Origin: a virus
IMG/VR virus record: IMGVR_UViG_3300033151_000426
Coordinates: 1 to 29,027 of that record
Reading direction: 5' to 3' (one strand)
Length of the DNA stretch: 29,027 bases
The notes under the pieces were generated by a model that was not told where the DNA came from, did no database searches, and saw nothing but the letters and a program-made list of their open reading frames with translations. A program made the position numbers and the translations under genes. Below are positions 1-29,027 of the stretch, piece after piece (position 1 is the first letter of the stretch; each line of letters starts with the position of its first letter).

Positions 1-26
1 CTTATACGGATGACTCTCCGTTAAAT

Positions 27-102
27 TGGAGCAGGCAACAGGAATTGAACCTGCGACATTGTGATTGGAAATCACATACTCTACCTGCTGAGTTATACCT
101 GC
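27..102 (-). tRNA. tRNA-Gly(UCC) with encoded CCA
   Basis: On the minus strand a full cloverleaf can be folded. The acceptor stem is GCAGGTA/TGCCTGC (one G-U pair), the D stem ACTC/GAGT, the anticodon stem TGTGA/TCACA with loop TTTCCAA, and the T arm GCAGG-TTCAATT-CCTGT. The anticodon is UCC, which reads glycine GGA codons. The discriminator base T is followed by an encoded CCA. The 5' end lies one base after the stop codon of the small lipoprotein gene, so the tRNA is probably cut out of the late-operon transcript. An intact tRNA preceded by phage genes argues for a phage-carried tRNA and against an attachment-site remnant. Confidence 0.93.
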
Positions 103-103
103 G

Positions 104-274
104 TTAATCTTTCAGCACCTTGCCACCTGAAGAAGTACATTCTACATGGCTCAGCAATATAGTCTGTGATTTCTTCACGCAATTGACCGGCTCAGTGCTA
201 TCCACCGTTACCGTTTGAGTAATGCAAGCAGCAATGCCGAATGTTGCAATGAGTATAACCAGCAGCCATTTCAC
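104..274 (-). CDS. small predicted lipoprotein, 56 aa
   Basis: This short gene starts with GTG, overlapping the stop of the metallopeptidase gene as GTGA, and ends one base before the tRNA. The protein begins MKWLLVILIATFGIAACITQ: one lysine, a hydrophobic stretch, then IAAC, a good lipobox with Cys17 as lipidation site. The mature part is about 40 residues, polar, with two more cysteines (about 32 and 46) that could pair in the periplasm. It is predicted to be a secreted, membrane-anchored lipoprotein. Size and position at the end of a late operon would fit an Rz1-like outer spanin subunit, but it is not proline-rich and no inner-membrane partner is visible here. It could also work with the neighbouring lipoprotein metallopeptidase. 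I do not recognise a family. The gene call rests on the overlap, signal peptide and spacing. Confidence 0.72.
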   Translation of the reverse strand: MKWLLVILIATFGIAACITQTVTVDSTEPVNCVKKSQTILLSHVECTSSGGKVLKD

Positions 275-744
275 AAGTTAAATCCCCAGCTTGCCGCGTT
301 ATCTAACTGCACATCAATTGGTAAAGCCGCCGACTCGGCACGCCCATACGCATGGTCTTTAGTGTCCAATACCGCATGTGAACCTTCATGTAAAATCCAT
401 CCACTCGCGTTTTCCAATCGGGCAAGCGGCATGTTACAAAAGTGAATCTCGGGGTACGGGTAGTCTGCCCAGCCGTAAGTTGTGTTCACATCATAACTTC
501 TGCACAGCGAGTCAACAGTAAACATGTCGAGTTGGGCAAGCATCTGGTTTGCACCATCAACCCAGACCCCTTCCGCAGCGAGTAACCTGCGCTTGGCTTC
601 CGGCATCGCCTGAGCAATCAACGTCACGACCTGTTCTGTGGTTGCTCCTGCTGTTGACGCACCGGTGGCCGACCTACCCTGCATACATGCGAGGAAACCC
701 ATCACAACCAGTGCGATGAGCATCCAGCGTGTCGCGTTGATCAT
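271..744 (-). CDS. predicted lipoprotein zinc metallopeptidase, aspzincin (M35-like)
   Basis: From the ATG at 744 the protein has 157 residues. A GTG at 774 would add 10 residues, but these put acidic residues ahead of the signal peptide, so the ATG is preferred. Residues 1-20 look like a lipoprotein signal (Arg6, hydrophobic 8-19, FLAC with Cys20). The end of the domain carries HEGSH at 119-123 (HExxH zinc motif), then TKDHAYG at 128-134, matching the D-x-x-Y-G element in which Asp is the third zinc ligand of aspzincins and Tyr stabilises the transition state. PEIHFC at 98-103 and LDNAASWGF near the C terminus also fit M35/peptidyl-Lys endopeptidase conservation. The distance from the second His to Asp is only 7 residues. 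The domain is small, with Cys81 and Cys103 possibly bonded. Substrate is unknown. Likely site of action is the periplasm or outer membrane after lipidation. It is coupled to the small lipoprotein gene by a GTGA overlap. Confidence 0.75.
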   Translation of the reverse strand: MINATRWMLIALVVMGFLACMQGRSATGASTAGATTEQVVTLIAQAMPEAKRRLLAAEGVWVDGANQMLAQLDMFTVDSLCRSYDVNTTYGWADYPYPEIHFCNMPLARLENASGWILHEGSHAVLDTKDHAYGRAESAALPIDVQLDNAASWGFNL

Positions 745-757
745 TTCATCACGATGT

Positions 758-892
758 TTAATCGTCAGCACCACGATGGCTCAGAATTGAGATCGCAATC
801 TCAGCTTCTGGTTCCGGCTCGGGTGAAGTGTGCGACTCGAAAAAATCTTCGATAATCTCAGTAGACGGATCGCTCAGTATTGGTAGGCTCAT
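758..892 (-). CDS. small acidic protein, 44 aa, unknown function
   Basis: The ATG overlaps the stop of the preceding 159-residue gene as ATGA. The frame stays open for 44 codons to a TAA at 758-760, past the alternative GTG start of the metallopeptidase and 13 bases before its ATG. The peptide is strongly acidic, with a PEPEPEAE stretch in the middle (residues 24-31) and no membrane segment or cysteine. Nothing identifies its function. The ATGA overlap in a run of identically coupled genes is the main reason to believe it is translated. It could be a short structural or chaperone-like peptide, or a spacer ORF that keeps ribosomes moving to the lipoprotein genes. Confidence 0.55.
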   Translation of the reverse strand: MSLPILSDPSTEIIEDFFESHTSPEPEPEAEIAISILSHRGADD

Positions 893-1368
893 AACGGTAT
901 GCTCGTTGAAATTTGAAAGGCTACGGACTGACCATCGTTCGCTTCAAGGTAATCGTGAATAACTGAGTCAGGCGTTGTACCGGAACCACCGTTTATCTCA
1001 ATCCATAAGGTAGGCGATGGTGAGTCTGGGAAGTTGATGAACAGAGGTTCATCGCTGTGACTGCCGTAATCATCAAAGGTCACGTACACCGCATTCGATG
1101 TGCTTGCACGGACTTGCGATAAAGGTTCACCGCGATACGTTGCCGGAGATACATCGCCTGCCCCGTGGTTGAAACCATAACCCTGTTCAGGGATTTGGGC
1201 GACCAGCATTGTGAAATCTTCAGGGAGCGATATAGGTTCATCAAATATGCCACAATCAACCGATACACGGCTGGCGCACTTAATACCCTCATTCACGACA
1301 CCGTTCTCATCTTCAGGGGCAGTAAACCGACCACACCGAAGTTCTATTTTGGCTGTTGGGCAACCCAT
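889..1368 (-). CDS. tail/receptor-module protein paralogous to the N-terminus of the large fibre
   Basis: This is a 159-residue protein. Its first roughly 45 residues (MGC start, then KIELRCGRFTAPEDENGVVN) resemble the start of the 1161-residue fibre (MGC, VELTLKCGSIYVPPKFDDVN). Both genes directly follow a BppU-N-like gene, which suggests that a two-gene cassette was duplicated. The conserved N-terminal part may be the docking segment to the tail, with the remainder a short beta-rich head domain (for example an aromatic segment LWIEINGG near residue 120). It has five cysteines, no signal peptide and no membrane segment. The start overlaps the preceding stop as TGATG. The function is inferred from paralogy and context only. 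It could be a short alternative fibre or a capping protein. Confidence 0.7.
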   Translation of the reverse strand: MGCPTAKIELRCGRFTAPEDENGVVNEGIKCASRVSVDCGIFDEPISLPEDFTMLVAQIPEQGYGFNHGAGDVSPATYRGEPLSQVRASTSNAVYVTFDDYGSHSDEPLFINFPDSPSPTLWIEINGGSGTTPDSVIHDYLEANDGQSVAFQISTSIPL

Positions 1369-1706
1369 CAGGAACTAATCGTAATATCTTGCGATACCGT
1401 GATCTCTGAAATCTCAAGCGTAACGACACCACCGTTACCCGACACCGTGCGAACCCATTGGATATCGTAGAAATACTTACCAACGGGTAGCGTGTTCGGT
1501 ATTTGGATACGGTGTATGCCGACAACGCTATCGGCAGTTTTACTCAGCACGTCAGTCCGCTGGTACACGGCACTAGCGTCAACGTCTGTGCGATTTTGCT
1601 TTATGGTGAACGTAACCTTGTCGCCGGAAATATCGATAGGGGTAGCCACATCGAGCACCTCTACTCTGATGTAGTTATCGTCACCTCGGATTACTGAGAT
1701 ACTCAT
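1368..1706 (-). CDS. BppU-N-like small baseplate/tail protein (paralogue 3)
   Basis: A 112-residue protein with a pattern shared by three genes in this window: an RGDD motif near residue 8, a D-(I/V)-x-G-D-x-(V/L) turn, FTIK near residue 33, a variable middle, then G-x-Y-x-YDIQW near residue 82, and a final beta pair before DIT. This fits the N-terminal immunoglobulin-like domain of phage baseplate upper proteins (BppU_N type), which typically dock receptor-binding proteins on the tail tip. Here the domain stands alone and is followed by a separate gene for the presumed distal part. Its start overlaps the stop of the 131-residue gene as ATGA. The family assignment is from pattern recall, not a search, so the structural role is firmer than the exact family name. 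Confidence 0.72.
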   Translation of the reverse strand: MSISVIRGDDNYIRVEVLDVATPIDISGDKVTFTIKQNRTDVDASAVYQRTDVLSKTADSVVGIHRIQIPNTLPVGKYFYDIQWVRTVSGNGGVVTLEISEITVSQDITISS

Positions 1707-2098
1707 GTCGGAGTCCCTAATCGCTTAAACCATAAATCAAGATACTCGATATTGAACGTACCGCTTGATGACTCCTTCGATGCCTCGAACTCGATGGTCA
1801 TTGTGCCGCCGGTATGCGATTTGGGATACAGATAGACCAATGCTTGCGCGTCTGTTTTATCCTTCGGCTCTCGAATAAAAGTAGTCCACCCGCTCCCGTT
1901 GACCCTGAAGCGTAGCATTGCTGATTCGTTTGCCAGATCAAAGGTGTACGTCAAGGCCATGCCGATCTCATATACATCAGCCTCCCGCTCAGGCGTTACG
2001 AGGGTGGCGATGTTCTGCCAAGTAGCATCAACAACAACGATGGCTTGCGCTTTAACGTAATCGTAGGTGCTGTAATCAAAAAATCGTTTTACTGCCAT
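1703..2098 (-). CDS. putative beta-rich virion protein, 131 aa
   Basis: The ATG at 2098 is chosen over an upstream in-frame start at 2170 because AGAGGT lies 7 bases before it. The upstream start would also run into the control region of the adjacent plus-strand endonuclease. The protein is 131 residues, rich in aromatic residues and beta-type alternation (for example LRFRVNGSGWTTF, MTIEFEAS), with no cysteines, signal peptide or membrane segment. I do not recognise a family. It looks like a small jelly-roll or beta-sandwich virion component. It is the first gene of the run that ends at the tRNA and shares an ATGA overlap with the next one. It probably belongs to the receptor-binding module. 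Confidence 0.7.
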   Translation of the reverse strand: MAVKRFFDYSTYDYVKAQAIVVVDATWQNIATLVTPEREADVYEIGMALTYTFDLANESAMLRFRVNGSGWTTFIREPKDKTDAQALVYLYPKSHTGGTMTIEFEASKESSSGTFNIEYLDLWFKRLGTPT

Positions 2099-2133
2099 CA
2101 GTATGACCTCTGAGTATGTTAGTATTGACAGAC

Positions 2134-2154
2134 AGCGGTACTTGAAATACCGCT
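2134..2154. other. perfect 7-bp inverted repeat in the divergent gap before the first HNH gene
   Basis: AGCGGTA and TACCGCT are separated by CTTGAAA. The repeat lies between the minus-strand gene starting at 2098 and the plus-strand HNH gene starting at 2189. A TTGACA hexamer precedes it at 2125-2130, but no good -10 stands at 17 bases; the best (GAAATA) is at 13 bases. Neither strand has a T-run after the hairpin, so it is not a standard terminator. It could be an operator, an RNA stem in the HNH leader, or part of the old intergenic region cut by the endonuclease. Confidence 0.4.
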
Positions 2155-2188
2155 CCCCTAAACAATTCAACTAAAAGAGGTAGTCGAA

Positions 2189-2986
2189 ATGGCTGAAGCA
2201 GAGTATATCGTATTACACCCCCGCACGAAAGACTTGACAGGACAGCGGTTTGGTAAGTGGAGCGTACTAGGTGCAATGGGCAGAGACACGCACGGTAGAG
2301 TTATCTGGGAGTGTGTTTGTGACTGCGGAAACATTAAAAATGTTGCATCATCTAATTTAGTACAAGGATCATCACAGAGTTGCGGTTGCGTCACAATAAG
2401 TAGGATGACAACTCATGGTATGTGTAAAACGCCAGAACACACATCATGGAATAATATGATAGACAGGTGTCATAATGAAAACTCTCACGCGTACAAAGAC
2501 TATGGCGCAAGAGGTATCACTGTATGTGATACATGGCGAAGTTCATTTGAACAATTTTTCATTGACATGGGCAAGCGCCCTACAAAACTACACACCCTTG
2601 AACGAATAGACAATGAGCTTGGTTATTACCCTGAAAATTGTAGGTGGGCGACTCGCGCTGAACAAGCAAGAAACAAACGGAATAACGTACTATTCACGTT
2701 GAATGGAGAAACAAAATGCTTACGCGACTGGGAATATCACTTCGGAGCTAAGAAGGGTTCATTTTCGTCACGGCTCGCGCGCGGTTGGAGTATTGCTCGA
2801 ACAGTCACAACACCGCTTGCGCCGCATGAACGCCCACTAGAGTTAAACGGCGTGACGTTAAATTTGACGCAGTGGGCTAAAAAATTAGGCGTCACAAAGA
2901 GTTTTTTGTCAAACAGAATAAACCGAGGTTGGTCAGTAGAGCGCACACTGACAACACCTGTAAGGGTTTATGCCTCGGTTAAATAG
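2189..2986 (+). CDS. HNH homing endonuclease with two C-terminal DNA-binding repeats
   Basis: A free-standing phage HNH endonuclease of 265 residues, on the strand opposite to the structural genes. Residues 16-26 (LTGQRFGKWSV) and the cysteine-rich segment 42-67 (CVCDCGN ... SCGC) form the usual N-terminal zinc-binding part. A YGARGI element is at 105-110. The nuclease core is at 135-154, HTLERIDN followed by NCRWAT. The C terminus has two copies of a roughly 45-residue helix-turn-helix element, at about 167-209 and 216-257, each ending GWS-x-x-RT-x-TTP. The start has AGAGGT seven bases upstream. The 3' end overlaps the stop of the lectin-like fibre gene by 19 bases, tail to tail. Homing endonucleases of this type cut alleles lacking the insertion and spread by repair. 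The exact target is not visible. Confidence 0.93.
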   Translation: MAEAEYIVLHPRTKDLTGQRFGKWSVLGAMGRDTHGRVIWECVCDCGNIKNVASSNLVQGSSQSCGCVTISRMTTHGMCKTPEHTSWNNMIDRCHNENSHAYKDYGARGITVCDTWRSSFEQFFIDMGKRPTKLHTLERIDNELGYYPENCRWATRAEQARNKRNNVLFTLNGETKCLRDWEYHFGAKKGSFSSRLARGWSIARTVTTPLAPHERPLELNGVTLNLTQWAKKLGVTKSFLSNRINRGWSVERTLTTPVRVYASVK

Positions 2987-3669
2987 TTGCCGTCATCGTC
3001 AACGAGCAACTCACCCGCGTCAGTCGTCAAAAATAGGTCGGATTTCTTGTACTCACCCTCACCGATACTCAACGAGCGGTATCGACCGTTTTGATAGTTC
3101 GCAAGAGTCTGATCGCAACCTAGCTGGATCATAGCACTCGGTATGGGCGGAGGTGGAGCCGTTCCTGCAATGATCTCATCGATCTTGTCCTTACCGTTGT
3201 CGAACGACAGATTATAGCCTTGTAGCGCCCTGTATCCACCCTCGACATCCAGATTACCCGCCGGTAGTCCGGCAAACGGTTGATCAGCACCCCAAGCACC
3301 ATTGGCGTTAAGGTTTAGCTTGTTACCGGCTTGGTCGTACACCACACCGATCTTGTTCACGCCCTCGGGCATCGGGTGCGATACTTCGTTGACCCCATCG
3401 GTCGCGACAATCTCATAATCTGAGAAGTCCGTACCGTTGATGTGATCATCGACACGCGCCTTCTGATCAGCGAATAGCGGGATGTCATGCCGGTACAGGT
3501 TCGCCATGTTCGCGCCCAGCGCCATTTGCCCTGTGCCGAATGATTCGTTGTATGGCGTATCTGCTGACCAGACTCCTCCAACTGATATTGCCATCAGACC
3601 CGCAGTCTTATCGAAAGCGATGCCAACTTTGTTTATACCATCTGGCAATGGAAGACTTATTTTACCCAT
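2968..3669 (-). CDS. lectin-like tail fibre protein with two internal repeats
   Basis: A protein of 233 residues with GGAG about ten bases before the ATG. Two copies of a concanavalin-like strand pattern can be read: LPDGINKVGIAFDKTAG with GGVWSADTPY (residues 8-41), and MPEGVNKIGVVYDQAGNKL with GAWGADQPF (about 99-132). Each is followed by a G-x-(M/L)-x-(L/V)-(G/E) strand and a YR/YN segment. The pattern D-G-x-N-K-(I/V)-G is common in the carbohydrate-binding beta-sandwich (LamG-like) domains of tail fibres. A proline run (PPPPIP) at about 172-177 separates a C-terminal tail, which could be a trimerisation or capping segment. The gene lies between two HNH insertions. Its last codons overlap the end of the first HNH gene, so the C-terminal residues may have been altered by that insertion. 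The probable role is host recognition. Confidence 0.72.
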   Translation of the reverse strand: MGKISLPLPDGINKVGIAFDKTAGLMAISVGGVWSADTPYNESFGTGQMALGANMANLYRHDIPLFADQKARVDDHINGTDFSDYEIVATDGVNEVSHPMPEGVNKIGVVYDQAGNKLNLNANGAWGADQPFAGLPAGNLDVEGGYRALQGYNLSFDNGKDKIDEIIAGTAPPPPIPSAMIQLGCDQTLANYQNGRYRSLSIGEGEYKKSDLFLTTDAGELLVDDDGNYLTEA

Positions 3670-3769
3670 AATGTTAAACTCCGTATGTGGCTAGGGGATA
3701 CCCGAATCGTTGACCTCTGATCAGCTTGCCATAACTCTTCAATCGGAGCAAATATCTTCGGAGGATATT

Positions 3770-4357
3770 ATGAAAGCACACAACTTCATTAATCTTAGTG
3801 ATCAAACTTTTGGAAAGCTTACCGTAGTTCGTCAAGTAGATACAGGTAAATGGGATTGCTTGTGTGAGTGCGGAAACATGAAACAGGTGAGAGGTACACA
3901 TCTTAGAAATGGTGATACTAATTCTTGCGGATGTATCGTTAAAAAACATGGGATGAACAATTCCCCTGAAGCGCAAACCCTCAGAAACATGAAGTATCGA
4001 TGCAACAATAAAAACTCTCCAAACTTCCATCTTTACGGAGGGCGCGGTATCGCTGTTTGCGACAGATGGTCTGGTGATGACGGGCTTACCAATTTCATTG
4101 CCGACATGGGCGAGCGACCGTCCTCCAAGCACAGCATAGACAGGATTGATAATAACGGAAACTATGAGCCAGATAATTGTCGATGGGCTACGTTGCTGGA
4201 ACAGCAAAACAACCGGAGGAGCAATGTGATTCTTGAATACGAAGGCGAACGCAAGACGCTTATTGAATGGGCAAGGCTCTCCTCGGTATCGGTTGCCGCG
4301 TTCAAGAACAGAATCAGGCGAGGATGGACTATCGAAAGAGCGATGGAGCAACATTAA
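3770..4357 (+). CDS. HNH homing endonuclease with one C-terminal DNA-binding element
   Basis: The ATG at 3770 is preferred because GGAGG stands just upstream (GGAGGATATT then ATG). An in-frame start at 3710 has no such signal. The 195-residue protein has the same plan as the HNH protein at 2189: a zinc segment CLCECGN ... SCGC at 30-55, GGRGIAVC at 90-97, the nuclease core HSIDRIDN at 121-128, NCRWAT at 136-141, and NNR. The C terminus has a single helix-turn-helix element (about 155-192, ending RRGWTIERAM) where the other has two. Its TAA overlaps the stop codon of the large fibre gene on the other strand: the bases TTAA hold both stops. It is a separate allele of the same family, placed between the large fibre and the lectin-like fibre. 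Confidence 0.92.
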   Translation: MKAHNFINLSDQTFGKLTVVRQVDTGKWDCLCECGNMKQVRGTHLRNGDTNSCGCIVKKHGMNNSPEAQTLRNMKYRCNNKNSPNFHLYGGRGIAVCDRWSGDDGLTNFIADMGERPSSKHSIDRIDNNGNYEPDNCRWATLLEQQNNRRSNVILEYEGERKTLIEWARLSSVSVAAFKNRIRRGWTIERAMEQH

Positions 4358-7300
4358 ACGCCACCATCATCGAGTGTAAGTTGCCAACCACCTGCACCGT
4401 CAGATTCAATGTAAAGAAACGCCTCACCGCCTACCGATAACACATCCTCGTCAATGCCCTTATTCTCAAGCTCAAGGTAATAAGCCCCTTCGTCTGAGTG
4501 GTTGGTATCTTGGAGCGTGTTGGTGATTGCGGGGGTTGTTTTTATTGATCCAGAGGCTTGTGCCAAATTAATCATTGGCGGGATATGTCTAACTTCTTCA
4601 AGAGTCAGTCCCTCATGGCGCTGAATGTTCCCAATGATAAGCTCATCGCCAATTTCACACCGTGTGCCATTCAGAGTTTCAACTGAGTAATTATTATTAT
4701 TATCTTCTACCGGAAAATGGTTTTCAAAAACAATTACCGTCCACCCATTTTCAACCCATGTTTCCATTCTGGCAATAGACTTTAAATCCACCTCTCCAAT
4801 AGAGCCGTCGGCATTTATTTCTATTGAAGAACTGTACGTGCTACTTCCAGTTGTGCCGCCCCAAGAGTTTGACAGAAATTTAACGCTACCAACAGCCACA
4901 CCCGTTCGTTTAACCCAAATCTTACTTGTAACCAACAAGGAAGCGGAAACTGGTTTGTTTACGCTATATTGATTGACCTGACTTAAATCCGTCCACACAA
5001 GCTTAACCGCGCTTGACGGCTCGCCATCAAGCCCTTCAACAAACTGATCATGCTCAATACCGCCTGAGTATGACCAAGCGGATGAATGCAATAGACTACT
5101 GCTTCCAATATTACTCTCAGCCTCAACCTGACTAACCAGCATCGGGGCGGGATCAAGCAGAACGCCAGCCTCATCAAACGCGCTGACCACACCGCCACCC
5201 AACCACCGCCCACCGCTCCACACAGGCTTGTTAGCAGGGAAAGGGTGATAAAACCCATCGGTACACAAGGCGTAAATTTCATCGGCATGAGGCGTACTCA
5301 CATCGCCGTCACCGTAATTGCTAATCCCGACCATATGACCGGACTCGTAGTGCGGCACAAGGGCGCGGAGTGCTGGGGCTTGGTTATCCCGTATCTTCAG
5401 GAAATCGCCTAGAATATTACGCTCGTAGTTGTAGCGGTGTGCTTCCAGCGAGTAGGTGTACAGGCTACCGTTGTGATTAGCGGCATCGTAATCAAGCGGA
5501 ACATCGGAACGCGGGTTGCCGTCAGCGTCATAGCCGTTGGATACCGCGAACTCATCGAGCCACTCTGTGCTGCTGGCTTCGGTGACGATGCCTGTTGCTG
5601 GGTCAACGCTATTACCATTCTTGTTGGCAAGGGCAAGGTAGGCGGTAGCACCATCTGTTTTAATGTATTCGGATGGGGTGATCAGGTCTGGTCGGCCTGT
5701 GGCGTCCTCATACCATGCTCTGACTATTGCTATATACTTAGCGGTGTTTGTGGTTCGAGACCATACATACACTTTTGCATGCGCGTTAGACCTGTTTGCA
5801 GTTACTGCAAAAGAATATAGAGTTGGCGTAGCACCCAATAAAATAACATCCGCCCTCTTTACTGAAGTCCCGTCTCTCGTTTCAATCCTGACATCACCAT
5901 CGCCACTCAACTCTATTGACAATATTGATGATCTACTGGTGCCAATAGTTTGAGGAATATCCACCCTAACATAACCATCATCCGCTCCGAACAATATTAC
6001 GTTACCTACGTCTTTTGACGCATCACCACTCAATACCCAGTTAGAATTGCTCAAATCCTCACTCCACAACACCAAGTTCTCCACAAACCTAAACCAAGAA
6101 TACATCGGTCGATTGGGCAACCCGCCGCGTAACTGACCCGAAGAATCAAGGCTATACCCGATATCAGCATGTGGGGCATTCAACTCACCCACACCGGCAA
6201 CCATCTCTGTGTATGAGCCATCAACTTTGTTGAGCGCGATACTATCGAACACCAGCACTGGGTCGGAGTACTCAACGTCATTGACGAAGGCTCGCATCAA
6301 GCCGCCACCGATAGCTAGCACCAGAGCGTACTCAGTGCCGACAGTGACCACTAAAGTAGCCGCTACCGTCTCTGTACCGAAGGTGAAATTGATCGCACCA
6401 GAGGTTGCGTTGTAAGTGATACTGAACGCATCATTGTCCACGATCACGCCGGTCTTCAGGCTCATCGGAGTCCAGACTAATCTGATATGACCGTTGTCTG
6501 TGAAGTTGGACGGGAAAGGGTATTGGGCGTTTTCAGCAGATCGATCACCTGCAATATTGATATAGCTTGTCGCGGTATCGCTTTGCGTTACGTTCGCCGT
6601 CAACACCTCACCGGTCACCGTGATTGTCATCTGACCTGAGACAGCGCCAATCGTAATCGGGCTTCCCTCGGTCGCAGTACCAACGCTTGTACCGGACGCT
6701 GTTATGCTGCCGGAGCCGGTCATCTGCAATGTGTAGTTTTCAGTCAGCGTGGTGATGTCCTGAGTGGCCGGAGTATTCGGGTTCTGGAACAAGTTAGTTT
6801 CAGCACCCTCAACAGCCATCCCACCATGCCCCAGCGCCACACCGTCTGCCGAAATCACCTCAAACGTCACAGGGTCAACGGTGTTTCCGTTACTGGTCGC
6901 ATCGTACCGGACACCCAGCGCACCCGCGCCATAGTCAACAGTCGGGTCAACGTAATCGTATGGATTTGAATCGGATCGACCTGCGACATCCTCAGCCTGA
7001 ACATTTCTGACGTAGATCGTGATCGGTTTGCCAGCCTGATCGTTGGCTATCTGGACTCGCTGAACACCTTGCGCCACGCCACCATCGAAAGTCACTGCCT
7101 CGTTCTGCGGCGTGACAATCCTGCTCGGGGCAATCGATACAGCCTCGTTCTCGCCTTTGATAATGTATGTCGCGCCAAGCACACCGTTGACGGTGGTATC
7201 ATAATAGAGAGTAGCACCGTCACTCATCACTAACTCATACTCGCCATCACCGATGTCAGTGACAACAACCGTGCCGCCGGTAATCTGCCATTTAGTCAGG

Positions 7301-7839
7301 TCAGGCTCAACCTGATTCCATGTGACGCGCATATCGTACAGGCCAATGGCATTGGCAGGGAGTGCAACAGTATTGCCCTCATAGTCGATCACCGTGCGAG
7401 CAGAGCCACGTAACAGGGTGAGGTCACCCCAGATAGGGAACTCACCATATCGATCAACGTGAAGCGGGATATGCGACAGCCGACCTGCGGCGTGAACATT
7501 AATTATGAACGGATTGCTTTTAGCAGTTGAGACAGACTCGGTGTTACCTTCGATCTGCGCGGTGTACGCGCCAATCGGAAACGGTGCGCCAACATAATCA
7601 CCACTTGGAAGCAGGACTACGCCAAGTGGTTGCTTTTCGATCATCTTGTGACTGTCAGCCGGAGGGTTAAAATACCCGCTGAAATTCACAGATACGAGTT
7701 CAGCATTCTCAGGATAATACTGATCTGGTATCGGGTTGTTCACGTCATCGAACTTGGGTGGAACATAGATCGAGCCGCACTTTAAAGTAAGTTCAACCTT
7801 TGAGTTTATTTGTCTGATTGACGAGTTAAAACAACCCAT
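4354..7839 (-). CDS. large multidomain tail fibre / receptor-binding protein, 1161 aa
   Basis: The longest gene of the receptor module. The N-terminal roughly 50 residues are paralogous to the 159-residue protein at 889-1368 and probably form the tail-docking part. The segment near residue 190, VVVTDIGDGEYELVMSDG, resembles VSVTDIGGGEYRVSFSS of the tail-tip protein at 10283. Beyond residue 280 there is a mosaic of beta-rich modules. One includes a LamG-like stretch at about 455-545 (HIRLVWTP, FSITYNATSGAINFTFG). Another, near 585-605, carries NLVLWSEDLSNSNW, a motif widespread in phage fibre carbohydrate-binding modules, and ends with the usual TPSEYIKTDGA (residue 680 on). A second copy of this carbohydrate-module style occurs near 925 (SSLLHSSAWSYSG) with ENGWTVIVFE near 1040. 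No enzymatic motif, chaperone or triple-helix domain is recognised. It starts 9 bases after the stop of a BppU-N-like gene. Confidence 0.82.
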   Translation of the reverse strand: MGCFNSSIRQINSKVELTLKCGSIYVPPKFDDVNNPIPDQYYPENAELVSVNFSGYFNPPADSHKMIEKQPLGVVLLPSGDYVGAPFPIGAYTAQIEGNTESVSTAKSNPFIINVHAAGRLSHIPLHVDRYGEFPIWGDLTLLRGSARTVIDYEGNTVALPANAIGLYDMRVTWNQVEPDLTKWQITGGTVVVTDIGDGEYELVMSDGATLYYDTTVNGVLGATYIIKGENEAVSIAPSRIVTPQNEAVTFDGGVAQGVQRVQIANDQAGKPITIYVRNVQAEDVAGRSDSNPYDYVDPTVDYGAGALGVRYDATSNGNTVDPVTFEVISADGVALGHGGMAVEGAETNLFQNPNTPATQDITTLTENYTLQMTGSGSITASGTSVGTATEGSPITIGAVSGQMTITVTGEVLTANVTQSDTATSYINIAGDRSAENAQYPFPSNFTDNGHIRLVWTPMSLKTGVIVDNDAFSITYNATSGAINFTFGTETVAATLVVTVGTEYALVLAIGGGLMRAFVNDVEYSDPVLVFDSIALNKVDGSYTEMVAGVGELNAPHADIGYSLDSSGQLRGGLPNRPMYSWFRFVENLVLWSEDLSNSNWVLSGDASKDVGNVILFGADDGYVRVDIPQTIGTSRSSILSIELSGDGDVRIETRDGTSVKRADVILLGATPTLYSFAVTANRSNAHAKVYVWSRTTNTAKYIAIVRAWYEDATGRPDLITPSEYIKTDGATAYLALANKNGNSVDPATGIVTEASSTEWLDEFAVSNGYDADGNPRSDVPLDYDAANHNGSLYTYSLEAHRYNYERNILGDFLKIRDNQAPALRALVPHYESGHMVGISNYGDGDVSTPHADEIYALCTDGFYHPFPANKPVWSGGRWLGGGVVSAFDEAGVLLDPAPMLVSQVEAESNIGSSSLLHSSAWSYSGGIEHDQFVEGLDGEPSSAVKLVWTDLSQVNQYSVNKPVSASLLVTSKIWVKRTGVAVGSVKFLSNSWGGTTGSSTYSSSIEINADGSIGEVDLKSIARMETWVENGWTVIVFENHFPVEDNNNNYSVETLNGTRCEIGDELIIGNIQRHEGLTLEEVRHIPPMINLAQASGSIKTTPAITNTLQDTNHSDEGAYYLELENKGIDEDVLSVGGEAFLYIESDGAGGWQLTLDDGGV

Positions 7840-7848
7840 GTCGAGTCC

Positions 7849-8217
7849 CTATTCTGTTGCGTGAGTGGTGTCTTGTGTAAATGACACTCTACCATGTTGC
7901 AGCGTTTCAATCTCGCTATTACCGCTACCGATCTTCTGTTGTTGAAGGTCGTAGTAATGATTCCCGCTGGCGACGAACGTGTCAACGCTCGATAGTTGAA
8001 TTTGCAACTTACCTGACGAACTGTCGTTACCCGCTATGGCAATTGCCGTGACCTGTACCAATGCGATCACATCAGGGTCTTTGGGGCTTTCTTTCACCGT
8101 AAACCAGAATTTATCATCTGCGATATCGATTGCTACACCGGATTCATCGGTGACAATAATCTCAAGAATAATGTCATCACCACGCATGATGCTCTCTATA
8201 TCCTTTCGCTCGCTCAT
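7849..8217 (-). CDS. BppU-N-like small baseplate/tail protein (paralogue 2)
   Basis: A 122-residue protein aligning by eye with the products at 1368-1706 and 8312-8674: MRGDDIILEI near residue 11, DIADDKFWFTVK near 31, and SGNHYYDLQQQ near 83, then a final strand pair GRVSFTQDTT. This is the immunoglobulin-like docking domain pattern of baseplate upper proteins. It directly precedes the large fibre gene, matching the order BppU-like then MGC-protein seen again at 1706-889. The start overlaps the stop of a 33-codon gene as ATGA. The likely role is to connect the fibre to the tail tip. The name rests on pattern similarity and context. Confidence 0.74.
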   Translation of the reverse strand: MSERKDIESIMRGDDIILEIIVTDESGVAIDIADDKFWFTVKESPKDPDVIALVQVTAIAIAGNDSSSGKLQIQLSSVDTFVASGNHYYDLQQQKIGSGNSEIETLQHGRVSFTQDTTHATE

Positions 8218-8315
8218 TTTTTCTTCCTCTGAGTACTTTTTACAGACTTGATTACAAACCGTCCGTTTGATTTAGTCGATATTTGCTTACCTGCCATTTT
8301 AAATTTGACGGTCAT
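8214..8315 (-). CDS. tiny basic protein, 33 aa, unknown function
   Basis: This gene sits exactly between two BppU-N-like genes, overlapping the first as ATGA at its start and the next as ATGA at its end. The 33 residues include about ten lysines plus two arginines and end in QRKKK, with no acidic residue, so the peptide is extremely basic. An in-frame extension to 8399 exists but would overlap the previous gene far more than any other pair in this operon. No domain can be named. It could bind nucleic acid or an acidic partner, or merely couple translation between its neighbours. Belief in it rests on the double ATGA junction. Confidence 0.5.
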   Translation of the reverse strand: MTVKFKMAGKQISTKSNGRFVIKSVKSTQRKKK

Positions 8316-8674
8316 GCGCGTGTTACCTGCTGTAGAACTAATACTTTGCCAAGCGCCACCGTTGTGATCTCGCCAGCGCCTGACTGAGTTTTCGCCCACT
8401 GATAATCGTAATGGTATGTCCCGTGGGCGATATTAGACTCCTCAGCCGATACAACGAAGCGAACTACCCCAAATCTAGCAAGTTCGCTGGACTCAATGTT
8501 AAGAATCTTCTGCAATACGGCGTCTTCATCGCTATCGTCTTTGCTGCGTTTTAATGTGAGGTATAGCACGTCACCGATAACATCTAACGGGTCTCCGTTG
8601 TCATCAGTCAAGCGTAGCTCGAACACCAGAGTGTCACCTTGGACAAACGGCTGAAGGTCTGAGAGTATTGTCAT
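8312..8674 (-). CDS. BppU-N-like small baseplate/tail protein (paralogue 1)
   Basis: A 120-residue protein and the first of the three paralogues in transcription order. It carries VQGDTLVFELRLTDDNG at 11-27, LDVIGDVLYLTLKRS at 30-44, a variable charged middle, and HGTYHYDYQW at about 84-93, followed by G-x-G and a last strand pair. The RGDD seen in the other two is QGDT here. It overlaps the adhesin gene's stop by one base (TAATG). As with the others, an immunoglobulin-like docking domain of the baseplate upper protein type is the best reading. Three diverged copies suggest either a hetero-oligomeric ring or separate adaptors for separate receptor-binding proteins. Confidence 0.74.
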   Translation of the reverse strand: MTILSDLQPFVQGDTLVFELRLTDDNGDPLDVIGDVLYLTLKRSKDDSDEDAVLQKILNIESSELARFGVVRFVVSAEESNIAHGTYHYDYQWAKTQSGAGEITTVALGKVLVLQQVTRA

Positions 8675-9735
8675 TATAAGGCCAACTGAGTCATGTTTAA
8701 TCCACCATTGATTGTGCCAGCGTTTCGTATCTTCACCTGAACGTTGCCGTTGGAAGTGTTTATAGCCTGTCCAGCCGACCCACCAAGCCCCTTGCCGCCG
8801 CCAGCAACAGCGACAGATGCTGTTGTTGTTGAGTATTTATATCCAGTTCCACCGTTTACGCCATTGCTACCCGCGACACCCCAAGCACCACCCGCACCAC
8901 CGTTACCGCCTTGGCCACCTCGGTTCACGCCTGTTTTACCTGAGCCAGCTCCACCAGCACCCTGACCGTGACCTTGCCCGTTACCGCCAGCGCCAGCCGC
9001 GCCACCATATCCTGAAGCGTAAGTGCCACGCCGAATCTGGTAAACGTAATCCCACCCAACATACGCACCTTTTTGGTAATAATAACTGCCGATTTTAGCT
9101 AAGATTGCAGGTGGTTTTGTAAGCCCGGCTCCGATGTTATTGTATTGATCGTACCAGTATATCGCTCCGGCAGTGTTATCAACCCACTCGCTCCTGTCTG
9201 CAGAATTGTGAGCAGCGAATCTATATGCTGCCCAATTCAGAACCGTATCGCCGTAACCACCAACGCCGCCGTTACCACCCGCGCCGCCACCACCCCTGAC
9301 TGCACCGGTCGATAGGATGTCTATCGAGAACGGGTAGGATGACCATATCGCTGAGTTCGCTGATCTCGCGGTAGCTATGCCGCCACGCCCCTGAACTTCT
9401 CCGCCGATAACAAGCGTGACCAACCCATACGGCCTGATATCTCCAAGATCAACGGCAGCAGCGCCAACTGTCTTTTGTCCGATCACTACGCCGTTTGGTA
9501 TGTAAACAATAACGTCAGCACCAAGCCGCACACCGATGGCCGACAGGTGATTAGCGATATTGATGCCGTATGAGCCTGATGTCAGAAACACCTCTACAAC
9601 ATTCTGGTAAACCTTAAGCCATGACCCAGCTTGCTTATGGTACACCTCAGACACCTCCGCCCACGCGCCAGCTTGTTTGGTCAGTATTTGACCAACATCG
9701 TTCCACGCGCCAGCTTGTTTTACTTGTAAGCTCAC
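8674..9735 (-). CDS. tail tip adhesin-like protein with glycine-rich C-terminal region
   Basis: The GTG start overlaps the stop of the preceding gene as GTGA. The 353-residue protein opens with three 14-residue repeats (residues 6-47), each beginning KQAG(A/S)W, a docking repeat style seen in tail proteins. The middle (about 48-130) is beta-rich and resembles the shared fold of phage tip proteins (VIYIPNGVVIG-like strands, LVIGGEVQGRGG). From about 140 there are three glycine-rich blocks (about 148-161, 244-300, 314-324) separated by aromatic-rich non-repetitive loops. That alternation recalls the polyglycine-sandwich adhesins of T-even phages (gp38 type), in which the intervening loops contact the receptor. 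No sequence identity to gp38 is claimed. It is a good candidate for a receptor-contacting protein. Confidence 0.68.
   Translation of the reverse strand: MSLQVKQAGAWNDVGQILTKQAGAWAEVSEVYHKQAGSWLKVYQNVVEVFLTSGSYGINIANHLSAIGVRLGADVIVYIPNGVVIGQKTVGAAAVDLGDIRPYGLVTLVIGGEVQGRGGIATARSANSAIWSSYPFSIDILSTGAVRGGGGAGGNGGVGGYGDTVLNWAAYRFAAHNSADRSEWVDNTAGAIYWYDQYNNIGAGLTKPPAILAKIGSYYYQKGAYVGWDYVYQIRRGTYASGYGGAAGAGGNGQGHGQGAGGAGSGKTGVNRGGQGGNGGAGGAWGVAGSNGVNGGTGYKYSTTTASVAVAGGGKGLGGSAGQAINTSNGNVQVKIRNAGTINGGLNMTQLAL
9595..9720 (-). repeat. three tandem 42-bp repeats coding KQAG(A/S)W units
   Basis: Three in-frame 14-codon units at the start of the adhesin gene. On the plus strand the cores read CCAGCTTGTTT, CCAGCTTGTTT and CCAGCTTGCTT. 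The first two differ little and the third has diverged. Copy number could change by recombination without breaking the frame. Confidence 0.7.
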
Positions 9736-10283
9736 TCTAAAATGTACCAGAAATCCCCGTCCTCGCCGTCAGACGGGACAGGTAAATTACTTGATACGTG
9801 GTGCTTGTTAGTTGTCGGGTTAATCAATATCCAAGCCAGCTCGCTTTCATCGTAATAAAGTAGCGCACCCACTTTCGGCATGTCTCCTGCGCCTAAATCA
9901 ACTACACTGCTGCCGCTAATTTTGCGGATAGGGGCAACCTTGTCTTTACTTGGGTCAGCATCTACGACAATCGTCAGCACTGCTGTGTTGGTGTTTGTAA
10001 CAACCCCACCCACTCTACCTAGCTTGATTAAAATGCCCGTATAGAGTGCTGACGAGTCGTCTGCACCAACTATCACGCCATGATAGTCACCCGCCGACCC
10101 GCTAGTCTCAGACACAAGTCGATAGGTATCTGACGCTGAAGGCCACACAACAGGATTTTGATCAATCGCAAAAATCGCTGCTTCATTGAGTTGGATATAC
10201 TCGATCATATCCCTCAATTTTTGGATAGTCGGCTTGAACCCCTGCGGCGTAGCTAGCAGTTGAGCTAATGTTTCAGTTGGCAT
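9732..10283 (-). CDS. tail-tip associated protein, 183 aa, unknown family
   Basis: It overlaps the preceding gene as TAATG. Residues 1-35 look helical (LAQLLATPQGFKPTIQKLRDMIEYIQ) and could form a trimeric coiled coil or a tail-docking helix. The remainder is beta-rich with glycine turns and ends DGEDGDFWYILE, similar in style to the C-terminal caps of phage fibre proteins. No cysteine, signal peptide or membrane segment is seen. Its place between a tail-tip protein and the adhesin suggests a virion component at the distal tail. I do not recognise the family. Confidence 0.7.
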   Translation of the reverse strand: MPTETLAQLLATPQGFKPTIQKLRDMIEYIQLNEAAIFAIDQNPVVWPSASDTYRLVSETSGSAGDYHGVIVGADDSSALYTGILIKLGRVGGVVTNTNTAVLTIVVDADPSKDKVAPIRKISGSSVVDLGAGDMPKVGALLYYDESELAWILINPTTNKHHVSSNLPVPSDGEDGDFWYILE

Positions 10284-11338
10284 TACAGTCCCTCTGCAAA
10301 GTTGAATGAGGCGGAGTAACCGGTCTTCTGCCGACCCACACCACTGTGACCAACAATACGACCCAACACAATGGTCTCTTGCTCAAGTACGTTGTTATCA
10401 TCTGGATATAGGGCGATTAGCGTATCCGATTTGTTCGATGGATAATTGAACATCTGCAACACCTCCATTGCCTCGTCCTCATTTAGATAGTCCAGACTGA
10501 AATTCAAAGTTCTGTAGGACGGTTTGTTGTCGCTTATTATAGAGCCTGATCGGGTGCGTGTCACCTTGGTGTCAGATCGGTAATCTATCGCCACACCCCA
10601 TGACATATTAAAAGAAGGTGTAAACGAATTAGCTAGCCACATCCTACCCGCTTCAATATAACCTATCACGTTATCAGGATCGGTTATCGTGATACGCGCG
10701 TAGTCACACAGGATGTCAGGGAAGAACAGCGTTAAGTAATCACGATTAGCCTTCTCATCGTAACCATACCACCCTCCCCTGCCCCACGGCTGGTCACCCC
10801 ACCCGTACACTTGCAGAACGGCGTCTACGGTGTCTGTGTAGACGGTATTTAGACCAAAACCATCGCCAGCACCCACCCCCGCACCTGTGGACGATATGAC
10901 AACATTTGTCGCATCTTCCCATCGCACAACAGGTGTTACGATAGTAGGGTTGACATCAATCGTAAGCGACACTAGATACGGATGTGTCGAAAATTCAGGT
11001 ATTAAATGATTCGATGAGAAGCTAACCCGGTACTCACCGCCACCGATATCCGTCACCGAAACGGGGGCTTCAGGTAGCTTCTGAAACAGATCAATCTGAA
11101 TAGTCGCGCCCTGACCAAGATTGTGTCCGTTTAGCGAAAAGCCTGACACAATATCCACGCTGTCCCACTCAACTGTCAGCACTTGCGGATCGCCGTCTAC
11201 AGATCGCCATTTGCTCGATAGCTGCTCGAACTGTAAGTTATCAGCAGGATAGTCCGCTTGCTCGCTGGTAGCGGTAACCACAGCGGAATCAAGTATATTG
11301 CGGGTCATTATTTGTAGGTTTGATTTACAAACAGTCAT
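10283..11338 (-). CDS. tail-tip structural protein, 351 aa
   Basis: The ATG at 11338 is used: three preceding GTG codons are part of AAAGGGTGG, a strong ribosome-binding stretch, and the ATG overlaps the hub gene's stop as TGATG. The protein has a discoidin-like opening (PADNLQFEQLSSKWRS, with VLTVEWDS after) typical of galactose-binding-like domains in tail-tip proteins. A VTDIGGGEYRVSFSS insert near residue 96 also appears in the large fibre. A WGDQPWGRGGWYGYDE segment sits near residue 184, and the C-terminal half is beta-rich (SYRTLNFSLDYL, GYSASFNFAEGL). In position it corresponds to distal tail or hub-associated proteins of lambda-like phages, but I cannot match it to a lambda gene. Confidence 0.75.
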   Translation of the reverse strand: MTVCKSNLQIMTRNILDSAVVTATSEQADYPADNLQFEQLSSKWRSVDGDPQVLTVEWDSVDIVSGFSLNGHNLGQGATIQIDLFQKLPEAPVSVTDIGGGEYRVSFSSNHLIPEFSTHPYLVSLTIDVNPTIVTPVVRWEDATNVVISSTGAGVGAGDGFGLNTVYTDTVDAVLQVYGWGDQPWGRGGWYGYDEKANRDYLTLFFPDILCDYARITITDPDNVIGYIEAGRMWLANSFTPSFNMSWGVAIDYRSDTKVTRTRSGSIISDNKPSYRTLNFSLDYLNEDEAMEVLQMFNYPSNKSDTLIALYPDDNNVLEQETIVLGRIVGHSGVGRQKTGYSASFNFAEGL

Positions 11339-13107
11339 CACCACCACCCTTTAATCGTTGACGTTGAGTTGAGCATATCTTCCTCAATTTCTAATATCAT
11401 AAACCGTTGATCGGTCAATAAGAACCGGTCAGATGTTATCTCTACAATCTCACCCAACTCCGCCGTGAACCCTACCAGATATGTCTGCGGGGCGATATAG
11501 TAATGCTGATCGGCTTGGAACGCTTGGCGCAGATCGGCTTCATTCTGTGCGCCCTGCGGGCTGACGATGTTTGTAAGCTTGGGGAAGCCCGCGAGGCTGT
11601 CACCGTAAATCTCCCCATGAACCCCCTCACCTCTGTCATCTGGGGCGTCAACATACCGGTACTCATTCTTTGAAAAAGCCGTGTTCACGTTATCTTGAAC
11701 AGTCCAGTTTTTGTCATAGCCAATCGTTGATCGCCACACTGGTTTACGAGGGTCATGCGTAATACGGATGTCACCCACTAATTTAGAATCATCAATCCAG
11801 ACCGTTGTCGGTCGCTGACTTGGTGTAGCGGTAAACGTGGTAAGCCTCACGTTACACTGCACATTCTTTCGAGGGAAGTTTGCGACATCGTAAAGCGTGA
11901 CCTCCATCTGGTAGACATCCGCCACCAACTGAATACTGGTGATACGTAAATCCATCCAGCGACGCGCATCGCTAATCTGCTCGACATAAACCTCATCGTG
12001 CTGAGTGAGCTTGTCCAACTCGGTGGTTTGGTCTATGAAGGCATCGTCAAACTTGTTGATATAAAAAAGCCCTACGCCGTCAACAATGTCGAATCCGAAT
12101 CTTCCGTCAAGTGGGGCTGGCGCGACCGTATCGTTGCTCACCCATATCGATGTGAAGTCAATTTTCCCCGTGGCCAGCGGCAACGGGCGGACAATTGAGA
12201 ATAACCCCTCGCGGCTGAATGAGAAAAATGCCGCGTGAGAGGCTAAAACCTGATTGATCGCATCTATGAGATTGATACTACCATCTTTGAAATAAACACC
12301 GATGTCCGGCGCTGAATCATCGTAAGCCTCAAGGCTAGGTACGTTGATATCGGATATATCAAGATGACCATATCGAGTCAACATGTCCTGAATGATTGCA
12401 CCACCTTTGTGTAAGCCACCTGAAGCACCGATTACGTTGCATGTAACAGACCCATCAGGTACGCTCGCAAGAGTGAACGACCCGTCGGTATTATTCTTTG
12501 CAACGACAATATTAGACGTTGCCCCATTGACATAAAGTTGACTGCAAACATCCTCAACCTCGCCGCTATGTACCCTATATTTTCTCGTACCTTCGTCAAC
12601 CAGTATAGGTGTGATATTTTTGCACGTCCCATAACAGACGGGCTGTGCGCCTCCAAACGATGTGATCGCAGTAGTAAGCGGTGCATCCAGATTATTATTC
12701 CCCGCGCTAAACTCAACTTGGAATTTGTTATCTGACACCACTTCAAAGCTGACAATCTTGCCGCTAAATACGTTGCCAAATTGCTTGAAATCAACCAGAG
12801 GCCATGACGCATCGCCATGATAAAACCGGATATCGCGACCTGCGAAATTGTGATACATCAGCGAATCAAGCAACCCGTCAGAATTGTCTATCTCGATTGT
12901 TCCACCTTCTGGCTGGTGCTTGTCGAACGACCGTAAGATAATAGGGGTCTTGGTTATTCTAGGGACATAATGCTGATAATCACCCTCTGAGTGCGTTGAG
13001 AAGTGGATTGTCTGGACTTGTTGAGTGGATACACTGTAGCCATCAAGGTCAACCAGCAGCACTCGATGTGCTGATTGATTTTTTACGAAATCATCGTACT
13101 TAGGCAT
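11338..13107 (-). CDS. tail hub / tail-tip protein, 589 aa
   Basis: The first gene after the tape measure, overlapping it as TAATG. That is the usual place of the tail-tip initiator or hub proteins (lambda M/L/K/I/J region). The N-terminal part (LLVDLDGYSVSTQQVQTIHF, then a GGTIEIDNSDGLLD segment near residue 68) has the beta-strand style of tail hub proteins. The middle includes GTCKNITPILVD and four nearby cysteines. The region near 280-320 (GSINLIDAINQVLASHAAFFSFSREG) resembles the hub fold segment that handles the tube tip. The C-terminal end (ILEIEEDMLNSTSTIKGWW) is compatible with a beta domain. No peptidase or lysozyme motif is seen. The role as hub is inferred from position and length. 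Confidence 0.74.
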   Translation of the reverse strand: MPKYDDFVKNQSAHRVLLVDLDGYSVSTQQVQTIHFSTHSEGDYQHYVPRITKTPIILRSFDKHQPEGGTIEIDNSDGLLDSLMYHNFAGRDIRFYHGDASWPLVDFKQFGNVFSGKIVSFEVVSDNKFQVEFSAGNNNLDAPLTTAITSFGGAQPVCYGTCKNITPILVDEGTRKYRVHSGEVEDVCSQLYVNGATSNIVVAKNNTDGSFTLASVPDGSVTCNVIGASGGLHKGGAIIQDMLTRYGHLDISDINVPSLEAYDDSAPDIGVYFKDGSINLIDAINQVLASHAAFFSFSREGLFSIVRPLPLATGKIDFTSIWVSNDTVAPAPLDGRFGFDIVDGVGLFYINKFDDAFIDQTTELDKLTQHDEVYVEQISDARRWMDLRITSIQLVADVYQMEVTLYDVANFPRKNVQCNVRLTTFTATPSQRPTTVWIDDSKLVGDIRITHDPRKPVWRSTIGYDKNWTVQDNVNTAFSKNEYRYVDAPDDRGEGVHGEIYGDSLAGFPKLTNIVSPQGAQNEADLRQAFQADQHYYIAPQTYLVGFTAELGEIVEITSDRFLLTDQRFMILEIEEDMLNSTSTIKGWW

Positions 13108-16100
13108 TACGCTGAACTCCTTGCCGATGTGCCGCGCAACCCAGCACGTTGAATGGATCGAGCCGTGTCTTCGCTGTAATCGACTTGCTGGCTCATAAGA
13201 CTCACAAGCTGCTCAAGCAACGGTGTGAGGGTTTCGCTGTTATCGCTACCACCAGACTCAACCTCATGCTTAGGGATAACCTTAAACTGCTCACCCTCGT
13301 GAAAAGTCGGCTGGTATCCGTCATAAGGCACTGTGAGGAACTGACCACCTGTGCCGGAGGCAAACGAATCAGACTGATCAGCCCCACCACCGCGCCGAAT
13401 GGTTGCGATAGTATGGGTACTTTGCACGTCAGCACCGATAAGCGCGTTGATCGCTTCCTGAATCCTGTCTACGCCATCAATCATTCCACCAGACATATCC
13501 ACACCAGCTGCGTTAAATGCGGCAGCTATTCCGTCTGCGGTAGAATCGCCAACACTCAAAATCCTAAGTAAGTCGGAAATACTTATCTGTGACGCACCAC
13601 CCATCGCAGCAATAATCGCATCGGCACTTGTCCCGAATCCAGCAGCAATCTCATCTGCGGTATAAACGCCGTCAGCACCCATCTCTTTGAAGTCTGCTGC
13701 GGTGACATCGGTCATCCGCGCAACCTCATCGATAATAGGCTGGAAGCTGGTTGCGTTGATTAGTTCAATACCCTCTGCCCACGCCTCAGATGCCCGTCTG
13801 GTTGACTCGAAAAGATTATTTGCCGCCGTGTCTTTCTGACCGCTTTGCTCGATAAGTTTCTGGTTTTTGGCGATCTCAAGATCAAGATATCCCTGAGCCT
13901 CTGCACTGTATCCGGCTGCGACCGCTCTGGCCGCTTCGATATTGCCGGTAAGCAACATCGTACCCTCATTGCCGATGCGAGTAGCGTCAGCAACAGAGGC
14001 GAGGGCTGTAGCTAAACCTTGCGCTTTGAGTTCGGCCTCGGATAGCTGAACCACCATCTCATCAGCGCCGAAGTTCCCATAAGCGGCACTGGCCGTGTTC
14101 ACCACGTCCGTAGCCGTAAGAAACTTACGGTTGACCTCATCGGTGACCTCGGCCAAACGCTCCATGCGTGATGAACTAGCGGCAGCATTTAGGGCAAAAC
14201 CAGCCGCTACAATACCAGCTCCCGCCATCGCCGCGCCCAGTGATGAGAACCCCAGCGCAGACGTACTCGCCGCCCCGCCAGATTGTAAAGCGGCGAACTC
14301 AGCGGCCTCAGCAGCAGGGGCTAACGCACCCATCGCTGTTGTTGTCGCGCCAGTGGAAGAAGCAAGAGCTGCTCCGCCCTGTGCCGCTGCGTATGCGCCT
14401 GTGGCGTATTGTGCTATAGCTGCGGTGGCGTTACTTGCGCCAGCCGCTATTGCAGCAAAGTTACCAACCAACCCTGCATTTGCCGCACCGATCCCACCGC
14501 CGAATATCGATGTCGCAAGCCATTTAGCCGCCATGTCGGCCAGCAGCCTGATAAACATTCGCCAGATATTATCCCGGAACTCGGCAAAGCTGAACTCACC
14601 ATCCATCAGCGCCTTTTCCATATACCCGTAAAACAGATCACCCCATGCCTTTTGCACGTTCTCAACCATGTTCTCCCAGATTTCCTGCTGTCGCTCGGCT
14701 GATGCAGCGACAGCATCAGCAAGCGTTTGCTGCTGACGTTTGTACTCCTCGTTATTACGTATCTGGTCTTCGGTGAGCAGGATACTATTACCCTTCTGAG
14801 CGTTCAACCGTTCTACAACAGCCTTCTCCACTTCAATTGCCGCCGCCACATCAAGATGGCCTTTAGCTTGAGCTTCGAGTATCTGAAGGTCGTAACCCTC
14901 AATTGCCAGTGCATATATCTCGGTTGATAACTTCTCGTATGCCGATAGTTGTTCCTCAACGGCAGATGTCAATGTGGTGGTAGCGGAAGCGGTGGTTTTA
15001 CTTGCAGTGGTTGTTGCCTCTAACGCATCAACCACACCTTGCAGAGCGTCTCGCTCGTCTACCGCTGCGAGGTATGCCTTACGTTGACCAGCTGTCATGT
15101 TGATCATTGCATCAGAACGCTCTCTGATAGAGTCAGCAGCCTCCCGTCCAACGGATATAACAAGCTTTAAATATGAAATCTCTTTATTGGTTGTTTTAAG
15201 AGCATCAGCGCCAAATTTAAGTTGGTCTTGAAATAACTTTATCTGCTCTTTACGCGATTTGTTTGCAGCGTCCAATGCCGTCTTCAGATTCCACTCAGCG
15301 TCAGCAGCCGCTCGAACCTCGACTATGTTTGCCTTGGTGTTGTCCTTCATCACCTTTGTTACGAGCGCAGATTTCCACTTCTCCTCCTTACTTTGACGTA
15401 ACGCTTCCCCTTCAGCCCGGATAGCGTCAGTCGCTAACTTAGTCGCATCTTCCACCTCCTTTAACGCTGTTGCAGTGTTCTCAGCAGCAGTTCCCATCTC
15501 AGCGTTTCTGGCGATCATCTCGATCATCGCCTGTTGACCTTTGTTCCACTCGTCGGTGCTCTTTACCAACGCCATACGCATTGCGTAAATATCTTGCGTA
15601 TTACTGCGGATAGGGATACCCATTGATGACAGAACATCCTCGAACACCTGCATCCACGCGCCCGTGTTACGACCACCTTTTGCGAGCAGTTCGATCTCTT
15701 GACGAAGTTCTCTGGTAACCTGTTGCGCCCTGACTGATGGTTGGTCTAGCGCATTTAATTCAGTCGCGTACTTAGCGAACTCGTCGAGCGCGTTTTGAGA
15801 GGCAGTTGTCAGTTCATCCAACGAGTCAATGTAAACATATACCCCGTAGGTTGCGGCCACAGCGACCGTAGTCCAACCACCGAGTAAACCGAACAAGGTC
15901 GCGGTGGCCGCCGCTAATCTACCTTTTGATGCCGCCATTGCCGCGTTTGCCGCTAGACCACTGGCTTGCGATGTAGTAACTCGCGCATACGCCGTCGCTT
16001 CAGCGTTAAGTGCGGAACTCAGTAATCGGCTGGCTTCAGCCTCACCGATCTTCGCTTTAATAAGATCGTAGTGTATTTTCACCTGTAATAGCTTGTTCGC

Positions 16101-17135
16101 TGCTACTTTCTGGGCACGTATCGCCTCACGTTGCTCAATCTTGGCAAGGTCTAATGTTGTTTTTAACTCTATCTTGAGTGCTTTTGTTTTGGCTATGGAC
16201 GCCATAGTGACACGCACTATACCTTGCTCATTTGCCGCCCATGCGGACAGCGCCCGGCCAAGCAATATTGCGGTTAGTGCACCTACAGCCACCTTAACCT
16301 CGTCAATATTATCTGTAAGTGTATCAAGCCCACCAGCCATCGCGGTTGTTGTTGAAATGAACCCTTCAGCTATCCCTCCCTCAGCAACCTCTGCCTTGAA
16401 CTGGAACCAACTATTACGTAGTCGCTCAAACGCTGCCGCACCCTTCTTTGCCATTTCCTCGGCAGCCGGGGTGTACTTGTTGATTAATACGTCAGCGAGT
16501 TTCGGGAACAGGTCTACGGCAAGCAGTTCACCGTTGTCGAGCATTTTACCAAGTTCTTGGGTAGTCTTACCCATCGCCTTAGCTGCCAATGAAAACGCTC
16601 CGGGTAAGCGTTCTGACAATTGCCCCCTGAGCTCCTCGGCCTGAACATTTCCCTTATTGAAGGACTGCTCAACCGCTCGCATGACGCCGCGCATGTCTTC
16701 TGCCGACAAGTTGAACGCTCGACCGGTGATGACCAGTGACTCATAGATACGGTTCACTTCAGCGACCTCAAGACCACTGTCAGCCGTTGCCGCGTTCAAC
16801 AAGCTTAACGATCTAGCCGACCCTTGCAGACTGACGCCCCATTTGTCGGTGATACCGACCAAATACTCCATCTGGTTATCGGTCAACAGAGTGTTGAAAC
16901 TCTCCATTGCGAAGTTAGCTTCAAGAATACTCTTACCTAAACCAATTGCCGCCAACCCACTTGCTGCCCCGGCAAAACCCGTCATTAGTGACGTGGAGTG
17001 CGCCATGTTACGATTGAGAGCAGTTTGCGTCTTGTTTAACTTACCAAGCTCTCTACCTACAGACTTGATACCTCGGGTAGCACCCTTACCATCTGCGGCA
17101 AGAACGAACTTTACTTGATAAGTCTTACCCGCCAT
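13107..17135 (-). CDS. tail tape measure protein, 1342 aa
   Basis: It begins immediately after the stop of the frameshifted chaperone (TAA then ATG, no gap). Residues 100-250 carry the tape measure domain (NKGNVQAEELRGQLSERLPGAF at about 158-179, then GKMLDNGELLAVDLFPKLADVL). Hydrophobic stretches occur near 50-70, 283-303 and 412-437, and a long Ala/Gly-rich stretch at about 870-990, as usual for proteins that insert into the host membrane. Between about 570 and 840 the sequence is helical and charged. No muramidase or peptidase motif was found. With the usual relation of about 0.15 nm per residue, the length predicts a tail of about 200 nm, longer than that of lambda. The C terminus (about 1250 on) would attach to the tail tip. 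Confidence 0.93.
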   Translation of the reverse strand: MAGKTYQVKFVLAADGKGATRGIKSVGRELGKLNKTQTALNRNMAHSTSLMTGFAGAASGLAAIGLGKSILEANFAMESFNTLLTDNQMEYLVGITDKWGVSLQGSARSLSLLNAATADSGLEVAEVNRIYESLVITGRAFNLSAEDMRGVMRAVEQSFNKGNVQAEELRGQLSERLPGAFSLAAKAMGKTTQELGKMLDNGELLAVDLFPKLADVLINKYTPAAEEMAKKGAAAFERLRNSWFQFKAEVAEGGIAEGFISTTTAMAGGLDTLTDNIDEVKVAVGALTAILLGRALSAWAANEQGIVRVTMASIAKTKALKIELKTTLDLAKIEQREAIRAQKVAANKLLQVKIHYDLIKAKIGEAEASRLLSSALNAEATAYARVTTSQASGLAANAAMAASKGRLAAATATLFGLLGGWTTVAVAATYGVYVYIDSLDELTTASQNALDEFAKYATELNALDQPSVRAQQVTRELRQEIELLAKGGRNTGAWMQVFEDVLSSMGIPIRSNTQDIYAMRMALVKSTDEWNKGQQAMIEMIARNAEMGTAAENTATALKEVEDATKLATDAIRAEGEALRQSKEEKWKSALVTKVMKDNTKANIVEVRAAADAEWNLKTALDAANKSRKEQIKLFQDQLKFGADALKTTNKEISYLKLVISVGREAADSIRERSDAMINMTAGQRKAYLAAVDERDALQGVVDALEATTTASKTTASATTTLTSAVEEQLSAYEKLSTEIYALAIEGYDLQILEAQAKGHLDVAAAIEVEKAVVERLNAQKGNSILLTEDQIRNNEEYKRQQQTLADAVAASAERQQEIWENMVENVQKAWGDLFYGYMEKALMDGEFSFAEFRDNIWRMFIRLLADMAAKWLATSIFGGGIGAANAGLVGNFAAIAAGASNATAAIAQYATGAYAAAQGGAALASSTGATTTAMGALAPAAEAAEFAALQSGGAASTSALGFSSLGAAMAGAGIVAAGFALNAAASSSRMERLAEVTDEVNRKFLTATDVVNTASAAYGNFGADEMVVQLSEAELKAQGLATALASVADATRIGNEGTMLLTGNIEAARAVAAGYSAEAQGYLDLEIAKNQKLIEQSGQKDTAANNLFESTRRASEAWAEGIELINATSFQPIIDEVARMTDVTAADFKEMGADGVYTADEIAAGFGTSADAIIAAMGGASQISISDLLRILSVGDSTADGIAAAFNAAGVDMSGGMIDGVDRIQEAINALIGADVQSTHTIATIRRGGGADQSDSFASGTGGQFLTVPYDGYQPTFHEGEQFKVIPKHEVESGGSDNSETLTPLLEQLVSLMSQQVDYSEDTARSIQRAGLRGTSARSSA

Positions 17136-17495
17136 TTAGTCAACCTCTTGCATCGCACCATACTCAATCAAACGGACACGTTGCAATAAACCAGCTTGCC
17201 GTTTGTGCTTAATATTCATGGTGGCGATAATAGCACACACAGCAGGGGTCTTATAGCCAGCAAACACCATCCGGGTTTTCTTACCCTGCTGACGTTCACT
17301 GTACGCGAAATCGGCAGGTGACAACAACATCACGACCTGCCAAGCATCAACACAACACTCGAATAACTCGAAACTGTCAGCAGCGCGGTACTTCTCGATA
17401 ACGTCATCCGGTGCACCCAATGCGGTCATCTGAGCGATCAGCTCCTTGTTCTTATTGCTACCACCGGATGCCCAGTACGCTCCGGCGGCGATTAG
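17136..17495 (-). CDS. tail assembly chaperone GT, frameshifted C-terminal part
   Basis: This reading frame is entered by -1 slippage at 17495-17501 and runs 119 codons to the TAA abutting the tape measure start. With the 152 residues of the upstream ORF it gives a 271-residue fusion, equivalent to lambda gpGT. The T part is helical, with a CC pair near the ATG-proximal end (FECCVDAWQVVMLL). The only ATG (17429) lacks an obvious ribosome-binding site, and the frame is open from the slippery site, so independent initiation is unlikely. In lambda, gpGT recruits tube protein to the tape measure during tail assembly and is absent from virions. The match is by gene order and frameshift architecture, not by sequence. 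Confidence 0.85.
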   Translation of the reverse strand, partial: LIAAGAYWASGGSNKNKELIAQMTALGAPDDVIEKYRAADSFELFECCVDAWQVVMLLSPADFAYSERQQGKKTRMVFAGYKTPAVCAIIATMNIKHKRQAGLLQRVRLIEYGAMQEVD

Positions 17496-17501
17496 TTTTT
17501 T
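17461..17501 (-). promoter_or_regulatory. -1 programmed ribosomal frameshift site with downstream hairpin
   Basis: Minus-strand codons TCA AAA AAC TAA give the heptamer A AAA AAC in the correct X XXY YYZ phase, directly before the G stop codon. Six bases (TAATCG) separate it from an 8-bp stem, CCGCCGGA with TCCGGTGG (one G-U pair), with a 12-base loop. After slippage the frame is CTA ATC GCC GCC and stays open into the T ORF. All three parts of a canonical site are present. Confidence 0.88.
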
Positions 17502-17950
17502 GAGATAACTCCGTCTTCAACCGCCTTATCAACCGACCCGCTTGCCTGACTCCATACTTCGAGGATTGCGTCGCGTACCGGGACAACGCTCAATATCTCA
17601 GCTTTCGTTTCTTCGTTGTACGGGACAATCGACCCATCACTATCTAATAGGTCGCGCCACCCAACAATGTCCTTCATCAACAGTTTGTCGCTGGCTGCTT
17701 CAGATTGGTCAATCAACTTCTGGATAGCGTCAAGCTCGTCCTCGGTGACGTCAGCATTGGTCAGGGCATCACTGTACCCTGAAGATGACTTCAGGGACTT
17801 CATGGCACCCTTGAGTCGCAGTTTGCGCTCTTTGTCACTAATGCGCTTGAACAGTATGCTGAAGTTCATCGTGAAGTCACCGTCAAGCAGGTGTAAGGTA
17901 ACCTCTGGGATTTTTACGATGATTGCGGATTGTAATAATTTGAGTGTCAT
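17492..17950 (-). CDS. tail assembly chaperone G
   Basis: A 152-residue protein, zero-frame product of the G/GT pair. The N-terminal part is beta-rich (VTLHLLDGDFTMNFSILFKRIS), typical of tail chaperones that begin with a substrate-like tail-tube-related segment. The remainder is helical and charged, ending VEDGVISKN at the slippery site. It starts with ATGA overlapping the RHH gene. In lambda-like phages the G protein is made in large excess over GT and both coat the tape measure protein before tube polymerisation. The location between the tail tube and tape measure genes agrees. Family identity is by position, size and the frameshift. Confidence 0.85.
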   Translation of the reverse strand: MTLKLLQSAIIVKIPEVTLHLLDGDFTMNFSILFKRISDKERKLRLKGAMKSLKSSSGYSDALTNADVTEDELDAIQKLIDQSEAASDKLLMKDIVGWRDLLDSDGSIVPYNEETKAEILSVVPVRDAILEVWSQASGSVDKAVEDGVISKN

Positions 17951-18099
17951 TTCTCTTTCTCTTTGTTAATGAGTTCCTGTCTGGCTATCATCATGTCAAC
18001 CAATAGGGTAATGGGCATATCAAGGTCTACTGACATTTGCCGGAGCTTCTTGTGGTTCACAGTGCTTACGCGAATCGATTTATATCTTGGATTGTCCAT
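17947..18099 (-). CDS. ribbon-helix-helix (Arc/CopG-type) DNA-binding protein, 50 aa
   Basis: This gene is too short for usual length cut-offs. The 50-residue product has the plan of a ribbon-helix-helix repressor: a beta strand KSIRVST (7-13), helix A about 14-27 (NHKKLRQMSVDLD), a turn with MPIT, and helix B about 30-47 (LLVDMMIARQELINK). Residues Lys7, Arg10 and Ser12 alternate on the strand as expected for bases contacted in the major groove. The start codon ATG at 18099 lacks a Shine-Dalgarno sequence. The gene overlaps G as ATGA and is divergent from the HNH gene at 18162. An 8-bp inverted repeat spans both predicted promoters. Proteins of this class bind such repeats as dimers of dimers, so auto-regulation and control of the HNH gene are inferred. 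Confidence 0.75.
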   Translation of the reverse strand: MDNPRYKSIRVSTVNHKKLRQMSVDLDMPITLLVDMMIARQELINKEKEK

Positions 18100-18105
18100 T
18101 GTTTG

Positions 18106-18114
18106 ATATTACCA
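18106..18114 (-). promoter_or_regulatory. candidate extended -10 promoter for the RHH gene
   Basis: On the minus strand TGG precedes TAATAT (TG-n-hexamer; 4 of 6 consensus positions, including the key A2 and T6). Transcription would start about 7 bases later, at the ATG of the RHH gene, giving a leaderless message. There is no good -35: TTACAG stands at 19 bases. The terminator at 19067-19095 lies upstream, so a local promoter for RHH, G and the tape measure would be useful. Confidence 0.35.
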
Positions 18115-18149
18115 CACGATAGCGATTGAACTGTAAGCATTTATCGTGT
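18114..18149. promoter_or_regulatory. 8-bp inverted repeat, candidate operator between RHH and HNH genes
   Basis: ACACGATA at 18114-18121 and TATCGTGT at 18142-18149 are perfect reverse complements, 28 bp centre to centre. Each copy lies directly before the predicted -10 hexamer of the gene it faces, and each is followed 12-14 bases later by that gene's ATG. This symmetry suits binding by the adjacent RHH protein. Confidence 0.55.
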
Positions 18150-18154
18150 AAAAT
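18126..18154 (+). promoter_or_regulatory. sigma70-type promoter of the third HNH gene
   Basis: TTGAAC (18126-18131), a 17-bp spacer, and TAAAAT (18149-18154; 5 of 6). The predicted start, about 7 bases on, coincides with the HNH ATG at 18162, so the message would be leaderless. The downstream operator half-site overlaps the spacer and the first base of the -10. Confidence 0.65.
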
Positions 18155-18161
18155 ATACCAC

Positions 18162-19097
18162 ATGAAAACTTGTACTAAATGTGGTGAAGAAAAGCGGCTG
18201 GCGGAGTTCTACGTATGGGACGGTAAATATAAAGCGGAGTGTAAGCCGTGCGCCATATTAAGAGCCAAGGAATACGCGCGTAAAAATAAAGAGACAGTCA
18301 GCAAGAAAAAACACAACGCATATCTCAAGAAAACAGAAGGTATTGTGACAAGGTTCATACCAAGAGAGATTATAGACGGAAAACTTACTTGCAACACTTG
18401 CAACGCGAACAAAACAACCTCTGAGTTCCCTATACATAAAAATAGCAGGTTAGGTGTGGGATACAAATGTAAAACTTGTATGACCGATGCACGGGTGAAA
18501 AATCGACACGAAACAATACCAAATTACACGCCTGTTCGCGTTAGAAAATTTACAGAAGTGGGATTTGTTTGCAGAGACTGTAACACAGATAAACCATTAT
18601 CAGACTACGTTAAAAACAAAGCAAACATACTTGGAATAGACTACAGATGCAAAGAATGTCGGAAAATATACACCAAGAATAATGAGGCCGCAATTCGTTT
18701 AAAAGTGAAACAACACAGGGTAGCTAACAAAAAAAATATAGCGAAAATATTTAAGAGTTGGAGCGTCAAAAATAAACCTAAGCTTAAAGCTAAAGCAGCC
18801 AAAAGATTAGCAGACGTTGATAGTAGAACTCCAATATGGGCAAGCCGCGCTCTTATTTTGAATGTTTATGAACAGGCTGTAGAACTAATGGAGTTGTGGG
18901 GAGAAGTTGTGCATGTTGACCATTTTTACCCTTTGCGCGGCAAACAGGTGTCAGGGCTTCATGTGTGGGAAAATCTACAACTATTAAGCGCAACAGCGAA
19001 TCACCAAAAGTACAACAAACACCCTGACGAGATTGTTTACCTCGGTTGGCTGTATCCACAGGCATTAAAAAGCCACCCTCTTTACGAAGGTGGCTAG
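18162..19097 (+). CDS. HNH endonuclease with three zinc-ribbon repeats
   Basis: The ATG at 18162 is chosen because a promoter fits immediately before it. An in-frame TTG at 18126 is the -35 element itself. The 311-residue protein opens with three cysteine modules of the form CxxC ... CK(x)C: CTKC/CKPC (4-30), CNTC/CKTC and CRDC/CKEC, spaced about 65-70 residues, forming three zinc-binding repeats. A lysine-rich linker follows. The C-terminal nuclease core is HVDHFYPLRGKQVSG (251 on) with HVWENLQLL and ANHQK. These positions match the His-Asp-His and Asn of HNH nucleases whose cores read VDHI-x-PL-x-GK. This is a different HNH family from the two at 2189 and 3770. No ribosome-binding site is visible. 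Its A+T-rich codon use differs from the flanking genes, which suggests transfer. Confidence 0.9.
   Translation: MKTCTKCGEEKRLAEFYVWDGKYKAECKPCAILRAKEYARKNKETVSKKKHNAYLKKTEGIVTRFIPREIIDGKLTCNTCNANKTTSEFPIHKNSRLGVGYKCKTCMTDARVKNRHETIPNYTPVRVRKFTEVGFVCRDCNTDKPLSDYVKNKANILGIDYRCKECRKIYTKNNEAAIRLKVKQHRVANKKNIAKIFKSWSVKNKPKLKAKAAKRLADVDSRTPIWASRALILNVYEQAVELMELWGEVVHVDHFYPLRGKQVSGLHVWENLQLLSATANHQKYNKHPDEIVYLGWLYPQALKSHPLYEGG
19067..19095 (-). terminator. intrinsic terminator after the tail tube gene
   Basis: On the minus strand AGCCACC and GGTGGCT form a 7-bp stem with an 11-base loop, followed by TTTT(A). It lies about 23 bases after the stop of the tail tube gene. On the other strand no T-run follows, so it acts only on late transcription. 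The stem encodes the last codons of the HNH gene on the plus strand (ends at 19097). Confidence 0.75.
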
Positions 19098-19117
19098 TAT
19101 CCCTTAGCTATTGGAAT

Positions 19118-20059
19118 TTAACGAACTATGACAGTCACCGCTCCGATGAAAGCAAGGGTAATGTCTTGACTCAAATCACCCTCCGAAGATTCACCTTCTC
19201 CGACTTCGGTCATCTGAACTTCGGGACAGGTTATCTCGATAATGTTACCTTCTATCGTGCCAAGTTGTAAGGCAAACGGTACTTTGATAACACCTTCGTG
19301 CGACTCGGATTGTGCCCAGATGCTATAATCAACCAAATCTTTAGCGATAATTGTCATCGCACCGGTTACGTCATAATCTGAAATGACAGTTCCTTCGCAA
19401 TTCGGTAGGTTTCTTCGCGAGACAGATTGCCCGAAATTTATATTGAATGACTGCGTGCAAAAAGCCTCGTTGTCTAGCGTCAATACGGGCACATTGTCCT
19501 TGGTAAAAGCTACCTCGGACAACCAATTTGACCAATCGATCGGTGCGGGAGAATTACCTTGTACCGGTGTTAAATACGAGCCAATGAAGTCTGTGAAACT
19601 GATCTTCGGTAACTCTGAACCGCTCATTGTGATTTCACAAGCACCACGACAACCGCTGGTTTTCTGCAACTGACTCGCTTGGTCACGATAATCGTATAAT
19701 GTGGTTGAGTCACAGTTACTCAGGTCAGCGCCGTTATCCGCTAACTGATATTGAACATCTGTGCTCGCATTAACCACCTCATCAAAGCCACAGGCACGGA
19801 ACAGTTCGCCCCATGCGGGTACAATACCAGCTGCGCCAGCACCTGCCAGAGCTACACCAAACGATGTGTTAGTATGCGGTAACACGTTGACCTGCTCTTT
19901 ACCACCCAACGTAGACCTGTCTACCTCGCGGGTGACTCTATCACCAGCATATCTTTCTACTTCCAAATCTTGCGTTTCGATTGCGGATAGAATGTCAGGT
20001 ACAGGATCAACACCCTCTGTTACCTCAAGCTTCGCTAAAAGTAGTTTTGCAACTGCCAT
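19118..20059 (-). CDS. major tail tube protein
   Basis: A 313-residue protein with the opening MAVAKLLLAKLEVTEGVDPVP, which fits the start of phage tail tube proteins (LAK-x-E-x-x-(E)G(V/T)DP). The next segment, with VERYAGDRVTREVDRSTLGG, is the polymerisation-loop style region of this family. FGVALAGAGAAGIVPAWGELFRACGF (about 67-92) is the conserved helix. The later part is beta-rich, with C-terminal VTVIVR. Eight or so cysteines are present, which is unusual for a tube protein and could give disulfide cross-links. A GAGG ribosome-binding site stands 8 bases before the ATG. A terminator follows, consistent with very high expression. It forms the tube around the tape measure. Confidence 0.85.
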   Translation of the reverse strand: MAVAKLLLAKLEVTEGVDPVPDILSAIETQDLEVERYAGDRVTREVDRSTLGGKEQVNVLPHTNTSFGVALAGAGAAGIVPAWGELFRACGFDEVVNASTDVQYQLADNGADLSNCDSTTLYDYRDQASQLQKTSGCRGACEITMSGSELPKISFTDFIGSYLTPVQGNSPAPIDWSNWLSEVAFTKDNVPVLTLDNEAFCTQSFNINFGQSVSRRNLPNCEGTVISDYDVTGAMTIIAKDLVDYSIWAQSESHEGVIKVPFALQLGTIEGNIIEITCPEVQMTEVGEGESSEGDLSQDITLAFIGAVTVIVR

Positions 20060-20062
20060 TTT

Positions 20063-20218
20063 TCAGTCCTCTTTTTTAGCCTTTGCCTTCTTCGGCTTGG
20101 CAGGTTTGTCCGATTGCGCTGCAACCGATTCTGGAAGGTCAGCCACATTGTCGCGACCAGCAATTTTGGTACGGTTCCGAAGAACCTTTTTACCGTCAAT
20201 CATTTCGTATGAAGCCAT
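20063..20218 (-). CDS. small lysine-rich protein, 51 aa, unknown
   Basis: The ATG at 20218 follows the previous stop by one base, with AGGGTGG just before it; an in-frame upstream start at 20251 would overlap more and lacks such a signal. The protein begins MASYEMIDGKKVLRNRTKI and ends with a Lys/Ala/Pro-rich tail (KPAKPKKAKAKKED). It might be an accessory tail-tube assembly factor, since it stands between the tail terminator-like protein and the tube gene. Nothing in the sequence allows a family name. Confidence 0.62.
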   Translation of the reverse strand: MASYEMIDGKKVLRNRTKIAGRDNVADLPESVAAQSDKPAKPKKAKAKKED

Positions 20219-20219
20219 A

Positions 20220-20645
20220 TTATACCACCCTATGTAAAAATGAAGACTCAATTGTCATCTGCCACCACACCACGTTACCCTTGATCTCAAGCGGCATACC
20301 GTATGGTACGTTGCGAGCCGTATAAACAAACTGACCGTTTTCCGAGGCTATCTGATAACCGAGTATCGCTTTATGTGTGTCCTCGACAACCGATGCAAGT
20401 ATATCCAACGGTGCCACAATCAGCAACACTACATCAATCGTGGTCTGCTGGCGACATACGGGACTGTCCCCGGCCTGAGCTGAGAACTGCTGCCCCGGGT
20501 ACACTAGCACCGTTGGTATTGACACCTCAAGCTCATCTATCGGATCAGTTGTCCACGCCAACGATGCGGGGGTATTGAGGGTTGTCATCTTGTCATTCAG
20601 ACGGTCGATTACCTCAGTCACATCGCCGTAAGCCAGCTTACTCAT
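20220..20645 (-). CDS. tail terminator-like protein (gpU-like position)
   Basis: A 141-residue protein overlapping the Z-like gene as TAATG. It shows an N-terminal helix (YGDVTEVIDRLNDKM), a Pro-rich strand pair (SIPTVLVYPGQQFSAQ), a VDVVLLIVAP strand near residue 70-79, and VEDTHKAILGYQ as the second helix, then a C-terminal strand WWQMTIESSFLHRVV. This alpha/beta plan and the place between Z-like and tube genes correspond to tail terminator proteins, such as lambda gpU, that cap the tube before head joining. Sequence identity to gpU is not claimed. Confidence 0.7.
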   Translation of the reverse strand: MSKLAYGDVTEVIDRLNDKMTTLNTPASLAWTTDPIDELEVSIPTVLVYPGQQFSAQAGDSPVCRQQTTIDVVLLIVAPLDILASVVEDTHKAILGYQIASENGQFVYTARNVPYGMPLEIKGNVVWWQMTIESSFLHRVV

Positions 20646-21193
20646 TATCTGAACCCGGCACGTATTAGTTGATAATCCATCGCACGTGCAAATTGGATGG
20701 GCAACTCGTCACCCATGAACTTGAATGTTCTACGGGTGTTCTTCTTGGTGTTGACCATCTGTGGCATCGCCAACGTAGTACGTTTCTCAATAGGGAGGCG
20801 ACTACGGCCTTTACGACGGAAAGCCGCGTAACCACGTATAGCAAAACCACCCTTGACCACCTTGCGTTTCTTGGTGATGCGTACCGTAATCGCTCGACGC
20901 TTCTTCTTACCGCGACCAATGCTACGACTACCGAGCGCGAACCTCTCCATGCTCAGCCGATTACCTGTGTACCCAAGCTCATACGCAGGAGGAGATAGCG
21001 AGAGGCGTTTTATATATGACTGACTCTGAACGGTGCCAGCCTTTATCGTGTAGTCTTCCCTCACGAACTTCTTTATCTGGGTGCGGGTCTTGGCAAGCGT
21101 GTTGCGGATAGCAGCACCGTTAGCTCGTTCCACCAGCTTGTAACCGAAGTTCTTTACCAGCTTATCGTAACCCTCGAATTCGATCTTAATCAT
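20645..21193 (-). CDS. minor tail protein Z-like (tail completion)
   Basis: A very basic 182-residue protein. The N-terminal helix (GYDKLVKNFGYKLVERANGAAIRNTLAKTRTQIKKFVREDYTIK style) and the basic central strand region (GKKKRRAITVRITKKRK) agree with gpZ-type minor tail proteins. The C terminus ends with ARAMDYQLIRAGFR. It overlaps the FII-like gene as ATGA, and the lambda gene order FII-Z-U-V is preserved here. In lambda gpZ is needed to make connection-competent tails. The positive charge could help pass DNA. Confidence 0.82.
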   Translation of the reverse strand: MIKIEFEGYDKLVKNFGYKLVERANGAAIRNTLAKTRTQIKKFVREDYTIKAGTVQSQSYIKRLSLSPPAYELGYTGNRLSMERFALGSRSIGRGKKKRRAITVRITKKRKVVKGGFAIRGYAAFRRKGRSRLPIEKRTTLAMPQMVNTKKNTRRTFKFMGDELPIQFARAMDYQLIRAGFR

Positions 21194-21510
21194 TCATTGT
21201 AGTCCCGCACAATCTCGCGTGACTCAAGGTAACCGTTTGACTTAAGTTTTCGCCCAAGCGTGTAGTTACCCGTAAACTCGCCTTGCGTAACAGTTAGGCG
21301 TTGACCTCTTTTGGTCATCACTAAAGTGTTACGGAAGTCGGCTTTATCAACCCTATCAACAACCTCACCGTATTCGTCAACTGACTCAACGCCAAAGTTC
21401 ATAATGACGGTTACGTCGATATCCTCAACGGAACCCTCCTTATCAACAAGAAGCCCTGCTACGCCAAAATGACGGAACAGGGCATCGTGCATTGCAGGGA
21501 AACCCGGCAT
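21190..21510 (-). CDS. head-tail joining protein, gpFII-like
   Basis: A protein of 106 residues, first after the major capsid gene. It begins MPGFPAMHDALFRHFGVAG, fitting the start of the FII family (helix with D-x-x-F-x-x-FG). A VTVIMNFGVESVDEYGEV stretch at 33-50 is the beta sandwich core, and the tail NGYLESREIVRDYNE closes it. In lambda gpFII bridges the gpW ring and the tail terminator. The match of position and size is good. No functional residue can be singled out. Confidence 0.8.
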   Translation of the reverse strand: MPGFPAMHDALFRHFGVAGLLVDKEGSVEDIDVTVIMNFGVESVDEYGEVVDRVDKADFRNTLVMTKRGQRLTVTQGEFTGNYTLGRKLKSNGYLESREIVRDYNE

Positions 21511-21516
21511 CGCAGT

Positions 21517-22596
21517 TTACTTCTTTTTACGATTGTCAGACGCTGCGTCAGCGATGCTTTCCTTCTCGGCTTTTGCAGCGGCAGCGGCCATTGCAGGTAC
21601 AGTTGCACCCAGACCCAGTTTGATAATCGCATCAGGGCGAGTACACAGGTTAGCTGGATTTGACTGAGACTCAATCTCGATACCTTTGTTCATACGCAGG
21701 GCTTCTTGCATTGCGTAATACGCAACACCCATTGTATTCACAGCATTGAGCGTATCGGCAGGAGCGAAGCGAGTAATAAACAAACCACGGACACCTTCTG
21801 GGACAAGCAGAGCGGTGTCGTCCTGAACAAACTTAACGCCGCCAACTTTGCCGCGATAGTTTTCCCAGATGATACCACCGTACTCAAAACCAGCACGGAC
21901 ATCGTTGCGGTTCATCGCGCTGTCCTGATATCGCAGGTACTGCGCTTTAACGTCAGCATTGGAGATAAACGCATCGAAGAACGAATCAGAACACAACGCC
22001 CGTGAACCCGTCATTGACGCGCCACCTAACGTATCTTCCTGTATGCGGGTTGCCTGAACACACGTTGCTCGAACGTCAGTGTTGTTCGCCAAGTCCATCG
22101 CCAGTGTTTGCTGGGTCAAATTAAACGAGCCGAACAAGTCCATGATAACGGTTGTACCGTCAGCATCCATGACCTTACCTTTGATCGCACCCATACGGTG
22201 ATGTTCAATGGTCGCGTCCAGATCACCGCGCATAGTTGCAAGGCGCTGACCAACGTAGCCGGTCATCGTCTCAACATCGCTCTCTTGACCAAAGGCGCGA
22301 AGATTCTGGATTTCTTCAGCGTAAATCGTAGCGCGTTCAGGTAAGTGAGGCACGATGAAAGGAGTCATATCGCGCTTATCAGCGTTTACATTCTCACCCA
22401 CTCCACCGCGAGCGGTGTTAGGAATCAAACGCAGACTGCCGTGCGAACGCTCCACTTGGATAGTCGTAGTAGATACGCCCGCTTCTTGGAAGTACCCAAG
22501 TTGACCAATGCGACCGGGGGTGTGTGGAGTGAGGTTAATCGCCTCAGTGAGTGACGACATTGTAAATGCGTCCGCGCTAAATACGTCTAACAACAT
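21517..22596 (-). CDS. major capsid protein (lambda gpE family)
   Basis: A 359-residue protein of the gpE family: DVFSADAFTMSSLTEAIN (4-21) at the N-arm, LGYFQEAGVSTTTIQVERSHGSLRLIP (about 34-60), and the Ala-rich part VGQRLATMRGDLDATIEHHRMGAIKGKV near 118-145. VRGLFITRFAPADTLNAVNTMGVAYYAMQEAL at about 268-299 is the conserved P-domain strand and loop with the Y-Y residues. The C terminus is Ala-rich and ends with a basic NRKKK. It starts one base inside the D-like stop (TAATG). It forms the HK97-fold shell. The C-terminal 30 residues are longer than needed for the fold and may be flexible. Confidence 0.93.
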   Translation of the reverse strand: MLLDVFSADAFTMSSLTEAINLTPHTPGRIGQLGYFQEAGVSTTTIQVERSHGSLRLIPNTARGGVGENVNADKRDMTPFIVPHLPERATIYAEEIQNLRAFGQESDVETMTGYVGQRLATMRGDLDATIEHHRMGAIKGKVMDADGTTVIMDLFGSFNLTQQTLAMDLANNTDVRATCVQATRIQEDTLGGASMTGSRALCSDSFFDAFISNADVKAQYLRYQDSAMNRNDVRAGFEYGGIIWENYRGKVGGVKFVQDDTALLVPEGVRGLFITRFAPADTLNAVNTMGVAYYAMQEALRMNKGIEIESQSNPANLCTRPDAIIKLGLGATVPAMAAAAAKAEKESIADAASDNRKKK

Positions 22597-22913
22597 TATA
22601 CAGTCCTCAGAATGATTGAAGGGAGGTCGGTAGCCGCCGTGCCAGCATAGCCGGTCAACAGCGCCGTAGAAACCTCGGCGTTACGGGCGATAAGCGCGAC
22701 AGGCGTGTCGCCATCGGCAGTCACATTGTTCACAACAATGCCGATTGCAGTACCTGATGTCAACGCCTTAACGTAGTTGCCAGAAAGCTCAACGACCTGA
22801 CCGGCAACAATAGTGTCACCACTTTGAGCCAATCCGTTTTCGCGTGAATACTGACCATTTGCTTCAGACAAGAGAAATTCTCCGTCTTGAACACCTTGGA
22901 CTTTTTGTACCAT
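22596..22913 (-). CDS. head decoration protein (lambda gpD family)
   Basis: A 105-residue protein with GEFLLSEANGQYSREN at 11-26, the hallmark of the gpD family, followed by the AGQVVEL strand and a GIVVNNVTADGDTPVALIARNAEV core. In lambda the trimer binds at local threefold sites of the expanded shell and stabilises packaged heads. GAGGT stands about 9 bases before the ATG. The 56-base gap before the gene carries inverted repeats. It is translationally coupled with the major capsid gene. Confidence 0.92.
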   Translation of the reverse strand: MVQKVQGVQDGEFLLSEANGQYSRENGLAQSGDTIVAGQVVELSGNYVKALTSGTAIGIVVNNVTADGDTPVALIARNAEVSTALLTGYAGTAATDLPSIILRTV

Positions 22914-22929
22914 AGTTTGTATACCTCAA

Positions 22930-22966
22930 TTAATGGTGGTTAAATTTGGCTGAAACCAGCCATTAA
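22930..22966 (-). other. inverted repeats in the leader of the decoration gene
   Basis: On the minus strand TGGCTG-GTTT-CAGCCA (22947-22962) is a 6-bp hairpin. TTAATGG (22960-22966) and CCATTAA (22930-22936) can pair instead as an outer 7-bp stem. The two use overlapping bases, so they are alternatives. A smaller GAGCA/TGCTC stem (22975-22987) precedes them inside the end of the protease gene. This may be an mRNA processing or stability element for the highly expressed capsid genes. It is not a clean terminator. Confidence 0.35.
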
Positions 22967-22969
22967 AAA

Positions 22970-23488
22970 TCAGTGAGCAGTTTGCTCTTGACGCAAACGC
23001 CAAATTTCAGCAGTACTCAACGTCTTATGCTCGTCGGCCACTTCAGCGCCAACGTGCATCGAGTTAATCTCAGCTTCGCTTGCCTGTGCCAGCACAGCGC
23101 GGAACATGGCAACCGGGTCACCGATTGCCGCTAACACGCCACCAGCTTCCATACCTGCGGCTTCGCAAAGCTCACTCAGTTGTCCGGCAACAGTAAGGCG
23201 GTCATTCACCTGTGTGAGCGTAAAGTGACCAGCGATCATACCTGTCGCTAAATCAGATAGGTCAACCGCTTGGCAAGCTTCGATAATCTCGACAGCGCCC
23301 ATTGCTTCCGGCGTATGAATATGGTTCGTAGCGTAGACAACCTCACCGGTTACCGTGTCCGTTACTTCCAGATCAATGTTACCGGTAACTGCTTCTGTCT
23401 CAGTCTCCGTAACTTCTGCAACCGCTTCAGGAGCATCAACCGTAGCAGACATTGTCTGACCCGTATTTTCTGTTTGTTTTTTCTTCAT
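22970..23488 (-). CDS. predicted nested scaffold protein (Nu3-like), internal start in the protease gene
   Basis: In-frame ATG at 23486-23488 (residue 283 of the protease) opens a 172-residue product MKKKQTENTGQT, with a GAGGA about 13 bases upstream. The product is acidic in its first part and helical toward the end, as for a scaffold. By analogy with lambda C/Nu3 this shorter protein would be the main scaffold. The spacing of the ribosome-binding site is long, and a second internal ATG (MSATV, 12 residues on) is an alternative. This is inference from the family, not direct proof. Confidence 0.5.
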   Translation of the reverse strand: MKKKQTENTGQTMSATVDAPEAVAEVTETETEAVTGNIDLEVTDTVTGEVVYATNHIHTPEAMGAVEIIEACQAVDLSDLATGMIAGHFTLTQVNDRLTVAGQLSELCEAAGMEAGGVLAAIGDPVAMFRAVLAQASEAEINSMHVGAEVADEHKTLSTAEIWRLRQEQTAH

Positions 23489-24334
23489 AATACTTAAAGT
23501 TTCCTCGAATGTTGCAACTTGGTCGGCAAACCCGACAGATACTGCGTCAGCGCCGTCGAACACAGCCGCTTCGGTTGCGGCCACAGCTTTAGGGCTCATG
23601 TTGCGGTACTTCGCAACACGATTTACAAATAAATCTCTCGTCTTATCTACCCGCTTTTGCAAGTCAGCTTTAACGTCAGTAGACAGTGGCTCGTACGGGT
23701 TACCATCAACCTTATGTGCACCAGCATGGATAAGCGTGACCTTAACACCGTCGTCGGCCATTTTCTTGGATACGTCAGTGTGAGCAATGATGACCCCTAC
23801 CGATCCCGTATTCGCGCTCTCAGACACATACAACGTGTCCGCAGCAGCAGCAATAGCATAAGCACCAGACGCGGCCATAGAGCCGGTGTACGCGCTGATC
23901 GGCTTCACCTCACCTATCTCAGCAATGAAGTCAGTGAGAGCAAACAACTCGTCCACCTGACCACCGGGGCTGGATATGTCGAGTAAGATGGAGTCAACCA
24001 ATGGGTCGTCCAACGCCTGCCACAAGTCGCCGGTCAGCGAGTCGTAGGAAGTCATGCCGGACAGACTTTGAATTTGAGAACTGCGAGCCGAGAGTGTACC
24101 GGTGACGGGAATAATCGCTACACCGTCGTCTACTTGGTAATTACGCATCTGACGACCTTGAGCATTACCCGCCAACGCTCGCATATCTTCTCGCATCAAC
24201 GCGATGTTATCCACACCGGTTAATTGGTCGATGCCAACGCGGTCAGTAAGAGCTGACAGGAATACGTTTAGCGACCCGGCCTCCATAAGAAGCGGGGTGT
24301 TAAATACCTGTGACATTATGCGGTGATATTTCAT
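22970..24334 (-). CDS. prohead protease, S49/SppA-type, with C-terminal scaffold part (lambda gpC-like)
   Basis: A 454-residue protein. Residues 70-220 form the S49 domain: VAIIPVTGTL (72-81), SILLDISSPGG (115-125), and GSMAASGAYAIAAAAD (151-166), with the nucleophile probably Ser156. HAGAHKVDGNPY follows, with Lys208 as likely general base of the Ser-Lys dyad. From about 283 the sequence is acidic and low-complexity (TETETEAV) and looks like a scaffold. The C-terminal segment 340-454 is helical and ends RLRQEQTAH. In lambda, gpC cleaves and joins capsid components, and Nu3 starts inside C; a matching internal ATG is at 23488. An alternative start at 24316 (MSQVFN) cannot be excluded, because neither has a clear ribosome-binding site. 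Confidence 0.92.
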   Translation of the reverse strand: MKYHRIMSQVFNTPLLMEAGSLNVFLSALTDRVGIDQLTGVDNIALMREDMRALAGNAQGRQMRNYQVDDGVAIIPVTGTLSARSSQIQSLSGMTSYDSLTGDLWQALDDPLVDSILLDISSPGGQVDELFALTDFIAEIGEVKPISAYTGSMAASGAYAIAAAADTLYVSESANTGSVGVIIAHTDVSKKMADDGVKVTLIHAGAHKVDGNPYEPLSTDVKADLQKRVDKTRDLFVNRVAKYRNMSPKAVAATEAAVFDGADAVSVGFADQVATFEETLSIMKKKQTENTGQTMSATVDAPEAVAEVTETETEAVTGNIDLEVTDTVTGEVVYATNHIHTPEAMGAVEIIEACQAVDLSDLATGMIAGHFTLTQVNDRLTVAGQLSELCEAAGMEAGGVLAAIGDPVAMFRAVLAQASEAEINSMHVGAEVADEHKTLSTAEIWRLRQEQTAH

Positions 24335-24352
24335 ATTATCGAAATATATCAG

Positions 24353-25795
24353 CTATCGGGTAGGTTTACTAGGTTTTGACGGTGCGTTACTATTTGCCGG
24401 GTTACCGGTAGCACTCGCGGCTTCAGGCTTACCTTGAGTCAGGTCGAGGCTTTCCTCTCGGTCTTTATCCTCACGGCGAGCAGCATCCACTTCCTCGATG
24501 TCGAGGCCGCGTTCAGCGACAACGGATGAGCGTGAGCGAAGACCCCCATCCACTTCCATCAATCTGGCCTGTACGTCTTGAACAGGGTTCTCGTAATTCC
24601 ACGCACTTGGTATCCACTCTACCTGAGTCGCTTCGTCCATCGACACGTCGCGGAACCCGGTGAGCACAGACGCTTCCATCAGCCATTGCCATACGGTGTT
24701 GCAGACTTGGTTAATGGTGAGAGCTTGCTCAGTCTTAATACGGCGACGGTAGCTGTTGTTAATCGCGCGAACTAGGCGGTCGTTGACGTTACTCCAATTG
24801 CCTGTAAGTAGCTCAAACGGTATCTCGAAGCCTGCTGCTATGCTTCTGAGCGTTTCATCCATATATAGATCGAAACCTGTACCTGCGTTATCACCTTCCA
24901 TGAGAGTCGCGTCTTCACCGGGCAACAATTCAAGCATTGAGTTTGGTTGTATCTGGGTCGCACCTTGTTCTACCAAAGTCTCGTCTTCATCAAGACTGAA
25001 TACCTCGGGGTTTCTCGTAATAATCCCGGTATAGCTCGATTTCGCGGCTTTTCGTGCGGATTCCGCTAAACTATACGCTTCAAGTGAATACGTCTTCAGT
25101 AGCGACTGACTGGCGTCCGGCTCACCTCTGACCATTCCTACTCGCTTGGGAGCATAGTAATGGATCACGTCGCGAGCGCGAATACGGACAGTCTTTTGAT
25201 TGAACTGCCAAGAGTTCCCGTTGCCGCCGGGGTGCTCGGTGTAAAAGTAGTAAGCAACACGCTGACCGCGTTTGTTGAACTCGATGCCGCCGACAACCCG
25301 GTTGCCGTTTGGTAGTGACTTGTTTAACGCCTCACTTAGAAACTCGGATTCCAACACCTGTAGCTGTAAAGGTGAACCATAACCAGCGCCACGCCGGATA
25401 CGCTTTCGGATAAATATCTCGCCGCTTACCCGCTTGCCGACCGCCATTACAGTGAGCATACCGCTGAAATCCAGCACACCTTCAGGGTCAAAGTGTTTAC
25501 TCACCTCTTTCCAATAAGCGTTCAGCTCAATCTTGTTAGCAGACGTGGAGCGCGGCATAATACCTTCTCCGATCTCGTCTGACACCAAGGTGTTGATAGC
25601 TTTGAAAATATAGGGGTGATTTCTATACGCGGAACGCGACCGGTTGCGCAGAGTATTAAGCTGCGGCAGCAGTTGGGTGTTAGCAGAACCGGGTGCGTCA
25701 GCATTCCAACTTAACGCTCGCTCGGTTTGGGATGCACCGTCATACGCACCTGCTCGTATGCGATTAATGCTGACAACTTTGTTTTGCACGGCCAT
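24353..25795 (-). CDS. portal protein (lambda gpB family)
   Basis: A 480-residue protein, near lambda gpB in size. SRSAYRNHPYIFKAINTLVSDEIGEGI (about 53-79) is the early conserved helix. YGSPLQLQVLESEFL (about 138-152), RARDVIHYYAPKRVGMVRGEP (about 200-220), and a WSNVNDRLVRAINNSYRRR segment near 345-363 are typical of this family. The Pro/Ser/Asn-rich end (NPANSNAPSKPSKPTR) is low complexity. The ATG overlaps the gpW-like stop (TGATG). The product makes the 12-fold ring through which DNA passes and onto which gpW and the terminase dock. Confidence 0.93.
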   Translation of the reverse strand: MAVQNKVVSINRIRAGAYDGASQTERALSWNADAPGSANTQLLPQLNTLRNRSRSAYRNHPYIFKAINTLVSDEIGEGIMPRSTSANKIELNAYWKEVSKHFDPEGVLDFSGMLTVMAVGKRVSGEIFIRKRIRRGAGYGSPLQLQVLESEFLSEALNKSLPNGNRVVGGIEFNKRGQRVAYYFYTEHPGGNGNSWQFNQKTVRIRARDVIHYYAPKRVGMVRGEPDASQSLLKTYSLEAYSLAESARKAAKSSYTGIITRNPEVFSLDEDETLVEQGATQIQPNSMLELLPGEDATLMEGDNAGTGFDLYMDETLRSIAAGFEIPFELLTGNWSNVNDRLVRAINNSYRRRIKTEQALTINQVCNTVWQWLMEASVLTGFRDVSMDEATQVEWIPSAWNYENPVQDVQARLMEVDGGLRSRSSVVAERGLDIEEVDAARREDKDREESLDLTQGKPEAASATGNPANSNAPSKPSKPTR

Positions 25796-26007
25796 CAGAT
25801 ATCTCGAACAGGTAGTGTGTTGCAGACCCTAGCACACGGTACTTGGTAACCGGCTTGCCTGCGGAGGTAGTTGTAGATCAGGTGACGCTGAACAAGTAGT
25901 TCGGATAGATTTCTAAATCTCACTTTGCCGGAGTCATAGGCAACAAGTAATTCTGAGCCTGCAATAGCGCGATCAAGGGCATCTAAATCGGCAGGCGTAA
26001 AACTCAT
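25795..26007 (-). CDS. head-tail connector, gpW-like
   Basis: The ATG at 26007 gives 70 residues, close to lambda gpW (68). A GTG at 26016 would add three residues. SFTPADLDALDRAIAGSELLVAYDSGKVRFRNLSELL matches the family pattern (helix, G-x-x-x-V-x-Y, V-x-(F/Y)-R-(N/S)-x-x-EL) through residue 38. The C terminus contains two cysteines and ends VRDI. It stands between the terminase and portal, as in lambda. The protein binds below the portal and completes the head before tail joining. Confidence 0.88.
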   Translation of the reverse strand: MSFTPADLDALDRAIAGSELLVAYDSGKVRFRNLSELLVQRHLIYNYLRRQAGYQVPCARVCNTLPVRDI

Positions 26008-26033
26008 GGTGATCACTCGGTAAAGTACAATTA

Positions 26034-26088
26034 CCCTGATATTAACCTATGTTGCAGGTTTAAGGCAATCAGGGTCGAAGTCGCCCTG
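26034..26088 (-). other. compound hairpin in the TerL-gpW gap
   Basis: On the minus strand CCCTGAT (26068-26074) pairs with ATCAGGG (26034-26040). Inside, TTA(A)ACCT pairs with AGGTTAA with one bulged A and loop GCAACAT. The upstream CAGGG (26084-26088) can instead pair with CCCTG (26070-26074), so two structures compete for one arm. The gap is the longest in the operon without an obvious gene (118 bases). A role in message processing is possible. Confidence 0.45.
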
Positions 26089-26160
26089 TAATTTCTTATA
26101 TTTCAGTTCTGACCAGTGATTTTTTCTAGTTGTTGAATTTGAAGCGAGTGCGGCGTCCAA
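26047..26160 (-). CDS. possible 37-residue ORF in the TerL-gpW gap
   Basis: A +1 frame relative to the end of TerL stays open from a TTG at 26160 (just after AAGG) to a TAG at 26047-26049. Its second half reads HWSELKYKKLQGDFDPDC, a plausible protein-like composition. It overlaps the last codons of TerL. The frame also covers the compound hairpin, so either the peptide or the RNA structure may be the selected feature. The TTG start and lack of an ideal ribosome-binding site keep this at low confidence. Confidence 0.25.
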   Translation of the reverse strand: MDAALASNSTTRKNHWSELKYKKLQGDFDPDCLKPAT

Positions 26161-28210
26161 CCTTACGCTTCTTCTCCTTCATCTCGCGGCGACTCTCTTT
26201 GGTTATGACGTTTGGGTTCACTTCTCGGTCAGAACTCAACCAGTATGGTGGTTTCTCCCAGTTCACAGTACTACCTTTTAGGTAAAACCACAGCGCGTGA
26301 GAGTAGACGCAAAGGTCAAACGACTCGTTCCTCTTTGCGACTGTTTCCCACCCCTTCGCTGTCCGTATCTCTGCGGTCAATTCCTTGAACCAAGGCTCTT
26401 TTTGCCAAGTGCCGAAGTGAAAATGCAAGTCACCGGGTTCGTCCTTATCTATCGACGCTGCAACCGCATCCTTCAACAACATCGTGTTCAGCATCATTAA
26501 AGGAATGTCACCAATCGCCCCAGAGAAGCGATCAGATTTCTTTGTAGCATCAGGGTAGGTGATTTTTATATGCGGAACATTCGCGGTTCTACTCGCCCCT
26601 TTAACCAAAAACACACGCTTCTGTAGTCGTTGCTTCTTGAGACTTCTCCAAAAGGCGTAGGCTCGCTCGGTACTACCAGCCTGTCCACCGGAGTCTATTG
26701 CTGTCATGTGAACGCGCATCTCGTCGTCACTATCCTCCATCCGGTAGGTTGATAGAACTACTTTGTCGGTAAGCAATGCCCAATCTTCGATCTCCGCGTG
26801 AGGTTTCACCCGACTACCGTCGTCGCGTTGAGTTATCGAGAAGCGGTCAATACAGACCCGCCTACCACCTTGTCCGTAGCACATAACCTGAACAACAAAG
26901 CGAGCGTTGCGGCCACCTTGTATGTCTACGGCGGCCAGCAACACTCTACCCCAACTCGGTACAATGAACTGCTCCAAGTCAGGTTCTGCTCGCGCCATTA
27001 GTGTACCGACTTTGCTGGTATCCACCCGGCGAGCAACCTCAAGGTACGGAGCACCGAAAGACGTGTTTAACACCACCTTTAGGCGTTCTTCGTCGCCGGT
27101 CAGCTTAAATTCTTCGTGAGCGTCAATCCATTCTAAGACAAGGTGTTGAAAGCTCTGGAAAGAAGCAAAGATACCTGAAAGCCAGTAGCTTTTTGTTGTA
27201 CTGGCAAGTTGCTCACCGTGAACCACGCCATCGCTTGAAATTGTCTGACCGTCCCCGATCCACTTACCGCTTCGTTTAAACTCTCGCTCTTGTGTGTGGT
27301 CTATCCCTGCTCCGCAGTTTATGCAAGTCAGCGTTGCCGCAGCAGCTCGCTCTACGCGCGGCAATGACTCATCGAGGTTGAACGCCTCAATACCTATGTG
27401 TGGGGCGAAGTAGTCTAAACAGTGAGGACATTGCCCGTACACGACGCACCGCGTACCCTGCCGGTACAGGCCAAGTATCCCCGACGTAGGTGGGGCGTCG
27501 TGTACTGAGGTTGGGACGTACTCAGGATCACTAACGGGTCGGCTTGGGCTACTCTCGGCCAGCACCATACCGCGTGACATTGCAGTGGTCACACGTTTAG
27601 CAGCAAGGTCGTAGAACGACCCTTCGTTACCTACAGTTGAGCCTCGATCAGTGTCTGACAACACTACACGCACATAGTCTTTTGAGGCTGTCTGACTCGG
27701 TGACGGCCAACCAAAATTGAGCAGCATACCAGATTTGAATATCTTGACGTAAACTGTGTCGCTACCCATTACCGGACGTATTTTCCTGCGAATCTCTGGT
27801 AATTCTGTGAGCAACTGCACTCCGAACCGGAACTTTCCGTAGTAGCTTGCAAGTTGTTCTGAGGGCAAAAACACCGCCATATCACAAGGGTCACTAAGGA
27901 TTGTATATGCAACGAATGTCGTGATGAGTGAGTATGTTTTACCAGTTCGAGCTGCACCAACCATGATCACAGATTTCACCTCACGCGCAGTAAGGTCGAG
28001 CATCGGTTGATGCATCAGGTGTGCCAAGTCGTAGTCCCAGCTCGGCATATTGTTCTGAGCAAACTCCACCAGATTCGCACTCAACTTCGGTCGCAGTATC
28101 TCGCATACCTCACTATAAATCTGCGACAGGTCACCGGTTGGCTTATCGATGTACTTGAACTGCTCTGCGTTGTTCAGCGCACCCATATCTGTGTGATCCG
28201 ACTTACCCAT
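26126..28210 (-). CDS. terminase large subunit (GpA family)
   Basis: The ATG at 28210 gives 694 residues. A TTG at 28216 has better spacing from AGGAG and would add two. GAARTGKT at 85-92 is the Walker A loop. RVVLSDTDRGS at 181-191 takes the place of Walker B: the usual acidic pair reads SD, as in a subset of this family by memory. GSFYDLAAKRVTTAMSRGMVLAESSPSRP (197-225) is the coupling region. C261, C264, C296 and C299 form a zinc ribbon. The nuclease has AAVDIQGG (Asp429) and AIDSGGQAGS (Asp506) as metal ligands, with SFDLCVYSHALW near the end. The C terminus is basic (KEKKRKVGRRTRFKFNN). It cuts concatemers and drives DNA into the procapsid. It overlaps or abuts the TerS stop. Confidence 0.94.
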   Translation of the reverse strand: MGKSDHTDMGALNNAEQFKYIDKPTGDLSQIYSEVCEILRPKLSANLVEFAQNNMPSWDYDLAHLMHQPMLDLTAREVKSVIMVGAARTGKTYSLITTFVAYTILSDPCDMAVFLPSEQLASYYGKFRFGVQLLTELPEIRRKIRPVMGSDTVYVKIFKSGMLLNFGWPSPSQTASKDYVRVVLSDTDRGSTVGNEGSFYDLAAKRVTTAMSRGMVLAESSPSRPVSDPEYVPTSVHDAPPTSGILGLYRQGTRCVVYGQCPHCLDYFAPHIGIEAFNLDESLPRVERAAAATLTCINCGAGIDHTQEREFKRSGKWIGDGQTISSDGVVHGEQLASTTKSYWLSGIFASFQSFQHLVLEWIDAHEEFKLTGDEERLKVVLNTSFGAPYLEVARRVDTSKVGTLMARAEPDLEQFIVPSWGRVLLAAVDIQGGRNARFVVQVMCYGQGGRRVCIDRFSITQRDDGSRVKPHAEIEDWALLTDKVVLSTYRMEDSDDEMRVHMTAIDSGGQAGSTERAYAFWRSLKKQRLQKRVFLVKGASRTANVPHIKITYPDATKKSDRFSGAIGDIPLMMLNTMLLKDAVAASIDKDEPGDLHFHFGTWQKEPWFKELTAEIRTAKGWETVAKRNESFDLCVYSHALWFYLKGSTVNWEKPPYWLSSDREVNPNVITKESRREMKEKKRKVGRRTRFKFNN

Positions 28211-28212
28211 GC

Positions 28213-28878
28213 TCAATTGATCTCCTGCTCTGTCAGCGTCACTCGCAGCTTGTCGATTTCCCGGTCAACGATTGCCAGTTGTTCTGGGCTGAGGCCGACC
28301 TCCCGTTCAATGTGGTCGGGTAAGGTTGAGAGTGATATGTCGATGACCTTAAACTTCTCAGCGATGAAGTGATGCAGGTCGTCGGTGGAAACATAGTTGC
28401 CGAGTTTCACCTGCAACTCGACGTATTTCAGTTGTGACTCGATTACCGCCTTTCGTTCGGCGGGCTTCAGGCCAGCATAGGGATCGTCGCCGTCCTCCGT
28501 GCTCAGGTCGATGCCAAATATCTTTCGTGCGGTTTCCGGCAAGCTATATGCAAGCTTGCCGTTTACCGTACCCGTTGATCTGAGGTTGCCAATTTGTTCG
28601 CTCACATGACGAGGGGTCATCTGTAATAATTTACTCAATTCGAGCTGCGTATAAATATCGTTGCGGTCAATTACCCAACGTTTCGCGTTGCCCTCACGAC
28701 CTGAGACGCGATTTTGCGACGTGGAGGTAGCTTCTGGCTGGTTGTTTGCGGCTGGATCATCTGCCGCAGAACCAGTTGGTGAACCGTATCTCTGGTTGCG
28801 TTTGTAGTGTGCGCTACATAGTTGTTTTGCGAAGTTTGGGTTTTGACAACCACGTACACTACATTTACCTTTAGCCAC
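28213..28878 (-). CDS. terminase small subunit (Nu1-like) with N-terminal zinc finger
   Basis: It starts at GTG, with AGGGG six bases before it. The 221-residue product has an N-terminal finger Cys6-x4-Cys11-x9-Cys21-x2-His24 followed by YKRNQRYG, a motif common in phage HNH proteins and DNA-binding small proteins. A low-complexity linker (33-65) leads to a winged-helix segment (about 71-117, TQLELSKLLQMTPRHVSEQIGNLR, then SLPETARKIFG), typical of Nu1-like TerS. A helical, charged oligomerisation part follows. It recognises packaging sites and regulates TerL. The finger is not part of lambda Nu1 and may add DNA contacts. It comes directly before TerL, as expected. The domain fusion is the odd feature. 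Confidence 0.88.
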   Translation of the reverse strand: MAKGKCSVRGCQNPNFAKQLCSAHYKRNQRYGSPTGSAADDPAANNQPEATSTSQNRVSGREGNAKRWVIDRNDIYTQLELSKLLQMTPRHVSEQIGNLRSTGTVNGKLAYSLPETARKIFGIDLSTEDGDDPYAGLKPAERKAVIESQLKYVELQVKLGNYVSTDDLHHFIAEKFKVIDISLSTLPDHIEREVGLSPEQLAIVDREIDKLRVTLTEQEIN

Positions 28879-28887
28879 TGAAACCCC

Positions 28888-29016
28888 TTATGTTTGTTGG
28901 AGTTCAGGATTAGACAGTACTTTGTCAAGTCTGTCAACTTCATCAACGAAGCCCATAGAACAAGAGGCAAATAAAGATACCTTACAAAAAGCTGACAGGG
29001 AGAGCGTTCTCGACAT
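28888..29016 (-). CDS. possible short ORF at the window edge, 42 aa from its first ATG here
   Basis: The frame is open to the right edge of the window, so the real start may lie outside. From ATG 29016 it encodes MSRTLSLSAFCKVSLFASCSM and ends in ELQQT, with its stop 9 bases before the TerS start. LFASC near residue 19 is a weak lipobox, and the mature part would be 24 residues with DEVDRLDKVL. In lambda, lysis genes precede the terminase, so a lipoprotein of the spanin type is conceivable. The terS promoter lies inside its 3' end. There is not enough to identify it. Confidence 0.35.
   Translation of the reverse strand: MSRTLSLSAFCKVSLFASCSMGFVDEVDRLDKVLSNPELQQT
28909..28937 (-). promoter_or_regulatory. 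sigma70-type promoter of the packaging/head operon
   Basis: On the minus strand TTGACA (28932-28937), a 17-bp spacer, and TCTAAT (28909-28914; 5 of 6). The predicted start is near 28902, 24 bases before the TerS GTG, leaving room for the AGGGG ribosome-binding site. Confidence 0.75.
28913..28935. promoter_or_regulatory. imperfect dyad inside the terS promoter, candidate operator
   Basis: GACAG(T)ACTT at 28913-28922 and AAGTCTGTC at 28927-28935 are reverse complements apart from one extra T. The dyad spans the gap between -35 and -10, so a bound protein would block the polymerase. Confidence 0.45.
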
Positions 29017-29027
29017 CACTTCATGCC

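Follow-up and report, generated by a model that had tools for sequence, protein, structure and literature searches.

A phage lipoprotein related to M35 metallopeptidases looks like the exchangeable passenger of a two-lipoprotein cassette behind tail fibre genes

The virus record analysed here (29,027 nucleotides, referred to as the window; an incomplete 29-kb record) encodes a small lipoprotein that is almost certainly a true homologue of the M35 (aspzincin) metallopeptidases. Compared with a second phage locus, this protease looks like the exchangeable passenger of a mobile two-lipoprotein cassette placed behind tail fibres, since the leader of the protein and the 56-residue lipoprotein that follows it are common to two otherwise unlike phages while the mature protein differs. 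The cassette, overlooked in an earlier sequence-only reading of the window, is the main new result; it points to an interchangeable tool with which the phage may alter the infected cell's envelope. M35 peptidases are familiar as enzymes that fungi and bacteria secrete; a phage-carried and probably membrane-anchored mini-enzyme, with no propeptide and no usual lysine pocket, is a new context for the family, and the slot that it occupies holds another protein in an unrelated phage.

The peptidase had been placed at 271-744, and an open reading frame is indeed found there, with the strand corrected to complement(271..744), as the plus strand of 271-744 is closed. The base composition by codon position is similar to that of the neighbouring genes. 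The translation start may be GTG774/771 or an ATT near 759 instead of ATG744, because the leader residues KHRxEM are conserved in the related phage gene (L153, see below). The following features lie on the minus strand.

27-102, minus strand: tRNA-Gly (TCC), directly behind the cassette and close to the record end
104-274, minus strand: second lipoprotein, 56 aa, with lipobox Cys17 and, in the mature part, Cys32 and Cys46
271-744, minus strand: M35 aspzincin-like lipoprotein metallopeptidase, 157 aa; start ATG744, stop TGA at 271-273, frame open to GTG774
277-300, minus strand: C-terminal motif N149-A150-A151-S152-W153-G154-F155-N156 (family form NAD-N/S-Y/W-E-Y/F), from alignment columns
343-348, minus strand: Y133-G134, the Tyr lying three residues past the zinc-binding Asp; invariant in 41 homologues
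355-390, minus strand: predicted zinc site H119, E120, H123 and D130 (residues 119-130), from the alignment with homologues
685-759, minus strand: cassette leader [I/M]KHRxEMIxATRWMxIAxVxM...AC (n-region, hydrophobic stretch, lipobox Cys20), from comparison with L153
758-892, minus strand: acidic ORF of 44 aa, its ATG overlapping the stop of the gene at 889-1368 and its end just ahead of the peptidase
889-28878, minus strand: head-tail operon from profile matches, with TerS, TerL, portal, protease, capsid (Phage_cap_E), tape measure, tail and fibre-like genes

The terminase is lambda-type, with about 40% identity to those of Hafnia, Fels-1 and Vibrio phages. The peptidase had been assigned to a late operon, and it does lie at the distal end of the head-tail operon, where the order is a tail gene (889-1368), the 44-residue ORF, the peptidase, the 56-residue lipoprotein and the tRNA-Gly. 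The GTG start of the 56-residue lipoprotein overlaps the stop of the peptidase, and the minus strand shows no promoter-like site before the peptidase gene. Both lipoproteins are probably expressed together with the tail genes, that is, late. A conserved-tail search in IMG/VR returned no relatives, and in a prophage of a gammaproteobacterial genome that carries a related tail protein (G120) the stretch examined behind the tail genes has neither an M35 gene nor a similar lipoprotein pair.

Some other features of the operon may be recorded here. Plus-strand genes at 18126-19097 and 2189-2986 are inserted in the minus-strand operon and have reversed GC skew; the former contains repeats that resemble zinc knuckles and matches HNH weakly, and the latter appears by eye to be a homing-endonuclease-type DNA-binding protein, with no family match. 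Three phrog_1084 paralogues (1368-1706, 7849-8217 and 8312-8674, minus strand) are scattered among the tail-fibre genes. The terminase small subunit (28213-28878, minus strand) begins with a Cys-rich stretch resembling parts of HNH endonuclease proteins.

A scan of IMG/VR with the 56-residue lipoprotein gave one relative, 70% identical, on contig 3300028843_000271 (L153). Directly upstream of it, in an overlapping gene, L153 encodes a lipoprotein of 150 residues with the N-terminus MKHRAEMIDATRWMVIAIVAMAVSAC. The leader of this protein and that of the window peptidase, MINATRWMLIALVVMGFLAC, are identical at 17 of 26 residues (local score 92, shuffles at most 45), and a weak similarity extends to the DNA level. 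The mature part of the 150-residue protein has no HExxH, contains Gly-rich hydrophobic stretches and gives no significant family match. The L153 cassette also sits behind a fibre-like gene; otherwise the contig encodes proteins of the T7 type (a head-tail adaptor, an internal virion protein and a tubular tail protein), and a comparison of all window proteins with L153 gave, beyond the cassette, just a weak 51-residue match between fibre-like proteins. Judged from these sequences, and from two loci only, the lipoprotein pair appears to have moved between unrelated phages with exchange of the passenger domain. Two more small lipoprotein genes follow the cassette in L153 (5283-5480 and 5466-5697), the first of which matches phrog_6873 (E=1e-6) and, weakly, an Rz-like spanin (0.011) and Cor (0.074).

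The motifs HEGSH, D-H-A-Y-G and LDNAASWGF, from which M35 homology had been claimed, are all present (H119-E-G-S-H123, T128, D130-H-A-Y133-G); the peptidase carries HEGSHAVLDTKDHAYG, and its C-terminus reads LDNAASWGFNL. The homology is borne out by two profiles. A profile of 41 bacterial aspzincins, from which the peptidase was left out, scores it at 43.6 bits (E=1.7e-10 for 100,000 sequences), the motif's share of this score being favoured by the selection of the 41 members with HExxHx4TxDxxYG. The same profile picks the peptidase alone among 528 window ORFs, and the best of 5000 shuffles reaches 7.5 bits. The Pfam family PF14521 provides a test independent of that selection, and here the expected match to Aspzincin_M35 is obtained at residues 111-154 (22.6 bits, E=1.5e-4) but remains below the curated cut-off of 30. 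All 42 alignment rows, including the peptidase, match PF14521 at E 0.01 or better. Among solved structures, the best sequence match is the peptidyl-Lys metalloendopeptidase of Grifola frondosa (GfMEP, 1g12; residues 44-142, E=0.016). The window peptidase has no match in PHROGs or NCBIfam. Its BFVD matches are to zincins in general (SprT, IrrE), with no E below 0.001, and the lack of a closer match there says little against relatives. Because the conserved C-terminal NAD motif is altered (Asp to Ala), the protein is, by sequence, classed as a divergent M35 homologue and not as a typical member; that motif is conserved in the family but does not define zinc binding.

The loop of seven residues between the second His and the Asp had been regarded as short, a view that did not hold: a DNA pattern for HExxHx4TxDxxYG, with the same loop spacing, occurs in 109 stretches of the genome contigs, most of which read as aspzincins and 41 of which supplied the profile, and the loop length is therefore ordinary for bacterial members. 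Among the genomes, a Psychromonas MAG (G001) has about ten separate PF14521 genes (L012, L058, L079, L135, L142, L145-L151), and PF14521 carriers make up about 4% of the sampled genomes of its class.

M35 genes in phages are rare in the collections searched, and not absent. Three different M35 queries gave no tblastn match in 50,697 phage records, and for the window peptidase itself neither tblastn nor peptide patterns run against IMG/VR brought up a close relative, in collections from which records very similar to the window may be missing. The motif pattern with a spacing of 6 retrieved two real M35 genes from IMG/VR. The first (L114, contig 3300033002_000018, 8744-9850, minus strand) encodes a protein of 368 aa that matches PF14521 at 117 bits, and has tail sheath, tube, baseplate hub and endolysin genes as neighbours. 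The second (L115, 10835-11401, plus strand) encodes an M35 domain (113 bits) with no recognised export leader, on a contig that also carries genes for a T7-like structural protein and an ssDNA-binding protein and is possibly a phage-host border. Two matches at a spacing of 4 were both due to chance and contained stops, and a spacing of 5 gave none. In PHROGs, one of the 42 aligned proteins matches an unnamed PHROG (E=0.0016). A search for literature naming aspzincins together with phages found nothing on the topic.

Structure prediction agrees with the family assignment when the alignment is supplied. With the 42-row alignment, AlphaFold2 gave a model (pLDDT 80, pTM 0.72) that superposes on solved M35 enzymes over residues 34-157; the single-sequence model failed (pLDDT 39.8), and the fold evidence therefore depends on the homology alignment. 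The top PDB match in Foldseek is deuterolysin (1eb6, E=0.0032, probability 1.00). On structural realignment the first six rows are all M35 enzymes, with Z of 12.8-13.0 (1eb6 13.0, with 2.6 Å over 123 residues; AsaP1, 2x3a, 12.9; GfMEP 12.8), followed by Pra1 at 6.8. The peptidase is thus predicted by the model to have the deuterolysin/GfMEP fold.

Across the alignment of the peptidase with its 41 bacterial homologues, H119, E120, H123, T128, D130, Y133, G134 and A150 are invariant. In M35 the proton donor is reported to be the Tyr three residues past the Asp that binds zinc (PMC11985622). The C-terminal motif is altered, as alignment of GfMEP (NADNHEYF) with the peptidase (NAASWGF) places A151 at Asp154 and G154 at Glu157. 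The first of these columns is Asp in 40 of the 41 relatives and Glu in the remaining one; the second is Glu in 27 of 41. Asp154 of GfMEP reportedly (Hori et al. 2001) also lines the Lys pocket (S1') and is not part of the zinc site. The GfMEP mutant E157D takes Arg besides Lys at P1' (PMC11985622). From the alignment, the pair of acidic S1' residues that characterises peptidyl-Lys metalloendopeptidase (M35.004), Asp154 and Glu157, appears to be missing in the window enzyme; this loss, of the NAD Asp (NAD to NAA) and of the acidic residue three positions on, had gone unnoticed in the sequence-only reading. Since the acidic S1' residues behind the lysine preference of fungal M35 enzymes are lost (Asp to Ala, Glu to Gly), zinc chemistry would be kept while a lysine preference is not expected: Lys specificity is unlikely, and the enzyme should have a different P1' preference.

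Relative to the family, the peptidase is without four residues after Cys103 and without most of the C-terminal helix, the chain ending two residues past F155. The shortened helix and the lost Asp could render the enzyme weak or inactive. If catalysis had been lost through these changes, the M35 fold might have been kept for binding, for example in a receptor-binding lipoprotein, and both the missing segments and the replacement of an Asp that is otherwise so well conserved are in line with such a history. However, this divergent protein retains every zinc ligand together with the catalytic Glu and the Tyr, and the lost Asp is said to belong to the pocket in GfMEP. An inactive relative is quite improbable, and we consider it likely that the peptidase is an active protease.

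The predicted lipoprotein signal is likewise present, with the lipobox F-L-A-C20 (assigned by eye) behind a hydrophobic stretch; leader and Cys are both conserved in L153. The protein is very probably an exported lipoprotein. Its peptidase domain starts almost at the lipid-anchor Cys, with no propeptide. In E. coli, an Asp at position +2 is known as a sorting signal of lipoproteins. If the host is Gram-negative, as suggested by head genes of the lambda type, by the lipoproteins and by G120, anchoring in the outer membrane is most likely, because residue +2 of the peptidase is Met and not Asp.

The reading that we prefer is as follows. The peptidase would be a compact zinc endopeptidase with the M35 fold, exported via its lipoprotein leader and made late alongside the tail proteins, in which H119, H123 and D130 would bind zinc, E120 would polarise the water and Y133 would stabilise the transition state. 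Working from the outer membrane, it may cut the exposed parts of envelope proteins in the infected cell, for instance the receptor that the phage itself uses; this would save new phages from being held up on infected cells or on debris, and would keep competitors out. The 56-residue lipoprotein may act in parallel, in the manner of Llp, Cor and Rtp45, or may guide the protease to its target. The genes of superinfection-exclusion lipoproteins immediately follow those for receptor binding or the tail tip; Llp, Cor and Rtp45 block the receptor or change it from its periplasmic side, and an internal disulphide is present in Llp (PMC9586334, PMC12685063). By analogy with these, a role in receptor inactivation or superinfection exclusion is tentatively proposed, and it may well turn out otherwise. 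A literature search brought up no case of a phage inactivating its own receptor with a protease. The 56-residue protein has no detectable similarity to Cor, Llp or solved structures and no family match above the similarity of leaders; such short proteins diverge fast. It is doubtful, and conceivable, that the slot serves proteolytic superinfection exclusion or envelope opening, with either an M35 protease or a domain without enzymatic activity placed next to a constant small lipoprotein, with the receptor or tether destroyed and not just blocked.

The cassette evidence fits receptor cutting, a block of superinfection, lysis and release of progeny alike, and does not choose among them. The main rival is a lysis accessory, in which the protease would cut the ties between outer membrane and cell wall (OmpA, Pal or Lpp-like tethers) and the 56-residue lipoprotein would be its spanin-like partner in the outer membrane, the two helping to breach that membrane as infection ends. 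Lysis genes can occur behind the tail fibre gene of T7-type phages, and the cassette lies behind tail-fibre genes in the T7-type L153 too, where the weak match to an Rz-like spanin (E=0.011) belongs to the next lipoprotein; among those window proteins covered by the search, none was recognisable as a holin, endolysin or spanin. The last point is offset by the incompleteness of the record, as lysis genes could sit beyond its end, and in lambda-type phages they are usually found upstream of TerS. Furthermore, no inner-membrane spanin was found adjoining the cassette, and the L153 passenger is not a protease, which argues against proteolysis as the shared function of the slot. We regard a lysis role as unlikely.

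Somewhat less likely still is a cargo of lysogenic conversion, a lipoprotease that would serve the host of a prophage (in nutrition, or in defence against bacteria or predators) and have no role in infection. The distal end of a head-tail operon is a usual site of accessory genes, which suits a mobile, exchangeable cassette, and bacterial M35 proteins are mostly exported, a few of them resembling lipoproteins. Nevertheless, the genes are packed against the tail operon or overlap it, with no promoter match upstream, which makes expression from a silent prophage doubtful; neither an integrase nor a repressor was recognised in this record, and L153 is of the T7 type, a mostly lytic group.

If the peptidase is active, it would be an example of phage proteolysis at the outer membrane, an enzymatic route to superinfection exclusion or lysis, and a small M35 protease with a new specificity. 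The constant leader and the constant small lipoprotein provide a handle for finding more envelope-acting phage proteins.

Among known systems, GfMEP (PF14521) shares with the peptidase the HExxH...T.D..YG motif with all ligands, the Glu and the Tyr, the predicted fold over residues 34-157 (Z 12.8), and a Cys pair in matching places (a Cys before the first strands, and Cys103). In contrast with GfMEP, a secreted free enzyme, the window protein is a phage-encoded lipoprotein without a propeptide, about 30 residues smaller, below the Pfam cut-off and with Ala and Gly for Asp154 and Glu157. AsaP1 of Aeromonas salmonicida and other bacterial M35 enzymes (2x3a) are alike in predicted fold (Z 12.9) and motif, and AsaP1 is also exported from a Gram-negative cell; however, AsaP1 has a long N-terminal part before the peptidase domain (in a chain of 343 residues, the family match covers 167-341), whereas the window domain follows almost directly after the lipid-anchor Cys. 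The M35 protein of L114 is likewise phage-encoded, close to tail genes and provided with an export signal, but it is an ordinary Pfam member of 368 aa in a contractile-tail module, with a long N-terminal part, a different loop length and no lipobox. Finally, although Llp (T5), Cor (T1, phi80) and Rtp45 act by binding and not by cutting, and have no detected sequence similarity to either window lipoprotein, they too are small phage lipoproteins adjoining receptor-binding or tail-tip genes, and the 56-residue neighbour of the peptidase resembles them in size and in its extra Cys pair.

Follow-up and report, generated by a model that had tools for sequence, protein, structure and literature searches.

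The window, the whole stretch of 29,027 bases analysed here, is an uncultivated virus record in which an HNH endonuclease gene, oriented against the late operon, diverges from a very small gene at the head of the tail operon. This layout is real. The reading we prefer, with moderate confidence and a little above an even chance, is an acquired antisense HNH block at a variable junction, whose divergent gap would restart transcription of the tail operon. The structural genes (terminase, portal, capsid protein E, neck genes, major tail protein (MTP), tail chaperones and tape measure) are all leftward. Between the MTP and the chaperone genes lie the HNH gene and a leftward 50-aa ORF, arranged head to head. 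The features of the locus are as follows.

17136 to 17429, minus strand: tail assembly chaperone extension (T-like), an open -1 frame
17492 to 17950, minus strand: tail assembly chaperone, zero frame (G-like); as in relatives, it lies between MTP and tape measure
17495 to 17501, minus strand: canonical slippery heptamer A AAA AAC, -1 frameshift into 17136-17429, the -1 frame being open
17947 to 18099, minus strand: 50-aa ORF that opens the leftward tail operon; its resemblance to RHH proteins is by eye only
18106 to 18111, minus strand: candidate -10 box TAATAT, extended -10 form TGGTAATAT, 6 bp upstream of the ATG, a consensus match only, read from the sequence
18114 to 18121, plus strand: left arm of an inverted repeat, ACACGATA
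18126 to 18154, plus strand: promoter-like site TTGAAC-17-TAAAAT directed towards the HNH gene, 9 of 12 matches in the promoter scan
18142 to 18149, plus strand: right arm of the inverted repeat, TATCGTGT
18162 to 19097, plus strand: HNH endonuclease gene, 311 aa, matching phrog_1035 (endonuclease VII) at E 3e-27
19071 to 19095, minus strand: leftward intrinsic terminator after the MTP gene, z -3.4, with a counterpart in the related contigs L003 and L004
19118 to 20059, minus strand: major tail (tail tube) protein gene, MTP, matching phrog_290, the upstream neighbour

The first-pass annotation had given the genes these coordinates and strands, with 62 bp between the start codons of the 50-aa ORF and the HNH gene, and its layout and inverted repeat were recovered; the RHH fold that it assigned to the small protein was not.

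According to the preferred reading, a free-standing HNH gene would have entered in antisense orientation, at a point flanked by the terminator of the MTP operon and the tail-chaperone genes with their frameshift. The AT-rich gap and the 50-aa gene would probably have come in with it. Of the divergent promoters predicted in this gap, the plus-strand one would drive the HNH gene and the minus-strand one would restart the leftward tail operon, i.e. the 50-aa gene, the chaperones, the tape measure and onward. A promoter within the inserted block would then be required for essential tail genes, and the block would be hard to lose for that reason.

The terminator of the MTP gene overlaps the final codons of the HNH reading frame. 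Two viral contigs (L003 and L004), whose MTP is 78% identical to that of the window, carry, at the corresponding position, a terminator that differs in sequence; the terminator therefore belongs to the phage and not to the HNH gene. L003 and L004 come from different metagenomes and show 99-100% identity between about 0.5 kb and the MTP end (almost identical for 6 kb). They share the terminator and diverge just beyond it, where the HNH gene of the window lies, a divergence that could be a contig-end artefact, as both contigs stop some 25-50 bp from the terminator. A DNA scan with their shared terminator returned these two contigs only. Chaperone and tape-measure proteins found no viral contigs as queries, so that the far side of the junction is not readable.

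In more distant relatives the MTP gene is followed directly by the chaperone and then by the tape measure. Relatives read at this locus, mostly with 24-38% MTP identity, possess neither an HNH-family gene nor anything matching the 50-aa protein; the contigs of the 78% relatives end there. Base composition steps down across the block, with a GC content of 0.416 in the small gene, 0.339 in the gap and 0.398 in the HNH gene vs 0.48 and 0.47 for the genes on either side. Codon scores are about 0 for the 50-aa ORF and the HNH gene vs 0.11-0.22 for most phage genes. The codon score of the 50-aa ORF (-0.001) is like that of the HNH gene rather than those of the phage genes; for so short an ORF, neither GC content nor codon score carries significance by itself. 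An Rfam search gave nothing convincing.

As had been proposed, the small gene is linked to the tail-chaperone operon: its stop overlaps the start of the chaperone gene in an ATGA at 17950-17947, and because of this overlap the ORF is likely a real gene. The chaperone gene itself carries the canonical -1 slippery heptamer, which joins two frames before the tape measure gene. The G-like frame has a weak tblastn match to a gene of a Pelagibaca phage that adjoins the MTP gene of that phage. Elsewhere in the window, three genes (1368-1706, 7849-8217 and 8312-8674) match phrog_1084, a family of unknown function.

Two outward promoters are plausible in the gap, and both messages would be leaderless if the predictions are correct. 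The plus-strand site consists of TTGAAC (18126-18131), a 17 bp spacer and TAAAAT (18149-18154); the minus-strand TAATAT (18111-18106) stands without a good -35. Each -10 box adjoins an arm of the inverted repeat as the first-pass annotation described, the right arm overlapping TAAAAT by one base and the left arm lying two bases from TAATAT. Leaderless messages, also predicted there, fit the spacing, which puts both expected starts at the ATG or within about 2 nt of it; the promoters behind them are consensus matches only. Neither the 50-aa ORF nor the HNH gene has a Shine-Dalgarno sequence, which is not special to them, as several other genes of the window are also without one. The promoter scan found 14 sites vs 18 in shuffles, so that such matches are no commoner than expected at random. 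The tail operon could instead be transcribed by read-through of the MTP terminator.

Free-standing endonuclease genes of T4 offer a close parallel to a promoter-supplying block. Promoters for host genes embedded in such genes have been argued to favour their retention (PMC2988022), and in segG, segA and others the promoter for neighbouring genes lies inside the inserted block (PMC2988022), as proposed for the window. The T4 seg/mob free-standing homing endonucleases share with the window an intergenic nuclease gene absent from relatives and a terminator nearby. One of them, segD, is likewise antisense and lies between capsid genes (PMC2988022); the HNH gene of the window has a promoter candidate of its own, whereas none was found for segD. 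The window gene also differs from seg/mob in its HNH family and its zinc-ribbon repeats. If the tail operon truly starts inside the acquired block, a selfish nuclease gene would secure itself via a promoter for essential genes, a clear case outside the T4 group, where the idea arose.

The inverted repeat of the gap is perfect over 8 bp (ACACGATA/TATCGTGT), with centres 28 bp apart as the first-pass annotation had it. By itself it is close to chance. A perfect 8-bp repeat occurs in 2.8% of dinucleotide shuffles of the 62-bp gap (P 0.028), and the whole window contains 20 perfect 8-bp inverted repeats with loops of up to 40, vs 17.65 expected. Nor is there any excess of 8-mer copies with one mismatch (20 vs 25.2 expected). 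These counts support the reading of the repeat as a chance occurrence, the region being two AT-rich divergent promoters without an operator, to which we give an even chance. Placement is the point against it, as both arms lie beside outward -10-like boxes in only about 5e-4 of shuffles, rarer than the repeat alone, by a criterion picked after the sequence was seen. A chance repeat is compatible with the preferred reading of an acquired promoter-supplying block, as it concerns the repeat only.

The first-pass annotation had instead proposed a self-contained switch that restrains the endonuclease. As an RHH repressor, the 50-aa protein would bind TATCGTGT next to each -10 box and shut its own promoter and that of the HNH gene, so limiting the endonuclease while metering tail-operon expression. 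The adjoining arms, rarer than chance, speak for such a switch, as do residues 6-38 of the protein, which resemble a CopG-type RHH by eye and are the sole basis of the RHH label. The operator geometry speaks against it: RHH dimers usually bind adjacent half-sites, whereas here the arms are 28 bp apart and neither is palindromic itself. Moreover, the copy that had been listed as counter-evidence is confirmed as the third exact occurrence of the 8-mer (21044-21051, within TTTATCGTGTA at 21042-21052), and it lies inside a coding gene.

The 50-aa protein shares size and the by-eye pattern with Arc/CopG-type RHH repressors, from which it differs in operator geometry and in the lack of a profile match. 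It has no match in Pfam or NCBIfam, and a search of the window with PF01402 found nothing. Against a profile built on 14 genuine RHH domains, its score equals the median of its shuffled versions. Its single PHROGs match is phrog_5118, a family of unknown function (E 0.03); this family was tried as a bridge to RHH families and dropped, as neither 60 records nor 398 genomes gave a match under the thresholds applied. The single-sequence fold model consists of two helices (pTM 0.38), in a setting where intertwined RHH dimers are poorly modelled without an alignment, and has no fold match in the PDB. No relatives of the protein were found in viral contigs, phages, 398 genomes of one bacterial phylum or PDB sequences, and a plasmid match at E 4 is the single weak one. 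The RHH label is thus unsupported by sequence comparison; a repressor function of the protein is possible.

The HNH assignment is sound, given the phrog_1035 (endonuclease VII-like) match. The protein contains three CxxC zinc-ribbon-like repeats followed by a C-terminal VDH...N HNH motif with conserved D253 H254 ... N280; its Foldseek matches to HNH domains are weak. Its zinc-ribbon phage family is a common one, with matches in hundreds of viral contigs. Phage endonuclease VII-like HNH proteins (phrog_1035, phrog_2340 and phrog_2633) share the zinc-ribbon repeats and the motif VDH..PL...V.GLHV..NLQ...N..K.N. They are mostly co-oriented with the upstream gene (97 of the 133 family loci examined), whereas the window gene is divergent. 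A second HNH gene (2189-2986; phrog_374, E 8.5e-67) is likewise antisense to leftward genes, but has a Shine-Dalgarno sequence. The first 40 or so residues of the terminase small subunit (28213-28878) match parts of HNH endonuclease families.

Comparison of loci does not support the self-contained switch, and the pair of genes is not conserved. Divergent candidates number 34 among the 133 loci, and an RHH-like neighbour occurs in one of these, that of Pseudomonas phage MR14 (gp42c/gp43, L092 2753-3534). There, a 50-aa gene, Arc-like by weak PHROG and Pfam matches, is divergent from an HNH gene of the same family and has a similar 4-bp overlap with the next leftward gene, which favours the switch. 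The gap in MR14 is 89 bp long without an inverted repeat, the pair sits between two large operons, unlike in the window, and the small proteins have no BLAST similarity to each other. On the 14-domain profile the MR14 protein scores only slightly better than that of the window. A regular-expression scan for RHH among relatives matched shadow ORFs. The pairing thus appears to recur at most sporadically among the sequences compared, and the operator does not.

With its fold unconfirmed and its repeat near chance, the dedicated switch is unlikely, and the binding of TATCGTGT by the 50-aa protein to repress both promoters is speculative. The fullest version is less likely still: a mobile endonuclease block that brings along a small repressor and a divergent promoter, symmetric and leaderless, and whose takeover of the tail operon would make loss of the block lethal. 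In a search limited to an open-access library, which covers part of the literature, no dedicated transcriptional restraint on a free-standing endonuclease turned up; the repressor part, if demonstrated, would be one.

The HNH endonuclease might itself bind the repeat and autorepress, by analogy with I-TevI, which does so at its late promoter (PMC2988022). The T4 intron endonucleases provide this precedent, and the three zinc-ribbon-like repeats could supply DNA binding. However, I-TevI is the only case shown experimentally in that review, and no homing site is known here for comparison with the repeat; we consider this autorepression very improbable. A function of the repeat as an RNA hairpin is set aside because both predicted transcripts begin downstream of their arms.

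Among the family loci surveyed, L176, L177 and L179, from Vreelandella, a Clostridia MAG and an Aeriscardovia MAG, have identical ORF coordinates and translations and probably represent a single phage or contaminant contig that ended up in several genome bins.
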